Shown one piece after another: positions 1 through 64,000 of a stretch of DNA of 64,000 bases (position 1 is its first letter; the number at the start of each line of letters is the position of its first letter). Location of the stretch: assembly GCA_016787785.1 (NCBI GenBank), contig JAEUTO010000005.1, positions 124,001 to 188,000 of the forward strand. Direction: 5' to 3'. Both the position numbers and the translations under genes were made by a program. Source of the stretch: Bacteroidia bacterium (GTDB lineage: Bacteria; Bacteroidota; Bacteroidia; B-17B0; Aurantibacillaceae). The notes below the pieces were generated by a model. It searched no databases and was not told where the DNA came from. It saw nothing but the letters and a program-made list of their open reading frames with translations.

Positions 1-2
1 TG

Positions 3-1394
3 TATTCTGAAGATCTGGATAAACCCGGCGTAATGAATTCGAATGTTGGCATGTACCGTATACAATTAAATGGAAATAATTACGAATTAAATAAAGAGAT
101 AGGTTTACATTATCAATTGCATCGTGGTATAGGTATTCATCAAAACAAGACCAATAAAAAAAATGTACCACTTAAGGTAAGTATTTTTGTGGGCGGCCCG
201 CCTGCACATTCTTTAGCTGCTGTAATGCCATTGCCTGAAGGGATAAGCGAGTTAACTTTTGCGGGCGCCATTGGCGGAAGAAGATTTAGATATGCTTACG
301 AAAATGGTTTTTGTATTTCGTTAGATGCAGATTTTGTAATTACGGGCGAAGTTTTTCCGAACGAAAATAAACCTGAAGGGCCATTTGGAGATCATTTGGG
401 TTATTACAGTTTAGCACACGATTTTCCGTTAATGAAAGTAAGTAAAGTGTACGCAAAAGAAAATGCCATTTGGCCATTTACGGTTGTGGGCAGGCCGCCG
501 CAGGAAGATACTGCTTTTGGCGCGTTGATACACGAAATTAGTGGCAGTGCTATTCCGAACGAAATTCCGGGCGTAAAAGAAGTGCATGCGGTTGATGCTG
601 CAGGCGTACATCCTTTACTATTAGCTGTTGGCAGCGAACGTTACACACCATATTTAAAAAATAAACGTCCGCAAGAATTATTAACGCAGGCTAATAGAGT
701 TTTAGGAACAGGTCAGCTAAGTTTAGCAAAATATTTATTTATAAGTGGCGACGATACTAAAGAAATAAATTGCCATGACATCCGGGCATTTTTTAAACAT
801 GTTTTTGAAAGAATAGATCTGACCCGAGATTTACACTTTCAAACCAAAACAACGATTGATACGCTGGATTATAGTGGTGATGGGATAAACGAAGGCAGTA
901 AATTAATTGTTGCGGCCTACGGCGATAAAAAACGAGAACTGAGTTCTGAAATTCCCAAAGCAATTTCTTCTGCCGATTTTATTTCTAATGCTGTCGTGTT
1001 AATGGAAGGCGTTATTGGATTGGAACTAAATAAATTTTCTAATTACGAGAATGCAAAAAAAGAAATTCAAAAATTAGCTTCTTTCATCAGCGAAAATAAA
1101 AATGAATTTGCGGGCATTGTACAAATAGTTATTTACGATGATTTTAAATTTACAGCGAACCCAAAAAATTTAAACGATTACGTTTGGGTAACGTATACAA
1201 GAAGCAACCCGAGCCATGATATTTACGGTGTAGAGGAGCTTACCGAAAATAAACACTGGGGCTGCAAAGGACCCATGATCATTGACGCTAGAAAAAAGCC
1301 GCATCATGCACCCGAATTAAAAATTTTAGCTGAAACGGAAAAAAGTGTTGAACGCTTTTTTAAGAAGGTCGGAAGCTTGGAAAAGTGGGCTTAA
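3..1394 (+). CDS. UbiD family decarboxylase (5' end outside window)
   Basis: This is the C-terminal part of a prenylated-FMN-dependent UbiD-family decarboxylase. The frame is open from base 3, and the peptide before the first Met (YSEDLDKPGV) runs directly into the conserved prFMN/metal-binding segment NSNVGMYRIQ. The ATG at 33 is therefore not the start, and the N-terminal portion lies upstream of the window. Further family signatures are the stretch around GGPPAHSLAAVMPLPEG and the segment GEVFPNENKPEGPFGDHLGY with its catalytic acidic residues. UbiD enzymes remove a carboxyl group from aromatic acids in ubiquinone or menaquinone synthesis. A Bacteroidota member most likely serves menaquinone synthesis (the MqnL-like role is an inference). 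No UbiX is visible in the window. Confidence 0.9.
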   Translation, partial: YSEDLDKPGVMNSNVGMYRIQLNGNNYELNKEIGLHYQLHRGIGIHQNKTNKKNVPLKVSIFVGGPPAHSLAAVMPLPEGISELTFAGAIGGRRFRYAYENGFCISLDADFVITGEVFPNENKPEGPFGDHLGYYSLAHDFPLMKVSKVYAKENAIWPFTVVGRPPQEDTAFGALIHEISGSAIPNEIPGVKEVHAVDAAGVHPLLLAVGSERYTPYLKNKRPQELLTQANRVLGTGQLSLAKYLFISGDDTKEINCHDIRAFFKHVFERIDLTRDLHFQTKTTIDTLDYSGDGINEGSKLIVAAYGDKKRELSSEIPKAISSADFISNAVVLMEGVIGLELNKFSNYENAKKEIQKLASFISENKNEFAGIVQIVIYDDFKFTANPKNLNDYVWVTYTRSNPSHDIYGVEELTENKHWGCKGPMIIDARKKPHHAPELKILAETEKSVERFFKKVGSLEKWA

Positions 1395-1403
1395 CGAAAA
1401 CAA

Positions 1404-2546
1404 TTAATTAAATAGTTTGTATTTTTTTAGAGTAATTGTCGGTTTATCTTTGATCTCCAGTCGAATAGAATCATTACTCAGTTTCCATGCATTGATATTC
1501 GAAATTGTGGAATCAGAGAAATTGTTTGTTTGATTGATACTAACAATAACATCACCAATTTTTAGACCTGCTTTTTCAGCTGGAGAGTCCTTATAAATCG
1601 CATAAACTCGTAACTGATTATTTTTCATTAAGCAAGTAAATCCATAAGTGTAAAGGATTTGTTTCGGTAGAATAGCTTTTATTGGCTTAAAATAGATTCG
1701 ATGATGGATCCAATCAATAGTAACTATAAATTTTTTAAGAAATGTCAGGCCAATGCAATTATAACCACCATACTTTTTATCCTGTCCTAAAATAACTGTG
1801 TCCATTTTTATTCCTGAAATATCTAACCGATGTAATTGATAATAGGTAAAAATATCTTTTTTTGAACTAAACATTTCTTGTTTCTCAGCTTCTTCTGAAG
1901 GGATATTTATCTTATCGTTAAGCCTGATAATTCCTGAATAGCCTGTATCAATAAAAGCATTTGCAGTGTCTTTACCGACTACAATTTTCACAATTGGGGT
2001 TCCCTGGCTTCCTAATGGTTCAAAAACGCTTGAGTAACAATTTTCAATATTTTTAAAATTATTTATATCATTAGAAATTTTAATAGTTGAGTCGGCGAAG
2101 TTTATTTCACAAATTGATGTTTGAAGCATTGAGGCACCAATTATGCCTTCTACTTCTTTATACTCCCCCAAAATCTGATCTGTTACTAAAAATCCAGCAT
2201 TATTAAATTTTACATTGCCCAGATTAATAGATCCAGATCCAAAGTCAGTTTTATATGGTCCAAGCCTAAAAAGTTTTTTCGCTTGAATATTGAAGCTGTC
2301 TTTTGTGGTAAATTTATAAGTTAGCGGCGCTCCTGTATCAAACATAAAATTTTGTTCATCGCTTCGGTTATTAATTTTGGCCTTTACAAAAAGAATGTCG
2401 GTAATTTTTGTTTTCAGTGTAAAAGAATAGATTTTAGGCTCAGTCTCAACATGGGTGAATATTTTTTTCAATTCCTTCTTTCTAAAAACTACGCAGGAGG
2501 AAAAAAGAATAAGTGTTATAAATAAATATTTAGACGCTGTTTTTAT
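1404..2546 (-). CDS. Retropepsin-like aspartic protease with PDZ domain, probable lipoprotein (start uncertain)
   Basis: Two pepsin/retropepsin-like lobes each carry a catalytic Asp-Thr-Gly (MFDTGAP and FIDTGYSG, about 130 residues apart). A C-terminal PDZ domain follows (DSPAEKAGLKIGDVIVSIN). Proteases of this architecture are common envelope proteins in Bacteroidota; the substrate is unknown. The first conventional start is TTG at 2471, but the frame is open upstream and encodes a clean lipoprotein signal (KTASKYLFITLILFSSC). The only start-like codon before it is ATA at 2544-2546; TAA lies at 2553-2555. I extended the gene to ATA because the lipobox is convincing. If TTG is used, the protein has 355 residues and no signal. 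It lies 21 bp after the preceding lipoprotein gene, so the two may be cotranscribed. Confidence 0.8.
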   Translation of the reverse strand: MKTASKYLFITLILFSSCVVFRKKELKKIFTHVETEPKIYSFTLKTKITDILFVKAKINNRSDEQNFMFDTGAPLTYKFTTKDSFNIQAKKLFRLGPYKTDFGSGSINLGNVKFNNAGFLVTDQILGEYKEVEGIIGASMLQTSICEINFADSTIKISNDINNFKNIENCYSSVFEPLGSQGTPIVKIVVGKDTANAFIDTGYSGIIRLNDKINIPSEEAEKQEMFSSKKDIFTYYQLHRLDISGIKMDTVILGQDKKYGGYNCIGLTFLKKFIVTIDWIHHRIYFKPIKAILPKQILYTYGFTCLMKNNQLRVYAIYKDSPAEKAGLKIGDVIVSINQTNNFSDSTISNINAWKLSNDSIRLEIKDKPTITLKKYKLFN

Positions 2547-2567
2547 CTGTAATTATTATTTGTAATT

Positions 2568-3140
2568 CTAATGCATGCAACCAATAAACACCTTCGCTTT
2601 TAATACATAAGCATTTGGCATTAATGTTTTAATAGCAGCATTTACTTTATCACCTTCTTCTTGTGTTCCAAAAATGGCCGCCACTAATGCAATAGTTTTT
2701 TCAGGCGCTTTTTCGTTATAATAATTTAAATATTCAAGACTTAGCTCGTTAGATGGGTGGCGTCGCGGATAATATTCTCCCGCATAAATTTCGTCAGAAT
2801 GATTTATGGGCAATGATATCAGATCCTTCTTTTTGTTATAAAGACGTTCCATGGTATCAATTTTTAATTTCATTTTTTTATGGAGTGCGAATAGTTCTTT
2901 ATCCAAAAAATAATAATCTTTGCCGGTGTCGGCTATAACTATATAATAAGTTGCCATTTCATCATCGTCTGCCGTTGTTGAATCTTGTTTGACCTGGGTT
3001 TCAGATGCTATTTTAATAATAGAGGTATCTGAGGTAGCAGCGACAGAGTCGGCAATGACAGTAACAGAAACTTCTTCTGCTTTTTGCGAACAGGAAATTA
3101 ATAAGGCAACAATAAAAAGTATGTAAAGATTATTCAGCAT
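2568..3140 (-). CDS. Small lipoprotein of unknown function
   Basis: A secreted lipoprotein of about 190 residues. The chosen ATG at 3140 gives MLNNLYILFIVALLISCSQ, a good signal peptide with lipobox LISC. The longer in-frame start at 3194 would translate a low-complexity heptad repeat and is rejected. After an acidic, Ser/Thr-rich linker the domain begins near YYIVIADTGKDYYFLDKELF and ends with YVLKAKVFIGCMH. Its layout faintly resembles a SPOR-type peptidoglycan-binding domain, but I cannot claim that. It lies between the DUF4197 gene and the DTG-protease gene on the same strand. Confidence 0.75.
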   Translation of the reverse strand: MLNNLYILFIVALLISCSQKAEEVSVTVIADSVAATSDTSIIKIASETQVKQDSTTADDDEMATYYIVIADTGKDYYFLDKELFALHKKMKLKIDTMERLYNKKKDLISLPINHSDEIYAGEYYPRRHPSNELSLEYLNYYNEKAPEKTIALVAAIFGTQEEGDKVNAAIKTLMPNAYVLKAKVFIGCMH

Positions 3141-3148
3141 AAAATTCC

Positions 3149-3183
3149 GACTTGTCTTTTGTCTTGAGTCCTGCGTCCTGAAT
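3149..3183 (-). repeat. Degenerate 7-bp tandem repeat between genes
   Basis: Five consecutive heptamers read on the + strand as GACTTGT, CTTTTGT, CTTGAGT, CCTGCGT and CCTGAAT, with rough consensus CYTGNRT. The block fills the gap between the DUF4197 gene and the lipoprotein start. If translated from the longer start it gives RTQDSRQKTSR, unlike a signal peptide, so it is probably non-coding. Confidence 0.6.
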
Positions 3184-3194
3184 CCCTTTTTCAA

Positions 3195-3956
3195 TTATTT
3201 TTCAAAACCAAACACTTTTTTCAAAAGGTCGGTAACACGTGCCATAGGATCTTTACGAATTTTAATTTCTTCGTCGGCAATTAAAACCATTAAACCATTA
3301 ATGGCTTTGTTAGTTACATACTCATCTAAATTTGGGTTTTGTTTTTTAACGCCGGGTAATTTGTTGTAAGCCGTTGCCAAAGGTTGCCAGTAGCTCGTCA
3401 CTTTTACTTTTGCAACGGCTTCTTTAACAACTGGTAAAAATTTATCTTTTAAAGGGTTGTAAGTTGTTTTGCGTAAATAATTTGTAGCAGCAGTATCAAC
3501 ACCTTTTAAAATAGCGAAGCCGTCAGACAAGCTCATGTTGGTTATTGCATCAATAAAAACGGGCGCCGCTTTTAAAGCAGCTTCCTCGGCGGCACGATTT
3601 AAACTTGTTTCAAACTCGGCAATTTTTTTACTCATGCCCATTTTTGTGAGTTTCACTTTCATGTCTTTTGCTTCTTCCGGCCATGGAATAAAGATCCATG
3701 GGTTCTTATAAAAGCCATCTAATTTGCTGGCAAGCCCCGAAGAGTTATTTGTGCCAACGGTTAAAGCTTCTTTTAATCCCTTAATAACTTCATCGTTCGT
3801 AAGCGTAGGGGCAGTTGTGCCGGTAACAATGGCGTTTGCTTTTTCTTTTGCTGCTTTTTCGATACTATCTTTTTTATGTTTTAATTTCTCTAACATAGTT
3901 TGCGATGAAAGAGAAAATGAAAGAAGAATAAAGCCAAATAAAATTACTTTTTTCAT
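3195..3956 (-). CDS. DUF4197 family secreted protein
   Basis: A 253-residue protein beginning at ATG 3956 with signal peptide MKKVILFGFILLSFSLSSQ. The in-frame extension to 4049 lies before the signal and is rejected. The mature part matches the DUF4197 pattern: an N-terminal TNDEVIKGLKEAL segment, a central helical region (MGMSKKIAEFETSLNRAAEEAA, SLSDGFAILKGVDTAATNYL) and a C-terminal NKAINGLMVLIADEEIKIRKDP segment. Members are all-helical periplasmic or surface proteins without known biochemistry. The gene is probably the first of a run with the two genes downstream on the minus strand. Confidence 0.85.
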   Translation of the reverse strand: MKKVILFGFILLSFSLSSQTMLEKLKHKKDSIEKAAKEKANAIVTGTTAPTLTNDEVIKGLKEALTVGTNNSSGLASKLDGFYKNPWIFIPWPEEAKDMKVKLTKMGMSKKIAEFETSLNRAAEEAALKAAPVFIDAITNMSLSDGFAILKGVDTAATNYLRKTTYNPLKDKFLPVVKEAVAKVKVTSYWQPLATAYNKLPGVKKQNPNLDEYVTNKAINGLMVLIADEEIKIRKDPMARVTDLLKKVFGFEK

Positions 3957-4154
3957 ATTTAAATTTTGGTTGTGGATTATTTTAATAAATTTATAGCAAA
4001 TATAAACTATTGCCTGTATGGATGGTTTTAAAATTTGTGAAATACCCATGTTTACCTAAAATTCAAACAAAAAAGACTAAACTGGGTAAACCATATGGCA
4101 ATAAAAAAACAAATTATTTAAACATATGAAATATAATTTTCTTTACATTTAATT

Positions 4155-5417
4155 ATGAAGGCAGAAATTCTAACTATTGGCGACGAGATCTTAATTGGCC
4201 AGATCACAAATACAAACTCTGTTTGGATAGCCCAGGAACTTAATTTGATCGGGATAAAAATTGTGCATATGGCAAGTGTTGCCGATGATGAAGCTGCCAT
4301 TGTAACTGCCTTTGATAATGCTGCAGAGCGGGCCGATCTTGTTTTTATTACCGGAGGCTTGGGTCCAACAAAAGATGATATTACAAAAAAAACCTTCTCA
4401 AACTATTTTAATGCAGAGTTAGTGTTGGATGAAAAAGTGCTTCAACACGTTTCTTCGTTTTTTATAAAACGTGGTAAGGAAGTAACAGAAATTAATCGTA
4501 ATCAAGCGTTGATACCAAAAGGCTGTACCGTTATACACAACCCAAATGGCACAGCGCCAGGCATGTGGATGAAAAAAGACAGAACGGTTTTTATTAGCAT
4601 GCCCGGTGTGCCTTATGAAATGAAGGCTATGATGACGGAGGCCATTTTGCCGAAGATAAAAAACGAAAATAATTTGCCACACATTTATCATAAAACTGTT
4701 CTCACCAATGGTATTGGCGAAAGTGCTTTAGCAGAAATGATAGAAAGCTGGGAAGATAATTTAGTGAATAATAATATTAAACTAGCCTATTTACCACAAC
4801 TTGGGGTAGTGCGATTGAGACTCTCTACAACTGGGCCTGATAAAGAAACCCTTAAAAAGAACATTGACTCTGAGATCGAAAAATTAAAAAAAATAATTGA
4901 TACCTACATTTTTGGTTACGAAAATTACGGCGAAGAAACTCCTTCTTTAGCCGAGGTTGTGAGTCAGCTACTACGTGAAAAAAAGCAAACCTTAGCCCTT
5001 GCAGAAAGTTGTACGGGTGGTTACATTTCCTCAATGTTTACGGGTATTGCAGGCGCATCGGAGATCTTTAAAGGCGCCATAATTCCATACACAAACAAAG
5101 CCAAACACGATCTTTTGGAAGTAGATGAAGCAGTGTTTAACACAGTTGGCGCGGTAAGCCGGGAATGTGTAGAACAACTTGCTCAAAATGTTTTAAAAAA
5201 ATTCGGGAGCGATTTTGCTTTATCTGTGTCTGGTATCGCTGGCCCAACGGGCGGTACAACCGATAAACCGGTGGGAACAGTTTGGATAGCAGTAGCTTCA
5301 AAAGAAAAAACCCTTGCTTTTAAATTTATTTTCGGCGATAACAGACAGCGAAATATCATTATGACTAGTAATTACGCGCTAAATACCTTGAGAAAATTCA
5401 TTCTAAAAAGCGTTTAA
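4155..5417 (+). CDS. cinA: CinA family nicotinamide-nucleotide amidohydrolase
   Basis: Full-length CinA of 420 residues. The N-terminal MoCF-biosynthesis-like domain (about 1-170) starts MKAEILTIGDEILIGQ and carries the GGLGPT motif at 67-72. The C-terminal PncC/CinA amidase domain (from about 260) has the catalytic LAESCTGG block near residue 283 and GIAGPTGGT. The enzyme deamidates nicotinamide mononucleotide to nicotinate mononucleotide in pyridine-nucleotide recycling; some members also have an ADP-ribose pyrophosphatase activity in the first domain. It is transcribed alone, divergent from the DUF4197 gene. No clear TAnnTTTG promoter stands before it. Confidence 0.95.
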   Translation: MKAEILTIGDEILIGQITNTNSVWIAQELNLIGIKIVHMASVADDEAAIVTAFDNAAERADLVFITGGLGPTKDDITKKTFSNYFNAELVLDEKVLQHVSSFFIKRGKEVTEINRNQALIPKGCTVIHNPNGTAPGMWMKKDRTVFISMPGVPYEMKAMMTEAILPKIKNENNLPHIYHKTVLTNGIGESALAEMIESWEDNLVNNNIKLAYLPQLGVVRLRLSTTGPDKETLKKNIDSEIEKLKKIIDTYIFGYENYGEETPSLAEVVSQLLREKKQTLALAESCTGGYISSMFTGIAGASEIFKGAIIPYTNKAKHDLLEVDEAVFNTVGAVSRECVEQLAQNVLKKFGSDFALSVSGIAGPTGGTTDKPVGTVWIAVASKEKTLAFKFIFGDNRQRNIIMTSNYALNTLRKFILKSV

Positions 5418-5540
5418 AGTTTCGCTTATTTGTTAAATTTTACCCTCTAAATTGAATTAGAGCGTTACTAAACACTATTTAGCCGAGGCCTTGCGGTTTT
5501 TTTTACTATTTTAGCCAAGCAAATTCAAAAAAAAACAGCT

Positions 5541-5957
5541 ATGAAATTTTCCTTTTCGGTTACCGCCATCTTGCTATTTGTATTTAACATCAATACGTCT
5601 TTTGGACAAAATTTTAAGACAGAGGTTAGAGTGATCGATGCGTCTAATCAATTTGTCAATGCCGGGTTATCAATTACTCAAATTGCAAGAGCTGACATGG
5701 ATGAGTTGGTTTTAAAAATGAATAAGCAAACTGTTTTTACCATAGTTACTACCGAATATGTTGCAGAAAAGAATTATGGCAGAATCCAACTTAAGTCTGT
5801 TAATGCCGCAACAATCAAGGATTTTGAATCCTTTTTAAAGCAATTACAAGTTTATACTGTAGTTTATAAAAATCAAACGATCTCTTCGCAGGAAATAGCG
5901 AATAACTATACTGAACCAAAGAAAACGGAGATCAAAAAGATCGATCGCGTAAAATAA
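5541..5957 (+). CDS. Small secreted protein of unknown function
   Basis: A 138-residue protein with signal peptide MKFSFSVTAILLFVFNINTSFGQ. The mature part is predicted mixed alpha/beta and ends in a lysine-rich tail (EPKKTEIKKIDRVK). I recognise no family. It lies 40 bp before the giant adhesin gene on the same strand and could be cotranscribed with the T9SS cassette, which would suggest a surface or periplasmic role. Confidence 0.65.
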   Translation: MKFSFSVTAILLFVFNINTSFGQNFKTEVRVIDASNQFVNAGLSITQIARADMDELVLKMNKQTVFTIVTTEYVAEKNYGRIQLKSVNAATIKDFESFLKQLQVYTVVYKNQTISSQEIANNYTEPKKTEIKKIDRVK

Positions 5958-5997
5958 ACATTCAAAGAAAATTATCTAAATCAAGAAAATTTCGATT

Positions 5998-8900
5998 ATG
6001 AAAAAAATATATCTAGCAATTATTTTATTTGTTTGTTCGGTAAGCCTTAAGGCGCAAGATTATTACATGGACCTGTATACCACTCAAACCGTTACGGCGT
6101 GCAAAGGAAACGTATTTCCGAGTTTTAATTGTGCCGCATTTGGTTATGCAGCTTATTGTAATAACGAGAATTACACCGTTACATTTTATTCGGGTAATCC
6201 CCTAATTCCAATGAAAATAAGTTTCCTTTCGTTAGGATTATTAGGTTTCCCAACAACAGATTGCATTTACACTGAGGCCGGATTCGACTTTTTAACCATC
6301 ATTAATGGACCATCTATAGGAAGCCCAACATTGGCGTCTATTTCAGGTACTGTTGCTAATCCGGTAAGTTATCAATCTACAGGCGCGTATTTGACTATCA
6401 ATTTTAAATCAGATAACGTTGTTAATGATTGGGGATGGAATGCTATTATAGGTTGTCAACCGCAAAACTGTTCGGGGAATTTGCCTGCAAGTGATGTGTG
6501 CGCTTCGGCCGTTCCAATTTGCGACTTAAATGGGTATTGTGGTGCAACCAACGGATGGTATACACCTGATAATGCTACCCTTGGTGTTAACCTTGGCGGC
6601 CCTTTTTGCGGTGCTTCGGGCTCTATAGAGAATAATTCGTGGATAAAATTCATTCCAAATTCAGCAACAGCTAATATTAATATTGCTGTGCAAAACTGTT
6701 CTTCGCCAACACAAGGTTTACAGGCCGGCCTTTTTAGCACGCCTAATTGCTCGGCATTTACTTTACTCACTTGCCAGTCGCAGGCCACTTATGCACCAGT
6801 AATGACATTAAGTTATAATTCATTCGTGCCCGGTAATACCTATTACATTATGATAGATGGTTTTGCGGGTAACGCTTGTGATTACACAGTTAGCGCGTCC
6901 TCCGGGGTCGCGATTTCAACGGTCAATGTTTCAAGTAATGCTATTTGTTTTGGTCAGAGTAGTAATTTAACCGCGATTGCGGCCGGCTCCACACCAAGTT
7001 ATACCTGGAGTACCGGAGCTAATACGGCCGGTATAACTGTTTCGCCGGCGCTAACAACTGCTTATACAGCTACAATTGCATCCGGTTTTTGTACAGAGAT
7101 CATCACCAAAACCATTACCGTAAATCCTTTACCCGTTGCAAATGCAGGAACATCACCCGCCTCTATCACCTGCGCAAGTCCAACACAGGTTTTAAGTGGG
7201 TCGGGCGGAGGTACTTATGCCTGGAGTGGTACTGGTATTGTGAGTGGTGGCGGTACTGCAAACCCAACAATTAACCAAGCGGGCCCGTTTTCTTTAGTAG
7301 TTACATCCGGCGCAGGTTGTACTTCTACCAATGTGGCAACCGTTAGTGTACCTGTTAATACAGTATTACCTATACCAGCTATTTCTAGCCCTACGGTTTT
7401 AAATTGTAGCAACCCATCTATGAATTTAACAGGCTCTCCTGCAAGTAACGTAAATTACTCGTGGACAGGCCCGGGCATTGTATCTGGCAGTGCTACTGCA
7501 ACCCCGTTAATTAATGCAGGTGGAACGTATAACTTAAATGTTACATCAACAATTAACGGCTGTTCCAGCGCAACAAGCATTGCTATTGCAGCTCCTAATA
7601 CAACTATCACAAACTCTCCTACAACAACAGGTAGCGTTACCTGCGTAAATATGTTGATCAATTTGAATACACCTGCTGTAGCAGGACAAAACTATACGTG
7701 GACTGCACCAGCGGGCGCAGCTATTACATCTGGTGCAAACGCTGCCGCAGCAACCGGATCAAACTCAGGGACCTATTCGGTAACCGTATTCAATACAACT
7801 AATGGCTGTTCGTCCACTAGCGTAGTAGCTGCTGTTGTAAATACTGTACAAGGCGTTCCAAACGCTACCAGCGCTGGTACTGTAACTTGTGCTAACAATG
7901 CTATAAATTTAAGTTCATTAACAACGGGTGTAACATATACATGGGTGGCTCCAGTTGGGTCATCTATCAGTAGCGGTGGTAATACAGCTAACGCCAGCGG
8001 AAATGGCGGTGGAACTTATACTTTAAATGTGACCAATTCTGTTAACGGATGTACCAATACAAACATTGCAGCTGTAACGACCCAAACAGTAAAACCAATA
8101 GCGGTAATAAATTCAACACCAGTAATTACCTGTAACAATCCAACTGTAAATATTACTGGCGGACCAGTGGCGGGGGTAACTTATACTTGGAGTGGAGGCA
8201 CCATAGTAGGCTCTGCTAATAATAACAACGCGAACGTAAGTTCTGCTGCAGTTTATTCATTAGCAGTAACCAGTACCAGCAATGGTTGTACATCTACAAC
8301 AGCAGCAACTGTAAACATTACTTCCAATCTAACCACCCCGGCAATAACTGCTATTGGTAGTCAAACTGCTAATTCGGGTTGTGGTACAAGCAGTATTGTT
8401 GTACTTAGTGGAACGGCCACTCCAGCTGGAAGCACCTATACATGGGCATCATCAGGTGGTTTTTCAAGCGGTGTAAATAACTCTACAGTGGCGGTTAACG
8501 GCGCAACAACCTACACATTAAATTCAACGCATCCTGTTACAGGTTGTATTTCTTCTTTGGTTTATACAGTTAGTCCTTCTGTAAACCAACCAACGGTAAC
8601 AGCATCTTCTTCTAATGGAACATTAACCTGTGTAAACACCATTCAATCAACAACAGTAACATCTAACCCTTCAACCGGTGTTACCTATGCATGGACAGGT
8701 CCTGGAATTGTAGGTCCTTCTAATACTTCAGTGGTTAGTGGAAGTTTAGCAGGTGTATATAATTTAACGGTTACCAATACAAGCAATAATTGCAACACCA
8801 CGGTGTCGTATAATCTAGCTGCAAATAATACTCCTATAACACCAAATGCAGTTGCTACAAATAGTATAAACTGTAATAATACAACAGCAACTATTTCAAC

Positions 8901-10818
8901 GGCGCCAACGCCAACGGCAACTGCCTTTAATTATACATGGAGTGCGGGACCAAATACTTCGTCGATAGTAGTAAATCCCACAGTTAATACGTCTTATACA
9001 GTTACCGTGCAAAACCCCGCTAACGGCTGTACTGGTACTGCTGTTTACAATGTAATAGCTAATACTGTTCCGCCAACTGCTGTAAACGTTAGTCCTAACA
9101 ATGTTTTATTGGCCTGTCCGGCACAAACTGCATTTATCACCGGCTCAGCTACAGGAGCAGTAAGTTATTCGTGGGTTGCTCCCGCAGGAGGATCTATTTT
9201 AGCTGGAGCCAATACGGCAACCGCACAAGTTACGAGCTCAAGTATTGGAACCTTTTCTTTAATAGCTACAGCAGCTAACGGTTGTTCTGCTGCCGCAGGA
9301 ACAGCAACGGTATCTCCGAACACCAATGCGCCGACCTTCTCTTTAAGCAATGCTAATCCAAGCATCACTTGTTTAACAGCCTCACCAAATGTAACAGTAG
9401 CATTAACCTCTACGGTTGCCATTCAGGGTTATACATGGAGTCCGACTGCTGGTATTGTTGGCACTAATTCAACCGCAGCGGTGAGCTTTAGTGCGCCGGG
9501 TATTTATACAGTAGTAATAGAAGCTACCAATGGATGTTTATCAACCGGTACCGTATCCGTTGGTAATGCAACAACAGCACCCACCATTGTAGCAGGAACA
9601 GCCACAGCACAAAATATATCTTGTACAAATACTATTGTAAGCATAGCACCAACCTTTACACCATCTGCAAACTTAACCTATACATGGTCAGGCCCTGGTA
9701 TTGTGGGAAGCCCAAACAATGCAAACGTACAGGTAAACCAAAATGGATCATATAGCTTAACGGTTACCAATACCTTAACGGGTTGCAGCACAACATCATT
9801 AACAGTACCGGTGGTAGGCACCAATGTACCACCAAGCTTAAACGTATCAAGTAGTTCAAGTATAGGAATTGGTTGTCAGCCAAACACCAGCACGGTGAGC
9901 TTAACAGCCTCATCAGCAGGTTCGGTAACCTATAGCTGGAGTACAGGAGCAACTTCGTCGGTTATTAATACAGCTAACGCAGGAACGTATACAGTTACTG
10001 TTACAGATAATAACTCAGGCTGTTCGGCAACACAAACCATTACAGTTGCCAATAACACCACCACACCAAGCTTTACGGCAAGCGCATCAGGCAACTTACC
10101 TTGCGGTGGAGCGGGTACGACTACCTTAAATGCACAAGCCAGCAATACCAATGTAATATATAATTGGAGTGGCCCTGCAATAACTAACGGTTCTAACACT
10201 GCCAACCCGGAAGTAAACGGAGCTGGTGTTTACACGGTAATAGTAACAGATAACATTACCGGATGCGCATCTACACAAACAGTATCGGTAAGCAGTACTT
10301 CTGTAGTAGCGGCCTTTAATCCCGATGTAACATCAGGCGTTGCACCATTGACAGTGAACTTCACAAATCAAAGTATAGGCGCTATTACGTATTCGTGGAG
10401 TTTTGGCAATGGCACATCAACACAGGTCAATCCAACCAATGTTTTCTCACCGGGAACATATACCGTTGTATTAACATCAATGAATGGAGCTTGTACTTCA
10501 ACGGCAGAGATAGTAATAAAAGTAAATAATAAAATAGGTAATATACCCGAAGTGTTCACACCAAATGGTGATGGTCATAACGATGTGTTCGAGATAACAG
10601 GACTGGATTCTTATCCTAATAATAGTTTACAGATCTTTAACCGTTGGGGTAACCAGGTTTATTTTGCCAAGCCATACAAGAATGATTGGGATGGATCGCC
10701 AAATGCAAATGGTAAAACAGGATCTAATAAATTACCAACAGCAACCTACTTTTATATTTTAGATCTTGGCGATCAGGATCAAACTATTATGAGAGGATTT
10801 ATTCAATTACAGTATTAA
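5998..10818 (+). CDS. Giant T9SS repeat adhesin with gliding-motility-associated C-terminal domain
   Basis: A 1606-residue secreted protein. In order: signal peptide (1-19); a CUB-like N-terminal domain (about 20-155); a Cys-rich beta domain (about 160-305, CDLNGYCGATNGWYTPDN); about a dozen or more Ig-like repeats (about 310-1430) sharing YTWSGPGIVSG, Gly-Thr-Tyr and NGC motifs; a PKD domain (about 1436-1510, TYSWSFGNG); and a CHU_C/type B sorting domain (about 1514-1606, PEVFTPNGDGHNDVF...NRWGNQVY). Type B-sorted proteins such as the SprB adhesin are exported by the T9SS and act at the cell surface. Ser/Thr/Asn/Gly richness and the paired Cys in each repeat are typical. It heads a cassette with the PorP/SprF and OmpA genes, its expected partners. 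The ligand is unknown. Confidence 0.9.
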   Translation: MKKIYLAIILFVCSVSLKAQDYYMDLYTTQTVTACKGNVFPSFNCAAFGYAAYCNNENYTVTFYSGNPLIPMKISFLSLGLLGFPTTDCIYTEAGFDFLTIINGPSIGSPTLASISGTVANPVSYQSTGAYLTINFKSDNVVNDWGWNAIIGCQPQNCSGNLPASDVCASAVPICDLNGYCGATNGWYTPDNATLGVNLGGPFCGASGSIENNSWIKFIPNSATANINIAVQNCSSPTQGLQAGLFSTPNCSAFTLLTCQSQATYAPVMTLSYNSFVPGNTYYIMIDGFAGNACDYTVSASSGVAISTVNVSSNAICFGQSSNLTAIAAGSTPSYTWSTGANTAGITVSPALTTAYTATIASGFCTEIITKTITVNPLPVANAGTSPASITCASPTQVLSGSGGGTYAWSGTGIVSGGGTANPTINQAGPFSLVVTSGAGCTSTNVATVSVPVNTVLPIPAISSPTVLNCSNPSMNLTGSPASNVNYSWTGPGIVSGSATATPLINAGGTYNLNVTSTINGCSSATSIAIAAPNTTITNSPTTTGSVTCVNMLINLNTPAVAGQNYTWTAPAGAAITSGANAAAATGSNSGTYSVTVFNTTNGCSSTSVVAAVVNTVQGVPNATSAGTVTCANNAINLSSLTTGVTYTWVAPVGSSISSGGNTANASGNGGGTYTLNVTNSVNGCTNTNIAAVTTQTVKPIAVINSTPVITCNNPTVNITGGPVAGVTYTWSGGTIVGSANNNNANVSSAAVYSLAVTSTSNGCTSTTAATVNITSNLTTPAITAIGSQTANSGCGTSSIVVLSGTATPAGSTYTWASSGGFSSGVNNSTVAVNGATTYTLNSTHPVTGCISSLVYTVSPSVNQPTVTASSSNGTLTCVNTIQSTTVTSNPSTGVTYAWTGPGIVGPSNTSVVSGSLAGVYNLTVTNTSNNCNTTVSYNLAANNTPITPNAVATNSINCNNTTATISTAPTPTATAFNYTWSAGPNTSSIVVNPTVNTSYTVTVQNPANGCTGTAVYNVIANTVPPTAVNVSPNNVLLACPAQTAFITGSATGAVSYSWVAPAGGSILAGANTATAQVTSSSIGTFSLIATAANGCSAAAGTATVSPNTNAPTFSLSNANPSITCLTASPNVTVALTSTVAIQGYTWSPTAGIVGTNSTAAVSFSAPGIYTVVIEATNGCLSTGTVSVGNATTAPTIVAGTATAQNISCTNTIVSIAPTFTPSANLTYTWSGPGIVGSPNNANVQVNQNGSYSLTVTNTLTGCSTTSLTVPVVGTNVPPSLNVSSSSSIGIGCQPNTSTVSLTASSAGSVTYSWSTGATSSVINTANAGTYTVTVTDNNSGCSATQTITVANNTTTPSFTASASGNLPCGGAGTTTLNAQASNTNVIYNWSGPAITNGSNTANPEVNGAGVYTVIVTDNITGCASTQTVSVSSTSVVAAFNPDVTSGVAPLTVNFTNQSIGAITYSWSFGNGTSTQVNPTNVFSPGTYTVVLTSMNGACTSTAEIVIKVNNKIGNIPEVFTPNGDGHNDVFEITGLDSYPNNSLQIFNRWGNQVYFAKPYKNDWDGSPNANGKTGSNKLPTATYFYILDLGDQDQTIMRGFIQLQY
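6910..10305 (+). repeat. Tandem Ig-like repeat region in adhesin gene
   Basis: Diverged coding repeats of about 75-90 codons, recognisable by recurring TATxCATGG or TATxxxTGGAGT (Tyr-Thr-Trp), GTATTGT-type (Gly-Ile-Val) and AATGGxTGT (Asn-Gly-Cys) segments. Some pairs, such as those near 8690-8750 and 9680-9760, are close at DNA level, which favours repeat-number change by recombination. Confidence 0.75.
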
Positions 10819-10851
10819 TTTTTTTAGTAACGAAGAAAATAAAATAACAGA

Positions 10852-11781
10852 ATGATCAAGCGCACAAACATTGCAGGTTTAATAGTACTAAGCTTTTTAA
10901 GCACTACTATATCTGCGCAGCAAGAGGTTCAAAACTCGTTTTACATGTTTAACTCCTCTATTTTAAATCCGGCTTATGCTGGCAGTCGCGATGCGTTAAG
11001 CGTTGTTTTAGATGCTCGGAGCCAATGGACAGGATGGAAAGGCGCACCCAAAACAAATAGTTTTATTATGCACACGCCATTAATGAACGAATCTATCGGT
11101 TTAGGTTTAAACGTTGTAAATGATGTAATAGGGCCCACAAACAAAACTGCTGTGTTTGGCGACTTTGCATACCGTATTCGTTTAAATAAGGCAAACGATC
11201 GTTTATGCTTCGGTATTCGTGCTGGCGCCGATCTTATAAGAAATAATTTAGGAGGCTTAGCTGTTAATGACGCGGCAGATCCGCTAGTGACCAATAACAC
11301 CAATTTTAACACCAACACATTTAATACAGGTGCCGGTGTTTATTATTATGGTCAACGTTTTTTTGTTGGTTTAACTGCTCCAAAAGTTATTCCAAGCAAA
11401 TTAAGTAAGGATGCAAACTTTGCTGCATCAACACAAGTATTACACTATTATTTAATTGCAGGCTACGTGTTTAAGTTAAATAGTTTATGGGATCTAAAAC
11501 CGGGATGCGCAATTAAGTATACACAAAATGCGCCACTGTCAATTGATGCCAATTTATCTGCCTTGTTTAATGAAAAGATCTGGTTTGGTGTAATGTACCG
11601 TCACGGTGCAGCAGCAGGCGCTAACATTGCCTACAATTTTACAAAGCAATTACGTGTTGGATATGCATACGATTACTCTATTAACAACATGGGAAAATAT
11701 AGCCCAAGTACGCACGAGGTAATTATTGGATATGATTTCTTATCAAATCAAAAAGCATTAAAATCACCACGTTATTTTTAA
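10852..11781 (+). CDS. PorP/SprF family T9SS outer-membrane protein
   Basis: A 309-residue barrel protein with signal peptide MIKRTNIAGLIVLSFLSTTISAQ. The family opening follows at once (YMFNSSILNPAYAGSRDALSVVLDARSQWTGWKGAP), and alternating beta strands run to VIIGYDFL. PorP/SprF proteins bind the T9SS attachment apparatus and are needed for secretion or anchoring of the neighbouring CHU_C-bearing adhesin, as SprF is for SprB. The gene starts 33 bp after the adhesin stop and 21 bp before the OmpA-like gene, so the three are almost certainly an operon. Confidence 0.93.
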   Translation: MIKRTNIAGLIVLSFLSTTISAQQEVQNSFYMFNSSILNPAYAGSRDALSVVLDARSQWTGWKGAPKTNSFIMHTPLMNESIGLGLNVVNDVIGPTNKTAVFGDFAYRIRLNKANDRLCFGIRAGADLIRNNLGGLAVNDAADPLVTNNTNFNTNTFNTGAGVYYYGQRFFVGLTAPKVIPSKLSKDANFAASTQVLHYYLIAGYVFKLNSLWDLKPGCAIKYTQNAPLSIDANLSALFNEKIWFGVMYRHGAAAGANIAYNFTKQLRVGYAYDYSINNMGKYSPSTHEVIIGYDFLSNQKALKSPRYF

Positions 11782-11802
11782 TACAATAAAGAACTTAATA
11801 AA

Positions 11803-14013
11803 ATGAAAAATACGATACTATCTTTCTTAATTATTACATCACTTGTAACTAAAGCACAATCGGTAAAAGAAAAAATTGCCGATAAACGTTTTAATAATTT
11901 AGAATTTGTTTCTGCATCCGAAATGTATGAAGAGCTTTCGAGAAGCAAACATCCAAAAATTAAATACTACGTGCGCGCCGGCGAAAGTAATTTAAACATG
12001 GGCGATTATCGTAAAGCACAAGTGTATTACGACAAAGCGTATTCTAACACGGGCATGACTGATCAGGATCTTTACAATTATTACCAGGTTTTAAAATACA
12101 ATTCAAATTACGGTAAGGCTACTGAAGTATTCTCTAAAATTAATGACAATCAGTATAAACTTATCAGAGATAATTTAGCGCAAAAAAAACTTGTTATCGA
12201 AGATCTAAAAAAAGATTCGAGTAACTATGTCTTAAAAAAATTATCAATCAATTCTGATGAAGGTGATTTTTGTCCATATGTTGTAAATAACGAAATGTAT
12301 TTTCTTTCATCAAGAAGAAATACCTCTGTAGCAGGACGTAAATACGGTTGGGATGATTCTTATTATTTAGATGTATACAAAGGTTATATCGAAGGAACCG
12401 ATGTTTTGAATGCGCACGCTGTAAAAGAAGGTTTAAAAACAAAAGTGCACGAAGGCCCCATCTGTTTTACAAAAGACGGCAATACACAATATATTACACG
12501 TAATAATTTTATAAAAAATAAATATCAAAAAGCAAAAGATGGCCGTGTAAATCTTAAAATATTCAGCAGAAAAAAAGAAGGAGAAGGTTGGGGCGAATGG
12601 ACTGAATTCCCGTTTAACAGCGATGAATATTCTTGTGGGCACCCAGCAATAAGTGGAGACGGTAAGACTATTTACTTTGTTTCAGACATGCCAGGTACAT
12701 TGGGTTTAACAGACGTGTGGGTAAGTAATTTTGAAAATAATAGTTGGACAAAACCAACAAATCTCGGTCAATCTGTGAATTCAGAAGGAAGAGAAATGTT
12801 CCCTCAATTATTTGAAGACGAAGTTTTATTTTATGCTAGTGATGGAAAAGTTGGTTTAGGCGGCCTAGATATTTTTTATACAGTGCCTGCCGAAGATTCT
12901 TACTTTGAAGCACAAAATTTGGGATACCCTGTAAACTCACAATTTGATGATTTTGGTTTTTATGCCAGAACAACAACAACAGGTTACATTACTTCAAATA
13001 GAGGCGGCACAACAAAGGATGATATTTATAGTTTTGTTGCAAAGCGCCCGATCATTAGTAGTGCTATTAATTTAATTGTAAAAGATAATCTGTCAAAAGA
13101 AATTATTCCTAACGCTACTGTGGTTTTAATTGATGAGACCGGTAAGCCCGTTTACGAAGCAAAATCAGATGACAATGGAGAAATTAAGTTGAATGTTTTG
13201 CCGGGAAAAGATTATAAGCTTAAAGCAAATAAAGATGGTTATAAGGAAAGTGTTGGCGTTATTAAGGAAGCGGATATTGCATCTTTAGCCAATACTAAAA
13301 AAGAAGTTTTAGTTGAGAAAAAAATTATTGGTTTACTTGGTTTAATTGCCGATGCAGATGACCTTTCACCAATTGAAGGAGTAAAAGTTACTATTACAGA
13401 TGCGTTCACGCAAAAGGAATTTATGAGCTTTACTACTGATAAGGACGGAGATTTTAGACACATTTATAAAGATAAAAAAGTGGGCGACGATCTTTCTTAC
13501 ATGGTAAAAATGGAGAAAGAAGGTTATTTGACCAAGATACAGCCCGTTGATATTACTATTAAAAAAGAAGGATATGTTTTACTACACGATTATTTAAATA
13601 CCAAAATGTATAAAATTAAATTGGGTGCCGATATTGGAAAAGTTGTTGACTTAAATCCAATTTATTTTGACCTTGGTAAAGCAGTTGTTAGACCGGACGC
13701 CAAAATAGAATTAGAAAAGATCGTTCAGTTGTTAACTCAAAACCCAAGTATTACTATTGAGTTGAGTTCACACTCTGATTGTAGAGGTGGTGCAGCGGGG
13801 AATCTTGCTTTATCTGACCGTCGTGCAAAAGCATCTGCGGGTTATGTAATATCTAAAGGTGTTAGCCCTCTTCGTATCTACGGAAAAGGTTATGGCGAAA
13901 CTAAATTAATTAACGATTGTAAATGCGAAGGTGCAGTTGTAGTTCCTTGTAGCGAAGAACAACATGCGCAAAACAGGAGAACTGAGTTTAAGATCGTAAA
14001 GATCAAATCGTAA
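11803..14013 (+). CDS. OmpA-family protein with TPR, PD40 repeats and carboxypeptidase-regulatory-like domains
   Basis: A 736-residue envelope protein. After the signal peptide come a TPR-like region (about 30-120), WD40-like PD40 repeats (about 155-410; FLSSRR, YFVSDMPG, FYASDG, YITSNRGG), two carboxypeptidase-regulatory-like beta domains (about 415-500 and 510-595), and a C-terminal OmpA peptidoglycan-binding domain (about 615-736) with SSHSDCRG and LSDRRAKA. This is the PorE-like architecture that commonly accompanies PorP/SprF and anchors surface adhesins to peptidoglycan. It is the last gene of the cassette, closed by the terminator at 14031. Confidence 0.92.
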   Translation: MKNTILSFLIITSLVTKAQSVKEKIADKRFNNLEFVSASEMYEELSRSKHPKIKYYVRAGESNLNMGDYRKAQVYYDKAYSNTGMTDQDLYNYYQVLKYNSNYGKATEVFSKINDNQYKLIRDNLAQKKLVIEDLKKDSSNYVLKKLSINSDEGDFCPYVVNNEMYFLSSRRNTSVAGRKYGWDDSYYLDVYKGYIEGTDVLNAHAVKEGLKTKVHEGPICFTKDGNTQYITRNNFIKNKYQKAKDGRVNLKIFSRKKEGEGWGEWTEFPFNSDEYSCGHPAISGDGKTIYFVSDMPGTLGLTDVWVSNFENNSWTKPTNLGQSVNSEGREMFPQLFEDEVLFYASDGKVGLGGLDIFYTVPAEDSYFEAQNLGYPVNSQFDDFGFYARTTTTGYITSNRGGTTKDDIYSFVAKRPIISSAINLIVKDNLSKEIIPNATVVLIDETGKPVYEAKSDDNGEIKLNVLPGKDYKLKANKDGYKESVGVIKEADIASLANTKKEVLVEKKIIGLLGLIADADDLSPIEGVKVTITDAFTQKEFMSFTTDKDGDFRHIYKDKKVGDDLSYMVKMEKEGYLTKIQPVDITIKKEGYVLLHDYLNTKMYKIKLGADIGKVVDLNPIYFDLGKAVVRPDAKIELEKIVQLLTQNPSITIELSSHSDCRGGAAGNLALSDRRAKASAGYVISKGVSPLRIYGKGYGETKLINDCKCEGAVVVPCSEEQHAQNRRTEFKIVKIKS

Positions 14014-14030
14014 GCGGTATTTTTAAAAAA

Positions 14031-14058
14031 AAGGCGAAGCGAAAGCTTCGCCTTTTTT
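14031..14058 (+). terminator. Rho-independent terminator after adhesin operon
   Basis: A perfect 10-bp inverted repeat, AAGGCGAAGC and GCTTCGCCTT, around a GAAA tetraloop, followed by TTTTG. It lies 17 bp after the OmpA-like gene. Confidence 0.93.
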
Positions 14059-14135
14059 GTTTCTATCTGTATATCAATTAGTTAGATTTAAAAGAAATTG
14101 TTTGATCGCCCAACCTTAAGGGCTTTTAATTTGTA

Positions 14136-14735
14136 ATGGTTAATAGAGAACTTATAAGTAATAACATGGATATTCAGCCCCAACTGATCAACGGTTGCAT
14201 TGAGCGTAACCGCAAGGCTGAATATGAATTGTATAAACTTACCTATAGTTATTTAATGAGCATTTGCATAAGATATACCCGTAATGAAGATAGAGCGAAG
14301 GAAGTATTAAATATTGGGTTCCTTAAAATAATTACAAACCTGGATAAGTATAAACCCGAAGTACCTTTTAAAGCCTGGATAAGAAAAGTGATGATCAATA
14401 CGCTGATCAACGAATACAAAAAAGAAAAGATCCACTACAGCAATGTGCAGTATGTTGAAGATTATCATGAAACAGATAAGTATGCAAGCATTAACGAAGC
14501 TATTACTAAAATTGATGCCGATCAGATCTATTCATTCATTGCAGAATTACCACCAGCCAGCCGCCAGGTATTTAACTTATATTTTGTTGACGGATTTAAG
14601 CACAAAGAAATTGCCGAATTATTGAATATTACCGAAGGAACATCTAAATGGCATTTAAATTCGGCTAGGGAAAAATTAAAAGAACTTTTAAAAAAAAATG
14701 ATTTACACGAAATAAACATGATCTACCATGAATAG
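14136..14735 (+). CDS. ECF RNA polymerase sigma factor
   Basis: A sigma-70 family ECF factor of 199 residues. Region 2 spans about 20-95 (AEYELYKLTYSYLMSICIRY, VPFKAWIRKVMINTLINEY), and region 4 about 135-190 (PPASRQVFNLYFVDGFKHKEIA, TSKWHLNSAREKLKELL). The ATG at 14166 (MDIQPQLINGC) fits the family N-terminus better than the ATG at 14136, so the true protein may be 189 residues. It overlaps the next gene by 8 bp, which implies translational coupling with a probable anti-sigma protein. The regulon cannot be read from the sequence; downstream PKD genes are obvious candidates. Confidence 0.93.
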   Translation: MVNRELISNNMDIQPQLINGCIERNRKAEYELYKLTYSYLMSICIRYTRNEDRAKEVLNIGFLKIITNLDKYKPEVPFKAWIRKVMINTLINEYKKEKIHYSNVQYVEDYHETDKYASINEAITKIDADQIYSFIAELPPASRQVFNLYFVDGFKHKEIAELLNITEGTSKWHLNSAREKLKELLKKNDLHEINMIYHE

Positions 14736-16137
14736 TGAAAAAGATTTTAAAGATGCCTTAAAAGGAAAGCTGAACGAAAAGCAGTTCCAGTTTGATGAGT
14801 CCAACTGGGAGCAGGCTAGCGCTATGCTTGATGCTACCCGAGAAGAAAAGAAAAAACGCCCTTTCTTTTATTATATTTTAAGTGGCATATTGTTATTTAT
14901 TACAGCTATTGGATTTTATATTTTAAAACCAACAGAAACTAGTCTTAAAAAAGAGATCGCTGTAAACAATGCAAATATAAAAACAACAGAAACTGTAAAC
15001 CCGAAACAAGAAACAAAACAACAAGAAACAGTTCTTCCTTTAGCTGAAAATACTTCAATTTCAAATGCAGAAAATAAAATTGAAGAACCGCTAACCGAAA
15101 AAGTTGAACAACCTGTTTCAACAAACGAAAAAATTGTAGAGGAAAAAAATACAAATTCAAAACCGGTAACTAAAGTTTCTAAAAAAGAAAAGAAAACGAA
15201 TGTAACGTCGGGCGTTATTGTATCATCTAAAACAAAGAAGAAAAAAGAGATAACTTCTAAAAATAATGTGGAAGTTGCAATAACAACTACAAAAAATAAT
15301 GAGGAGGCGCCGATCGCTAAAAATATTCCTGAAGAAGTAAAATCAACACCGGCAAAAGTTGAAGAAACACCTGTTGTTGTTCCTGCAGTGGTTACACCTG
15401 AAGTAATCGTTCCAACAACTGCTTCTACTAATAATAATTCAGACTCTGTAAAAACTGTTGCTACAATTGCAGAGGTGCCAAAAAAAGATTCTTTGCCAAA
15501 ACCACTTGTAAAAGAACCTATACATTTTATTTCGTTTGAAGCAGGAACCAATTATTTATTTGGCTGGAATAACCCGGGTAAAAGAGATGCGAATGGTTTT
15601 AATCCTATTGTAGGTTTAAATTATTCTAACGTTATTACTAAAAAAGTAACATTCTCTTTTGGTATTCATTACACGATGGTGCGTAACCTTTCATACAGCA
15701 GCCATACCGTAACCACAACACGTTATAATTTTGGCGAAGAAAGCGATGTGATGGTATTTACACCAACTACCATGCATTATATGGTTGCTCCTATCCGGGC
15801 AAGTTATGCAATTGACGCCAAAAACGTTTTTGGTATTGGATGCAATGTTGGTTATTTATTTAATTTAAATAGTAATGTTGAATTATACAGCCAAAAAGCC
15901 AGTCAAAAAGGTAACGCTACAGTTTTAAAAACTTCAGGCTACACCCAAGGCTTTAAAACAATTGAGACACAGCTATCTCTTTTTTACAGAAGGAATCTTG
16001 CTAAAGATCTTTGGTTACATACTGAATTTATGTATGGTATGACCGATGTGAAAGACAATGCTTTCTTTAACTCTAATGTAAAGGAAAAAAATATTGGTTT
16101 AAAACTTACTTTAATTTATAATTTATTTAAAAAATGA
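14728..16137 (+). CDS. Probable dual-membrane-spanning anti-sigma factor (cytoplasmic segment, inner-membrane helix, long linker, outer-membrane barrel)
   Basis: A 469-residue protein coupled to the ECF gene. Residues 1-44 are a charged cytoplasmic segment (DFKDALKGKLNEKQFQFDE) like small anti-sigma domains. A single hydrophobic helix follows at about 46-65 (FFYYILSGILLFITAIGFYI). Residues about 70-265 are a low-complexity K/E/T/V/P-rich linker with no Cys. The C-terminal about 200 residues (from HFISFEAGTNYLFGW) alternate hydrophobic and polar like an eight-strand outer-membrane barrel and end in LTLIYNLFKK. The same layout is known from the dual membrane-spanning anti-sigma factors of Bacteroides. 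The assignment rests on architecture and position, not on a sequence match. Confidence 0.75.
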   Translation: MNSEKDFKDALKGKLNEKQFQFDESNWEQASAMLDATREEKKKRPFFYYILSGILLFITAIGFYILKPTETSLKKEIAVNNANIKTTETVNPKQETKQQETVLPLAENTSISNAENKIEEPLTEKVEQPVSTNEKIVEEKNTNSKPVTKVSKKEKKTNVTSGVIVSSKTKKKKEITSKNNVEVAITTTKNNEEAPIAKNIPEEVKSTPAKVEETPVVVPAVVTPEVIVPTTASTNNNSDSVKTVATIAEVPKKDSLPKPLVKEPIHFISFEAGTNYLFGWNNPGKRDANGFNPIVGLNYSNVITKKVTFSFGIHYTMVRNLSYSSHTVTTTRYNFGEESDVMVFTPTTMHYMVAPIRASYAIDAKNVFGIGCNVGYLFNLNSNVELYSQKASQKGNATVLKTSGYTQGFKTIETQLSLFYRRNLAKDLWLHTEFMYGMTDVKDNAFFNSNVKEKNIGLKLTLIYNLFKK

Positions 16138-17252
16138 GAACGTTTAATTATATAATACTCTTTTCGCTTTTGATTTTTGTTTCCTGCAAAAAAAAAGAAT
16201 ATCCTGTATCATCTATTGAAGGTAGTCCTGTTTTTAATTGCAGTATGAATGTTAACGGAACGCCAACAAGTTTTGAGGCTGGTGTGAATAATTACTATAT
16301 GTATTCTTCTTTTCAACAAGATTCGAATAATGTTTATGGATTTATGGCTGGCTTAAAACAAACAGGTTGCAGCAATTGCCCAAACAGTATTGAAATACAG
16401 ATAAACGATTTTAAGGTAAGAACTTCAAATGCTCCAACTCAGATCGATTCAGCTCTTATTCCCGGCAACTATAATTATTTGTTAAGCGCGTCGGCCTCTT
16501 ACTTTACAGCTCAATTTCAATCGAGTTATAATAAGCCAGCCTCTTCTTACCTTTGGAACTTTGGCGATGGCTCAACTTCAAATTTGCCATCTACAAATCA
16601 TGTTTACAAAAAAGCGGGTCAGTATAAAGTTAGCTTAACAGTAAATGGCGTTAATTCTTGTGTAAGCAACAGCAATTCTTTTCAAAATATTGGCTTTTTA
16701 AATAATGGCTTTCGCACAACGATTAGCGATTCAAGTACTTTTGGTAACAGTGTTAGTTTTTTTGCAAATAATATGCAAGGCACAGCACCTTTTACATATG
16801 CCTGGAATTTTGGTGACGGTACGGCAGTATCAACAGCCGCAAATCCAAATCATACTTATTTACATATTGGGAGCTATCCTGTAACATTAAAAGTAACCGA
16901 TAACACCGGCAAAATTGCTTATGCTAATTATAATTTTGTAACACAAAACGATAATTCTTCATGCGCTACTAATTATACCATTGCTTCTGTAAACGCTACT
17001 CCAAATACATTAGGCTTGTCTAACGTTGTTATAAACTGGACAGATGCTAATGGTACAGTTTATACATCAAAAGATCCACTACAACCTGTATCAAGTTATT
17101 TTACAATCGTATCGGTAGATGATTATCAAAAAAATGATAATAATGAGGTGACTAAAAAATTACATGTTAAATTCAGTTGTGTTGTTTATAACGGCAGTAG
17201 TTCTATTGCGCTAACCAACGCCGATGCTGTAATTTGCGTGGCTTATAAATAA
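16134..17252 (+). CDS. PKD-domain lipoprotein
   Basis: A 372-residue lipoprotein (signal MRTFNYIILFSLLIFVSC, lipobox Cys18). Two PKD domains are evident from SYLWNFGDGSTS and TYAWNFGDGTAVS, each followed by the HxY and GxYxVxLxV strands (about 120-190 and 195-270). The N-terminal 100 residues and the C-terminal 90 residues are unassigned. It overlaps the preceding anti-sigma-like gene by 4 bp (ATGA), so it is translated from the same message. It could be a surface partner or ligand of the barrel domain; that is inference. Confidence 0.85.
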   Translation: MRTFNYIILFSLLIFVSCKKKEYPVSSIEGSPVFNCSMNVNGTPTSFEAGVNNYYMYSSFQQDSNNVYGFMAGLKQTGCSNCPNSIEIQINDFKVRTSNAPTQIDSALIPGNYNYLLSASASYFTAQFQSSYNKPASSYLWNFGDGSTSNLPSTNHVYKKAGQYKVSLTVNGVNSCVSNSNSFQNIGFLNNGFRTTISDSSTFGNSVSFFANNMQGTAPFTYAWNFGDGTAVSTAANPNHTYLHIGSYPVTLKVTDNTGKIAYANYNFVTQNDNSSCATNYTIASVNATPNTLGLSNVVINWTDANGTVYTSKDPLQPVSSYFTIVSVDDYQKNDNNEVTKKLHVKFSCVVYNGSSSIALTNADAVICVAYK

Positions 17253-17361
17253 TTTTAAAACTAACCCAACCAACTAAAAAAGTTGTTTGTATAAGTGTAT
17301 TAAGAAGGGGAGGATGCCGAAGATCCCAAAAAAGAGTAGGCGAAATGTTAAAAACAAAAAA

Positions 17362-19557
17362 ATGAAAAAAACTATTACTTATCTGTCTCTCGTACTTAGC
17401 TTCTTATTTGTGTTAAATTCGGGAAAAATAGCAGCGCAATGTGTAGCCAACTTTAATTACACTACCAATGCAAACGGCAACGTTACTTTTCTTGCCAATT
17501 GTACGCCGGTAAACTCAATAACTACACAATACCAATGGAATTTTGGTAACAGTGCAACCTACAGCGCTATTGGTTCGCCAACCGCCTCAATAACTTATAC
17601 TGCAAACGGCACGTATACTGTAAATTTATTTTATAATACCCCGCCTACCTGTTCTAACTCGGTATCATATACAATAAATATTACCAACGCAATTACGCCA
17701 ACGTGTAATATAAATGCTAATTTTTCTTATACTCAAGGTAGTAACGGAGCGGTAAGTTTTACAAGTACATCAACCGGCACAGTTCCAGGAACTACTTATT
17801 CATGGGCATATGGAGACGCTACTGCTGGTTCCGGCGCTACGTCTTCACATACATATGCAGCCAATGGTAATTATAATGTTGTTTTATATGCAAATAATAA
17901 TTTTACGGCAACTTGTTCTGATTCTGTTGTTATTCCAATTTTTGTTAACTCATACCCCTGCGCATTAAATGCAAGTTTTACGTACACCTTAGGTGCTAAT
18001 GGTCTGGTAAATTTTAGCAGCACTTCTGTTGGTACAAATACGTTAACCTCATATTCATGGAATTATGGTAACTCAACTTCGGGTTCCGGACCTAATCCCT
18101 CAACGGTCTATACCAATGGAACATATACCGTTACGTTAATGGCCATGAACTCTTTTACAACGTGCGTAAGTACAGCAACGCAGGTTATTACGGTAACATC
18201 CAGCACATGCAATCTCAATGCTAATTTTACATTTACACAAACAGGTAATGGAGGTGTAAATTTTGTAAGTACATCTACCGGCACAGTTCCCGGAACAACC
18301 TATACCTGGGTTTATGGTGACGCAAGTTCTAACGGTACTGGTGCATCAACTTCTCATACCTACGCTGCAAATGGTGGATACAACGTTTTTTTATATGCTA
18401 CAAATAACTTTACACCATCATGTTCAGATTCTGTTTCGTTTTTTGTAAATGTTACTAGTTTACCATGCGGGTTAAATCCAAATTTTACGTTTACGCAGGG
18501 TAGTAACGGAACAGTTAATTTTAATAGTACTTCTACAGGTACTGTTGCAGGAAGTGTTTATAGTTGGCAGTTTGGAGACTTTACTTCTGGTTCGGGAAAT
18601 CCTACGTCACACACATATGGTTTAAATGGTACTTACATTGCAACGTTAACTGTAATAAATAATTCAATAACCTGTTTTTCTTCAGTTACAAAAACTATTG
18701 TGGTTAACTCAATTTCGGTAACACCTTGTAATTTAGTTGCAAATTATTCGCATACAGTTGGTGCAGGTGGTAACGTTAATTTTGCAAACACGTCAACCGG
18801 CACAAACGCAAACACCACCTATTATTGGAATTTTGGCGATGGATTTACAAGCACCAGCCAGTCTCCAACACATACATATAATAGCGCTGGCGCTTATAGT
18901 GTGTTGCTGTTTGTAAATAATCAAACTACTCCAACTTGTATCGATACAATAGTTCAATCAATAAACGTTACAGGTATTCCTTGTGTAGCAAATTCAAATT
19001 TCAGTTTGGCGCCAAGCACAACTACCTTAGTTTGGAACGCTACACCGGCATCGCCCTGGAATGTAGTTGCTGCAACATGGAGTTGGGGAGATAATAGCAC
19101 CAGCAATACACTGTATGCATCACACACTTATTCTGCGTCAGGAACTTACTCTATTTGTTTATCTGTTACTGTTGCATGTGGTGGCTCTTCGTCAACCTGC
19201 GTAAATCAATTTATCTTCAAGTCTTCAAGTCCCGAAATGCAAATGATTCAGGTAAATGTTATTCCTCCGGCGCTTACGCCTACAGCAATTAAAGATGTTG
19301 AAATTGAAAATGTAAATTATGCGATCTATCCAAACCCAAACAGCGGACAGTTTGATGTGAAAATAGACGATGCAAATAACGAAACTGTAAAAATTAAAGT
19401 TTACAATTTAATTGGCGAAGTTGTTTATGAAACAGAAACCGTAAATGATAATATGACTAAAAAAATAAATTTAGATAACGTTGCTAATGGTGTTTATTTT
19501 GTGAAAATAAATTCAGGAAGTAAAGAAAGTACTAAAAAAATGATCATTAATAAATAA
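17362..19557 (+). CDS. Secreted PKD-repeat protein with T9SS type A sorting domain
   Basis: A 731-residue protein starting at ATG 17362 with signal peptide MKKTITYLSLVLSFLFVLNS...AAQC. The longer in-frame start at 17287 adds a lysine-rich stretch before the signal and is rejected. Seven or so PKD-like repeats of about 85 residues follow, each with a C-x-L/I-x-A-N-F start, a YSW/YTW-x-YG/FGD core and an SHTY strand. The C-terminal about 80 residues (YAIYPNPNSGQFDVKI...ANGVYFVKI...KKMIINK) are a T9SS type A sorting signal. It is exported and probably anchored at the surface. It lies 110 bp after the PKD lipoprotein and may belong to the same ECF-controlled locus. Confidence 0.9.
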   Translation: MKKTITYLSLVLSFLFVLNSGKIAAQCVANFNYTTNANGNVTFLANCTPVNSITTQYQWNFGNSATYSAIGSPTASITYTANGTYTVNLFYNTPPTCSNSVSYTINITNAITPTCNINANFSYTQGSNGAVSFTSTSTGTVPGTTYSWAYGDATAGSGATSSHTYAANGNYNVVLYANNNFTATCSDSVVIPIFVNSYPCALNASFTYTLGANGLVNFSSTSVGTNTLTSYSWNYGNSTSGSGPNPSTVYTNGTYTVTLMAMNSFTTCVSTATQVITVTSSTCNLNANFTFTQTGNGGVNFVSTSTGTVPGTTYTWVYGDASSNGTGASTSHTYAANGGYNVFLYATNNFTPSCSDSVSFFVNVTSLPCGLNPNFTFTQGSNGTVNFNSTSTGTVAGSVYSWQFGDFTSGSGNPTSHTYGLNGTYIATLTVINNSITCFSSVTKTIVVNSISVTPCNLVANYSHTVGAGGNVNFANTSTGTNANTTYYWNFGDGFTSTSQSPTHTYNSAGAYSVLLFVNNQTTPTCIDTIVQSINVTGIPCVANSNFSLAPSTTTLVWNATPASPWNVVAATWSWGDNSTSNTLYASHTYSASGTYSICLSVTVACGGSSSTCVNQFIFKSSSPEMQMIQVNVIPPALTPTAIKDVEIENVNYAIYPNPNSGQFDVKIDDANNETVKIKVYNLIGEVVYETETVNDNMTKKINLDNVANGVYFVKINSGSKESTKKMIINK

Positions 19558-19590
19558 AATAGTTTTATAGTTAATTATAAGGTCTTAAAA

Positions 19591-19618
19591 AAGGGTTGCC
19601 GTTTGGTAACCCTTTTTT
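19591..19618. terminator. Bidirectional terminator between convergent genes
   Basis: AAGGGTTGCC and GGTAACCCTT (one G-T wobble) around GTTT, flanked by A-runs upstream and T-runs downstream. It can serve both the PKD-repeat gene and the holB gene, whose stop codon lies at the hairpin edge. Confidence 0.88.
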
Positions 19619-20738
19619 ATTTTGTGTTGATCAGTTCGTTTGTTTTTAAGAGCAGATCCATGAAAAGGATCTTTGGATTAGCGTTACGCTCTATATAATA
19701 ATAATTGTTATTAAATTCTTCTACAAGACGCTCGTAATTTTTTTGATTGATAAAGGGAGCAAACTTTTCGAGGAATTGTCTTTCCTGTCCGCTTAACCTT
19801 ACTAAATTCTTATCGCCAAAATTATACATCAAACAATCGCGAAAAACCTCTAAACCATATTGCAAAAATTGCTTTTGTTTTTCACGACCGGACGCCGCAT
19901 TCTCATCTATCCATGTTAAAGCTTTACCCGGATCGAATTTTAAAGCCAGGCGCATAAAACTCTGGAAGTGCGCCAGAAAAGAAACACTTTCTTCATTATG
20001 CGTTAGTAAAGTAATTGCTTCTGCATAATTACCGTTGGCAAGAATTGCAGTTTGTCTTGCAACATCCGCATTCACTTTATAATTAGATACAAGCGCTTCA
20101 GAAATTTCTTGTTCGCTGCAAGTGTAAAAAGGTATTTGTTGTACGCGCGAAATTATAGTAGCCAATAATTGTTCGGTATGGTTGCATACCAAAACAAAAA
20201 TGGTTTTATCGGGCGGCTCTTCTAATATCTTTAAAAGTTTGTTGGCCGATTCGGCATTCATTTTTTCTGGCTGCCAAATGATCATGATTTTATAAGAACC
20301 TTCGTAGCTGGTGTAACTTAATTTTTTTAAGATATCATTTGCTTCTTCAACGGGTATTATGGGCTGTTTGTTCTCAGCGTTTAATTCGTTAAACCAATCA
20401 TTTAAACTAATATAAGGATTGGCCAAAAAAGCTTCCCTGAATTCTTTAATCAGGTCATTACTGCTTTTTACATCTTTACTTTTTGCAATAGGAAAAACCA
20501 GATGCAGATCGGGGTGAATTAATTTTGAAACTTTATTACAAGAGATGCAACTTCCGCAAGCGCCTTCGTCGGTTTTATTTTTACAATATAAGTGTTGCGC
20601 AAAAGCAACTGCTGCGGGTAAATTACCGCTCCCTTCTTTTCCGGCAAATAATAAGGCATGGGGCACGCGTTCTTCCTTCACCATTTTTAGTAAGCGGTGC
20701 TTAGGTTCTTGCTGACCAACTATTTGACTGTAAAGCAT
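19617..20738 (-). CDS. holB: DNA polymerase III subunit delta'
   Basis: A clamp-loader AAA+ subunit of 373 residues. It starts LYSQIVGQQEPKHRL and contains a zinc module with Cys52, Cys61, Cys64 and Cys67 (GACGSCISC). The sensor/lid part includes NKLLKILEEPPDKTIFVL and an SRVQ segment. The phosphate-binding loop is GKEGSGNL and lacks the usual GKT. This is normal for delta', which need not hydrolyse ATP. The start is ATG 20738, preceded by TATCTTTA-gata, a near-consensus -7 box four bases before the start. The pth stop lies 17 bp upstream. Confidence 0.92.
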   Translation of the reverse strand: MLYSQIVGQQEPKHRLLKMVKEERVPHALLFAGKEGSGNLPAAVAFAQHLYCKNKTDEGACGSCISCNKVSKLIHPDLHLVFPIAKSKDVKSSNDLIKEFREAFLANPYISLNDWFNELNAENKQPIIPVEEANDILKKLSYTSYEGSYKIMIIWQPEKMNAESANKLLKILEEPPDKTIFVLVCNHTEQLLATIISRVQQIPFYTCSEQEISEALVSNYKVNADVARQTAILANGNYAEAITLLTHNEESVSFLAHFQSFMRLALKFDPGKALTWIDENAASGREKQKQFLQYGLEVFRDCLMYNFGDKNLVRLSGQERQFLEKFAPFINQKNYERLVEEFNNNYYYIERNANPKILFMDLLLKTNELINTK

Positions 20739-20754
20739 TATCTAAAGATAAAAT

Positions 20755-21321
20755 TTATTTAGTGTTAAATTCGTTCATGCAGCGCTGCAGGCCAATAAAT
20801 GAAAACGCTTTAACGGCGTCTGCAGCAATTTTAATTCTATCATTAAGGGTCTTTAATTCTTCTTCGTTCCATTTGCCCAAAACATAATTAACCTGCGAGC
20901 CTTTGCTAAACTCATTACTGATGCCAAAACGTAAGCGCGGATAATTAGTTGTGTTTAGGGTTTCCTGAATGCTTGTAAGTCCGTTATGGCCGCCATCGCT
21001 ACCTTTTGGGCCAATGCGTATTTTGCCAAAAGGTAAGGCAAGTTCATCCACTAAAACAAGCATATTCTCAATTTCAATTTTTTCTGCCTGCAGCCAATAA
21101 TTAACCGCTTTGCCACTCAGGTTCATATAAGTGCTCGGTTTAATAAGAATGAGGGTCTTGCCTTTGTATTTTAATTCGGCAACATCGGCATAGCGATCAG
21201 AAGAAAATTTAATAGCGGCATCTTTAGCCAGAGAATCAACAATTTTAAAGCCGATGTTATGACGTGTTTCGGCGTATTCTTCGCCAATATTGCCTAAACC
21301 AACTATTAAAAATTTACTCAT
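20755..21321 (-). CDS. pth: Peptidyl-tRNA hydrolase
   Basis: A 188-residue Pth of normal length. Family motifs are present in order: VGLGNIGEEYAETRHNIGF with Asn11 and catalytic His21, KPSTYMNLSG, a VDELALPFG Asp, and GSDGGHNGL. It cleaves peptidyl-tRNA that drops off ribosomes and is essential in most bacteria. It lies between the SET-domain gene and holB on the same strand. Confidence 0.96.
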   Translation of the reverse strand: MSKFLIVGLGNIGEEYAETRHNIGFKIVDSLAKDAAIKFSSDRYADVAELKYKGKTLILIKPSTYMNLSGKAVNYWLQAEKIEIENMLVLVDELALPFGKIRIGPKGSDGGHNGLTSIQETLNTTNYPRLRFGISNEFSKGSQVNYVLGKWNEEELKTLNDRIKIAADAVKAFSFIGLQRCMNEFNTK

Positions 21322-21376
21322 TAAAAATTAAATTATGCCGGTGCTATAAACGCGACAAAGTAGAGTAAATATACTA

Positions 21377-21796
21377 TTAATTTTTTTTGTAAAGTTTGTG
21401 TTTAATGTTGTAGCGGATGCAATCCCAGTATTCTTTACTGTAACCTACAAATACTTCTTCTCCGGCATTAATATCACGTTCAGCAACAATATAGGCCTGA
21501 TCTCCATGAATTTCGTATGAGGCGTTGTTCTTTATACCCTTAATACGGCTAATACCTTCGGCGTCATTGGCATAACGCGCTTTGTATTTTGGAGTAGCAT
21601 AAGCATCAATACAACGTTGTTTGTTTATATATAACAAATACCCGTCTTTATGTTCCAGCACTCTTTTTTCGTATTCTTTCCAATTAATTATTTCGCCTTT
21701 GTATTCAATGATCTTTGTATCCTTTTTGATTGGCTTATCTGTAAATAAACCTTTTCCGGCGTTCGGTAATTTTGAGTTCTTAATTTTTAGGGCCAT
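21377..21796 (-). CDS. Small SET-domain protein-lysine methyltransferase
   Basis: A 139-residue protein that is essentially a bare SET domain. The start KIKNSKLPNAGKGLF and the segment TKIIEYKGEII match SET-N. ARYANDAEG stands where eukaryotic enzymes have RFxNHS, and GEEVFVGYSKEYW corresponds to GEELxxDY. No pre- or post-SET zinc modules are present. SET proteins transfer methyl from S-adenosylmethionine to lysine. The bacterial substrate here is unknown. A consensus promoter lies just upstream and would give an almost leaderless mRNA. Confidence 0.88.
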   Translation of the reverse strand: MALKIKNSKLPNAGKGLFTDKPIKKDTKIIEYKGEIINWKEYEKRVLEHKDGYLLYINKQRCIDAYATPKYKARYANDAEGISRIKGIKNNASYEIHGDQAYIVAERDINAGEEVFVGYSKEYWDCIRYNIKHKLYKKN

Positions 21797-21804
21797 AACG
21801 GTGA

Positions 21805-21837
21805 CAAAAATAATGCTTTAATTAAATAAACAACAAA
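21805..21837 (-). promoter_or_regulatory. Bacteroidota-type promoter of SET-domain gene
   Basis: On the minus strand: TTTG, 21 bp, TATTTTTG, which matches TTTG-N19-21-TAnnTTTG. The -7 box ends only 8 bp before the start codon, so transcription should begin within a few bases of ATG. Confidence 0.75.
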
Positions 21838-21878
21838 CTTTTTTAAAAAATGTTTACAAGTACTGTGTGGAAAAAGCT

Positions 21879-22622
21879 CTAAATAAAACCGCCACCAATT
21901 TCAAGGAAGACTTTATTTGTTTTAGCCTCTGAAACAGATATCAATTCAATAGAAGTAGTTGAGATCACTAATAGTTTATTGCAGTATTTTAATAAAAGGT
22001 CGAGATCGTGCGAACTCGCCAAAACACATTTATTTTCTTCATCTGCAAGTTTTCTTAGTAAGATGAAAAGATCGTGTTTTGATGCATAATCCAAAAAGGC
22101 GCTTGGCTCATCTAAAAGCATAATAGGGGTTTGTTGAGCAAGGGCTTTGGCTATAATTGTTTTTTGAAACAAGCCGTCGCTCAGTTCATTTAATAATTTG
22201 TGTTGATGAGCGGTTATGCCACAGATTTTAATTGCCTGGTCAATAATTAGCCGATTTTCTTTTTCCAAACGATTAAAAGAATTTGTATAAGGCATTTGCC
22301 CAGCTGCCACTGCATCGTAAGCGGTTAAATTAAATCCGCCTATCTTTTCAGTTAAAACAATGGCAATTTTTTTTGCTAACTCATTTAATAAAAGTTTGCT
22401 AATAGGTTGTTCATCTATAAATATTTCACCCTCTAAAACCGGCAGCAAACCACAAAGACTTTTAAGCAATGTAGATTTACCCACACCGTTTACGCCCACA
22501 ACACCCACAAAATCGCCGGAGTAAAAAGTTAGGTTAAGGTGTTTAAGGATAGAGATGCTGGCATTGGTTTTTTTATAACCTAAGGTTGCATCTTTTAAAA
22601 CTATACACTCTTTTTTATCCAT
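21879..22622 (-). CDS. Iron/cobalamin-type ABC transporter ATP-binding protein
   Basis: A 247-residue FecE/BtuD-like ATPase. Walker A GVNGVGKST is at 43-51, Walker B LLDEPSAFLDY follows, and the switch His lies in SSHDLDLLL. The signature motif reads LSDGL rather than the usual LSGGQ, an uncommon but seen variant. The start overlaps the permease stop by one base. It powers import by the permease and binding protein encoded just upstream; siderophore-iron, haem or cobalamin are the likely substrates. Confidence 0.92.
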   Translation of the reverse strand: MDKKECIVLKDATLGYKKTNASISILKHLNLTFYSGDFVGVVGVNGVGKSTLLKSLCGLLPVLEGEIFIDEQPISKLLLNELAKKIAIVLTEKIGGFNLTAYDAVAAGQMPYTNSFNRLEKENRLIIDQAIKICGITAHQHKLLNELSDGLFQKTIIAKALAQQTPIMLLDEPSAFLDYASKHDLFILLRKLADEENKCVLASSHDLDLLLKYCNKLLVISTTSIELISVSEAKTNKVFLEIGGGFI

Positions 22623-23608
22623 TACCAGGTTTTGTTTTTAAACATAAGATAAATAACCAGTGGTGCGCCAATAAATGTGGTGATCATATTTATGGGTAAA
22701 GAGATATTGCTGATAGCAGAATTGGCCAGTGCATCTGAAAGTAAAAGGATGATACTTCCAATTAATAAACAGGAAGCAACGTGCAAATGTTGTTTTGAGC
22801 TTTTAAATACCATACGCGAAAGAATTGGAACAGCTGTTCCTATAAAAGCTATTGGTCCGCAAAACGCAGTTGTTAAACCCGTTAATAACGATGAAATTAA
22901 AATTAAGTAAAAACGACTTGATTTAAAATTGATGCCCACATTTTGAGCATAATTCTCCCCGAGCAATAATGCATTTAAAGGTTTTACAAAAAATAAAAGC
23001 GCAAGCATTGAAATTAAAGCTATTGGTAAATAGATAAGCAGATCAAAGTTGGTTGTGTTTGCTAAAGAGCCCATGCCCCAGATAACAAAACTTTTTAAAC
23101 TATTGGCATCCGAAAAATATTCTAAGGCAGTTTGTACGGCGCCACAAATTTGCGACAGCATTAAACCAATTAAAAGTAGAACTACGTTACTATTAACTTT
23201 TTTGGAAATACCTAAAATTAAAAATGTAATTAAAAGACTACCGGTTATTGCCGAAAGAACAATGAAGGCCTTGCCAATAAAAAAAACAGAAAACAGGTGT
23301 AAGGCACTACCTGCCAGAATACTTATGGCCACCATTAAAGATGCACCCGAACTTATGCCTAATACAAAAGGTCCCGCTAATGGGTTTCTGAATATAATTT
23401 GCAAAATCAAACCTGATACCGAAAGCGTGCAGCCGGCAATAATGGCCGTAATGGTTTTTGGAAAACGAATGTGCCAGAAAATAAAATTGTTCGACGATAA
23501 TTCGCCAAAGTTAATAGGCTCGCTACCACCAAAAAATAAACTTAAAAAGCATGCAACGATAAGCAGGCAGATTAATATTAAAAACTTTATGGTTGTATTT
23601 TTTTCCAA
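22622..23608 (-). CDS. FecCD family ABC transporter permease
   Basis: A 328-residue inner-membrane permease with about nine or ten hydrophobic helices. Family motifs include GCTLSVSGLILQIIFRNPLAGPFVLGISSGAS split over the first third and GPIAFIGTAVPILSRM toward the end. It forms the membrane channel of the iron-complex importer with the neighbouring ATPase. It starts 2 bp after the substrate-binding protein stop. Confidence 0.94.
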   Translation of the reverse strand: MEKNTTIKFLILICLLIVACFLSLFFGGSEPINFGELSSNNFIFWHIRFPKTITAIIAGCTLSVSGLILQIIFRNPLAGPFVLGISSGASLMVAISILAGSALHLFSVFFIGKAFIVLSAITGSLLITFLILGISKKVNSNVVLLLIGLMLSQICGAVQTALEYFSDANSLKSFVIWGMGSLANTTNFDLLIYLPIALISMLALLFFVKPLNALLLGENYAQNVGINFKSSRFYLILISSLLTGLTTAFCGPIAFIGTAVPILSRMVFKSSKQHLHVASCLLIGSIILLLSDALANSAISNISLPINMITTFIGAPLVIYLMFKNKTW

Positions 23609-23610
23609 AT

Positions 23611-24768
23611 TTATTTTAATTGTTCGTAGTAAAACAATTCATTTTTGATCTGAGTTTTTAATTCAGGATGAAAGATAAGAATAAGATCGCTCAAAATCCT
23701 ATCAGGATAGATCATGCCGGTTTCCCAATAGGTGCTATAACCATGCGAATTGGTATATTTTGTATTATTAAATACATTACCTTTTTTAAAAGCAACAAAT
23801 TCTTCATAACGACTGTCTACACTTAAAAGATCTTTTTTCGTTTTAAGAGTAGAAACGTTTAACCAGAATTCTGCTTCTTTTGCTTTTGCATATACCTGCT
23901 CAAAACTTAAGGGAATGCTACCGTAATTCTCATCTTCTTTCCACAAATAGTTCGTACCGGCATCAACTAATAATTTTGCCATGTAACTTTTTCCGCCGGG
24001 CATGTACCAGGAGTCGCTATACTTAATATCGTTAAATACCGTTGGTCTTGCTTCTGTTTTTTGCGCAATTACCTTAAGTTCATTATAATTTTTTTCTACT
24101 AGGTTAAAAATAGAATCAGCCATGTCTTTTTTCTCTACAAAGGCTGCAAAAAACTTGATCCATTCGGCGCGGGCTAAGGGTGTTTCTTCTTTGTGGTCTA
24201 AACTTATAGCAACCGGTATTTTTGTTTGCAATAATTTTGGGTTGACGTCTTTTTTTGGATCGCCCATACCAAAGGTGAAAATAATATCAGGATTTAAAGC
24301 AATGGTTTGCTCAAGATCCAATTCAATACCTCTTGATAACTCTACTATTTTTTTAGTAGCACAGCGCGCGAGAATTTCTTTGTTGTTAACGTAATCTACA
24401 TTATCAATGGCTACTACTTTATCAATTAAACCCAGCTCGCAAAGCATATTAACGTAAATACTGCTTAATGTTGCAATTTTTTTACAAGGACTTTTAATAA
24501 GCGTAATATTTTTTCTGCCTACTTTTATTAAAGATGGATCGGCGCAAATTAAATACGTAGCCGTTGTATCAAAGTTGTTTTTATTGCCAAAAAGGTAAAT
24601 AACGGTAAGTTGCTTATTGCGGGAAATAGCAAAACGTTTGGCGTATTTAATGGTTGTGTCTTTTTTAAGATCAGAAAAGATGTTGGAAAATTTTTCTTTT
24701 GGCTCTGCGCACGAAACAAAAAATAAAATTGTTACAAGGTTAAAATATTTTAAAAAACTATATTGCAT
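23611..24768 (-). CDS. Iron-complex ABC transporter substrate-binding lipoprotein
   Basis: A periplasmic-binding lipoprotein of 385 residues from ATG 24768 (MQYSFLKYFNLVTILFFVSC, lipobox Cys). The alternative TTG at 24783 is less likely. It has the class III binding-protein layout: two Rossmann-like lobes (LDLEQTIALNPDIIFTFG; PTVFNDIKYSDSWYMPGGKSY) joined by a long helix. The C-terminal GMIYPDRILSDLI is typical of FecB/BtuF/HmuT proteins in Bacteroidota. Its start overlaps the histidine-kinase stop by 11 bp, so the two are translationally coupled. Confidence 0.9.
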   Translation of the reverse strand: MQYSFLKYFNLVTILFFVSCAEPKEKFSNIFSDLKKDTTIKYAKRFAISRNKQLTVIYLFGNKNNFDTTATYLICADPSLIKVGRKNITLIKSPCKKIATLSSIYVNMLCELGLIDKVVAIDNVDYVNNKEILARCATKKIVELSRGIELDLEQTIALNPDIIFTFGMGDPKKDVNPKLLQTKIPVAISLDHKEETPLARAEWIKFFAAFVEKKDMADSIFNLVEKNYNELKVIAQKTEARPTVFNDIKYSDSWYMPGGKSYMAKLLVDAGTNYLWKEDENYGSIPLSFEQVYAKAKEAEFWLNVSTLKTKKDLLSVDSRYEEFVAFKKGNVFNNTKYTNSHGYSTYWETGMIYPDRILSDLILIFHPELKTQIKNELFYYEQLK

Positions 24769-25732
24769 TAAAACGTATTTCAAATATGCTTCCCTTAGGC
24801 GAATTATTTTTTACAGCTATACTTGCGCCATGATTGCTCACAATATAATTAACGATGTATAACCCCAGGCCTGTACCCTGTGTGTTCCGTATCTCTTCGT
24901 TACCGGCCCTAAAGAACTTGTTGAAGATCTTTTCTTTATCAGCATCCGAAATGCCACAACCTTTATCTTGTATTGTTAATATTGAAGCGTTCTTTTCGCT
25001 TAACAATTCTATTATTATTTCTTTTTCATCCGGAGAATATTTTAGAGCATTATCCACCAAATTAGTAATTATAGATGGAAAGGAATTTTCATCTATTTCG
25101 GCAAAGATCTGTTCGTCTATCTTTAATTTTAATTCTCCTGTACTAATTTCTTTTTTATAATAGCGGTTCAAAATTGCATTTACTTTTTCGCTTAAGTTAT
25201 GTCTTTCAAGTTTAAACATAAACTCACCGGCATCCAGCCTGCTTGCTAAAAGAACATTGTCAATCAAACTATTTAAGCGCTCGGTTTCTGCCAATGCATT
25301 AGCAATTAATGTTTGCTGCATTGTTTCGTTAAGTTTTTGTTTTTGTAATGTTTGCAATTGCAATTTTGTGGCGGCGATGGGCGTTTTTAATTCGTGTGTA
25401 ATACTTAAGAAAAAATTCTTCTGCTGATTATTTAACGCTGTTTCTTTATCCTGCGCTTGTTTAATTTTATAAAGTCCAAATAAAAGTAGCAACAAAAAAA
25501 CGGTTCCTTCGCCAACTACCATTATTACCTGTATCTTCTTTTTTTGATGTAAAAAAGCAATTTCCTGTATCAACCTATCTTCATTTGTAGTTGTAAGCTC
25601 GGCAATTTTTTGTTTGAGGTCTATAATTTGTCCGGTTTGGCGCACTAACAAAACTTCCCACCAAAGAAATTGTAAAAGAATGTATCCAAAGAGAATACCT
25701 AATATTATTATAGCGCGCGATCTGGCTTTCAT
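24758..25732 (-). CDS. Sensor histidine kinase without adjacent response regulator
   Basis: A 324-residue HisKA/HATPase_c kinase with two membrane helices (about 8-25 and 69-87) enclosing a very short periplasmic part of about 45 residues. The phospho-acceptor is His113 in THELKTP. The N box is LVDNALKYSP, the G1 box DKGCGIS and the G2 box GTGLGLYIV. It overlaps mfd by 4 bp upstream and the binding-protein gene by 11 bp downstream. No response regulator is encoded anywhere in the window. The position suggests that it responds to metal or siderophore status or to envelope state; this is inference. Confidence 0.92.
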   Translation of the reverse strand: MKARSRAIIILGILFGYILLQFLWWEVLLVRQTGQIIDLKQKIAELTTTNEDRLIQEIAFLHQKKKIQVIMVVGEGTVFLLLLLFGLYKIKQAQDKETALNNQQKNFFLSITHELKTPIAATKLQLQTLQKQKLNETMQQTLIANALAETERLNSLIDNVLLASRLDAGEFMFKLERHNLSEKVNAILNRYYKKEISTGELKLKIDEQIFAEIDENSFPSIITNLVDNALKYSPDEKEIIIELLSEKNASILTIQDKGCGISDADKEKIFNKFFRAGNEEIRNTQGTGLGLYIVNYIVSNHGASIAVKNNSPKGSIFEIRFNAI

Positions 25733-28700
25733 TCTGTTTGCTTTACTTCAGGGAACTGGATAAGCTCTTCTATTTGTGTTAACACTTCTGCCGAACGTTT
25801 TACGGTATCAACATCTTCTACAGTTAAATACAATTTTTTATTCTGTTCCTTTAATGTACAAAGATTAGGATATTTTTGCGCAAATAACAAGGCTGCCTGA
25901 AACATTGGACTCGAAAAATAATCGCTTTCCTGTTTATTTAAAAAGTAGGCCAGCATTTTCTTGTTCTTTAATGTGAGTTTTTCAAAACCAAGTTTCATAG
26001 CTTTCCAACGCATGCGCACCACATTTATCAATTCAATCGCTTCTAAAGGCACCGGCCCAAACCTATCCTTCAAATTAGTTTCAAATAATTTTAGATCTTC
26101 TTCTTTTGTAATGTTATCCAGCTCTCTATATAATAACAAGCGTTCCGTTAAACTGGTTACATAAGTATCCGGAATCAATAATGGAAGATCTGTTTCAATA
26201 ACGGTTTCTTTTACAAATTGGCGAGAGAAGACCGATTTGTCCGACTCATGTTCTTCGCCCACCACATCTTTATACCAATCTTCTTCTTTTAATTCTTCTA
26301 TGGCTTCATTTAAAATTTTCATATAAGTATCAAAGCCCATATCGTTTATAAAACCGCTTTGCTCGCCACCCAATAAATTTCCCGCTCCGCGAATATCCAG
26401 ATCGCGCATTGCAATTTGAAAGCCACTGCCAAGATCACTAAAATCTACAATGGCTTTTAAGCGTTTACGCGCTTCGCCGGTGAGCATAATTTGCGATGGT
26501 GCTAGTAAATAACAAAACGCTTTTTTATTACTTCGGCCAACGCGGCCACGCATTTGATGTAGATCGCTTAATCCAAAATTTTGCGCGTCGTTAATAATAA
26601 TAGTGTTAGCATTACTGATATCCAAACCGCTTTCGATAATGGTAGTGGCAACTAAAACATCGTATTCTCCTTCCATAAAACCAAGCATCACATCTTCCAG
26701 TTTTTCGCCATCCATTTGTCCGTGTCCAATTGCAATGCGCGCGTCGGGCACAAGCCGCTGAATAATGCCGGCAATATCTGTAATATTTTGCACCTTATTA
26801 TGTACAAAAAATACCTGGCCGCCGCGGTTTAATTCATAGGCAACTGCATCGCGAATTAGTTCTTCATCAAAAGAATGCAATTCTGTTTGCACGGGGTAAC
26901 GGTTGGGTGGCGGAGTAGAAATAACGGAAAGATCGCGAGCACCCATTAAACTAAATTGTAATGTGCGCGGAATAGGTGTGGCGGTTAATGTAAGGGTATC
27001 TACATTACTTTTAAATGTTTTTAATTTGTCTTTTACACCAACACCAAATTTCTGTTCTTCATCAATTATCAATAAACCAAGATCTTTGAACTTAACATCT
27101 TTACCAACTAATTTGTGTGTACCGATAATGATATCCACCTTTCCTTCTGCTAATTTTTGTAAGGTTTCTTTAACTTGTTTTGGCGAACGAAAGCGGTTTA
27201 TGTAATCTACATTACAAGGCAAACCTTTTAAACGCTCGGTAAATGTTTTAAAATGCTGATAAGCTAAAATAGTTGTGGGTACTAAAATAGCAACCTGTTT
27301 ACTGTCGCATACAGCTTTAAATGCAGCGCGAATAGCAACCTCTGTTTTGCCAAAACCCACATCACCGCAAACCAATCTATCCATTGGATGCGGTTTTTCC
27401 ATATCGCGTTTTACATCCTTAGTAACTTTAATTTGATCGGGCGTATCTTCATAAATAAAGGAAGCTTCTAACTCGTGTTGCAAATAGTTATCTTTTGGAT
27501 ACGCGTGCCCGGGTTTTGCTTTTCTTTCGGCGTATAATTTTATAAGATCGTAAGCAAGTTCTTTTACGTTACGTTTTGTTTTTAGTTTTAAAGTAGCCCA
27601 ATTGGTACTCCCTAATTTATCTATTTTAGGTGTGTGACCTTCTTTACCACTAAATTTGCTAATGCGGTGCAGGCTGTGAATGCTCACATACAAAGCATCA
27701 TTATCGCGAAACAATAATTTTACACTTTCCTGTTCTTTACCGTTGATGTTTAATTTTTGCAGGCCCGCAAAACGGCCTATACCATGATCGATATGCGTTA
27801 CAAAATCTCCCGGATTTAAAGTGAGTAATTCTTTTATTGTAAAAGCTTCTGCACTTTTATGTTTTAATTCTTTTAATTTAAAACGGTGATAGCGTTCAAA
27901 GATCTGGTGATCCGTGTAAATAGCAATTTTAAGATCTTCATCAATAAACCCTTCATGAATATCCAGCTGCAAATAATCAATGAGTGTATCATACGTGCGG
28001 TGCTCTTTTGCAAGCAGATCGTTGAAGATACTTATTAACCTATCGGCTTGTTTTACATTATCGGTTAAGAAAAAATTGTCATAACCTTTTGATTTATTTT
28101 CTTTTAAATTAGCAATTAACAGATCGAAATTTTTATTGAAAGATGGTTGGGGCCGTTGATTGAATTTAATATTTTCGGAAGCGAGAACAGATCTGATGCC
28201 AAATTCAAAGCAAGTAAACTTCTTTAATTGTTCTTTTAATTCATCTGAGCGGGCATACAATTTTTCAGGCGGAACCTGTTTGATCTCTCCGGTATGTTGG
28301 TGAAATGCTTTTGTTGCCGTTTCAAATTTTTTGTCAAAAATATCCAACGCATAGCCCGCATCTTCAAAAAATAGAAACGAATCAGCGGCGTCGAAATAAC
28401 TTAACAGCACTACTTTTTCTTCTGTAAAAATAGTGGAGTTAATGTTTGGGATGATTGTTACAAAATCAAATTTTGCATTTGATAATTGATCGGTGGGATC
28501 AAATGTTCTGATGGCATCTACTTCGTTGCCAAACAATTCTATCCGATAAGGAAATTCGTTAGCGAAAGAAAATATATCAATTATGCCACCACGGATACTA
28601 AATTGTCCGGGTTCGTAAACAAAATCAACATGTTCAAAATCGTAAGAAACTAAAAATTCTGAAATAAAATCGATGTTGAGTTTTTCTCCCTTTTTTATTT

Positions 28701-29112
28701 GCAAGGTATTTTGATGTAGCTTTTGTTTTAAGGTAACTTTTTCGGCAAGCGCTTGCGGATAGGTAATAACAATACCTTTAAACGTTTCTTTTGATAAGAG
28801 ATTTAAAACCTCAGCCCTTTCCTGAATATTTGCATTGGTGGTTTTTTCTTCCTGATAAGGTTGACGATAAGATTCAGGAAAAAATAAGACCTTTTCGTTC
28901 GCCAAAAGCGTTTCTAAATCATTTAGTAAATAGGCAGCTTTTTCTTTATCAGACGCAACAATGACGCATGATCTTTTTTGATTTAAATAAAGCGATTGGA
29001 TAAAAAAAGACAAAGCAGATCCGTTTAAACCTTGTAGCCAGTGGTTTTGGTTAAGGTTTAGCTCTTGAAGTTTTGAATTAAAAATCCCCTCCAGCTTTTT
29101 GTTTAGGACCAT
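25729..29112 (-). CDS. mfd: Transcription-repair coupling factor
   Basis: A full-length Mfd of 1127 residues. The UvrB-homology part is at about 1-340 (YEPGQFSIRGGIIDIFSF). The RNA-polymerase-interacting CarD-like domain follows at about 440-520 (LNPGDFVTHIDHGIGRF). The translocase module has Walker A GDVGFGKTE, DEEQ box IIDEEQKFGV and motif VI MRGRVGRS. The C-terminal TRCF domain ends in a species-specific tail. Mfd removes stalled RNA polymerase and recruits UvrA. It heads the operon with the histidine kinase and ABC transporter. A TAATTTTG box lies 7 bp before the ATG. Confidence 0.97.
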   Translation of the reverse strand: MVLNKKLEGIFNSKLQELNLNQNHWLQGLNGSALSFFIQSLYLNQKRSCVIVASDKEKAAYLLNDLETLLANEKVLFFPESYRQPYQEEKTTNANIQERAEVLNLLSKETFKGIVITYPQALAEKVTLKQKLHQNTLQIKKGEKLNIDFISEFLVSYDFEHVDFVYEPGQFSIRGGIIDIFSFANEFPYRIELFGNEVDAIRTFDPTDQLSNAKFDFVTIIPNINSTIFTEEKVVLLSYFDAADSFLFFEDAGYALDIFDKKFETATKAFHQHTGEIKQVPPEKLYARSDELKEQLKKFTCFEFGIRSVLASENIKFNQRPQPSFNKNFDLLIANLKENKSKGYDNFFLTDNVKQADRLISIFNDLLAKEHRTYDTLIDYLQLDIHEGFIDEDLKIAIYTDHQIFERYHRFKLKELKHKSAEAFTIKELLTLNPGDFVTHIDHGIGRFAGLQKLNINGKEQESVKLLFRDNDALYVSIHSLHRISKFSGKEGHTPKIDKLGSTNWATLKLKTKRNVKELAYDLIKLYAERKAKPGHAYPKDNYLQHELEASFIYEDTPDQIKVTKDVKRDMEKPHPMDRLVCGDVGFGKTEVAIRAAFKAVCDSKQVAILVPTTILAYQHFKTFTERLKGLPCNVDYINRFRSPKQVKETLQKLAEGKVDIIIGTHKLVGKDVKFKDLGLLIIDEEQKFGVGVKDKLKTFKSNVDTLTLTATPIPRTLQFSLMGARDLSVISTPPPNRYPVQTELHSFDEELIRDAVAYELNRGGQVFFVHNKVQNITDIAGIIQRLVPDARIAIGHGQMDGEKLEDVMLGFMEGEYDVLVATTIIESGLDISNANTIIINDAQNFGLSDLHQMRGRVGRSNKKAFCYLLAPSQIMLTGEARKRLKAIVDFSDLGSGFQIAMRDLDIRGAGNLLGGEQSGFINDMGFDTYMKILNEAIEELKEEDWYKDVVGEEHESDKSVFSRQFVKETVIETDLPLLIPDTYVTSLTERLLLYRELDNITKEEDLKLFETNLKDRFGPVPLEAIELINVVRMRWKAMKLGFEKLTLKNKKMLAYFLNKQESDYFSSPMFQAALLFAQKYPNLCTLKEQNKKLYLTVEDVDTVKRSAEVLTQIEELIQFPEVKQTE

Positions 29113-29119
29113 TCTGCCG

Positions 29120-29127
29120 CAAAATTA
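29120..29127 (-). promoter_or_regulatory. mfd: Candidate -7 box of mfd operon
   Basis: TAATTTTG on the minus strand matches TAnnTTTG and ends 7 bp before the mfd ATG. No TTTG is seen at the expected -33 position, so the call is tentative. If it is used, the mRNA is essentially leaderless. Confidence 0.45.
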
Positions 29128-29204
29128 CCTATAAATTGTGGTTTTGAGTTGAATTGTGCCAAAAATTTAACGCTTTGTGCAATAGTCTTATAAGAAGAGT
29201 TTGC

Positions 29205-29212
29205 TATATTTG
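29205..29212 (+). promoter_or_regulatory. Candidate -7 box for first Omp28-type gene
   Basis: TATATTTG, an exact TAnnTTTG match, lies 35 bp before the ATG at 29248. The nearest TTTG upstream is at 29174, 27 bp away, which is longer than usual. Confidence 0.55.
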
Positions 29213-29247
29213 TTAGACTTAAAACAATTCATTTAAAAATAATTACA

Positions 29248-31167
29248 ATGAAAAAAAATTTACTAGTAGTAGCTTTAATGATCGCGGGATTGGTTTCCAA
29301 TGCGCAAACAACACGTTTATGTTTGTTTGAAGAATTTACGGGAGAGACTTGTCCGCCTTGTGCTTCTACAAATCCGGGCTTAAATGCTACTTTAACTGCA
29401 AATGCATCAAAAGTTATTTCCATTAAATGGCAGGTGCCGATTCCTTCTGCTCCTACAAATACATGGTCGTTATACCAAACTAACTCTGCAGAAATTAACA
29501 CACGTATGAATTATTACGCTGTTAACTCTGCGCCGCAAGGTAGAATGGATGGGCAAAGTCTTACCGTTTTTGGTGCTTCTTCTGATCACGCTGTAAATAC
29601 ATCGCCAAGCTTGATCAACACGGCACAAGCTATTACTTCGCCATTTTCAATAAATATGGTGCGTGCGTGGGACCCTTTTTGTGCATCAGTAAACTTAACT
29701 ATTACAGTTCAGGCAACTGCTAATTTTACAACTGCTAGTTCATTAAATTTCCGCACGGTAATGATCGAACGTTTAATTCAATTTAGCGTGCAACCGGGAA
29801 CTAATGGTGAAAAGAATTTTGAAGAAGTTGGTATTAAGTCTTTTCCAACTATTAGTGGTTATGGTTTAGCAACCGCCTGGGTTACGGGCCAAACACAAAC
29901 CTTTACACTTAACTGCCCAATTCCTGCGTATACAAGAAAAAAAGATGAGGTAGCGTTTGTTGGCTTCATTCAAAATGAAGCAAATAAAAATGTGTTACAA
30001 GCTTTCAGACTTGATAAAGTTGCTCTTCCGGTAGAAGCTTTAACAGCATTAGATGCAAAAGTAGGCGTTACTTGTACGTCTAGCATTACACCGCAGGTAA
30101 CTGTAAAAAATAATGGCACAACGCCTTTAACAACGTTTACAGTAACACCTTATACAGATGGTATTGCAGGTATTACTACGCCTTGGAGTGGTAACTTAGC
30201 CGTTGGCGCGTCAACTACATTAGTTTTAAATACAACTACAACAGGAGTTACTTCAGGCGTGCATACATTTTCTTTCAATGTACTTATGAATAACCCTTAC
30301 AATTTCTTTAATGTTTCAAACAAAGTAAATTATCTTGTTGCAACTAATTATCAAACAACACCTGTGAGCGAAGATTTTGCTTTAGCTACTTTTCCACCAA
30401 CAAACTGGACAAGGGTTAACTCTAACAATGGTCCTACGTGGAGTAGGGTAGTTAACGTTGGTGCTTATGGTAACACAAATGACCTTGGGGCAGTGAAATT
30501 TGATTTCTATACTAATCCGGTATCTGGAGACGTGGATGAATTATATTTACCACCAATTGATCTTAGCGGGTCGGCTACGCCGGTTTTATCTTTTGATCTT
30601 GCCAAAGCACAACGCCTAAGCGAGAACGACCAATTGGATGTTCTAGTATCAAATGATTGTGGTGCAAGTTGGACAAATGTTTATAGTAAAGCTGGTCAAA
30701 CACTTGCTACAAGCGCAGCTGTTACTTCTTTATATTTAGCACCTACTGCTCAGGATTGGGTAACTGAAAATATTTCACTTACTGGATTTGCAAGTCCAAA
30801 TGTGTTGGTTAAATTTAGAGCCACAAATGATAACGGTAATAACCTTTATCTTGACAACATTAATCTTTCGCAATCTAACCCATTTGTTGGTCTTGCAAAG
30901 AATAATAAGGATGGTGTTAATATTTCGATCTTCCCAAATCCTGCTACGAACGAAACTACTTTAAAAATTAAAGCAGATAATGCATCTGTTTCAAACGTAA
31001 AAGTAACAAATGCAATTGGCCAAACTGTTTACTCAAAACAAGTATCAGTTAACCCTGGTGCAAACAACATTAAATTGGATACGAAAGAATTTGCCAACGG
31101 TGTTTACTTTGTTATCATCGAATCAGGTAAAAATTCTACCAGCAAAAAATTAATTATCTCGAAATAA
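29248..31167 (+). CDS. T9SS cargo with Omp28-like CPPC domain and choice-of-anchor J-like domain
   Basis: A 639-residue secreted protein. The signal peptide (1-19) is followed by an Omp28-like thioredoxin-fold region beginning RLCLFEEFTGETCPPC with Cys35 and Cys38, running to about 260. A CARDB-like beta domain (about 265-370) comes next. A jelly-roll 'choice-of-anchor J' domain (about 375-545) has FPPTNWTRVN, VDELYLPPIDLSG and NNLYLDNINL. The last 80 residues (FPNPATNETTLKI...ANGVYFVII...KKLIISK) are a T9SS type A sorting domain. It is a close paralogue of the protein at 33610. Omp28 proteins are surface-exposed; their function is unknown. Confidence 0.9.
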   Translation: MKKNLLVVALMIAGLVSNAQTTRLCLFEEFTGETCPPCASTNPGLNATLTANASKVISIKWQVPIPSAPTNTWSLYQTNSAEINTRMNYYAVNSAPQGRMDGQSLTVFGASSDHAVNTSPSLINTAQAITSPFSINMVRAWDPFCASVNLTITVQATANFTTASSLNFRTVMIERLIQFSVQPGTNGEKNFEEVGIKSFPTISGYGLATAWVTGQTQTFTLNCPIPAYTRKKDEVAFVGFIQNEANKNVLQAFRLDKVALPVEALTALDAKVGVTCTSSITPQVTVKNNGTTPLTTFTVTPYTDGIAGITTPWSGNLAVGASTTLVLNTTTTGVTSGVHTFSFNVLMNNPYNFFNVSNKVNYLVATNYQTTPVSEDFALATFPPTNWTRVNSNNGPTWSRVVNVGAYGNTNDLGAVKFDFYTNPVSGDVDELYLPPIDLSGSATPVLSFDLAKAQRLSENDQLDVLVSNDCGASWTNVYSKAGQTLATSAAVTSLYLAPTAQDWVTENISLTGFASPNVLVKFRATNDNGNNLYLDNINLSQSNPFVGLAKNNKDGVNISIFPNPATNETTLKIKADNASVSNVKVTNAIGQTVYSKQVSVNPGANNIKLDTKEFANGVYFVIIESGKNSTSKKLIISK

Positions 31168-31188
31168 TTTTCGCTGATAAAACTATTT

Positions 31189-31224
31189 AAAAGGCGGCCT
31201 AAATTATTTAGACCGCCTTTTTAT
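31189..31224 (+). terminator. Terminator after first Omp28-type gene
   Basis: AAAAGGCGG pairs with CCGCCTTTT; an inner CTAA/TTAG extends the stem past one mismatch. A T-rich tail follows. Confidence 0.88.
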
Positions 31225-31312
31225 TTTAACAAATTAAGCATTGTATTTTACCATATTAATATTTAACTTAGATGTTTGGCCTTAGATAAATTAATTTTTT
31301 AAAAACACATAC

Positions 31313-32470
31313 ATGAAAAAACAACTACTTACTATCTTATCTGCACTTGGCGTATTTTCGGCATTTGCTCAATTACCGGTTGGTACTGCCGTATCAGCGC
31401 GTAAAATGATTTTAGAGGAATACACAGGCTACACTTGTCAATATTGTCCGGATGGGCATAAACGAGCTGATCTTATTATGGCTGCTAACCCAGGTAATGC
31501 TTTTGTTATAAATGTTCACGTTGGTGGATACTCAACGCCTGCTTCGGGAGCAATTGATTTTAGAACAGCCTTTGGAACTGCTTTAGCAGGCCAATCAGGT
31601 TTAACGGGCTATCCTGCAGGTTCGGTAAACAGACATGTTTTTGCTGCTTATAGCCAAAATACTACAACACCGGGTACAGCTCAAAGTCGCGGTGCCTGGC
31701 AAACAACAGGTAACCAGATCATGGGTCAGAACTCAAATTTAAATGTAGCATTGCAAGCAACTATTGATGCAGCTACAAATTTATTGACTGTTCAGGCTGA
31801 GGTTTATTATACCGGTAATAGCGTAAATTCTACAAATTACTTTAACCTGGCTTTATTACAAGATAGCGTGCTTGGTCAACAAACTTCAGGTTCTGTTTGG
31901 TATCCAGCAATGATGGTTGGTAGCCAATACCAACATAATAAGATCTTACGTCATATGATCACAGGTCAATGGGGCGATCCTATAACTACAACTACTGCAG
32001 GATTTTTATATGCAAAAACGTTTACCTACACCATTCCGGCGCAATACCCGTTAACAGTTACCGGTGGCGCTATTAAGTCTAACGTGTTACTTTCTAAATT
32101 AAAGCTTGTAGCTTTTGTTACAGAAACGCAACAAGAGATCATCAGCGGCAATTCTGGCCCTATAACTATCGTTAATAACTTCCCGACTGGTGTAACCAAG
32201 TACGATGCTTCGGAAGAATTCTCTGCTAATGTATTTCCAAATCCAACATCAGATAAAGCTACTTTAGCGCTATTAATAAGCAAGAACGAAAAAGTTGCTG
32301 TAAAAATGTTTAATATGCTGGGTTCAGAAGTTTATAATTATTCTGCAGACTTAGATAAAGGTATTCACAATATTGATCTCAACACATCTAATCTTACTAC
32401 AGGGTTTTACTTTGTAAAAGTGATGGTTGGCAATAAAGTAACTACCGAAAAATTAACTATCTCTAAATAA
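31313..32470 (+). CDS. Omp28-like T9SS cargo with CQYC motif
   Basis: A 385-residue secreted protein with signal peptide MKKQLLTILSALGVFSAFAQ. The Omp28-like region begins ARKMILEEYTGYTCQYC with Cys42 and Cys45, the same position as CPPC in the two larger relatives, and runs to about 290. There is no anchor-J domain. The C-terminal 80 residues (FPNPTSDKATLALL...TTGFYFVKV...EKLTISK) form a type A sorting domain. Distinct terminators on both sides suggest its own transcription unit. Confidence 0.9.
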   Translation: MKKQLLTILSALGVFSAFAQLPVGTAVSARKMILEEYTGYTCQYCPDGHKRADLIMAANPGNAFVINVHVGGYSTPASGAIDFRTAFGTALAGQSGLTGYPAGSVNRHVFAAYSQNTTTPGTAQSRGAWQTTGNQIMGQNSNLNVALQATIDAATNLLTVQAEVYYTGNSVNSTNYFNLALLQDSVLGQQTSGSVWYPAMMVGSQYQHNKILRHMITGQWGDPITTTTAGFLYAKTFTYTIPAQYPLTVTGGAIKSNVLLSKLKLVAFVTETQQEIISGNSGPITIVNNFPTGVTKYDASEEFSANVFPNPTSDKATLALLISKNEKVAVKMFNMLGSEVYNYSADLDKGIHNIDLNTSNLTTGFYFVKVMVGNKVTTEKLTISK

Positions 32471-32490
32471 TAGTAATACTTTAAATAAAT

Positions 32491-32521
32491 AAAAGCCGGC
32501 CAATATCGCCGGCTTTTATTT
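32491..32521 (+). terminator. Terminator after CQYC Omp28-like gene
   Basis: A perfect 10-bp stem AAAAGCCGGC/GCCGGCTTTT with a 7-nt loop and T-rich tail. Confidence 0.9.
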
Positions 32522-32546
32522 TTAAACCGATCTAAATAAATTTAAA

Positions 32547-33362
32547 ATGAAAAAAATAATTATTCTTTTTGCAATAGGTCTTTGTGCAACAGTTAGTGCG
32601 CAAAGTTTTTCGTTGTATAAAACAGACGCGAACTATATTCCAACGGCCACAGTTACTAACGGTAGCTTTGTGTATGAGCCAACAGCGCCAAGCTCTTTAA
32701 TTGTAACAAAATTCAGAATTAAAAATAACGCGGCGGTTACACAAACCTTTAACGTTACAAGAACCATCATTTCACAGGTGCCAACGCTTGATCAAAGTTT
32801 AGTGCCAAGTGCACAAACAACTTATTTTTGTTTTGGTAATAATTGTTTCACATCTCCTGTAAACACACCGGGCTCTGGCGACTACACAATTTTATTGGCT
32901 TCCGGACAAACAAGTACAGTTTTTCCGCTAGCAGATAATTCATTTGATAATAACCAACCCTTTTCGATCGATCTTGAGGAGGGAACTTCAACAGGAAGTT
33001 ACGTAGTTAAATACAAACTTTTTAACGTTGGAAATGCAAATGATACACTGGCATTTTTTATGGGTTACAACCAACCTGCCGGATTAAAATATAATACAGC
33101 AGTTTCTGATATCTCTTTAGATATTTTTCCCAATCCAACAACAGAGAACGCAACGATTTTAATGAATGCGTTGGATAACATGGATGTGAAAATAAATATC
33201 ACCAATTCTACGGGACAAATAGTTTACACTAGCCAACATAAATTAAATGCCGGCGCAAATACAATTAAGTTAGAGTGTAAAAATTTAACTACCGGAATTT
33301 ATTTTTTAAGCTTAGCAACTGATAAAAATATGCAAACCAAAAAACTGGTTATTTCTAAATAA
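32547..33362 (+). CDS. Small T9SS cargo with C-x4-C motif (first copy)
   Basis: A 271-residue secreted protein: signal peptide (1-18); a single beta-sandwich-like domain (about 20-185) with Cys95 and Cys100 in YFCFGNNCF; and a type A sorting domain (FPNPTTENATILM...TTGIYFLSL...KKLVISK). I know no named function. It resembles the protein at 35689 in length, domain plan and the C-x4-C motif, and each copy sits beside an Omp28-type gene. Except for Cys12 in the signal peptide and a third mature Cys (ECKNL) in the sorting domain, these are its only Cys residues. Confidence 0.8.
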   Translation: MKKIIILFAIGLCATVSAQSFSLYKTDANYIPTATVTNGSFVYEPTAPSSLIVTKFRIKNNAAVTQTFNVTRTIISQVPTLDQSLVPSAQTTYFCFGNNCFTSPVNTPGSGDYTILLASGQTSTVFPLADNSFDNNQPFSIDLEEGTSTGSYVVKYKLFNVGNANDTLAFFMGYNQPAGLKYNTAVSDISLDIFPNPTTENATILMNALDNMDVKINITNSTGQIVYTSQHKLNAGANTIKLECKNLTTGIYFLSLATDKNMQTKKLVISK

Positions 33363-33377
33363 TATCAAATTTTCACT

Positions 33378-33415
33378 AAAAAAAGGTCGCCTCCATAAAA
33401 GGGCGGCCTTTTTTT
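33378..33415 (+). terminator. Terminator after first C-x4-C gene
   Basis: AAAAGGTCGCC and GGCGGCCTTTT form an 11-bp stem with one wobble, followed by seven T. Confidence 0.87.
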
Positions 33416-33538
33416 GTTTAGATTATTTAGGAGAACAAAAAAAAGGAGCAAATTTTGACTAAAAATGTCCTCCGAAAGTGTTGTAAATAAAGAAAAATTG
33501 CCTAAATAATACCTCTCTATGTTTTTAACATAATTCCG

Positions 33539-33570
33539 TTTGATATATCAAAGTTTGATGATTATATTTG
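33539..33570 (+). promoter_or_regulatory. Strong Bacteroidota-type promoter of second large Omp28-type gene
   Basis: TTTG, 20 bp, TATATTTG: a full match to the clade consensus, 39 bp before the ATG. The preceding 33416-33538 stretch is A/T-rich and holds nothing else that I recognise. Confidence 0.82.
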
Positions 33571-33609
33571 TTTGACTATTAATAACTAAATCAATTTAAA
33601 ACTAATCAC

Positions 33610-35628
33610 ATGAAAAAAAATCTATTAACATTTGGATTAGTGGTAGCAGGAATGGTTGCAGTAGCGCAATCGCCTCGTTTATCATTATTCGAAGAGTTCA
33701 CAGGAGAAACTTGTCCTCCGTGTGCAGCTACAAATCCAGGCTTAAATGCTACTCTAGCTAGTCCTACAAACACTACTAAGGTGATTGCTATTAAATGGCA
33801 GGTGCCTATTCCTTCTGCACCAACAAATACTTGGTCTTTATGGAAAACAAACCAATCTGAAATTACATGGCGTTATGGCGCTTCAGGGTATAACTATCAA
33901 TCTGCATGGACATCAACTGATACACCTTCAAATGGTATCAACTCTGCTCCACAAGGTAGAATGGATGGCCGTCACATGTGGGCTGTACCGGGTGGTGGTG
34001 CTGCAAATGATCATGCAGGATATTGTACTAACACAATGATCAATGCTGCTTCGTCTTTCACTTCTCCATTCTCAATTACAATGAACCGTGCTTGGGATCC
34101 TACTTTCTCAACTGTTACAGTTACCGTAAACATTCAAGCAACTGCTAACTACACTTCAACAGGTGCTTTGGTTTACCGTTTAGTAATGATCGAAAGACAT
34201 ATCCATTTCCCTGTTCAATCAGGTACAAATGGCGAAAAAGATTTTGATGATGTTGCTATTAAAGCATTTCCTACAACAACCTCTGGTACCGTTACTACAA
34301 GTATGGGTACTGCAATGGTAAGCGGTTGGGTTAATGGTCAAACACAATCTTTTGTTGTTAGCTGTCCAGTTCCTGCTTATGCAAGAGATAAATCTGAAAT
34401 TGCTTTTGTTGGTTTCATCCAAGATGATGGTAATCAAAGAGTGCAACAAGCTGCTTTATCAAACACTGTTGGTGTATCTAACGATGCTAAAGCTGTTACA
34501 TCTAGCATAGCCTCTGGTATAGTTTGTTCTACAACTTTAGTTCCAACTGCAACTATTAAAAATAACGGTACAAACGCTATTACAGCTTTTACTGTTTCAC
34601 CTACTTTAGATGCCGTTGTTGGTAGTGACGTAGTTTGGACAGGTAATTTAGCTGCCGGTGCTTCTACTACAATTCCATTAAATTTAATTACTGTAACTGC
34701 TGGTGCTCATACTTTTTCTTATAACATTACTTCGGTAAGTGGTGGCGAATTTAACATGGGTAATAACAAGTTTTACAACCAAAACTTTATTTGCTCTCCA
34801 ACTTATTTTGCCGGTCCTGTAACTGAGCCATTTACTGCTGCTACTTTCCCTCCAACAAACTGGAACTTGGTTAACGCTAATGCTGGTCCAACTTGGAGCC
34901 GCTTAGGTACTACTGGTGCTTATGGTTCTAACACAGGCGCTGCTAAATACGATTTCTACAACAACTCTGCAACCGGAGACGCTGATGAAATTTATTTACC
35001 ACCAACAGATCTTACTGCTGTTAGCTCACCAGTTTTATCTTTTGATGTTGCTTATGCGTTTTATACTGCTGTACCAAATAACGAAAATGATCAGTTAGAA
35101 GTGAAAGTTTCTACCAATTGTGGTCAAACATGGACAACTGTATTCACTCAAGCTGGAACTGCTTTAGCTACAAGCGCTTCGCCTGTAACATCTGCTTTCG
35201 TGCCAAGTGCTGCACAATGGAAAACAGTTACTGTTGCTGTACCAACCTTAGCAAACAGCCCAACTGCTTTAGTAAAATTTGTTGCTACTTCTGATTATGG
35301 TAACAATATGTATGTTGATAATATCAACTTAGCACAAGCTAACCCAACTTCAATTAAAACAAACGCTACAAGTGATGTTAGCTTTGAAGTATATCCTAAC
35401 CCAACAAAAGGCGAAACTAATATAAAAATTAATGCTGTTACTGCAGGCAACGCAAACGTTGTAGTAGTAAATACATTAGGTCAAGTTGTTTATAGCAAAC
35501 AAATTGAATTAACTGTAGGTATTAATACTTTACAATTAGACGCTAACAATTTTGCTAATGGTTTATACACTGTTTCTGTTGAATCTACAAACGGTTCAAT
35601 GGTTAAAAAATTAACTGTTACTAAATAA
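33610..35628 (+). CDS. T9SS cargo with Omp28-like CPPC domain and anchor J-like domain (second copy)
   Basis: A 672-residue paralogue of the 29248 protein with the same order: signal peptide, Omp28-like region (FEEFTGETCPPC, Cys35 and Cys38), CARDB-like region, choice-of-anchor J-like domain (FPPTNWNLVN, ADEIYLPPTDL, NNMYVDNINL) and type A sorting domain (VYPNPTKGETNIKI...KKLTVTK). It has a roughly 30-residue insertion near residue 90 (WRYGASGYNYQS). Codons ending in T (GCT, ACT, GGT) are used more uniformly than in the other copy, as in highly expressed genes. With the strong promoter, this copy is probably the abundant one. Confidence 0.9.
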   Translation: MKKNLLTFGLVVAGMVAVAQSPRLSLFEEFTGETCPPCAATNPGLNATLASPTNTTKVIAIKWQVPIPSAPTNTWSLWKTNQSEITWRYGASGYNYQSAWTSTDTPSNGINSAPQGRMDGRHMWAVPGGGAANDHAGYCTNTMINAASSFTSPFSITMNRAWDPTFSTVTVTVNIQATANYTSTGALVYRLVMIERHIHFPVQSGTNGEKDFDDVAIKAFPTTTSGTVTTSMGTAMVSGWVNGQTQSFVVSCPVPAYARDKSEIAFVGFIQDDGNQRVQQAALSNTVGVSNDAKAVTSSIASGIVCSTTLVPTATIKNNGTNAITAFTVSPTLDAVVGSDVVWTGNLAAGASTTIPLNLITVTAGAHTFSYNITSVSGGEFNMGNNKFYNQNFICSPTYFAGPVTEPFTAATFPPTNWNLVNANAGPTWSRLGTTGAYGSNTGAAKYDFYNNSATGDADEIYLPPTDLTAVSSPVLSFDVAYAFYTAVPNNENDQLEVKVSTNCGQTWTTVFTQAGTALATSASPVTSAFVPSAAQWKTVTVAVPTLANSPTALVKFVATSDYGNNMYVDNINLAQANPTSIKTNATSDVSFEVYPNPTKGETNIKINAVTAGNANVVVVNTLGQVVYSKQIELTVGINTLQLDANNFANGLYTVSVESTNGSMVKKLTVTK

Positions 35629-35644
35629 TAAATTGTATTAATAT

Positions 35645-35676
35645 AAAAGCCTTGCCGTTTATGGCAAGGCTTTTTT
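35645..35676 (+). terminator. Terminator after second large Omp28-type gene
   Basis: A perfect 12-bp stem AAAAGCCTTGCC/GGCAAGGCTTTT with a 6-nt loop and T tail, 13 bp before the next start codon. Confidence 0.92.
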
Positions 35677-35688
35677 AAAATTATAAAA

Positions 35689-36447
35689 ATGAAAAGATCA
35701 TTACTTATTTTACTCACTGTTTTTTGTGTGAAGGGTTTTTCGCAATCAAGTATTTTGGTAACTAACATTACCAACACAAATTCGCCGGTGCCTATGGTTG
35801 CTAATCAAATTATTGCAAACACCACTACGTTCAATGCTACATCAACAAATGATATTGATGTAAAGAATACAAGTGGTTCTACAAAAGTTTATAGCCTTAA
35901 ACGTTACGACGTTGTAAAAAATGCCGGTGCTGATCCACGTTTTTGCTTTGCGAGTCAATGCTATGGTACCGGGCAAATGGTTTCGTTACAATCCTTAACC
36001 TTGACTGGCGGCCAAAGTGCTTCAGAAGTACAAGGGTCTTTCCAGATCATTACCGCCGATCTTGATGAATTTACGGCAGTAGGTTATAGCTATATAAAAT
36101 ATACTTTAACCAATGTGGCAAATACAAGTGACTCGTTACAGTTCAGCATTAAATACAATGCACCTTCTGGCGTTAATGAGTTAAACGCTAATGCATTATC
36201 TGCATTTGAACTTTTCCCAAACCCTGCATCTGATGCAACGGTTTTAAAAGTTTCTTCTTTAAAAGCAATGGATGCTAAAGTGATCGTTTATAACGCACTG
36301 GGCGCTGTTGTTTCTGAAAAAGCAATTGTTATCGCAGAAGGTAAGAACAAAATTGATCTTAACATCAACGACCTTTCTTCGGGAGTTTATTTTGCACAGA
36401 TAAAAATGGCAAACAGCTCTGTTACTAAAAAATTAGTAGTTAAGTAA
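35689..36447 (+). CDS. Small T9SS cargo with C-x4-C motif (second copy)
   Basis: A 252-residue secreted protein related to the one at 32547: signal peptide MKRSLLILLTVFCVKGFSQ, a beta-rich domain with Cys86 and Cys91 in RFCFASQCY, and a type A sorting domain (FPNPASDATVLKV...SSGVYFAQI...KKLVVK). It begins only 13 bp after the terminator of the large Omp28-type gene, so it is either expressed by readthrough or by a promoter inside that gene. Confidence 0.8.
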   Translation: MKRSLLILLTVFCVKGFSQSSILVTNITNTNSPVPMVANQIIANTTTFNATSTNDIDVKNTSGSTKVYSLKRYDVVKNAGADPRFCFASQCYGTGQMVSLQSLTLTGGQSASEVQGSFQIITADLDEFTAVGYSYIKYTLTNVANTSDSLQFSIKYNAPSGVNELNANALSAFELFPNPASDATVLKVSSLKAMDAKVIVYNALGAVVSEKAIVIAEGKNKIDLNINDLSSGVYFAQIKMANSSVTKKLVVK

Positions 36448-36465
36448 TACTTTAATTTTATTTTT

Positions 36466-36492
36466 GAAAAGCCCGGTTTTTCCGGGCTTTTC
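36466..36492 (+). terminator. Terminator after second C-x4-C gene
   Basis: An 11-bp perfect stem GAAAAGCCCGG/CCGGGCTTTTC with a T5 loop. Confidence 0.88.
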
Positions 36493-36561
36493 TTATTTAT
36501 AACCAATGCTAAAAAATCCAATTTTTTTTAGTTTCTTTACACTTTAATTTAACAGATAAAA

Positions 36562-37572
36562 ATGGAATTATACTTAGACTCAGCTAACCTGAAAGAAATT
36601 GAAGAAGGTTTTAAATTAGGCTTCTTAAATGGATTAACAACTACACCCACCTTCATGCAAAAGGAAGGGATCACAGATATTGACGGTACAATTGTAAAGT
36701 TAAGCAAAATGGTTCCTGTGCTTCAAATAGAGGCTTTAGGAAACACCGCAGAAGAGGTTTTAGCTGAAGCCGAGCGCCAGATAAAATTAGGCCTAGATCC
36801 TGCAAAAACAGTGTTTAAGATCCCTGTTTCGTTAGAGGGTGTGCGTGCCTGCAAGATGCTGAGAGATAAAGGTTATTTAGTAAATGTTCACTTAGTTTAC
36901 ACCCTGCAACAAGCTTACATGGCTATGCAAGCGGGCGCCACTTACGTTTGCCCGTTAGTTGGTCGTTTACAGGACCAAGGACATGATGCTTTAGCATTGG
37001 TTGAACAATGTGTTGATGCGGTTGATATTTATGGTTACGATACTAAGATCATGTTCTCGTCTGTTAGAACGGTGGAGCATGTGCGTAACGCCATTAATAT
37101 TGGTGTTCACACGATAACCGTTCCTCTAAAAATATTAAAACAATTAACCGAAAATAATTTTACTACCGTTGGTACCGATCAATTTATAATGGATACCCGC
37201 TTAATGATGGTAAAAGTAAAAGAGGCCATTAATGGCGTTAATCCTATTGTTTCAGAAGACACAAATATTACAGATGCTATTATTAAGTTAACCGAATTTA
37301 ATTTCGGTGCTATTACCGTTGTTAAAAAGGATGGTAGCATTAAAGGTGTATTTACTGACGGAAGCCTCCGTAAATTATTAGGCGAAAAAGGCCGCGATAT
37401 TTTAACCAAAAAATTAAGCGATCTTGAATACCGCGAACCAATTACAATAGAAGGAGATGTATTATTAAACGAAGCAAATACGTTGTTTAAGAAAACAAAT
37501 GTAGATACCATTGTTGTTACCAATAACGGCAAGCCTGTTGGCATGCTGGATATTCAGGACTTAAAATCGTAA
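36562..37572 (+). CDS. Transaldolase/fructose-6-phosphate-aldolase-like domain fused to a CBS pair
   Basis: A 336-residue fusion. Residues 1-215 align by eye with small transaldolases of the FSA/TalC type: MELYLDSANLKEI at the start, Schiff-base Lys86 in TVFKIPV (Lys85 in E. coli FSA), Tyr128 in ATYVCPLVGRLQDQG, and ITVPLKIL near the end. Residues about 228-336 are two CBS motifs (VVKKDGSIKGVFTDGSLRK; VVTNNGKPVGMLDIQDL) that closely resemble the CBS tail of KdsD, the arabinose-5-phosphate isomerase. CBS pairs usually bind adenosine ligands and tune enzyme activity. It precedes a KdsC-like phosphatase. The aldolase should act on a small sugar phosphate; the real substrate is unknown. Confidence 0.88.
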   Translation: MELYLDSANLKEIEEGFKLGFLNGLTTTPTFMQKEGITDIDGTIVKLSKMVPVLQIEALGNTAEEVLAEAERQIKLGLDPAKTVFKIPVSLEGVRACKMLRDKGYLVNVHLVYTLQQAYMAMQAGATYVCPLVGRLQDQGHDALALVEQCVDAVDIYGYDTKIMFSSVRTVEHVRNAINIGVHTITVPLKILKQLTENNFTTVGTDQFIMDTRLMMVKVKEAINGVNPIVSEDTNITDAIIKLTEFNFGAITVVKKDGSIKGVFTDGSLRKLLGEKGRDILTKKLSDLEYREPITIEGDVLLNEANTLFKKTNVDTIVVTNNGKPVGMLDIQDLKS

Positions 37573-37583
37573 GCAAAAATAAT

Positions 37584-37608
37584 AAGCCCTGTAACCGGGG
37601 CTTTTTTT
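37584..37608 (+). terminator. Terminator abutting the start codon of the HAD gene
   Basis: AAGCCC, an 8-nt loop and GGGCTT, then a T run ending at 37608. The ATG of the next gene is the very next base. It may attenuate rather than end transcription from the aldolase-CBS gene. Confidence 0.75.
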
Positions 37609-38313
37609 ATGAAAGAAATTGAAAACGCATATTTAAATATTGGTGGAAGATTTATTACACCGATTGCTGAGCTCAAAAAAAAATTGCCCAACATTAAAGC
37701 ATTTATTTTTGATTGGGATGGCGTTTTTAATAACGGCCAAAAAAACAATACCGGCGGCAGTAATTTTAGTGAAGTAGACAGCATGGGCACAAATTTGCTG
37801 CGCTATTCTTATTTTATGAAGAATGGCCAATTGCCCGTAACAGCTGTTATTAGTGGCGAGAACAATGAGACTGCTTTTTATTTTTGCAAGCGCGAATGTT
37901 TTGACTACTCTTTCTTTAAAATAGCAACAAAAATAAACGCACTTAATTTTATTTGCGAAAAAGAAAATATTAAACCCAACGAAGTAGCTTATTTTTTTGA
38001 TGATGTTTTAGATCTTTCAATGGCTGAGGTTTGTGGTGTAAGAATTTTAGTGAACCAAAAAGCAAACCCTTTGTTTGTAGGTTTTTGCATAAAGAACAAT
38101 TTGGTAGATTACCTGTCGGCCAATAGTGGTGGCGGCTTTGCTGTGCGCGAAGCATCGGAGTTATTAATTGCTTTGAATGAGAACTTTACCGAAGTAATTA
38201 ATAACCGTAAAAATTCTACAGCAGATTATAAAAAGTATATCGAAAAAAGGAAAGCGGTTAAAACCAAATTTTTTACGGTTGTAGATAATAAAATAGAAGC
38301 CGCAGATATTTAG
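37609..38313 (+). CDS. KdsC-like HAD phosphatase
   Basis: A 234-residue HAD-superfamily protein. The nucleophile motif is FIFDWDGVFNNG (Asp35, Asp37). The Ser/Thr motif appears as AVISGEN, the acidic motif as AYFFDDVLDLSM, and the C-terminal SGGGFAVREASELLI is a KdsC/NeuC-type signature. KdsC removes phosphate from 8-phospho-3-deoxy-manno-octulosonate; relatives act on other ulosonate or sugar phosphates. N-terminal (about 28) and C-terminal (about 40) extensions make it longer than classical KdsC. Immediate linkage to the aldolase-CBS gene suggests successive steps. Its stop overlaps that of the convergent exporter gene by 4 bp. Confidence 0.85.
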   Translation: MKEIENAYLNIGGRFITPIAELKKKLPNIKAFIFDWDGVFNNGQKNNTGGSNFSEVDSMGTNLLRYSYFMKNGQLPVTAVISGENNETAFYFCKRECFDYSFFKIATKINALNFICEKENIKPNEVAYFFDDVLDLSMAEVCGVRILVNQKANPLFVGFCIKNNLVDYLSANSGGGFAVREASELLIALNENFTEVINNRKNSTADYKKYIEKRKAVKTKFFTVVDNKIEAADI

Positions 38314-40145
38314 CTTAGTTCAAACTGCATTTTGCTCAATTTGTGATACAAACCATTTTCGTTTAAGATCAATTGCTGGTGTGAACCAATTTCCTGAACC
38401 AAACCATTTTGCAAAACCACAATTTTATCAGCATTTCTTATCGTTGCTAATCTATGTGCAATAACAATACTGGTGCGGCCTACCATTAATTTATCCAGGG
38501 CTTCCTGCACCAAGTGTTCGCTTTCGCTATCTAAGCTGCTTGTGGCCTCATCTAAAATTAAAATGCTTGGGTTCTTTAATACTGCACGTGCAATGGCAAT
38601 TCGCTGTCTTTGTCCGCCAGAAAGTTGAATACCTCTTTCGCCAACCAAAGTTTTAAATTTGTCAGGAAATGAATTTACAAAATCATAAGCGTTTGCTTTG
38701 CGCGCTGCTTCTTCAATCTCAAGATCTGTTGCGTTTGGTTTACCGTATGCAATATTATCTTTGATTGTTCCCGCAAATAAAATTACATCCTGTGGTACAA
38801 TTGCAATTTGTTTTCTTAATTCGGTTAGCTGGATATCTTTACTGTTAACGCCATCTACCTCGATCGTTCCATTTTGCGGATCGTAAAAACGCAAGATCAA
38901 ACTTGCAATGGTAGATTTACCCGAACCACTACTTCCTACAAGGGCAACGGTTTCGCCGGAACTGGCTTTAAAGGAAATGTTTTTGAGCACATCAAAATCA
39001 GGGCGTGTTGGATAATTAAATGAAACGTTTTTAAATTCAATTTCTCCGTTTGATCGTTTTGCTGGCACGTTATCTTTAAATAATTCAATATCCTCAATAT
39101 CACTGTCAATTAATTCAAAAACCCTGTCGGTAGCGCCCAATGCGCGTTGTATTGATGCAACCTGTTCGGGTAAGCCACCCAAAGAACCGGCGACAAAAAG
39201 TGCGAGCATTAAAAATTGTCCAAATTGTTCTGATGTTAGTTTGCCATTCATCACCATTTGCACCATGATGTACAAAATGAAAAACACGGTGCCAAAAACA
39301 AAGGTAATTACAAAAGCAAAAAATGTTCCGCGAAAAACACCGTACTTAAATCCAAAAATTTTAATATCCTGTGTTTTTTCGGTGTAGCGTTTTATTTCGT
39401 AAGCCTCGTTGGTAAAGGTTTTCACATTAGAGATCCCCGAAAGTACTTCGCCAACTATTACACTAGCTTCAGCGATCTTATCCTGAAAGCCTTTTGAATA
39501 TTTTCTTATTTTTTTTGCAAATAAAATAGAAACAACTGTAAGTGGCGGGATAATGAAAACAAACCACTGGGCAATTTCCCACTTGGTAAGAACAACCATT
39601 AAAACTAAGCCACCAACACCAACAATTGTTTGGCGAATAAGCTCTGCAATGTTTACAGTAAATGCTTCTGAAATAACATTTATATCTGTTGCCATGCGGC
39701 TGCTTAATTCAGCCACCTGGTTCTTAGAGAAAAACCCCATGGGCATTTGAATTAAACGCTTAAAGGTATCGTTACGCAAACCCTGTAAGATATTTTCGGT
39801 AACAAGTGTAAAAAAATAAACCCTGCCAAAAGAAAATACACCCTGAATCAATAGTATAATTAAAAGAGTAATGCCCAGGCCCATTAATTTGCCTTGATTT
39901 TCGGCTAAATGCGCCGGGTTGCTATCAAAAAAGCCAAATAATGCGCCGGCTTTTACAGGGAATAACAGGCCAACAGAGGCTGTACCAACTAAAAAGACCA
40001 TTCCCATCAAAAACTTCCACTTTTGTCTTTTTAAGTAACCAAATAAACGCAACGATTTTTTAAGATTGGCAAGACTAAGCTTGGCCTTAGGTAATTCATC
40101 GTTCTCGTTATTGGTGGGTCCGCCCCCTCTGCGTTGTTTTGCCAT
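38310..40145 (-). CDS. ABC exporter, MsbA/lipid-exporter-like
   Basis: A 611-residue half-transporter with fused six-helix membrane domain (about 40-340) and ATPase (about 370-610). Walker A is LVGSSGSGKST, the signature LSGGQRQRIAIARA, Walker B ILILDEATSSLDSESE and the switch His lies in VIAHRLATI. It is close to the lipid-A/multidrug exporter subfamily found in all Bacteroidota. Its location beside a KdsC-like gene, and lpxK elsewhere in the window, would suit lipid A transport, but drug export cannot be excluded. The first 30 residues (RRGGGPTNNENDELP) are polar. Confidence 0.93.
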   Translation of the reverse strand: MAKQRRGGGPTNNENDELPKAKLSLANLKKSLRLFGYLKRQKWKFLMGMVFLVGTASVGLLFPVKAGALFGFFDSNPAHLAENQGKLMGLGITLLIILLIQGVFSFGRVYFFTLVTENILQGLRNDTFKRLIQMPMGFFSKNQVAELSSRMATDINVISEAFTVNIAELIRQTIVGVGGLVLMVVLTKWEIAQWFVFIIPPLTVVSILFAKKIRKYSKGFQDKIAEASVIVGEVLSGISNVKTFTNEAYEIKRYTEKTQDIKIFGFKYGVFRGTFFAFVITFVFGTVFFILYIMVQMVMNGKLTSEQFGQFLMLALFVAGSLGGLPEQVASIQRALGATDRVFELIDSDIEDIELFKDNVPAKRSNGEIEFKNVSFNYPTRPDFDVLKNISFKASSGETVALVGSSGSGKSTIASLILRFYDPQNGTIEVDGVNSKDIQLTELRKQIAIVPQDVILFAGTIKDNIAYGKPNATDLEIEEAARKANAYDFVNSFPDKFKTLVGERGIQLSGGQRQRIAIARAVLKNPSILILDEATSSLDSESEHLVQEALDKLMVGRTSIVIAHRLATIRNADKIVVLQNGLVQEIGSHQQLILNENGLYHKLSKMQFELS

Positions 40146-40233
40146 AGAGGCTGTAAAATTACGGTATAAAAGTGCTTATCCTGTCATTAAATTGTAATAA
40201 AGACCCTTAAATAGGGTTAAATTTTAAATAAAG

Positions 40234-40264
40234 TTTGCCGAAATAAAAATTACCGCTATATTTG
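40234..40264 (+). promoter_or_regulatory. rpmH: Bacteroidota-type promoter of rpmH
   Basis: TTTG, 19 bp, TATATTTG: an exact match to the clade consensus, with the ATG 43 bp further on. Confidence 0.88.
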
Positions 40265-40307
40265 CAATCCATTTTTAAAAGTAAATAACAAGTAAATATT
40301 TAATATC

Positions 40308-40463
40308 ATGAAAAGGACCTTTCAACCATCGCAACGTAAAAGAAAAAATAAACATGGATTCAGAGAGCGCATGGCATCAGCAAATGGTCGCCGTGTACTA
40401 GCAGCAAGACGTTCACGCGGACGTAAAAAATTGACTGTTAGCAGCGAAAAGACCCATAAATAA
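40308..40463 (+). CDS. rpmH: 50S ribosomal protein L34
   Basis: A 51-residue protein with the L34 sequence pattern: [20 protein letters not shown] at the start and [20 protein letters not shown] after it. It is a small basic protein of the large ribosomal subunit. It is not next to rnpA, as it often is, but stands alone between the exporter gene and yceD with its own promoter and terminator. Confidence 0.97.
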
Positions 40464-40491
40464 GCAATTTATTTCTTTAAATAATTAAAAG

Positions 40492-40519
40492 AACCATCTC
40501 TAAAAGGGCTGGTTTTTTT
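40492..40519 (+). terminator. Terminator after rpmH
   Basis: AACCA-t-CTC, loop TAAAA, GGG-c-TGGTT, followed by a run of T. One internal mismatch. Confidence 0.75.
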
Positions 40520-40581
40520 GTTTAAAAGGGCCTTTAAAGCCCTAAAACAGGCAAATACAAGGCTTTTATTTGTTAATATAT

Positions 40582-40611
40582 TTTGTAGATCAAACAAAAA
40601 ACCTATATTTG
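40582..40611 (+). promoter_or_regulatory. Bacteroidota-type promoter of yceD-rpmF
   Basis: TTTG, 18 bp, TATATTTG, 22 bp before the yceD ATG. The -7 box and the bases after it (GCA[A/G]TCC) are nearly the same as at rpmH. Confidence 0.82.
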
Positions 40612-40633
40612 CAGTCCTTTTTAAAAGAGAGGT

Positions 40634-41170
40634 ATGGGTAAGAGTGAGTACGTAATACAGTTTGGAGGATTGCCCGTTGGTTTACATGAATTTGAATTCG
40701 AAGTAAACGATAAGTTCTTTAGTAAGATTGAAAATAGCGAGGTGCAAAGTGGCAATATTGATGTTACAGCTACACTCACAAAACAAAATCATTTGTTGCA
40801 AATGCATTTTACTTTTGAAGGTACTGTTAATGTAGATTGCGACAGGTGTTTAAAAGGTTTCGATTTTCCGGTTGAAGGTGAAGAGAATCTGGTTATTAAA
40901 CATGGAAATCCTGAAGAAAGCAATGACGAAATTTTAGTTATTGAAGAAGGGGATGAAGAATTTGACATCTCTCACTATTTATACGAATACATTATTTTAG
41001 CTATTCCCGCGCGCCGTGTGCCATGCGAACTTGATGAAGAAGAGTTTAAGTGCGATTACGAAACAAGGGATAAACTGGATAGTTTAACTTCTGATTCGGA
41101 GGAAGCAGAAAATAAAAACAACCCTTTATGGGAGCAATTGAATAAATTAAAAAATATTAATAAAAATTAA
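40634..41170 (+). CDS. yceD: YceD/DUF177 family protein
   Basis: A 178-residue acidic protein of the DUF177 family, recognised by the central Cys pair in VDCDRCLKGFDFPVEG and the C-terminal DPRW-equivalent region NPLWEQLNKLK. It nearly always precedes rpmF. Work in plants and E. coli ties it to 23S rRNA maturation. Here it lies 11 bp before rpmF and shares its promoter. Confidence 0.92.
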   Translation: MGKSEYVIQFGGLPVGLHEFEFEVNDKFFSKIENSEVQSGNIDVTATLTKQNHLLQMHFTFEGTVNVDCDRCLKGFDFPVEGEENLVIKHGNPEESNDEILVIEEGDEEFDISHYLYEYIILAIPARRVPCELDEEEFKCDYETRDKLDSLTSDSEEAENKNNPLWEQLNKLKNINKN

Positions 41171-41181
41171 AGTAAGAAATC

Positions 41182-41364
41182 ATGCCAAATCCAAAACGAA
41201 AACTATCCCGTTCACGTAGAGACTCACGTCGTGCAACATACAAAGCAACTGCTATGACAATTTCAAAAGATTCAACCACCGGCGAAGCGCATTTAATGCA
41301 CCGTGCACACTGGTTCGAAGGAAAACTTTACTATAAAGGTAAAGTGGTTATGGAAAAAGCATAA
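41182..41364 (+). CDS. rpmF: 50S ribosomal protein L32, zinc-free form
   Basis: A 60-residue L32 with the family start [20 protein letters not shown] and the end [14 protein letters not shown]. All four zinc-ribbon Cys found in the standard form are absent; there is no Cys at all. Such C-minus L32 proteins avoid a zinc requirement. Confidence 0.96.
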
Positions 41365-41392
41365 TAATAAATATTATTTCAGGTATTTTATT

Positions 41393-41420
41393 AAAAAGCA
41401 GGTAATATTACCTGCTTTTT
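41393..41420 (+). terminator. Palindromic terminator after rpmF
   Basis: A perfect 28-bp palindrome built on AAAAAGCAGGTAAT and its complement, ending in a T run. It separates rpmF from the histidine kinase gene. Confidence 0.88.
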
Positions 41421-41421
41421 A

Positions 41422-41429
41422 TATTTTTG
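41422..41429 (+). promoter_or_regulatory. Candidate -7 box for the histidine kinase gene
   Basis: TATTTTTG lies just after the terminator and 29 bp before the ATG at 41459. No TTTG stands at -33, so support is partial. Confidence 0.4.
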
Positions 41430-41458
41430 CCAAAATTGAAAAATTATAGGGCCCTTGT

Positions 41459-42712
41459 ATGAACTTAAAAGCACTTTTTTTTAGGAGTATAAATTTTGGC
41501 ATACAAGAGGATCAATCTTTTCACGATAAAAGACGCATTAAAAGCGTAAACTTTTTAAACTTAGTTGTACTCGCCTTTTTACTTATTGGGCTAACCAATT
41601 GGTTCTTTATCCGAGACGAATTTCCGCTTGCCATTGAACTTACATTTATTTTTATAACTATTCTTTCTATTTTTTTAAGTTACAAAAATAGAACAAGCCT
41701 GGCTTTTTCGATCTTTACAATAAATGTAAATATTGCCTTGTTCTTTGTTTGCAAATATTATCCCGATGAAGTGGGTTCTCATTTATTTTATTTTCCTTTA
41801 ATTGTAAGTATTGTTCTGTTAAATAACCCTTCGGTTATTGATAAACATTTTTTATTGCACCTTTTTACCTGTGCTACATTCTTTCTTTTAAATATTTTTG
41901 TTGATCTACCTGCGTTTCAAACTAAAACACTTTCTCCTGAATCTATAAGGGTAATGTGGATCTATAACATGATCATGTCTGTTGGATTAACCGCCATGAT
42001 AACCTATTTATTGAACAAAACTATTTTTAATCAAAACAAAGAGATCTTATCGCAATTCGATGATCTAAAAAAGACAAAAGAGGAGGTGAATCTTTCACTC
42101 AAAGAAAAAGAAATTTTGCTGGCCGAATTACATCATCGTGTAAAGAATAATCTGGCTATTATTTCCGGCTTGCTAAATTTGCAGGAAGATGCTATAAATA
42201 ACCATGAAGCAAAACAAGTAATAAGCGAAACCAAAGATCGAATTATGAGCATGGCCCTGGTGCATAAAATGCTCTTTAAAAATCCCGAATTTAAAAAGAT
42301 TGATTTTGGAAAATATTCATCCGAACTTATCTCAGAACTTTTTAATTCCTATAATCTGGCAGGCGATGTAACCATTGAAGAAGATTATGATGCCATAAAT
42401 CTTTCTATAAGTGTTTCTATCCCCTTGGGCCTTATCTTAAACGAAATAGTAACAAACAGCATCAAGTATGGCTTTAAAGATGAACCTGCCGCCAACAATA
42501 AATTTTATATCAGCATTAAAAAAGAGAACAATTTTGTTTCTTTAATAGTAAAAGATTCGGGCAAAGGATTTGACAAAGATCTTAATACTGATTTGGAAAC
42601 CAGTTCTTTAGGTATTGTTTTGATCAAATCGTTAACCCAGCAAATAGAGGGTAAAGTTTTGTTTTCTAACAACAATGGCGCTAAAATTGAGATCAATTTT
42701 CCCAACAATTAA
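41459..42712 (+). CDS. HisKA_2-type membrane sensor histidine kinase
   Basis: A 417-residue kinase. The N-terminal half has about six hydrophobic helices (between about 30 and 190) with short loops and no large extracellular domain. A coiled-coil linker leads to the HisKA_2 dimerisation box LLAELHHRVKNNLAIISGLL with acceptor His225. The HATPase part has LILNEIVTNSIKYGF (N box) and VKDSGKGFD (G1). HisKA_2 kinases often pair with atypical or separate regulators, and none is encoded here. It stands between rpmF and plsX, which are adjacent in many bacteria. Confidence 0.9.
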   Translation: MNLKALFFRSINFGIQEDQSFHDKRRIKSVNFLNLVVLAFLLIGLTNWFFIRDEFPLAIELTFIFITILSIFLSYKNRTSLAFSIFTINVNIALFFVCKYYPDEVGSHLFYFPLIVSIVLLNNPSVIDKHFLLHLFTCATFFLLNIFVDLPAFQTKTLSPESIRVMWIYNMIMSVGLTAMITYLLNKTIFNQNKEILSQFDDLKKTKEEVNLSLKEKEILLAELHHRVKNNLAIISGLLNLQEDAINNHEAKQVISETKDRIMSMALVHKMLFKNPEFKKIDFGKYSSELISELFNSYNLAGDVTIEEDYDAINLSISVSIPLGLILNEIVTNSIKYGFKDEPAANNKFYISIKKENNFVSLIVKDSGKGFDKDLNTDLETSSLGIVLIKSLTQQIEGKVLFSNNNGAKIEINFPNN

Positions 42713-42805
42713 ATTATTAATAAATCAGCCTGTTTAAAGTGAATTTAAGCGTATAAAATTGTATTATTGTAGTTTGTTAAAAATTCGTTTTTACGACAGA
42801 TATAT

Positions 42806-43744
42806 ATGAAAATTGGCTTTGATATTTTAGGTGGTGACTTTGCTCCGGACAACTGTTTAGAAGGAGCTATTTTAGCAGCTAAAGAACTTCCTGCTCAGGC
42901 ACGAATTGTTTTAATTGGCGATAGTGAAGTGGCAAAAGCATATTTCAATAAAAAAGGAGTAGATCCAAATAGCTTTGATTATTTGCATACTACCGAAGTT
43001 ATTGAAATGGGCGAACACCCAACCAAAGCATTTTCTCAAAAGCCAAACAGTAGTATTAACCTTGGCTTTAAAGCACTAAAAGAAGCGCAATTAGATGCCT
43101 TTATTAGCGCAGGTAATACAGGCGCAATGCTTGTTGGCTCTATGTTCACAGTAAAAGCTGTGCCGGGTGTTATAAGGCCTTGTATTACTTCTATTATGCC
43201 AAAAGAGAATGGTGGCTTTGGGCTGATCTTAGATGTTGGTACCAATGCAGATTGTAAACCGGATGTGCTTTATCAATTCGGTATACTTGGCTCTATTCTT
43301 GCAAAAGAGATCTATAAAATAAACAATCCAAAAGTAGGGTTGTTAAACATAGGCGAAGAACCTGAAAAAGGAAATTTAGTGGCACAGGCTACTTACTCAT
43401 TAATGAAAGACTCAAAAGATTTTAATTTTGTTGGAAACGTAGAGGGCGGGGATATTTTTAAAGATGCAGCAGATGTTGTTGTTTGCGAAGGGTTTGTTGG
43501 AAACGTTGTACTTAAAATGGCAGAAGCATTTTACACAGTATCTAAAAAATTAAAAGTTGAACACGAATATTTTGACAAATTTAATTACGAATTATACGGG
43601 GGCACGCCAATCTTAGGTATCAACTCCAATGTTATTATTTGTCATGGCAAATCAAGCCCATTAGCATTTAAAAATTCTTTGGTTTTAGCTAAAGGTCTCG
43701 TAGATGTTAAGTTAACCGAAAAAATACAACAAACATTCCAATAA
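42806..43744 (+). CDS. plsX: Phosphate acyltransferase PlsX
   Basis: A 312-residue PlsX, which makes acyl-phosphate from acyl-ACP for phospholipid synthesis. Family motifs include KIGFDILGGDFAPDNCLEGA at the start, SAGNTGAMLVGSMF, PKENGGFGLILDVGTNADCK and CEGFVGNVVLKM. The ATG at 42806 follows a 93-bp gap. It lies one base before fabH, so the pair is translated together. Confidence 0.96.
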   Translation: MKIGFDILGGDFAPDNCLEGAILAAKELPAQARIVLIGDSEVAKAYFNKKGVDPNSFDYLHTTEVIEMGEHPTKAFSQKPNSSINLGFKALKEAQLDAFISAGNTGAMLVGSMFTVKAVPGVIRPCITSIMPKENGGFGLILDVGTNADCKPDVLYQFGILGSILAKEIYKINNPKVGLLNIGEEPEKGNLVAQATYSLMKDSKDFNFVGNVEGGDIFKDAADVVVCEGFVGNVVLKMAEAFYTVSKKLKVEHEYFDKFNYELYGGTPILGINSNVIICHGKSSPLAFKNSLVLAKGLVDVKLTEKIQQTFQ

Positions 43745-43745
43745 A

Positions 43746-44750
43746 ATGATCAGAGCATCCATAACAGCAGTAGCAGGTTTTTTGCCGGAAAACATTGTAA
43801 CCAATGCCGACATGGAGAAGATCATTGATACTACTGATGAATGGATAACTACCCGCACAGGTATTAAACAACGCCATTTAGAGAACGATCCTAATAAAGC
43901 TACTTCCGATATGGGCGTTGAGGCTGTAAAATTACTTTGTAAAAAACGGGGCATTAAGCCGGAAGAAATTGATCTTTTAATTTGCGCAACCGTTACACCG
44001 GATATGGTTTTTCCGGCAACAGCAAACATTATTGCCGCAAAAATTGGGGCAACAAAAGCCTGGAGTTTTGATCTGGGCGCAGCTTGTTCCGGATTTATTT
44101 ACGCGCTTACCACCGGTGCACAATTTATTGAAGCCGGACGTTATAAAAAAGTTGTTGTTGTTGGTGCAGATATGATGAGCCGCATTATTGATTACACCGA
44201 TAGAACTACTTGTGTAATATTTGGTGATGGGGCAGGAGCAGTATTGCTTGAGCCAACTACAGAAGATGTAGGTATTGTTGATTTTATATTACACGCCGAC
44301 GGAAACGGTGCAACATCCTTACATATGAAAGCCGGCGGATCTTTAAGGCCAGCCAGCCACGATACGGTTGATAATAAAATGCATTATGTTTACCAGGAAG
44401 GGCAAACCGTTTTTAAACAAGCTGTATATAATATGGCTGAGGTGAGCGCAGACATCATGCAAAAAAATAATTTAACCGATAAAGATGTTAACTGGCTTGC
44501 TGCTCATCAGGCAAACAAACGGATTATAGACGCTACCGCTAATAGAATGGGCATTGGTTCAGAAAAAGTAATGATGAATATAGAGCGTTATGGAAACACA
44601 ACGGCTGGCACTATACCGCTTTTACTTTGGGATTACGAGAAACAATTAAAAAAAGGCGATGTGGTTATTTTAGCTGCTTTTGGCGGCGGTTTTACCTGGG
44701 GCTCTGTTTATTTAAAATGGGCTTACGACGGCAGTAAAGTAGGCAAGTAA
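43746..44750 (+). CDS. fabH: 3-oxoacyl-ACP synthase III
   Basis: A 334-residue KAS III with catalytic Cys114 (DLGAACSGFIYAL), His in WLAAHQANKRII and Asn in ERYGNTTAGTIP. It condenses acetyl-CoA or a branched starter with malonyl-ACP to start fatty acid synthesis. Its coupling to plsX is the common arrangement. It converges on the MORN-type lipoprotein gene with 4 bp between stops. Confidence 0.96.
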   Translation: MIRASITAVAGFLPENIVTNADMEKIIDTTDEWITTRTGIKQRHLENDPNKATSDMGVEAVKLLCKKRGIKPEEIDLLICATVTPDMVFPATANIIAAKIGATKAWSFDLGAACSGFIYALTTGAQFIEAGRYKKVVVVGADMMSRIIDYTDRTTCVIFGDGAGAVLLEPTTEDVGIVDFILHADGNGATSLHMKAGGSLRPASHDTVDNKMHYVYQEGQTVFKQAVYNMAEVSADIMQKNNLTDKDVNWLAAHQANKRIIDATANRMGIGSEKVMMNIERYGNTTAGTIPLLLWDYEKQLKKGDVVILAAFGGGFTWGSVYLKWAYDGSKVGK

Positions 44751-44754
44751 TAAA

Positions 44755-45261
44755 CTACTTTAACGGCAATTTTTTTACCATTCTGTCATCTTTAAACAAA
44801 ACTTTTTCGGCAAGGTTTCCAATAGAATCATAATACAGCCAAATACTATCTCTAGCATCATTACGATAGAATCCTGTGTAACGGATCTTTCCATTTTCAA
44901 AATAGGTAATATTCGGTCCTTCACGTAACCCTTTATCAAAGTGTAATTCGCTCCAGGCTAAACCTGTTGGGTAAAACGACATCCATTGCCCATGCTTTTT
45001 GCCGAACCTGAAATTGCCTTTAAACTTTGTGATACCATTTTCGTATTTATCTACGTACTCGCCGCTATAACTGCTATCTGGCGGCATTATCAATAAGGGA
45101 TTTCTCTTTTTTAACGAGTCAACAACCAATTTTTGCTTATGTTTTGAGATCGAATCGGCCACATGTTTATCAACTTCTTCTTTCGGTGTTTCAGTTTCAT
45201 TCTTACACGAAAAAATAAACACGAATAAAATCGGCAAAATAATAAAAGCTATTTTTTTCAT
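44755..45261 (-). CDS. MORN-repeat-like (YwqK-type) lipoprotein
   Basis: A 168-residue lipoprotein from ATG 45261 (MKKIAFIILPILFVFIFSC). A GTG at 45270 is a less likely start. The C-terminal half carries three or four antitoxin-YwqK/MORN-like repeats (ITKFKGNFRFGKKHGQWMSF; YTGFYRNDARDSIWLYY). Such repeats are common in Bacteroidota envelope proteins of unknown role. It follows the polyprenyl synthase gene by 9 bp and is probably in its operon. Confidence 0.82.
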   Translation of the reverse strand: MKKIAFIILPILFVFIFSCKNETETPKEEVDKHVADSISKHKQKLVVDSLKKRNPLLIMPPDSSYSGEYVDKYENGITKFKGNFRFGKKHGQWMSFYPTGLAWSELHFDKGLREGPNITYFENGKIRYTGFYRNDARDSIWLYYDSIGNLAEKVLFKDDRMVKKLPLK

Positions 45262-45270
45262 AACTAACAC

Positions 45271-46248
45271 TTAATTTTTTCTTTCAATGGCATAAACCAG
45301 TAAACGTTCTAAACTATCGCGCGATGCATTTTTTGGTAATTTTGCAAGAACATCCAACGCCTTATTTTTGTATTCGTGCATTACCTTATTGGCATAAGCA
45401 ATGCCGCCTTTTTCTATCACAAAATCAATAACCACTTTTACCTGCTCGCTTTCTTCGTTATGGTTCTTAATAATATTGATCACTTTTCTTTTTTCCATCC
45501 AGGTACAATTATTTAACGCATAGATCAATGGCAGCGTCATTTTTTTCTCCTTCACATCTATCCCTGTTGGTTTACCAATCTGGTCATCGTTACCATAATC
45601 AAAAAGATCGTCTTTTATTTGGAAAGCGATGCCGGTTAAGGTGCCAAATTCTTTTGCCAGATCAATTACTTTTTGATCCTCGCAAACCGAGGCCGTTCCT
45701 GCCGCACAGCAAGCCGCAATTAAAGTGGCTGTTTTTTTGGTGATGATCTCAAAATAAATTTCTTCAGAAATATCAAGTCTTCTTGCTTTTTCAATTTGTA
45801 ATAATTCGCCCTCGCTCATTTCGCGCACGGCGTTACTTACAATTTTTAATAAATGAAAATCGTTATTATCTAACGATAGCAACAAACCTTTTGAGAGTAA
45901 AAAATCGCCAATTAAAACAGCGATCTTATTTTTAAATAAGGCATTTACGCTAAAAAAACCGCGGCGTTCGTTGCTGTCATCCACCACATCATCATGTACC
46001 AGGGTTGCAGTATGTAATAACTCAATTAAGGCTGCTGCACGATAGGTGCTTTCATTTATAGTGCCGGTATTTTGAGCACTCAAAAAAACAAACAGCGGAC
46101 GGATCTGTTTACCTTTTCGTTTTACAATGTAGTTGGTAATTTTATCAAGTAGAGGTACAGAACTTTTCATGGCATCTTTGAATTTTTCTTCAAAAGCCAG
46201 CATGTGTTCCGCTACCGGTTGTTTTATTTCGTTTATTGCTTTAGACAC
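45271..46248 (-). CDS. Polyprenyl diphosphate synthase (trans-type)
   Basis: A 325-residue class I prenyltransferase. The first aspartate-rich motif is LVHDDVVDDSNERRG, the second FQIKDDLFDYGNDDQIGKP. GKQIRPLFVFLS and KKMTLPLIYAL also match. It condenses isopentenyl diphosphate units into a long all-trans chain, most likely the side chain of menaquinone in this clade (IspB/HepT-like). It lies 22 bp after rlmN. Confidence 0.93.
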   Translation of the reverse strand: MSKAINEIKQPVAEHMLAFEEKFKDAMKSSVPLLDKITNYIVKRKGKQIRPLFVFLSAQNTGTINESTYRAAALIELLHTATLVHDDVVDDSNERRGFFSVNALFKNKIAVLIGDFLLSKGLLLSLDNNDFHLLKIVSNAVREMSEGELLQIEKARRLDISEEIYFEIITKKTATLIAACCAAGTASVCEDQKVIDLAKEFGTLTGIAFQIKDDLFDYGNDDQIGKPTGIDVKEKKMTLPLIYALNNCTWMEKRKVINIIKNHNEESEQVKVVIDFVIEKGGIAYANKVMHEYKNKALDVLAKLPKNASRDSLERLLVYAIERKN

Positions 46249-46270
46249 AATGGTCTTAAATTTAAACTTT

Positions 46271-47329
46271 TTATTTTAATTGTTCCATAGCCAATTTATT
46301 TTTATTTGCCAGTTGGCCACAGGCTGCATCAATGTCCTTACCACGGCTATGACGTACATTGCATATAATTCCGTTTTTTTCTAAGTGGTCGGTAAAAGCC
46401 TTTAACCGGTCGCGGGTAGTTTGTTTAAATTCACCATCGTCAATCGGGTTGTACTCAATAATATTGACCTTACTTTTTACTTTTTTGCAAAAATTCACAA
46501 GGTCCTGCGCATCCTGAATAGAATCGTTATAGTCTTTAAAAGCAATGTATTCAAAGGTTGGGCGCGTACCTGTTTTATCAATAAAATAATTTAAAGATGT
46601 TGCCAAATTCTCTAACGAATTGGTTTCGTTAATTGGCATAATGTGATTTCTTTTTTCATCGGTTGCTGCATGTAATGATAAAGCCAAATGAAATTTTACA
46701 TTATCATCTGCTAGTTTGGCTATCATTTTTGCAACGCCAGCAGTAGAAACAGTAATGCGTTTTGCAGCCATACCCAAACCTTTAGGACTCGTAATTTTTT
46801 CTACCGAACTTAATACTTCGTTATAATTCAATAATGGCTCGCCCATGCCCATGTAAACAATATTGGTTAATGGTGCATTATATCTTTCCATGGCTGTATT
46901 TTTAACTAAAACAACCTGGTCGTAAATTTCATCGGCATTTAAATTACGCATACGTTTTAATTTACCGGTAGCGCAAAACTTGCAGGTTAAACTACAACCT
47001 ACTTGTGATGAGATACAAGCCGTAAAACGTGTTTGATGTGGTATCAATACACTTTCAACAACATAATTATCATGCAGTCGCATAGCGCATTTAATGGTTC
47101 TGTCAGAGCTTACCTGTAGTTCTGAAATTTGTACATTATTTATGGCAAAATTGGTATTTAAATAATCCCTCAAATTTTTTGAGAGGTTCGACATTTGATC
47201 AAAATCAACCGCACTTTTTGCCCATAGCCAATCATAAACCTGCTTAGCTCTAAAAGCAGGCTCGTTGATCTCTTTAAAGAGGCTGGTCAATTGTTCAACC
47301 GATAAAGCGCGTATGTCTTTTTTTGCCAT
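46271..47329 (-). CDS. rlmN: 23S rRNA (adenine(2503)-C(2))-methyltransferase
   Basis: A 352-residue radical-SAM enzyme from ATG 47329 (MAKKDIRALSVEQLTSLFKE). The longer frame to 47464 would overlap the divergent amidohydrolase gene and is rejected. The cluster motif is GCSLTCKFCATGKL (CxxxCxxC), with the GMGEPLLN segment and the methyl-carrying Cys in NVRHSRGKDIDAACGQL. It methylates A2503 of 23S rRNA and some tRNAs. A near-consensus TATCTTTA box stands 13 bp before the start. Confidence 0.96.
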   Translation of the reverse strand: MAKKDIRALSVEQLTSLFKEINEPAFRAKQVYDWLWAKSAVDFDQMSNLSKNLRDYLNTNFAINNVQISELQVSSDRTIKCAMRLHDNYVVESVLIPHQTRFTACISSQVGCSLTCKFCATGKLKRMRNLNADEIYDQVVLVKNTAMERYNAPLTNIVYMGMGEPLLNYNEVLSSVEKITSPKGLGMAAKRITVSTAGVAKMIAKLADDNVKFHLALSLHAATDEKRNHIMPINETNSLENLATSLNYFIDKTGTRPTFEYIAFKDYNDSIQDAQDLVNFCKKVKSKVNIIEYNPIDDGEFKQTTRDRLKAFTDHLEKNGIICNVRHSRGKDIDAACGQLANKNKLAMEQLK

Positions 47330-47371
47330 TAATATTGCGCTGTAAAGATACCACAGATACTTATAATTAGC

Positions 47372-47379
47372 TAACTTTA
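47372..47379 (+). promoter_or_regulatory. Candidate -7 box of amidohydrolase gene
   Basis: TAACTTTA (one mismatch to TAnnTTTG) ends four bases before the ATG at 47384, which predicts a leaderless message. It lies in the 54-bp divergent gap shared with rlmN. Confidence 0.4.
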
Positions 47380-47383
47380 CGCC

Positions 47384-48544
47384 ATGCGATTTTTGAAAGC
47401 GAATAAGATCTTTGATGGCAGGCAATACCTCGCTGAGGGCTCTGTATTGGTAATTGATAGCCAAAATAGGTTAAAAGAGATCGCTAGGGCAACCACCCTA
47501 CAAAACGATATTATCGAATCTTTTGAAGGTATAATTGTACCGGGTTTTGTAAATGCGCATTGCCATTTAGAGCTCAGTCATTTAAACGGTAAAATTCAAA
47601 AACACACGGGTATTCCGGGTTTTGGTAAGCAGATAATTATGCAACGCATGGCTGGTGGTTTTACCAAAGAAACAATTCACGAACATGCTCTTGCTGCCGA
47701 TGCGCAAATGTGGAATAACGGAATTGTTGCAGTGGGCGATATTAGCAATGCTGATGACAGTTTTAAGACAAAACAAAATTCTAAAATAAAATATCACACA
47801 TTCATCGAGATCTTAGGATTAAATCCGGCAAACGAAAAAATGATGTTTGATCTGAGTTTGCCTTTTTTTAAAATATTGCAGTCGCTTGGTTTATTAGGAA
47901 GCCTTGCGCCCCATGCGCCATATAGCACATCGTTTCAATTGATAGATCGTATTGCAAAATTTGACAAAGAACATGATTTGCCTCTGTGCATTCATAATCA
48001 GGAAACAGAAGAGGAAACAAAATTCTTTTTAGGCCAGGCCAATGGATTTAAAGACCTGTATGATTTTTTAAAAACAGATATTTCCTGGTTCAAAGCGCCG
48101 GGAATTTCCAGTTTGAAGTCGTATATCAATACAATCCATGAGCAAAAAACAATGTTGGTGCATAATACTTTTTCAACCAAAGAAGATATTAAAGCTGCAG
48201 CCGATAAAAATTGTTTTTTTTGTTTTTGCCCAAATGCAAATTTATATATCGAAAATAAATTACCCGACTATAGTTTATTTAAAGAATACAAAACCTCGCT
48301 TTGCCTTGGTACAGATAGTTTGGCAAGTAATAACAGCCTTGACCTCCTGGATGAAGCGAATGTGATACTAAAAAATTCAAACGCATTTTCTTTAGAAACT
48401 ATTTTGCAAATGATCACCTTCAATAATGCATCTGCATTAAATTTAGAGAACGAATTTGGAAGTTTAATTCTGGGCAAAAATGCCGGCTTGAATCTTGTAA
48501 ATTTTACGAATAACCAATTACAATTAACACAAAAAATAATTTAA
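47384..48544 (+). CDS. Amidohydrolase family protein (deaminase-like)
   Basis: A 386-residue metal-dependent hydrolase of the cytosine-deaminase/chlorohydrolase branch. Metal ligands are visible in FVNAHCHLELSHL, APHAPYST, CIHNQETEEE, VHNTFS and LGTDSLASNN. Candidate substrates are aminated nucleosides or purines. Related enzymes include the aminofutalosine deaminase of the alternative menaquinone route, which would fit the UbiD and polyprenyl synthase genes, but the sequence alone does not decide it. The MBL gene follows after one base. Confidence 0.85.
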   Translation: MRFLKANKIFDGRQYLAEGSVLVIDSQNRLKEIARATTLQNDIIESFEGIIVPGFVNAHCHLELSHLNGKIQKHTGIPGFGKQIIMQRMAGGFTKETIHEHALAADAQMWNNGIVAVGDISNADDSFKTKQNSKIKYHTFIEILGLNPANEKMMFDLSLPFFKILQSLGLLGSLAPHAPYSTSFQLIDRIAKFDKEHDLPLCIHNQETEEETKFFLGQANGFKDLYDFLKTDISWFKAPGISSLKSYINTIHEQKTMLVHNTFSTKEDIKAAADKNCFFCFCPNANLYIENKLPDYSLFKEYKTSLCLGTDSLASNNSLDLLDEANVILKNSNAFSLETILQMITFNNASALNLENEFGSLILGKNAGLNLVNFTNNQLQLTQKII

Positions 48545-48545
48545 A

Positions 48546-49184
48546 ATGCTGTATTTAAAATCGTTCACCTTCAATCCTTTTCAGCAAAACACTTATTTAC
48601 TTTATGATAATGAGGGAACTGCTTTTATTATTGATCCGGGCAATTATACTTCTTCTGAAAATGCCATCCTTAAAAATTTTATCGATGAAAAAAAATTAAA
48701 ACTCAGCCGTTTGCTTTTAACGCACGCGCATATCGATCATATTTTGGGAAACAAATTTGTTTTAGATAATTATGATTTACTTCCCGAAATGCACAAAGAA
48801 GAATTATTTTTTATCGAACGTTTACCGCAAACGGCAGCCATGTATGGTGTGCCTTGTGATCCCTCACCGTTTCCTGAAAAATATATTACACCGGGAGATA
48901 AGATCAGCTTGGGCCAATATGAATTTGAAACTATTTTTACGCCAGGTCATTCGCCAGGAAGCATTTCTTTTTACAATAAAGAAAATAAATTATTGATTAG
49001 CGGCGATGTTCTTTTTTACAATAGTATTGGACGCACCGATCTGCCAAAAGGCGACCACGAAACCCTTTTACGCTCTATTCGCGAAAAATTATTTGTTTTA
49101 CCGGATGATGTAAAAGTATACAGCGGCCATGGCCCTGCAACTACAATTGGTTACGAACGCCAAACAAATCCCTTCTTAACCTAG
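48546..49184 (+). CDS. MBL-fold metallo-hydrolase, glyoxalase II-like
   Basis: A 212-residue metallo-beta-lactamase-fold protein. The metal motif is LTHAHIDHILGN; further ligands are in FTPGHSPGS, ISGDVLF and VYSGHGPATT. GRTDLP and the size are typical of the small YcbL/glyoxalase-II-like group, which hydrolyse thioesters such as S-lactoylglutathione. It is cotranscribed with the amidohydrolase gene. Substrate unknown. Confidence 0.9.
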   Translation: MLYLKSFTFNPFQQNTYLLYDNEGTAFIIDPGNYTSSENAILKNFIDEKKLKLSRLLLTHAHIDHILGNKFVLDNYDLLPEMHKEELFFIERLPQTAAMYGVPCDPSPFPEKYITPGDKISLGQYEFETIFTPGHSPGSISFYNKENKLLISGDVLFYNSIGRTDLPKGDHETLLRSIREKLFVLPDDVKVYSGHGPATTIGYERQTNPFLT

Positions 49185-49240
49185 GTATTTATACCAGTTA
49201 TCAATAATAACTGTCATTTTACAAAGTTCGATACATAAAA

Positions 49241-49273
49241 TTTGCCTGTAAATTAATATTCTGGCTATCTTTG
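49241..49273 (+). promoter_or_regulatory. Bacteroidota-type promoter, leaderless layout
   Basis: TTTG (49241-49244), 21 bp, TATCTTTG (49266-49273). Both boxes are exact. The expected transcription start at about 49278-49280 coincides with the presumed first codon of the next gene. Confidence 0.8.
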
Positions 49274-49277
49274 TATT

Positions 49278-49904
49278 ATCAAAAAATTTGCCTTCATAAT
49301 TGCCCTTTTTTATGGCCTTGGTCTTTTAGCACAGGAGCCAATTCTTATTCCGGGAGGCAAACCTAAGTATGACAGAAAAGAAGAGATCATTCACGATGGC
49401 AAACGTTATCGTTTATACAATAATTACTTGAACTTTGGCCCTTCTTTTTTTAATTCAAGTTTAAGGTCAGATGCGCAACAAGGCGTTTGCCTTGATTTCC
49501 ATTTTCATATTCGTCGTGAATACTTCCAGTTGGGTTTTGCCATAAGCGGCGATAAGCTCTTAGAAAATAATCAAAGCCAGGCGCGTTTGGGCTATGGATA
49601 TAGAAAAGAAAGTGCTAGGTATAACATTGCGTTTTTTGGTGGCCCCACTTTTTTTTATGGCGTTGTTGGTGTGCCTGATACTGCAAATACGTTTAAACCT
49701 GAATTTTACCAGGGCGTTGGCGTTTATGCATCGGCACAGGCTGCAACAAAATTGGTTTACGATATTGGTATTGGTGCCGAATTATTTGCCGAATTAAATT
49801 ACAAGCAAAATATAGTTGGCATTAAATTATTTTTGTTTTTCTCGGGCGCATACAAAGGCGTTAAAAAGAATTATAATCCACACGTTAGATCGGAAAATAA
49901 ATGA
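49278..49904 (+). CDS. Secreted barrel-like protein of unknown function (non-AUG start probable)
   Basis: The first conventional start is TTG at 49428, which would give 158 residues without a signal. The same frame is open from 49257 and encodes a signal peptide (KKFAFIIALFYGLGLLAQE) right after ATT-ATC at 49275-49280, with no ATG, GTG or TTG available. A consensus promoter places the mRNA start there. I therefore start the gene at ATC 49278 (208 residues). The mature protein alternates hydrophobic and polar residues (RLGYGYRKESARYNIAFFGG, GIGAELFAELNYKQNIVG), as in a small outer-membrane barrel. It overlaps the FAD oxidoreductase gene by 4 bp. Confidence 0.65.
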   Translation: MKKFAFIIALFYGLGLLAQEPILIPGGKPKYDRKEEIIHDGKRYRLYNNYLNFGPSFFNSSLRSDAQQGVCLDFHFHIRREYFQLGFAISGDKLLENNQSQARLGYGYRKESARYNIAFFGGPTFFYGVVGVPDTANTFKPEFYQGVGVYASAQAATKLVYDIGIGAELFAELNYKQNIVGIKLFLFFSGAYKGVKKNYNPHVRSENK

Positions 49905-50968
49905 TCGATTTTATTATTGTTGGAAGAGGCCTTGCGGCAAGTGTCATCGCTCATACACTTCACAACACTAATAGCTCATTTAAAATTATTGGCGACGCTG
50001 ATTTAAGCAGTTGTTCAAAAGTAGCAGCTGGCATCTGGAACCCAATAGTGTTTAAACGCCTTACCAAAAGCTGGTTGGCCGACGAACTTATTGAACATTT
50101 AAATGTGTTTTATACAGCCTGCGAAAAACGCCTTGGTAAAAAATTAATTACTCAACGGTCAATCATTAGATCGTTCTATGAAGAACAGGAAAAAAAACTA
50201 TGGTCGGCAAAGGCAAATATTGATTTAAAAGGATTTTTAGACCCTATTATTTACAGCAACAATTCTTTGGAATTGGAAAATTGTAAGATCGCAGAGCAAT
50301 TTGGTTTAGTGCAGCAAAGCGGAAATTTAAACGTGGCCGAGTTTTTAAATGCGACCACAAATTTTTTTAAAGAACAATTGGTAGATGAAACATTTGATCA
50401 CGCGCAGTTAAAAATAAATGCAGATCATGTTTCCTATAAGGGAATAAACGCTAAGAACATCATTTTTTGCGAAGGTTATTTGGTAAAAAATAATCCCTTC
50501 TTTAATTGGATACCATTAAAACCTGCTAAGGGAGAAACGCTGGTTATTTCTGCACCCGACCTTAAGATAAAAGACCATATTTTAAATAAGAATGGCTTTA
50601 TAATGGATCAGCCGGACGGTAATTATAAAGTAGGAGCAACTTATGAATGGACCGACCTTACCGAAGAAAAAAGCCAAAAAGGCCGTGCTGAATTAGAGGA
50701 AAAACTGGCGCAATTAATTAACTGCAACTATACAATCTTAGATCAACAGGCTGGCGTAAGGCCTTCCTCCAGCGATAGACGCCCAATTATAGGTTTGCAC
50801 CCGGAGTATAATAATCTGTTTATTTTTAATGGTTTAGGCACAAAAGGCGTGATGTTAGCACCCTATTTTGCAAAAAAGTTCGTAAATTTCTACTTGCAAA
50901 AAGAAACGCTGCCCCCTGAAGTAAATGTTGGGCGTTTCTATTCACTTTATGCCGGAGAAAAAAAATAG
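49901..50968 (+). CDS. FAD-dependent oxidoreductase, DadA/glycine-oxidase-like
   Basis: A 355-residue flavoprotein. The dinucleotide-binding start is MIDFIIVGRGLAASVIAHTL. The C-terminal region has GVRPSSSDRRPIIGLHP and FIFNGLGTKGVMLAPY, typical of D-amino-acid/glycine-oxidase-like FAD enzymes. The substrate is probably an amine or amino acid; it is not otherwise identified. It overlaps the genes on both sides (4 bp upstream, 20 bp into the RimB-like gene), so it belongs to the same transcript as the RimK cluster. Confidence 0.87.
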   Translation: MIDFIIVGRGLAASVIAHTLHNTNSSFKIIGDADLSSCSKVAAGIWNPIVFKRLTKSWLADELIEHLNVFYTACEKRLGKKLITQRSIIRSFYEEQEKKLWSAKANIDLKGFLDPIIYSNNSLELENCKIAEQFGLVQQSGNLNVAEFLNATTNFFKEQLVDETFDHAQLKINADHVSYKGINAKNIIFCEGYLVKNNPFFNWIPLKPAKGETLVISAPDLKIKDHILNKNGFIMDQPDGNYKVGATYEWTDLTEEKSQKGRAELEEKLAQLINCNYTILDQQAGVRPSSSDRRPIIGLHPEYNNLFIFNGLGTKGVMLAPYFAKKFVNFYLQKETLPPEVNVGRFYSLYAGEKK

Positions 50969-51419
50969 TTTAAGGTTAATTGGTAGACGAGAGTTTGTAG
51001 ATTTTCCATTATTGGAAGTTTTTAACGTAGAAGCAAAAATAGATACCGGCGCTTACACATCTTCCATTCATTGTTCTGAAATTTATGTCAAAACCGAAGA
51101 CGCAAAACCCATACTTTTTTTCGTAGTTTTCTGCGATAACCAAAATCACAAAATGCAACGCTTTGAGGAATTTTCTTTAAAAAAAATAAAGAACTCTTTT
51201 GGTGACGAGGAAGAACGCTATATTATAAAAACCCTTATCAAGATCGGAAAGAAAAAAATATGGTCAACCATTTCGCTTTCTGATCGGGCGAATATGCGAT
51301 ACGATGTTTTAATCGGACGTCGCTTATTAAAAGGGAAATTTATAATTGATGCTAATCAGATCCATACCGGTGGCAAAAAAGTAACAAAAAAAGTAATTAA
51401 ACAAATTCAAATAAAATAA
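50949..51419 (+). CDS. RimB-like retropepsin-type protease (Zn_protease/PF05618 family)
   Basis: A 156-residue protein from ATG 50949 (MPEKKNSLRLIGRREFVDFP). The ATG at 50925 is possible but adds residues outside the family pattern. It has the motif VEAKIDTGAYTSSIHC (Asp32-Thr-Gly) and ends with DVLIGRRLLKGKFIIDA. Members are called ATP-dependent zinc proteases in databases but are retropepsin-like. In Pseudomonas the counterpart RimB trims the glutamate tails that RimK adds. It lies 6 bp before rimK. Confidence 0.9.
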   Translation: MPEKKNSLRLIGRREFVDFPLLEVFNVEAKIDTGAYTSSIHCSEIYVKTEDAKPILFFVVFCDNQNHKMQRFEEFSLKKIKNSFGDEEERYIIKTLIKIGKKKIWSTISLSDRANMRYDVLIGRRLLKGKFIIDANQIHTGGKKVTKKVIKQIQIK

Positions 51420-51425
51420 TAGTAT

Positions 51426-52322
51426 ATGAATATCGCGATCCTTTCACGTAATAAAAATTTGTATTCTACCCGCCGGTTAATAGAAGCAGCAGAAAAGCGC
51501 GGCCACAATGTAGTTTTATTAGATCACATGAAATGTGTTTTGGTAATAGAGGCGGGCCGACCGCATATTTATTTTAACGGCAAAGAAGTTAAAGATATTA
51601 ACGCTGTTATTCCAAGAATAGGCGCTTCTGCAACATTTTATGGTTCTGCAGTTGTACGTCAGTTTGAAATGATGAAGATCTTTACCGCTGTAGAATCGCA
51701 GGCCCTGGTACGTTCACGCGATAAATTAAGAAGTTTACAAATATTAGCACGCGCAGGATTAGGTATTCCTAAAACAGGTTTTGCTTCGTCTCCAAAAGAT
51801 AAGGATATTGATAACGTTATTCAAAGCGTTGGTGGCGCTCCTTGCGTTGTTAAACTTTTAGAGGGTACGCAAGGTATTGGTGTTATTTTAGCAGATAATC
51901 AAAAAGCTGCAAAATCTGTATTGGAAGCTTTTATGAAATTAAAAGCAAATATGCTGGTGCAGGAATTTATTAAAGAAGCCGGTGGTGCCGATCTGCGTGT
52001 ATTTGTAGTAGACGGACAGGTAGTTGGTTCTATGAAACGCCAGGCAAAAGCGGGCGAATTTAGAAGTAATTTACACCGTGGTGGTTCGGCAAAGGTTATT
52101 ACACTTACACCCGAAGAAAGAGCAACAGCCATTAAAGCTGCAAAAAAATTAGGATTAGGAATTGCCGGCGTTGATCTGTTGCAATCAAAGCGTGGGCCGC
52201 TGGTTATGGAAGTAAATTCTTCTCCGGGACTTGAAGGCATTGAAGGCGCGACCGGAATTGATATTGCGGGAAAAATTATTGAGTACGTTGAAAGAAATGA
52301 ATTTAATAAACCGGGAGAGTAA
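51426..52322 (+). CDS. rimK: RimK family ATP-grasp glutamate ligase
   Basis: A 298-residue ATP-grasp enzyme of RimK size. Motifs include [52 protein letters not shown] and [15 protein letters not shown] (metal-binding Asn). RimK adds glutamates to the C-terminus of ribosomal protein S6 and makes poly-glutamate; homologues make other peptide bonds. Flanking RimB-like and aspartoacylase-like genes form a conserved triple. Confidence 0.94.
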
Positions 52323-52325
52323 TTT

Positions 52326-53279
52326 ATGGCTCAAAAAACAATAACCATAAATGGTCAGAAAATTGAACCCGGCCAAAGCAAAACAGTGATCCTGAATTCG
52401 TATGAACTTCATACAAAAACAAAGATCGAAATTCCTGTTCACGTTATTCATTCAAAAAAAGAAGGCCCCTCTGTTTTATTATGTGCAGGCATGCATGGCG
52501 AAGAAACAAATGGAATTGAGATCATCCGAAAAATTATCTCGCGCGACGAAGTAGAAAATCTTAAGTGTGGAACATTAGTAGCTATTCCTGTTATAAATGT
52601 AGTTTCTTTTTTATATGGTAGTCGCGATCTGCCCGATGGGCGCGACCTTAACCGTTGTTTTCCGGGAACCAAGAATGGTTCTTTAGGAAGCAGAATTGCT
52701 TACGATCTCATGAAACATATTATACCTGTTATAGATTTTGGGTTTGATTTTCATACAGGTGGTGCTAAAATAAATAACTACCCGCAATTGCGTTGTGTAT
52801 TTGATTTTCCCGATAATGTGGCGCTTGCCGAACGCTTTGCTACTTCGTTGATCATTGACAGCACCTATCGTGACGGAACGTTTAGGAAAGAAGCTGCAAA
52901 AAAAGGAAAACCTATTTTAGTGTATGAAGGCGGCGAAAGTATGCGTTTTGATTATTTAGCAATTAACGAAGGGGTAAATGGTTGTTTGAGATTAATGAGG
53001 TCGTACGACATGATCGATTTTGATCTGCCGCACAACCCATCTGTTAAAATAAAAAAGGATACCTGGGTTCGCGCTAACTGCAGCGGCTTGTTTCATATGA
53101 ACGCCAATAACGGCGCGCATGTTAGAAAGGGTGATCTTTTGGGTGTGATCTGTAACCCTTTTGGTGAGACAGAAGATAAGATACTTAGCCCTACCAATGG
53201 CTATATTGTGGGCATTAACAACCAACCCGTAGTAAACCAGGGAGATGCACTAATTCATCTTGGAATTGACGAAGAGTAA
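52326..53279 (+). CDS. Succinylglutamate desuccinylase/aspartoacylase family zinc hydrolase
   Basis: A 317-residue M14-like deacylase. Zinc ligands are in AGMHGEETNGIE (His, Glu) and DFGFDFHTGG (His); the substrate Arg is in PDGRDLNRCFPG. A C-terminal lipoyl-like barrel (about 235-317, HVRKGDLLGVI) follows. Such proteins remove N-acyl groups or cut glutamyl amides. Its start lies 3 bp after rimK, which suggests that it edits or recycles the RimK product. Confidence 0.9.
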   Translation: MAQKTITINGQKIEPGQSKTVILNSYELHTKTKIEIPVHVIHSKKEGPSVLLCAGMHGEETNGIEIIRKIISRDEVENLKCGTLVAIPVINVVSFLYGSRDLPDGRDLNRCFPGTKNGSLGSRIAYDLMKHIIPVIDFGFDFHTGGAKINNYPQLRCVFDFPDNVALAERFATSLIIDSTYRDGTFRKEAAKKGKPILVYEGGESMRFDYLAINEGVNGCLRLMRSYDMIDFDLPHNPSVKIKKDTWVRANCSGLFHMNANNGAHVRKGDLLGVICNPFGETEDKILSPTNGYIVGINNQPVVNQGDALIHLGIDEE

Positions 53280-53288
53280 TTTAATAAC

Positions 53289-53296
53289 TAACTTTG
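53289..53296 (+). promoter_or_regulatory. -7 box upstream of small membrane ORF and tatA
   Basis: TAACTTTG, an exact TAnnTTTG match, with ATTG 20 bp upstream as a weak -33 box. It ends four bases before the ATG at 53301, so the message should be leaderless. Confidence 0.6.
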
Positions 53297-53300
53297 AACG

Positions 53301-53408
53301 ATGAACAAAGGAGTTGATTTAGGTGATCTTTTAATTATAGCTTTTGTGGTTATAGTTCTTATTACCGGTGCAGTAGTTGTTTTTAGATTTATGAGGAGGA
53401 AAAATTAA
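53301..53408 (+). CDS. 35-residue single-span membrane peptide
   Basis: A short ORF that encodes a short acidic head (MNKGVDLGDL), one hydrophobic helix (LIIAFVVIVLITGAVVVF) and a basic end (RFMRRKN). It stops one base before the tatA ATG and has its own promoter box, both signs of a real gene. The orientation rule predicts a cytoplasmic C-terminus. Its role is unknown; an accessory to the Tat system or the RimK cluster is conceivable only from position. Confidence 0.6.
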   Translation: MNKGVDLGDLLIIAFVVIVLITGAVVVFRFMRRKN

Positions 53409-53409
53409 A

Positions 53410-53661
53410 ATGAGCACACAACAATTTATATTATTTTTAAATTTAGGCGGGGGCGAAGTAGTTATTATTTTATTCGTCATCCTGCTACTATTTGGTGGTA
53501 AAGGCATTCCAAGTATTGCCAAAACATTGGGCAAGGGCATAAGAGAATTTAAAGATGCAACCGGTAGTATCCAAAAAGATATTCAAAATAGTACCAGTGG
53601 TATTACCGAACAGGTAAACGAACACATACAGGAAGTAAAAAAGGAGATCGAAAAAGAATAG
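53410..53661 (+). CDS. tatA: Sec-independent translocase protein TatA/E family
   Basis: An 83-residue TatA-like protein: short N-terminal helix (about 10-29, GGGEVVIILFVILLLFGGKG), the FGG hinge, an amphipathic helix (IPSIAKTLGKGIREFKDA) and a charged tail predicted helical. It forms the protein-conducting part of the twin-arginine translocase. tatC is not in the window. It lies one base after the small membrane ORF and one base before the next gene. Confidence 0.93.
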   Translation: MSTQQFILFLNLGGGEVVIILFVILLLFGGKGIPSIAKTLGKGIREFKDATGSIQKDIQNSTSGITEQVNEHIQEVKKEIEKE

Positions 53662-53662
53662 C

Positions 53663-54124
53663 ATGAAGTATATTTTTTATTTTTCCATCTTTTTTGTTTC
53701 GGGAAATATAATTTCTCAAACCCCAGGAAAAATAAAATTTCAAAAAAATTCTAACCTTATTTATTTTTTCTCTAAAAACTCAACTACCGATTCGGTTGTA
53801 AAAAGTAAAAGCGATGTTTTTTATTTAGTAGTACCCGATTCTTTAAAAAGATTTGTAACCGTTTATGTTGAGAATGGTAAACTTTTAAAAACTACCAACG
53901 ATAGCCTTGTAAGACTAAATTACATGCCCGGTTTAAAATACGAATCGCAGTATGTAATTAACGAGATGCCAGACTCTGGCACTAAAGGTTTTAAAAAGGT
54001 ATTCGACCTTATTAGTTTAATTGACGGACCTTCTTCTTATCAAAAGAACAGGATATTGGTTAAAATAATCAATAAAAAAGAAGAAAAAGTTGTGATCGAG
54101 AATGTTTTCTTATACAGAGAATAG
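53663..54124 (+). CDS. Secreted protein of unknown function
   Basis: A 153-residue protein with signal peptide MKYIFYFSIFFVSGNIISQ. The mature part has no Cys, and beta strands seem likely (SDVFYLVVPDSLKRFVTVYV, RILVKIINKKEEKVVIENVF). No family recognised. The ATG lies one base after tatA, so it is cotranscribed. Confidence 0.7.
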   Translation: MKYIFYFSIFFVSGNIISQTPGKIKFQKNSNLIYFFSKNSTTDSVVKSKSDVFYLVVPDSLKRFVTVYVENGKLLKTTNDSLVRLNYMPGLKYESQYVINEMPDSGTKGFKKVFDLISLIDGPSSYQKNRILVKIINKKEEKVVIENVFLYRE

Positions 54125-54160
54125 TTAAATTTATACTACAAACAATTAAAACCAAATAGC

Positions 54161-54691
54161 ATGGCATTAGATGGCGTAGAAGTTTATTATCCACTTGAGG
54201 TAGGATGTGGCTGGGTTTATTTATGTAAGGATGGATCGAGTTACACAAATAGTATCACCGCGGTAAATCCTGCAAAGCCAAACGAATTTACCATGGTAAA
54301 TTCTACACTGAAGAAGGACACGATCTTTCGTAAAGAAGGAAACGATTATATAACAGATTCTTTTGAACCCGGAACAAATAATATCTTACTTAAAGATAAC
54401 GCGCCCTTGGGCGATACATGGGAAATTAAATTTAAAGCCAATGGGCTGGATAGTATTATGGTAATGACCGTTAAAGGCATTGGTATGGTAAAAGAAGTAA
54501 AAGGCAAAACCTTTGAAAATGTAATGATGATTGAAGCTGAAAGTAAGATATCAATGAATGGTACAATAATGCCGTTGAATTATTTTACGCAATATTATTA
54601 TTGCAAAGGCATTGGTTTGATCCTTACAACCACATCAATGGGCGATGAGCATGCGTTGATTGATTGTATCTTTCCGGAAGATTCAAAATAG
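54161..54691 (+). CDS. Conserved-looking hypothetical protein
   Basis: A 176-residue protein without signal peptide or membrane helix. It begins MALDGVEVYYPLEVGCGWVY and has a repeated strand-turn pattern (KANGLDSIMVMTVKGIGMVKE, YYCKGIGLILTTTSMG) reminiscent of small periplasmic beta domains. Its start, 36 bp after the previous gene, is ATG; no export signal precedes it in frame. Function unknown. Confidence 0.7.
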   Translation: MALDGVEVYYPLEVGCGWVYLCKDGSSYTNSITAVNPAKPNEFTMVNSTLKKDTIFRKEGNDYITDSFEPGTNNILLKDNAPLGDTWEIKFKANGLDSIMVMTVKGIGMVKEVKGKTFENVMMIEAESKISMNGTIMPLNYFTQYYYCKGIGLILTTTSMGDEHALIDCIFPEDSK

Positions 54692-54702
54692 AATATGGTG
54701 AA

Positions 54703-55518
54703 TTAGATTCTTCTGATCAACTCCTTCATCAATAAGGTCATTTTTGGTTCCTGCATTTTTGCAATGTGTTGCACTTCTTCGTGACTCACATTTTGCACTA
54801 CACCTTCAACGCCGAGATCGGTTACAATGCTTATTCCAAATACATCCATGCTGCTGTGTTTGGCAACAATAACTTCGGGCACGGTGCTCATGCCCACCAC
54901 ATCTGCGCCGGTGCGCCACAAATAACGATATTCAGCAGGTGTTTCAAAACAAGGACCACTTAAGCCGGCATAAACGCCTTCGCTTACCTTAATATTATTT
55001 TCTTTGGCAATTTCTTTTGCTAATGCTACATAGGTTTTTTTGTAAGCCTCACTCATATCAGGAAATCGCGGTCCTAATGTTTCAATATTTTTTCCTATTA
55101 ATGGATTGGTTGGAAATAAATTAATATGATCGTTAATGATCATTATTTCGCCCACTTCAAATTTTGGATTCATGCCACCGCTTGCATTACTAACGCATAA
55201 GGTTTTTACGCCAAGGGCTTTCATAACTCTAACAGGGAAAGTAACTTCCTGCATGCTGTAACCTTCATAAAAATGAAAACGGCCTTGCATGGCAATAACT
55301 TTTTTGCCACCCAACTCACCAAAAATTAATTTACCGCTGTGGCCTTCTACCGTGCTTACCGGAAAGTTAGGGATCTCGTTATACGGAAGCGCGTACTCAA
55401 CAATAATTTCTTTTACTAAGCCACCCAAACCTGTTCCAAGTATAATACCAACTTGTGGAATAAAATTGTTGGTCTTCTCACGTATACTTTTGGTGGTAAA
55501 TTCTATTTGCTCTAACAT
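54703..55518 (-). CDS. Purine nucleoside phosphorylase
   Basis: A 271-residue class II (trimeric) PNP. Motifs are GIILGTGLGGL, MQGRFHFYEGYSMQEVTFPVR, SNASGGMNP, GLSGPCFETPAEY and ADVVGMSTVPEVIVA. It splits (deoxy)inosine and guanosine with phosphate into base and sugar phosphate. It begins with ATG 55518, inside the end of lpxK, with a 41-bp overlap. The N-terminal sequence fits the family, so the overlap is probably genuine. Confidence 0.95.
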   Translation of the reverse strand: MLEQIEFTTKSIREKTNNFIPQVGIILGTGLGGLVKEIIVEYALPYNEIPNFPVSTVEGHSGKLIFGELGGKKVIAMQGRFHFYEGYSMQEVTFPVRVMKALGVKTLCVSNASGGMNPKFEVGEIMIINDHINLFPTNPLIGKNIETLGPRFPDMSEAYKKTYVALAKEIAKENNIKVSEGVYAGLSGPCFETPAEYRYLWRTGADVVGMSTVPEVIVAKHSSMDVFGISIVTDLGVEGVVQNVSHEEVQHIAKMQEPKMTLLMKELIRRI

Positions 55519-56566
55519 ACTTTAAAATTACTTGATTAAATTCTTCTTCCTTATCTTTAAATGTCATTTCAACAGGTAAAATATAAATATTCATGCGCTG
55601 TGCAATGTTCCAAACCAAATTACTTTTTAAACGCATAAAATCTTTTTCAGTAGTAACTAAAATTTTATTGCCGCCTTCAAAACTGTTATAATAACGTTCA
55701 ATATCTTCGAGATCTTTTATTGAGAATTCGTGATGATCGTTAAACTGTAAATGTTTTACATCAGCAGCGTATTCTTTTAAATAATTAACCATTGGTTGCG
55801 CGTTTGCAATGCCGGCAAACGAAATAACCCTGAAGCGGAAAAGATCATTGAGCGTATCAATTTTTTCGTTTACGTTGGTAATTGAATACAGATCGCCATA
55901 TTGTAAATAACTAAAAAATACCTGCTGGTGTGCTTTTGGATTTACATCTTTTAAAATGTTACGTATCTCAACCGGGCTTGTTCTATCCGGCGTCTTGGTA
56001 ATAATAATCAGGTCGGCACGAACGATACCACTTTTAAATTCGCGCAAGGTGCCTGCAGGTAACATGGTATCTTTAAAATATAAATTGTTATAGTCGCTTA
56101 CTACAATATTTAATCCGCAACGAATAGCGCGGTGCTGAAAAACATCATCCAGCAAAATTATTTTTGGAGCGTTATCTTGTAAAGCGATCAATTTTTTTAC
56201 GCCGTTCACACGGTTAGCATCTACTGCTACCTGAACATGGTATTTGTATTTATAGATCAATGGCTCGTCGCCAATATCATCGGCTGTACTATTTTCATTG
56301 GCCAATAAAAAGCCGGATGTTTTTCTTTTATAACCACGACTAAGCGTTGCCAATTTTGGTTCTTCCTGCCGAAGTAAACGAATTAAATATTCTACAAGGG
56401 GAGTTTTTCCGGCGCCACCAACAGATAAATTGCCAACGCCAATTGTGTGAACATCAAATTTGGTGACCTTTAAAAAGTGCCCGTCGTACAAACGGTTCCT
56501 TAATAGCGTTATTAAGCCGTAAATAAATGCAATCGGTTGCAGCAGTATTTTTAACCCGGGATTCAA
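55478..56566 (-). CDS. lpxK: Tetraacyldisaccharide 4'-kinase
   Basis: A 362-residue LpxK, which phosphorylates the lipid A precursor at the 4' position. N-terminal LLQPIAFIYGLITLLRN is the membrane-associated helix; the P-loop follows in GVGNLSVGGAGKTPLVEYL. Later motifs include LSRGYKRKTSGF, DDIGDEPLIYKYK, VQVAVDANRVNG and LLDDVFQHRAI. The start is TTG at 56566; no ATG or GTG precedes it before an in-frame stop. It overlaps the PNP gene by 41 bp. Confidence 0.95.
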   Translation of the reverse strand: MNPGLKILLQPIAFIYGLITLLRNRLYDGHFLKVTKFDVHTIGVGNLSVGGAGKTPLVEYLIRLLRQEEPKLATLSRGYKRKTSGFLLANENSTADDIGDEPLIYKYKYHVQVAVDANRVNGVKKLIALQDNAPKIILLDDVFQHRAIRCGLNIVVSDYNNLYFKDTMLPAGTLREFKSGIVRADLIIITKTPDRTSPVEIRNILKDVNPKAHQQVFFSYLQYGDLYSITNVNEKIDTLNDLFRFRVISFAGIANAQPMVNYLKEYAADVKHLQFNDHHEFSIKDLEDIERYYNSFEGGNKILVTTEKDFMRLKSNLVWNIAQRMNIYILPVEMTFKDKEEEFNQVILKYVRANRIYHQKYT

Positions 56567-56627
56567 ACAGGTTAAATATGCTTATTTTTTTCGAAAAACT
56601 AAAATTTAATATAATAAGGCACCCGAT

Positions 56628-57404
56628 CTACTCGCCGCTTGCACCACCGGCAGCATCTGTCTGGAAGCCCAATTGCGGCTTTTGCGGATCGAATTTAATA
56701 TCATAAAAATTAGAGCCCCTGTGGTAACTTACCGTTAAAATCGAGGTTTTATCCCAATCGGTGATCTTTTCCTTGGTCATGTTGGTAATGGTTTTAATGC
56801 AAGAATTTATATTCTTCAATTTCCACTTCGCAACATTGGTTTTTGGATGCCATCTAACAAAATATAATTTTTGTTCTTTACCCGCATTGCAAACGCCGCC
56901 ATCTGACTTGGATTTAGTGAATGCCTGAATAAAGATCAACATATACGTTGTATCGCCAACTACTTTTTCATAGACCACTTTTTTAATTTCAGGATCTTTG
57001 CAAATAGAATCGTTTACACAATAGGTTAAGTTAGTATCCTTATTGGCAATGTTAATGCACAATTGAATAGGAGGTTGTTTTGTTTTAAGTTTTGGATTAG
57101 GGTAAGTAGTTTTAACCCAAAACGACATTTTTTTCTTTCTTTGTTCTATACGCAAAGCGTTCCTTAACGAGTCGTTCCTAAGTTTTCTTTCTTTATAAAA
57201 AACTTTTTTGCCCGTCATAGGATCAATTTCTGTCTCTAAAGGCAGCGTTAGCTCCAGTAATTCTTCAGGAGTTTTTTCTTCTTCAATTTCTGCACCGGTA
57301 GAATCTACCTTGGCAACTTTGGTTTTAGTTTTAGTTTTGGTCTTTGTTTGGCCATTCATTGCAAATGACACAAAAAGTATGGCAATAATTAATAATCTAT
57401 ACAT
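56628..57404 (-). CDS. Secreted protein with Lys-Thr repeat, unknown function
   Basis: A 258-residue protein with signal peptide MYRLLIIAILFVSFAMNGQ. Then comes a short (Lys-Thr)n run encoded by 6-bp repeats, an acidic linker and a basic helix (ERKLRNDSLRNALRIEQRKK). The C-terminal domain has four or five Cys (LCINIAN, TYCVND, GGVCNAGKEQKLYFVRWHP). No family recognised. Confidence 0.7.
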   Translation of the reverse strand: MYRLLIIAILFVSFAMNGQTKTKTKTKTKVAKVDSTGAEIEEEKTPEELLELTLPLETEIDPMTGKKVFYKERKLRNDSLRNALRIEQRKKKMSFWVKTTYPNPKLKTKQPPIQLCINIANKDTNLTYCVNDSICKDPEIKKVVYEKVVGDTTYMLIFIQAFTKSKSDGGVCNAGKEQKLYFVRWHPKTNVAKWKLKNINSCIKTITNMTKEKITDWDKTSILTVSYHRGSNFYDIKFDPQKPQLGFQTDAAGGASGE

Positions 57405-57489
57405 ATAGCGAAAATAATAAAATTTTTAAATCTCGTTTATCTTTTATAAAAATTTTGTTTACAACCGATTCTTAATAACATAAAAACGC

Positions 57490-58137
57490 CTAGAACTGCC
57501 CATTCTCGACTAATTTAATGGCGCGCTCTATCATAATATCTTCTACCTGAGCATCGTATTCGGTCTTCATGTTATTTCCAAATAATCGTGCCAGGGTTTG
57601 CCACATAGCTGCCTGAAAACTGCCTCTAAGTTGTTTTACTACCTCGTAAGTTGTTTTGCCCGATTCTCGGTCGATCAATTTCATTAACACTTTTCCTTGC
57701 GTAACGGTTAAGTCTTTTAATTCATCTTCAAACTCTTTTCTAAGATCCTTTTCACATACTTTTAAAAAGGCCTTTTTAAGATCTTCATCCTGCATTTTTT
57801 CGAGTGCTTTATCATACTCTTTAAGTTTTGCGGCAGCAAGTATAGCGTAGGGATAAACTTTTTTTACGTTATGTTTTGTTCTTGTCCATTGCTCGTATTG
57901 GCGTGGCGTTTTAAAAACATATTCGGTATAAATATAAACGGTATTTAAAAGAACCAAGGGAAGGGTATCACCATTCACGATTTCGGCCCTGCATCGGAAA
58001 CCAACCTTTGGTGGAACAGTAAAATCCTGTGTGTTTGTTTGAGCCTGAAAAGAAACCGAATTAAGGCCTATAATAATTAAGGCCATTGTTTTTAAAAATG
58101 AATTATTGAAAGAATATTTTAAAAAACAACTACTCAT
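57490..58137 (-). CDS. DUF4294 family secreted protein
   Basis: A 215-residue protein. The signal-peptide region is MSSCFLKYSFNN...TMALIIIGLNSVSFQAQ. The mature part follows DUF4294: RCRAEIVNGDTLPLVLLNTV, YPYAILAAAKLKEYDKAL, KDLTVTQGKVLMKLIDRESG and a C-terminal helix that ends AIKLVENGQF. The family is confined largely to Bacteroidota and has no known function. Confidence 0.87.
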   Translation of the reverse strand: MSSCFLKYSFNNSFLKTMALIIIGLNSVSFQAQTNTQDFTVPPKVGFRCRAEIVNGDTLPLVLLNTVYIYTEYVFKTPRQYEQWTRTKHNVKKVYPYAILAAAKLKEYDKALEKMQDEDLKKAFLKVCEKDLRKEFEDELKDLTVTQGKVLMKLIDRESGKTTYEVVKQLRGSFQAAMWQTLARLFGNNMKTEYDAQVEDIMIERAIKLVENGQF

Positions 58138-58185
58138 CTACTCCTTTATTATCTTGTACGCTAAAGGTAACCTACAAGTTTCATG

Positions 58186-59670
58186 CTAATTCAACCGGTT
58201 CGTTTTCCATTTGCTTTTTTTAACAGGGTTTTCGGTCAATCCGGCTTGTTTTGTCTTATTTCCCTCAAAAATTATAGAACCTGCAATGGCCGCTAATTCG
58301 GCGTATTCTTCGTTTTTAACATTTAATACTTCGGGTGTAAAATATTTTGCAATAAAGCCGGTATCGAAGTTGCCACTTACAAAAGCTTCGTGCTTTAAAA
58401 CAAATTTACAAAAATCTAACGTTGTTTCAACACCTATTATTGTATAATCCTCAATGGCCCTTATCATTTTTTCAATGGCCTCCGTTCTGTCTTTGCCATG
58501 TACAATTAATTTTGAGATCATAGGATCGTAATAGATGGGAATATCCATACCTTCTTCAAACCCATCATCCACGCGTACGCCCGGGCCACTTGGTGTTTTG
58601 TAAACCACCAGTTTGCCAATATCCGGTAAAAAATTATTCATCGGGTCTTCTGCACACACCCTAACTTCAAGGGCATGACCGTTTATTTTAAGATCTTCCT
58701 GTGTAAAGCTTAGTTTTTCGTTACGTGCTACTTTTATCTGTTCTTTAACAAGGTCTAAACCGGTTATTAATTCCGAAACCGGATGTTCTACCTGTAAACG
58801 GGTGTTCATTTCTAAAAAATAAAAATTTAAGTCGGCATCCAATAAGAATTCAACCGTTCCCGCGCCGCTGTAATTACAGGCTTTGGCCACATCTACGGCG
58901 CATTTGCCCATTTTTGCGCGCAATTCAGGAGATAATACACTACTTGGCGCTTCTTCAATCAATTTTTGGTGTCGGCGTTGAATACTACACTCTCTTTCGA
59001 ATAAATAAACGCAGTTACCATGGTTATCGGCCAATAGTTGTATCTCTATGTGTCGTGGACGGCTGGCATATTTTTCAATAAAAACGGCGCCATTACCAAA
59101 GGCAGAAATAGCCTCGCTTATAGCCATTTTCATTTGCTCCTCGATCTCGCTTTCCTTTTCTACCAGGCGCATACCCTTACCACCACCACCGGCGCTGGCC
59201 TTTATCAATAAAGGAAAACCAACTTCTTTGGCTACTTTAACCGCCTCTTTAAGGTCGCTGATAGCGCCTTCAGAGCCTGGAATCATGGGTACTTTGTATT
59301 TTTTAGCGGTAGCTTTGGCGCTGAGTTTATCGCCCATAAGGTCCATGCTCTCGGCACTTGGGCCAATAAAAGTAATGCCTGCTTTTTTTACTTTTCTTGC
59401 AAAATCCGCATTCTCACTCAAAAATCCGTAACCGGGATGGATCCCGTCAACCCCTAATTCTTTACAAATAGCAATAATTTTATCGCCCTGTAAATAAGAT
59501 TGTGCACTTGGTGGCGGACCAACGCAAACAGCCTCATCGGCATATCTTACAAAAAGCGCATTTCTATCGGCTTCAGAAAAAATGGCAACGGTTTTAATTC
59601 CCATTTCGCGGGCGCTACGCATAATGCGTAATGCAATTTCACCACGGTTTGCTACTAAGATCTTTTTCAT
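58186..59670 (-). CDS. Biotin carboxylase subunit (acetyl-/acyl-CoA carboxylase)
   Basis: A 494-residue ATP-grasp carboxylase. The start KKILVANRGEIALRIMRSAR, the Gly-rich loop KASAGGGGKGMRLV, EKYASRPRHIEIQLL, CSIQRRHQKLIEEAPS and FYFLEMNTRLQVEHPVSE are all diagnostic. It carboxylates biotin on a carrier protein. No carrier or carboxyltransferase gene is adjacent. The C-terminus is about 45 residues longer than E. coli AccC, as in acyl-CoA carboxylases of this clade, so accC or a propionyl-CoA role are both possible. Confidence 0.94.
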   Translation of the reverse strand: MKKILVANRGEIALRIMRSAREMGIKTVAIFSEADRNALFVRYADEAVCVGPPPSAQSYLQGDKIIAICKELGVDGIHPGYGFLSENADFARKVKKAGITFIGPSAESMDLMGDKLSAKATAKKYKVPMIPGSEGAISDLKEAVKVAKEVGFPLLIKASAGGGGKGMRLVEKESEIEEQMKMAISEAISAFGNGAVFIEKYASRPRHIEIQLLADNHGNCVYLFERECSIQRRHQKLIEEAPSSVLSPELRAKMGKCAVDVAKACNYSGAGTVEFLLDADLNFYFLEMNTRLQVEHPVSELITGLDLVKEQIKVARNEKLSFTQEDLKINGHALEVRVCAEDPMNNFLPDIGKLVVYKTPSGPGVRVDDGFEEGMDIPIYYDPMISKLIVHGKDRTEAIEKMIRAIEDYTIIGVETTLDFCKFVLKHEAFVSGNFDTGFIAKYFTPEVLNVKNEEYAELAAIAGSIIFEGNKTKQAGLTENPVKKSKWKTNRLN

Positions 59671-59769
59671 GTATTACAAAAAATTCAAATTGTTTAGTGG
59701 TTAAAGATAATCAATATTCATGTTGTAAAATATCCTTTAAATGTTTTAGTTTGTTATTATCTTAGGCTT

Positions 59770-60537
59770 ATGTTTTTTTACCTTTCAAAGCTGCTTGGTT
59801 TTATAATTTCTCCTTTGGTATGGGTGTTTATTTTGCTGCTTTATTCTTTTAAAACTAAAGTAGAAGGTCGCGCCAAAAAACTACGAATAGCTGCAATAAT
59901 TATCTTATTTGTTTGTAGCAACTCTTTTATAGTGGATGAATGTTTTCGCCAATATGAGCCTGTAACGCCCGATTACGACCTTATGACCACTAAATATGAT
60001 GGCGCCATAATTTTAGGAGGAATTGGAAGTGTGGATGTGCGCCTGAAAAAACTGAGTTTTGGTTGGGGGGGCGATAGATTATTCCAGGTATTTCCTATGT
60101 ATTATAATGGCAGGGTAAAAAAAATTATTTTTACAGGCGGCAGTGGTAGTATTGAATTTCCTGAAAGAAAAGAAGGTATTTATGTACAAAAATATTTAAA
60201 GGCAATTAATATTCCCGATAGTGCCGTCATTATTGAAACAGAAAGTAAGAATACGTATGAAAATGCGGTTTACACAAAAAAAATGTTGGATAGTTTAAAA
60301 CTAAAAGGCAATTTTTTATTGGTCACATCTGCCTTTCATATGCCCAGAGCAATGGCCGTATTTAAAAAAGCGGGTTACGCAAATCTCACGCCTTATCTAA
60401 CAAACAGAGTTAGCGGCTTAAGGCGTTTTACGTTTGACCATTTATTTATTCCCAATCCTGATGCCTTATTTTCGTTGCAAATGTTAATTCACGAATGGCT
60501 TGGTTTTATAGTTTACAAGATTAAGGGCTATGCTTAA
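59770..60537 (+). CDS. YdcF/ElyC family (DUF218) membrane protein
   Basis: A 255-residue protein with two N-terminal helices (about 5-25 and 35-55) and a DUF218 domain (about 75-230): GAIILGGIGS, KKIIFTGGSGSIEF, VIIETESKNTYENAVYTKK, FLLVTSAFHMPRAMAVFKKAG. SanA/ElyC relatives act in envelope integrity and lipid-carrier or peptidoglycan metabolism. The gene overlaps the DUF2851 gene by 8 bp. Confidence 0.9.
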   Translation: MFFYLSKLLGFIISPLVWVFILLLYSFKTKVEGRAKKLRIAAIIILFVCSNSFIVDECFRQYEPVTPDYDLMTTKYDGAIILGGIGSVDVRLKKLSFGWGGDRLFQVFPMYYNGRVKKIIFTGGSGSIEFPERKEGIYVQKYLKAINIPDSAVIIETESKNTYENAVYTKKMLDSLKLKGNFLLVTSAFHMPRAMAVFKKAGYANLTPYLTNRVSGLRRFTFDHLFIPNPDALFSLQMLIHEWLGFIVYKIKGYA

Positions 60538-61807
60538 ATTTAGTGAGGATCTTTTACAATTCTTATGGCAGTATAAAATTTTAAAGCCGGTGCCTTTTGT
60601 TACTGCTAAAGGCAAAGAGATAGTTGTTTTAAAGAATGGTGAATTGAATAAAGATTCGGGCCCGGATTTTTTTAACGCACAAATTAAAATAGATGAAGTA
60701 ATTCTTGTTGGCAATATTGAAGTGCATATTAAAACCAGCGATTGGTTAAAACACAAACATCAGCAAGACAAAAATTACGATAATATTATTTTGCATGTGG
60801 TGTATGAACACGATACAGATCTCGATCAAAATACAACCAACAATGTTGAGGTGCTCGAATTAAAAAGTTTAATTGCCGAAAGTACTTTGGCAACCTACAA
60901 TCAACTGAGTTGTGCAAAAACTAAAATTGCCTGTCATAATCAATTAGCTGGCTTAAACGACTTTAAATTTATTAGTTGGTTAGAGCGCATGACCCTAGAG
61001 CGTTTGGAAGGTAAGGTAAACGCGATAGAAAATTATTTTAAGTCGGTTGCCGGCGATTACACGCAAACATTTTATTTTTTATTGTTGCGAAACTTTGGTT
61101 TTAAAGTAAACTCTTTACCTTTTGAATTGCTGGCAAAAAATTTACCAATAACTATTTTATTAAAGCACGCTGATAACCTTTTACAGTTGGAGGCATTGTT
61201 GTTGGGAACTTGTGGTTTATTAGAAAACCAGTTTGAAGACAAATACATTTTACAATTACAAAACGAGTTTGATTATTTAAAAAATAAATACCGTATTATT
61301 TCTTTAAATAAAGAGATCTTTAAATTTTCAAAGTTGCGCCCTGCCAATTTCCCAACCATACGTTTAGCGCAATTTGCAAAACTGCTAAATACAAAACCCG
61401 TTTTATTTATTGCGCCGTACGATTTTGCCAATTACGACGAGATAGTATTAGCTTTAAAAATAAATTTAGAAGGTTACTGGAAGAACCATTATAATATGGA
61501 TGGAAAAGTGACGTCAAAAGATCTTGCGCTTGGACTTAGCTCAATTGAAAATCTGGTAATTAATACTTTTGCGCCTTTTTATTTCTTTTATTCTAAAAGA
61601 ACCTCAAAACCGGAAATGACCGACCTGGCGATTGAGTTGTTAAATAAGTGCGATTTTGAGCAAAATACAAAAACCAAATTATTTGAGGAAAAAAAGGCAT
61701 TGTTAAAGACTGCGGCTGATAGCCAGGCTGCTATTAACTTGTACGATAACTATTGTAGTAAAAAATCCTGTTTAAAATGTGGGGTGGCGGCGTCATTGTT
61801 GAAATGA
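60530..61807 (+). CDS. DUF2851 family protein
   Basis: A 425-residue cytoplasmic protein of a Bacteroidota family with no known activity. The N-terminal third has a nuclease-like pattern of conserved residues (SGPDFFNAQIKI, GNIEVHIKTSDWLKHKH, DNIILHVVYEHD), which recalls PD-(D/E)xK folds. The C-terminal YDNYCSKKSCLKCGVAASLL contains three conserved Cys. The next gene, pspC-like, commonly neighbours it. Confidence 0.88.
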   Translation: MLKFSEDLLQFLWQYKILKPVPFVTAKGKEIVVLKNGELNKDSGPDFFNAQIKIDEVILVGNIEVHIKTSDWLKHKHQQDKNYDNIILHVVYEHDTDLDQNTTNNVEVLELKSLIAESTLATYNQLSCAKTKIACHNQLAGLNDFKFISWLERMTLERLEGKVNAIENYFKSVAGDYTQTFYFLLLRNFGFKVNSLPFELLAKNLPITILLKHADNLLQLEALLLGTCGLLENQFEDKYILQLQNEFDYLKNKYRIISLNKEIFKFSKLRPANFPTIRLAQFAKLLNTKPVLFIAPYDFANYDEIVLALKINLEGYWKNHYNMDGKVTSKDLALGLSSIENLVINTFAPFYFFYSKRTSKPEMTDLAIELLNKCDFEQNTKTKLFEEKKALLKTAADSQAAINLYDNYCSKKSCLKCGVAASLLK

Positions 61808-61820
61808 GCTTAATTTTTTA

Positions 61821-61828
61821 TATTTTTG
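61821..61828 (+). promoter_or_regulatory. -7 box of pspC-like gene, leaderless layout
   Basis: TATTTTTG with GTTG 19 bp upstream. It ends four bases before the ATG at 61833. Confidence 0.5.
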
Positions 61829-61832
61829 TAAT

Positions 61833-62069
61833 ATGATCCGTAAAATAATACAGTGGTTTGAACAACAAGCTTTTGGTGTTTGCGAATGGTGGGGCAAATT
61901 GCTTGGCATTAGAACAACCAAAGTACGGATGTATTTTATCTATCTGTCTTTTTTTACGTTCGGCAGCCCTATAATTATTTATTTTATTATGGCGTTTATT
62001 TTAGAACATAAAAATTATTTTAAGCCATTTAAGTCGCGCAAACGCAAAAGTGTTTGGGATATTGAATAA
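61833..62069 (+). CDS. PspC-domain membrane protein
   Basis: A 78-residue protein consisting of a PspC domain: amphipathic start (IRKIIQWFEQQAFGVCEWWG), RTTKVRMYFIYLSFFTFGSP, a membrane helix IIIYFIMAFILEHK and a basic end. PspC proteins sense or respond to membrane stress. It may be transcribed separately from the DUF2851 gene from the box at 61821. Confidence 0.88.
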   Translation: MIRKIIQWFEQQAFGVCEWWGKLLGIRTTKVRMYFIYLSFFTFGSPIIIYFIMAFILEHKNYFKPFKSRKRKSVWDIE

Positions 62070-62086
62070 CCTTTAAAACTATTACT

Positions 62087-62974
62087 ATGAAACAACTACT
62101 TACTATTTCGGCAATATGTTTTGCGGGCTTAACATTTTCACAATCTATAAATGTAACAGACGGTAACGAAAAATTCAGTACCGGTAGTCAATATGCATTG
62201 ACTACAACTATTTATGAAAATAATGCAGACGATGCGATAAGCGAATGGAAAAAAGTATTGAAGGATTTTAAATACGAAAAAGTAAAAGACAGTGATAAAG
62301 AAGTTTTTGGAGATAATATTCTAATAAAAGAATGGGGCAATAATCCTGTGGATATTTACACCAAATTTGAAGAAGATAAAAAGGCCAGAACGGTAAAAAT
62401 GAGTACTGCTGTTGACCTTGGCGGTACTTATTTAACCTCGTCAGACAAAGACAAGACCAAACTCATTGAAAAAATGATGAAGGATTTTGCCATAAAAATG
62501 ACGAAGGAACCAATTGCCGCTGCCGTTAAAGCTGCAGAAAGAGCTCAGGAAAAATTAGAGGATGATCAAAAAGATCTTGAAAAGGATAATAAAAACTTAA
62601 AAGAAGATATTGAAGATTACAAAAAGAAAATTACCAAAGCCGAAAAAGAAATTATTGAAAAGGATGTTGAGATAGAAAAAAAGAAAGGCGAAGTACACAT
62701 TCAAAAAAAAGTGGTAGATGCAAGTTCAGGTGCTGTGAACGAGCAGGCCAAATCGTCTAAAAAAATATTAGAGAAGCTGGAAGACCAGTTAAAAGATCTT
62801 GAAAAGGACAAAAAGAATTTGAAAGAGGATATTGAGGATAACAAAAAGAAAATTAAAAAAGCCGAAGAAGAGATAAAAAAGAACGAAGAGGCGCAAACCA
62901 AGAAAAAAACAGAAATCGACAACCAGAAAAAAGTTGTTGCTGATGTGAAAAAGAAATTAGACGCGGTTAATTAG
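62087..62974 (+). CDS. Secreted coiled-coil protein with internal duplication
   Basis: A 295-residue protein with signal peptide MKQLLTISAICFAGLTFSQ. A globular part (about 20-150) is followed by two similar charged coiled-coil segments (about 160-213 and 235-290). Each has LEKD.KNLKEDIED.KKKI.KAE pattern and is Lys/Glu/Asp-rich. This is an evident duplication of about 70 residues. It probably forms rods or filaments in the periplasm or on the surface. No family recognised. It follows the pspC-like gene by 17 bp. Confidence 0.8.
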   Translation: MKQLLTISAICFAGLTFSQSINVTDGNEKFSTGSQYALTTTIYENNADDAISEWKKVLKDFKYEKVKDSDKEVFGDNILIKEWGNNPVDIYTKFEEDKKARTVKMSTAVDLGGTYLTSSDKDKTKLIEKMMKDFAIKMTKEPIAAAVKAAERAQEKLEDDQKDLEKDNKNLKEDIEDYKKKITKAEKEIIEKDVEIEKKKGEVHIQKKVVDASSGAVNEQAKSSKKILEKLEDQLKDLEKDKKNLKEDIEDNKKKIKKAEEEIKKNEEAQTKKKTEIDNQKKVVADVKKKLDAVN

Positions 62975-63077
62975 GATTTTTATTTTCTTCTTTTGGTTTA
63001 TTGTCCTCTGAAAGATCCGAACCGGTAAGCTCATGAACATTAGTAAACCAAAAGCTATAAACTCTTGCGGCAATCAT
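62967..63077 (-). CDS. Possible 36-residue ORF
   Basis: An ATG-started frame encoding MIAARVYSFWFTNVHELTG followed by a polar, acidic tail. It lies 11 bp after the AhpD-like gene on the same strand and overlaps the coiled-coil gene's 3' end by 8 bp. Size and position suit a small operon member, but there is no independent proof that it is translated. Confidence 0.35.
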   Translation of the reverse strand: MIAARVYSFWFTNVHELTGSDLSEDNKPKEENKNPN

Positions 63078-63088
63078 TTTGTTCTAAA

Positions 63089-63430
63089 TTATTTATTTAA
63101 CTCTTCCCAAAACTCTGCGCCACGGCGTGTGTGCGGAATAACAATGGTTCCGCCAACTATATTTGCAACAGCAAAAACTTCGTAAATTTCTTCGGTGGTA
63201 CAGTTTTGTTCTTTGCACTTTTCTAAATGGTATTTAATGCAATCATCGCAACGCAACACCATACTTGCAACAAGGCCAAGCAATTCTTTTGTCTTTACGT
63301 TTAATGCACCTTCAGCATAAGTTTGTGTATCTAAATTAAACAGGCGTTTAATTACCAGGTTGTCTTTTCCTAAAATAACCTCGTTCATTTTCGAACGATA
63401 GTCGTTAAATTCTTTTACTTTATCACTCAT
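63089..63430 (-). CDS. Carboxymuconolactone decarboxylase/AhpD-like protein
   Basis: A 113-residue helical protein with the AhpD-type redox motif RCDDCIKYH (Cys61, Cys64, His68) and the typical C-terminal IVGGTIVIPHTRRGAEF. Members act as peroxidase-linked thiol proteins or lactone decarboxylases; the CxxC argues for a thiol role. It starts 2 bp after the esterase gene, so both are one operon. Confidence 0.9.
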   Translation of the reverse strand: MSDKVKEFNDYRSKMNEVILGKDNLVIKRLFNLDTQTYAEGALNVKTKELLGLVASMVLRCDDCIKYHLEKCKEQNCTTEEIYEVFAVANIVGGTIVIPHTRRGAEFWEELNK

Positions 63431-63432
63431 AT

Positions 63433-64000
63433 TTATTTCATTAAACCAAAATCTTTAACAATGTAATAGGTCAGAAAAAAATCAATATCTGTAGAAAATA
63501 TTCTGTCCTGGCCGCCTTGTTTCTCACCGTCACCTACATCAACAGGCAGTTGATGGCTTACGCCTTTTATCCTGTAAAATTTTACCGCTGCCTTTTGTTT
63601 GCCATTACCATAAATGTAAAGATCTACTTTTTCGTTATTTCCAAATCTGGGCACGCCATCGGTTGGCTCATCGGTAATACCGTGAACATTTGTCCATTGC
63701 TTAATAATCTCGGCAGCATAACCATAATCCGTCACAAAATCTTCAGTACCATGTGCAAGAATAATTCGCGGATATTTTCCCGTATAAAAAGTATTTTGAT
63801 TTCTAACTAGATCGCCCCATTCTTTGGCAGGTCTTGTTTCTGTTTTACCCAAAAGGTTAATTGCCTTTAAGCCAACATATGTTCTATAAGGAATGGCGCC
63901 GCAAAGGGCAGCAGTATTTACAAGCCAGGGATAATTAGCGCAAACAACTTCACTCATGCATGCGCCGGCAGATGCGCCGTAAAGAAAGATGCGGGTTGAA
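63433..64000 (-). CDS. PHB-depolymerase/feruloyl-esterase-like hydrolase (5' end outside window)
   Basis: This is the C-terminal part of an alpha/beta hydrolase. The frame continues beyond the first Met to the window edge and contains the nucleophile elbow FLYGASAGACMSE, so the ATG at 63957 is internal. The catalytic Asp is probably in HGTEDFVTDY and the His in KGVSHQLPVD. YTGKYPRIILAHG and QWTNVHGIT match PHB depolymerase-family esterases. A secreted polyester or feruloyl esterase activity is likely, but a signal peptide cannot be checked here. Confidence 0.88.
   Translation of the reverse strand, partial: STRIFLYGASAGACMSEVVCANYPWLVNTAALCGAIPYRTYVGLKAINLLGKTETRPAKEWGDLVRNQNTFYTGKYPRIILAHGTEDFVTDYGYAAEIIKQWTNVHGITDEPTDGVPRFGNNEKVDLYIYGNGKQKAAVKFYRIKGVSHQLPVDVGDGEKQGGQDRIFSTDIDFFLTYYIVKDFGLMK

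Follow-up and report, generated by a model that had tools for sequence, protein, structure and literature searches.

A likely Dma-type sigma switch with a PKD lipoprotein partner and a predicted adhesin output in a Bacteroidia bacterium

Within a 64,000-nucleotide stretch of DNA from a Bacteroidia bacterium (the window), we describe a locus, with all of its features on the forward (+) strand, that is likely to be a Dma-type trans-envelope sigma switch equipped with an adhesin output of its own and a lipoprotein partner that is constant across loci. The sensor type is already known from Bacteroides thetaiotaomicron, in which the cited parts of one report describe the dual membrane-spanning anti-sigma factors of the Dma1-Das1 and Dma2-Das2 systems (PMC13088901); it is the lipoprotein partner, the DNA signal and the target genes that look new. 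At rest, the Dma-like protein would use its cytoplasmic helices to tie the ECF sigma factor to the inner membrane, its disordered tether would span the periplasm to an 8-stranded outer-membrane barrel, and a PKD lipoprotein, probably at the inner leaflet of the outer membrane, would co-sense with this barrel. When the outer membrane or the surface changes, the sigma factor would be freed to transcribe from CCCAACC-N16-TGTAWW, so that by reading its own operon it would raise sigma, anti-sigma and partner together, and it would also read genes for PKD adhesins exported by T9SS, namely the adjacent one and one or more unlinked ones.

The open reading frames at the locus run from 14136 to 14735 (sigma factor), 14728 to 16137 (469 residues) and 16134 to 17252 (372 residues), followed by a frame for a T9SS PKD protein that ends at 19557, and these coordinates agree with the overlaps in the original prediction, namely 8 bp between the sigma and 469-residue genes and 4 bp between the latter and the PKD lipoprotein gene. 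Predicted intrinsic terminators lie on either side, one closing the upstream PorP/OmpA unit (14027-14058, a 14-pair stem then a T run) and one 3' of the adhesin gene (19586-19619), in a region where the scan found 5 versus 4.0 in shuffles, a count that is thus not above chance. The sigma protein carries sigma-70 regions 2 and 4 (Pfam), and the ECF21 model is absent from the NCBIfam matches listed for the locus proteins (best 25 of 101). Position 14136, where the segment had been taken to begin, stands as the start of the sigma open reading frame and is not favoured as the start of the protein: because ATG 14136 overlaps the -10 element of the predicted promoter P1 and relatives share a consensus starting M-x-I-Q, the gene probably starts at ATG 14166, giving 189 residues (14166-14735).

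The original prediction likened the 469-residue protein to the dual membrane-spanning anti-sigma factors of Bacteroides and staked this on the C-terminal domain being a membrane barrel, and the AlphaFold2 model of the product of 14728-16137 alone agrees on both counts. By this model the protein has the Dma layout: cytoplasmic helices at residues 3-16 and 24-41, within a candidate sigma-binding segment (residues 1-45, 14728-14862); a membrane helix at residues 46-66 (14863-14925); a disordered K/E/T/P-rich tether of about 196 residues (67-262, 14926-15513), for which pLDDT is mostly below 50 and secondary structure is absent across residues 71-261; and a confidently predicted barrel of 8 strands at residues 265-468 (15520-16131). 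The best structural matches of this predicted fold include NspA, OmpA and OmpW (Z 15-16, with 152-168 residues aligned at rmsd 2.8-4.0), with NspA at Z 16.2, rmsd 2.9 and 154 residues aligned. Sequence searches were silent on the matter, with zero Pfam matches at E<=0.1, as the sole NCBIfam match an irrelevant model scoring well under its cut-off, and four weak matches from a PDB sequence search with the Dma profile, none of them to a barrel, so that recognizing the barrel needed a comparison of folds. Across 59 Dma proteins the tether is estimated at 89-281 residues (median 211). The N-terminal motif F-x-F-D-E-x-N-W is conserved with W27 invariant. One could suppose, given that a known anti-sigma domain was recognized in none of these Pfam and NCBIfam searches, that the protein tethers the inner membrane to the outer and shares its regulation with the sigma factor without being the anti-sigma factor of it; we hold this to be very improbable, because conservation of the N-terminal motif goes hand in hand with the sigma pairing, and because the gene order, the overlapping genes and the layout (an ECF sigma gene beside a protein with an N-terminal sigma-binding domain, a candidate one here, then one membrane helix, a long disordered tether and a C-terminal barrel) match those of Dma1 and Dma2, which, according to the sections cited, repress their sigma partners genetically (PMC13088901).

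The order sigma, Dma, lipoprotein recurs at 60 distinct Dma loci in 34 genomes, including two in the bacterium's own genome (61 rows were listed and one duplicate of L114, L113:18307, was removed), and for that reason the arrangement is not a matter of chance. Sigma adjoins Dma in 58 of the 60 loci, the exceptions L093 and L133 lying at contig ends, and the lipoprotein adjoins Dma in 59, the exception L103 likewise lying at a contig end. Looking from the other side, 40 genomes of the genus hold 61 full-length lipoproteins, of which all 55 in the loci read adjoin a Dma gene and six lie outside those loci; where Dma had no match, in 6 genomes of the genus, no full-length copy occurs. A scan of named genomes with the sigma profile located trios also in other taxonomic orders (several of its loci, L134-L150, share their contigs with genus loci counted before). 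When 296 genomes across the phylum were searched with the lipoprotein profile, only the bacterium's own genome matched at E<=1e-35, and on this sequence evidence the trio is sporadic across the phylum, with the reservation that, as only six candidates were scored per genome, true lipoprotein matches may have been crowded out by PKD cross-matches.

The lipoprotein itself (16134-17252) has a lipobox, FVSC, and two PKD stretches (Pfam), with its lipidation site at Cys18 followed by KKKEYP, so that the cysteine lacks the acidic LES signal for surface export, a signal defined in families other than this one. Of 58 lipoproteins, 55 have a net basic charge at positions +2 to +6 and just 2 hold two or more acids there, and because of these basic residues and the missing acidic signal, we think it probably a partner that faces the periplasm and not a protein of the cell surface. 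Its PDB matches fall mainly on the second PKD domain (residues 190-274), and the end domains received no assignment, which is not evidence of a new fold; kinship with DUF4943, encoded by the third gene of the dma2 operon, was considered and set aside, no such Pfam match being found at E<=0.1. Since this protein is the constant third component of the trio, the path from the outer membrane to the sigma factor probably comprises more than one protein, and the one-protein signal path first proposed is not supported as worded. The accompanying suggestion that the PKD proteins act as ligand, co-sensor or target survives in part, with the lipoprotein as partner and the T9SS protein as target, and the description of the PKD proteins as surface proteins is probably wrong for the lipoprotein.

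A shared DNA signal precedes these genes. The motif CCCAAC[C/T]-N16-[C/T]GTA stands upstream of sigma with at most one deviation in 44 of 55 loci, compared with a chance level of 0.04 per 55 in dinucleotide shuffles and with 3 of 1304 gene-internal windows, while the other 11 upstream regions deviate by two or more, six of them by three or more. It recurs downstream of the lipoprotein, again with at most one deviation, in 17 of 58 loci (letter shuffles gave 0), and strict matches number 10 in the bacterium's own genome versus 0 for the reversed pattern, and 181 versus 69 in 40 genomes. In 40 stretches picked by eye among the matches listed, mostly CCCAACC, 35 of 42 matches lie outside open reading frames of 120 or more residues, a share that is descriptive rather than an unbiased rate because of that choice. 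At our locus, the predicted promoter P1 consists of CCCAACC (14109-14115), a 16-bp spacer and TGTAAT (14132-14137), and the predicted P2 of CCCAACC (17265-17271), a 16-bp spacer and TGTATA (17288-17293). We take the motif as probably the promoter of this sigma family, and its place before sigma recalls the strong rise of das2 upon dma2 deletion in the cited portion of the Bacteroides report (PMC13088901), a rise consistent with autoregulation.

The first base of the -10 element follows the sigma sequence group, with 20 T loci and 30 C loci: N92, K95 and H100 are fixed in the former, D92 and R95 in the latter, none of which has H100 (the lists were assigned by eye, and L125, L076, L078, L102 and L109, having no clear site, were omitted from the residue comparison). 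In a quick tree the T and C loci are unmixed and the separating branch has a support of only 0.35; the split may be a single event. Of the ten strict matches in the bacterium's own genome, four are trio sites and one stands before an unlinked PKD gene; the rest precede rpoD, a small open reading frame and, at about 150 bp, an unrelated gene, or (two of them) overlap open reading frames. With CGTA, the motif also stands before rpoD, in this genome and two relatives, and before a further ECF gene of one relative; it is therefore not exclusive to the trio. One might accordingly regard it as the property of a wider ECF set, in which several sigma factors read the PKD genes and the trio is one input among others, as would befit the -35 element common to the two sibling trios and the SM6 promoter class of Flavobacterium psychrophilum, which, in the cited excerpts, has a CGT -10 box and no stated -35 element, was believed to serve several ECF factors, and includes an ECF/anti-sigma pair and T9SS genes in its targets, the ones named being T9SS components and Band-7 proteins, unlike the PKD genes here (PMC9723704). 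We find such a shared regulon unlikely, because the first -10 base tracks sigma residues 92, 95 and 100, with T and C loci unmixed as above, and because the 4.6-Mb genome has only 10 strict matches despite 26 sigma region-2 matches (18 other than the trio sigmas were read, with the frame recovered in all but three, and 6 of the 26 were left out of the reading).

The dedicated output that we favour begins with the gene after the lipoprotein, whose product (17362-19557), as originally predicted, is a PKD-repeat T9SS protein, with seven PKD stretches and a type A Por_Secre_tail (PF18962, E 1.5e-17; TIGR04183, E 4.6e-14). Its ATG at 17362 lies 109 bp past the lipoprotein gene, and between them stand P2 and a candidate DUF805b RNA element (RF02914, 17307-17342; 37.9 bits, gathering 35.6), which falls within what would be the 5' leader of the adhesin mRNA; among 11 related loci searched, 5 have this element too. 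With a motif copy in front of it, the gene is best read as an output. The unlinked candidate target in the same genome also encodes PKD stretches and a Por_Secre_tail, its ATG lying 76 bases after the start of CCCAACC-N16-TGTAATG. Several loci have a downstream T9SS gene without a motif within 200 bp (L119, L120, L121, L123, L128 and L130 among them), and these genes may be read through from P1.

In TGTA-type loci a T9SS PKD gene directly follows the lipoprotein in 19 of 20, the remaining contig ending 641 bp on. This regularity supports the adhesin output favoured above, and it also lends itself to a different account, in which the system monitors the status of type IX secretion, with both PKD proteins at the surface and the barrel sensing the T9SS protein, or its absence, as ligand. 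Precedents exist in the excerpts cited for two other systems: SM6 ties ECF control to T9SS (PMC9723704), and Porphyromonas gingivalis has in SigP an ECF factor that is linked to type IX secretion and has the surface protein PorA upstream of it, although SigP is activated by the two-component system PorXY, has no anti-sigma factor described there, and controls genes of the T9SS machine (PMC7712824). We rate this secretion monitor as more doubtful still than the shared regulon, since the lipoprotein lacks the acidic export signal and only 1 of 29 CGTA-type loci has an adjacent T9SS PKD gene (three of the other 28 end within 500 bp), so that the trio core seems independent of that gene.

The sibling trio of the same genome belongs to this second type, with C replacing T at the -10 element, and where the trio of the window has its adhesin, the sibling's second promoter is followed in sequence prediction by a short RNA of about 80-115 nt that ends in a terminator, predicted in at least 14 genus genomes; at the window's own trio no such RNA was seen, the second promoter there preceding the adhesin. 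Among the loci matched by the RNA model, L302 was judged from L084, and L311, L314 and L323 by eye. Fifteen lower matches with loci (L313-L327, E from 4.9e-5 upwards) were set aside as ordinary terminators, the promoter being present in L315, weaker in L314 and absent in 13. A familiar parallel is E. coli RpoE, an envelope ECF sigma factor controlled by RseA proteolysis that has terminator-ended small RNAs among its outputs, in a system that to our knowledge has no dual-membrane protein; the sibling trio resembles it in the logic of a small-RNA output. We propose tentatively, with somewhat more doubt than belief, that sigma factor, barrel-tethered anti-sigma factor and PKD lipoprotein form a three-component dual-membrane family with a readable promoter code, in which TGTA with N92/K95 would lead to T9SS PKD adhesins and CGTA with D92/R95 to the RNA, which would give a Bacteroidota envelope sigma factor a small-RNA arm.

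Set beside the Bacteroides systems as the cited sections describe them (PMC13088901), the locus shares the three-gene operon of Dma2, yet the third gene there is annotated DUF4943 (BT_1557), where ours encodes a PKD lipoprotein; the outputs there are NigD1, PULs and OMVs instead of predicted T9SS PKD adhesins, and a promoter element of the kind read here is not described in those sections. The Dma idea, in those sections reported only in Bacteroides and with largely indirect regulons, thereby becomes a directly testable circuit with defined parts: a promoter, a third protein that could be the missing part of the sensor, and a surface-adhesin class of output. The sibling locus adds a candidate small-RNA output in Bacteroidota, and, if the circuit is true, the state of the outer membrane would be linked to what the type IX system displays, without having to assume a two-component system.

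The 469-residue Dma-like protein (14728-16137), so called after the dual membrane-spanning anti-sigma type of Bacteroides, has no Pfam family match at E<=0.1, and an AlphaFold2 model from an alignment of 42 sequences predicts N-terminal helices at residues 3-16 and 24-41, a helix at 46-66 that is also the best hydrophobic segment, a disordered stretch (about 70-262) and a beta-barrel modelled with confidence over 265-468. The C-terminal membrane barrel of the original prediction is thus borne out by structure prediction, with OmpA, Ail and OmpX among the top PDB matches in Foldseek and with OmpA/NspA/OmpW-type folds matched in VIA-align (NspA Z 16.2, rmsd 2.9, 154 aligned; OmpA Z 15-16; OmpW Z 15.0). 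The positive-inside rule links a basic flank to the cytoplasmic side of a membrane helix, and the KKKKR immediately N-terminal to this helix is compatible with an N-inside orientation. Across 58 Dma N-termini W27 is invariant within F-x-F-D-E-x-N-W, and the tether is of low sequence conservation, with an estimated length of 89-281 residues (median 211, 59 proteins). In B. thetaiotaomicron, Dma1 and Dma2 have this same layout, the Dma2 operon likewise comprises three genes, the third encoding a DUF4943 protein, and deletion of dma2 makes the sigma and neighbour genes rise (PMC13088901). A literature search that took in few subscription papers and no preprints found no system of this kind described with a PKD lipoprotein partner, a CCCAACC-N16 promoter or a small-RNA output.

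The gene coordinates and overlaps first read for this locus are all right as ORFs: Pfam matches sigma-70 regions 2 and 4 in the sigma protein, the 372-residue lipoprotein (16134-17252) contains two PKD stretches, and the product of the T9SS gene that follows (17362-19557) contains seven and a T9SS sorting tail. The sigma gene had been started at ATG 14136, which holds as an ORF but lies inside a predicted promoter (P1, 14109-14137), so the start is probably 14166, with the gene ending at 14735. A terminator-like hairpin (14027-14058) stands between this operon and its 5' neighbours, a giant CHU_C-tailed adhesin, a PorP/SprF protein and a PorE-like OmpA protein, whose genes occupy 5998-14013 immediately 5' of the trio of sigma, Dma-like and lipoprotein genes; in four close relatives (L116-L119) PorP and PorE are retained beside the trio at 88-94% identity. 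After the lipoprotein gene come a second predicted promoter (P2, 17265-17293) and, at the start of the predicted adhesin mRNA leader, a DUF805b candidate RNA element (RF02914, 17307-17342), which scores above gathering in 5 of the 11 related loci searched. Elsewhere in the genome this element stands before genes for short peptides whose start is double-glycine-like (L034, L036) and, scoring under the gathering threshold, before a collagen-like lipoprotein gene (L037).

A second whole copy of the arrangement, the sibling trio, lies on contig C4 of the same genome (4.6 Mb, 16 contigs), the window itself being C13:124001-188000, with identities of 55% for sigma, 33% for the barrel and 35% for the lipoprotein, which again has 372 residues; by sequence these are the only two sigma loci there with this Dma type, further matches being the C4 copy a second time (E 7.1e-5) and hits no better than E 9e-4, and some other ECF genes also have membrane-protein genes behind them. 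A barrel search recovered relatives from 34 genomes out of 60, namely from 31 of the 37 genus members (the own genome among them) and from 3 of the 23 genomes outside the genus, and within a comparison set of 60 Dma loci, one duplicate having been dropped, the sigma gene adjoins Dma in 58 and the lipoprotein gene in 59, the exceptions being contig ends. Full-length lipoproteins number 61 in 40 genus genomes (E<=1.9e-102), set apart by a gap from one contig-truncated copy (E 2e-38) and PKD cross-matches (E 2.4e-29 and weaker); all 55 read in context adjoin a Dma gene, the other six lying outside this count, and the six genus genomes lacking a Dma match contain no full-length lipoprotein copy. 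A wider survey took the best 80 of at least 567 sigma relatives in named public genomes (Bacteroidota, including Saprospiraceae, Flavobacteriales, Chitinophaga and Phaeodactylibacter, with one labelled only 'bacterium'), and among these 80 an HMM recognized the trio in 54 (lipoprotein E<1e-20 in 45), a Dma-like gene alone in 20 and neither partner in 6. More than 4 kb of downstream sequence is available at 13 of the 20 Dma-only loci, and therefore the third gene at these 13 is either genuinely another one or missing. Because of these neighbour counts and the HMM survey, the third component is, as judged from gene neighbourhoods, a constant of this group that some of the more distant loci have replaced or lack; across the phylum the trio is rare, on an even genome draw with limited scoring. 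Five distant loci (L192, L194, L198, L199, L210) may represent a further variant of the system: their Dma-like protein has 559-617 residues and its membrane helix around residue 154-166, their lipoprotein is less similar and about 310-360 residues long, and all but one of them have a fourth gene, for about 365 residues.

The lipoprotein model is all-beta and multi-domain (mean pLDDT 87.8), and among 58 sequences Cys18 is invariant and cysteines 79, 82, 176, 277 and 349 are conserved in 74-91%. In 55 of the 58 the stretch from +2 to +6 is net basic, and only two have two or more acids there, whereas the Bacteroidetes surface-export signal requires an overall negative charge (PMC5080379); the lipoprotein would therefore face the periplasm, the signal itself having been defined in other families.

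Most sigma genes are preceded, and many lipoprotein stops followed, by CCCAACC, 16 bases and TGTA or CGTA, with a spacer fixed in length and variable in sequence. ECF promoters typically have AAC at -35 and CGT at -10. CGT is also reported in PMC9723704. Before sigma the motif has at most one deviation in 44 of 55 loci and at most two in 49, against 0.04 and about 1.1 per 55 in dinucleotide shuffles, and 3 of 1304 gene-internal control windows of 245 bp have it with at most one. Within the 62 more distant loci numbered L151-L213 (L171 left out; sigma identity <=53%) CCAACC-N16-YGTA occurs with at most one deviation in 25, and with the first 17 loci added in 40 of 79 (letter shuffles 0.5). Behind the lipoprotein the full motif (at most one deviation) is present in 17 of 58 (letter shuffles 0), and at several loci with the T9SS gene no P2 lies within 200 bp. 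A first, looser pattern matched the own genome 14 times versus 3 for the reversed control, and a stricter one 10 versus 0, or 181 versus 69 in 40 genomes.

Sorting loci by the first -10 base of the sigma promoter into T (TGTA) and C (CGTA) separates the predicted outputs, since a T9SS PKD gene lies directly downstream in 19 of 20 T loci (in the 20th the contig ends after 641 bp) and in 1 of 29 C loci. Sigma residues N92, K95 and H100 are fixed in 20 of 20 T loci and D92 and R95 in 30 of 30 C loci, none of which has H100. A quick tree leaves T and C loci unmixed, and, as support for the separating branch is only 0.35, the split and its sigma residues may go back to a single event. An unlinked TGTA site in the own genome stands 76 bases 5' of the ATG of a gene whose 701-residue product combines PKD stretches with a Por_Secre_tail; four relatives have a like site and spacer (L262, L268, L269, L273), three with a similar protein behind it (confirmed by Pfam for L273), and at L269 the 742 bases of sequence there contain no 60-aa ORF. 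Further TGTA sites precede PKD genes (L264 and L271, both with a T9SS tail; L281, ending at a contig edge), a DUF7948 protein gene, two lipoprotein-like genes and an HTH-like gene (two genomes), and some have no clear gene behind them. Behind CGTA sites stand a gene that by similarity looks like rpoD, in the own genome and two relatives, a further ECF gene in one relative and, at L265, a gene for a T9SS-tailed protein. Given these HTH-like, rpoD-like, ECF and other sites, the predicted promoter motif is not exclusive to adhesins. The own rpoD-like site (L227, C14:529346-529375, minus strand) reads CCCAACG-N16-CGTAATAG directly before the gene, and the same gene has tandem sites before it at L283 and a single one at L289. 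Of the other strict matches in the own genome, one is at a small ORF, another lies about 150 bp 5' of an unrelated gene and two overlap ORFs. A conserved small membrane ORF with the N-terminus MTEIALKR begins about 10 nt past the -10 of CCCAACC-N16-CGTATT in three genomes (L263, L291 and L293), one of them the own genome.

The sibling CGTA trio (own genome and several relatives) is accompanied by a second promoter, about 80-115 nt and a terminator, in whose 13-pair stem 6 pairs have changed at both positions, versus a shuffled mean of 2.1 (11-copy alignment); this unit is a candidate ECF-driven small RNA. The own C4 copy (L014:6645-6775) reads CCCAACC-N16-CGTATT, then about 95 nt and the covarying terminator. 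A covariance model trained on the 11 copies and run on 40 genomes had four non-training matches among its best 15 (L303, L304, L306, L312), all with a promoter at about equal distance and two of them (L303, L304) behind a lipoprotein gene. The unit has a promoter with at most one deviation in 14 genomes (13 and G025 via L084), plus G009 (L094), and weaker sites in G030, G012 and G060; in G003, G029, G021, G028 and G015 it and the trio are on different contigs.

In E. coli an outer-membrane lipoprotein, RcsF, and an 8-stranded barrel, OmpA, report on the envelope, and this pair provides the analogy for the sensing step. With architecture, pairing, promoter sites and output genes grounded in sequence or prediction, the Dma-like protein would bind sigma as its anti-sigma factor, the barrel and lipoprotein would together sense the outer membrane, and sigma, set free upon sensing, would autoregulate its own operon.
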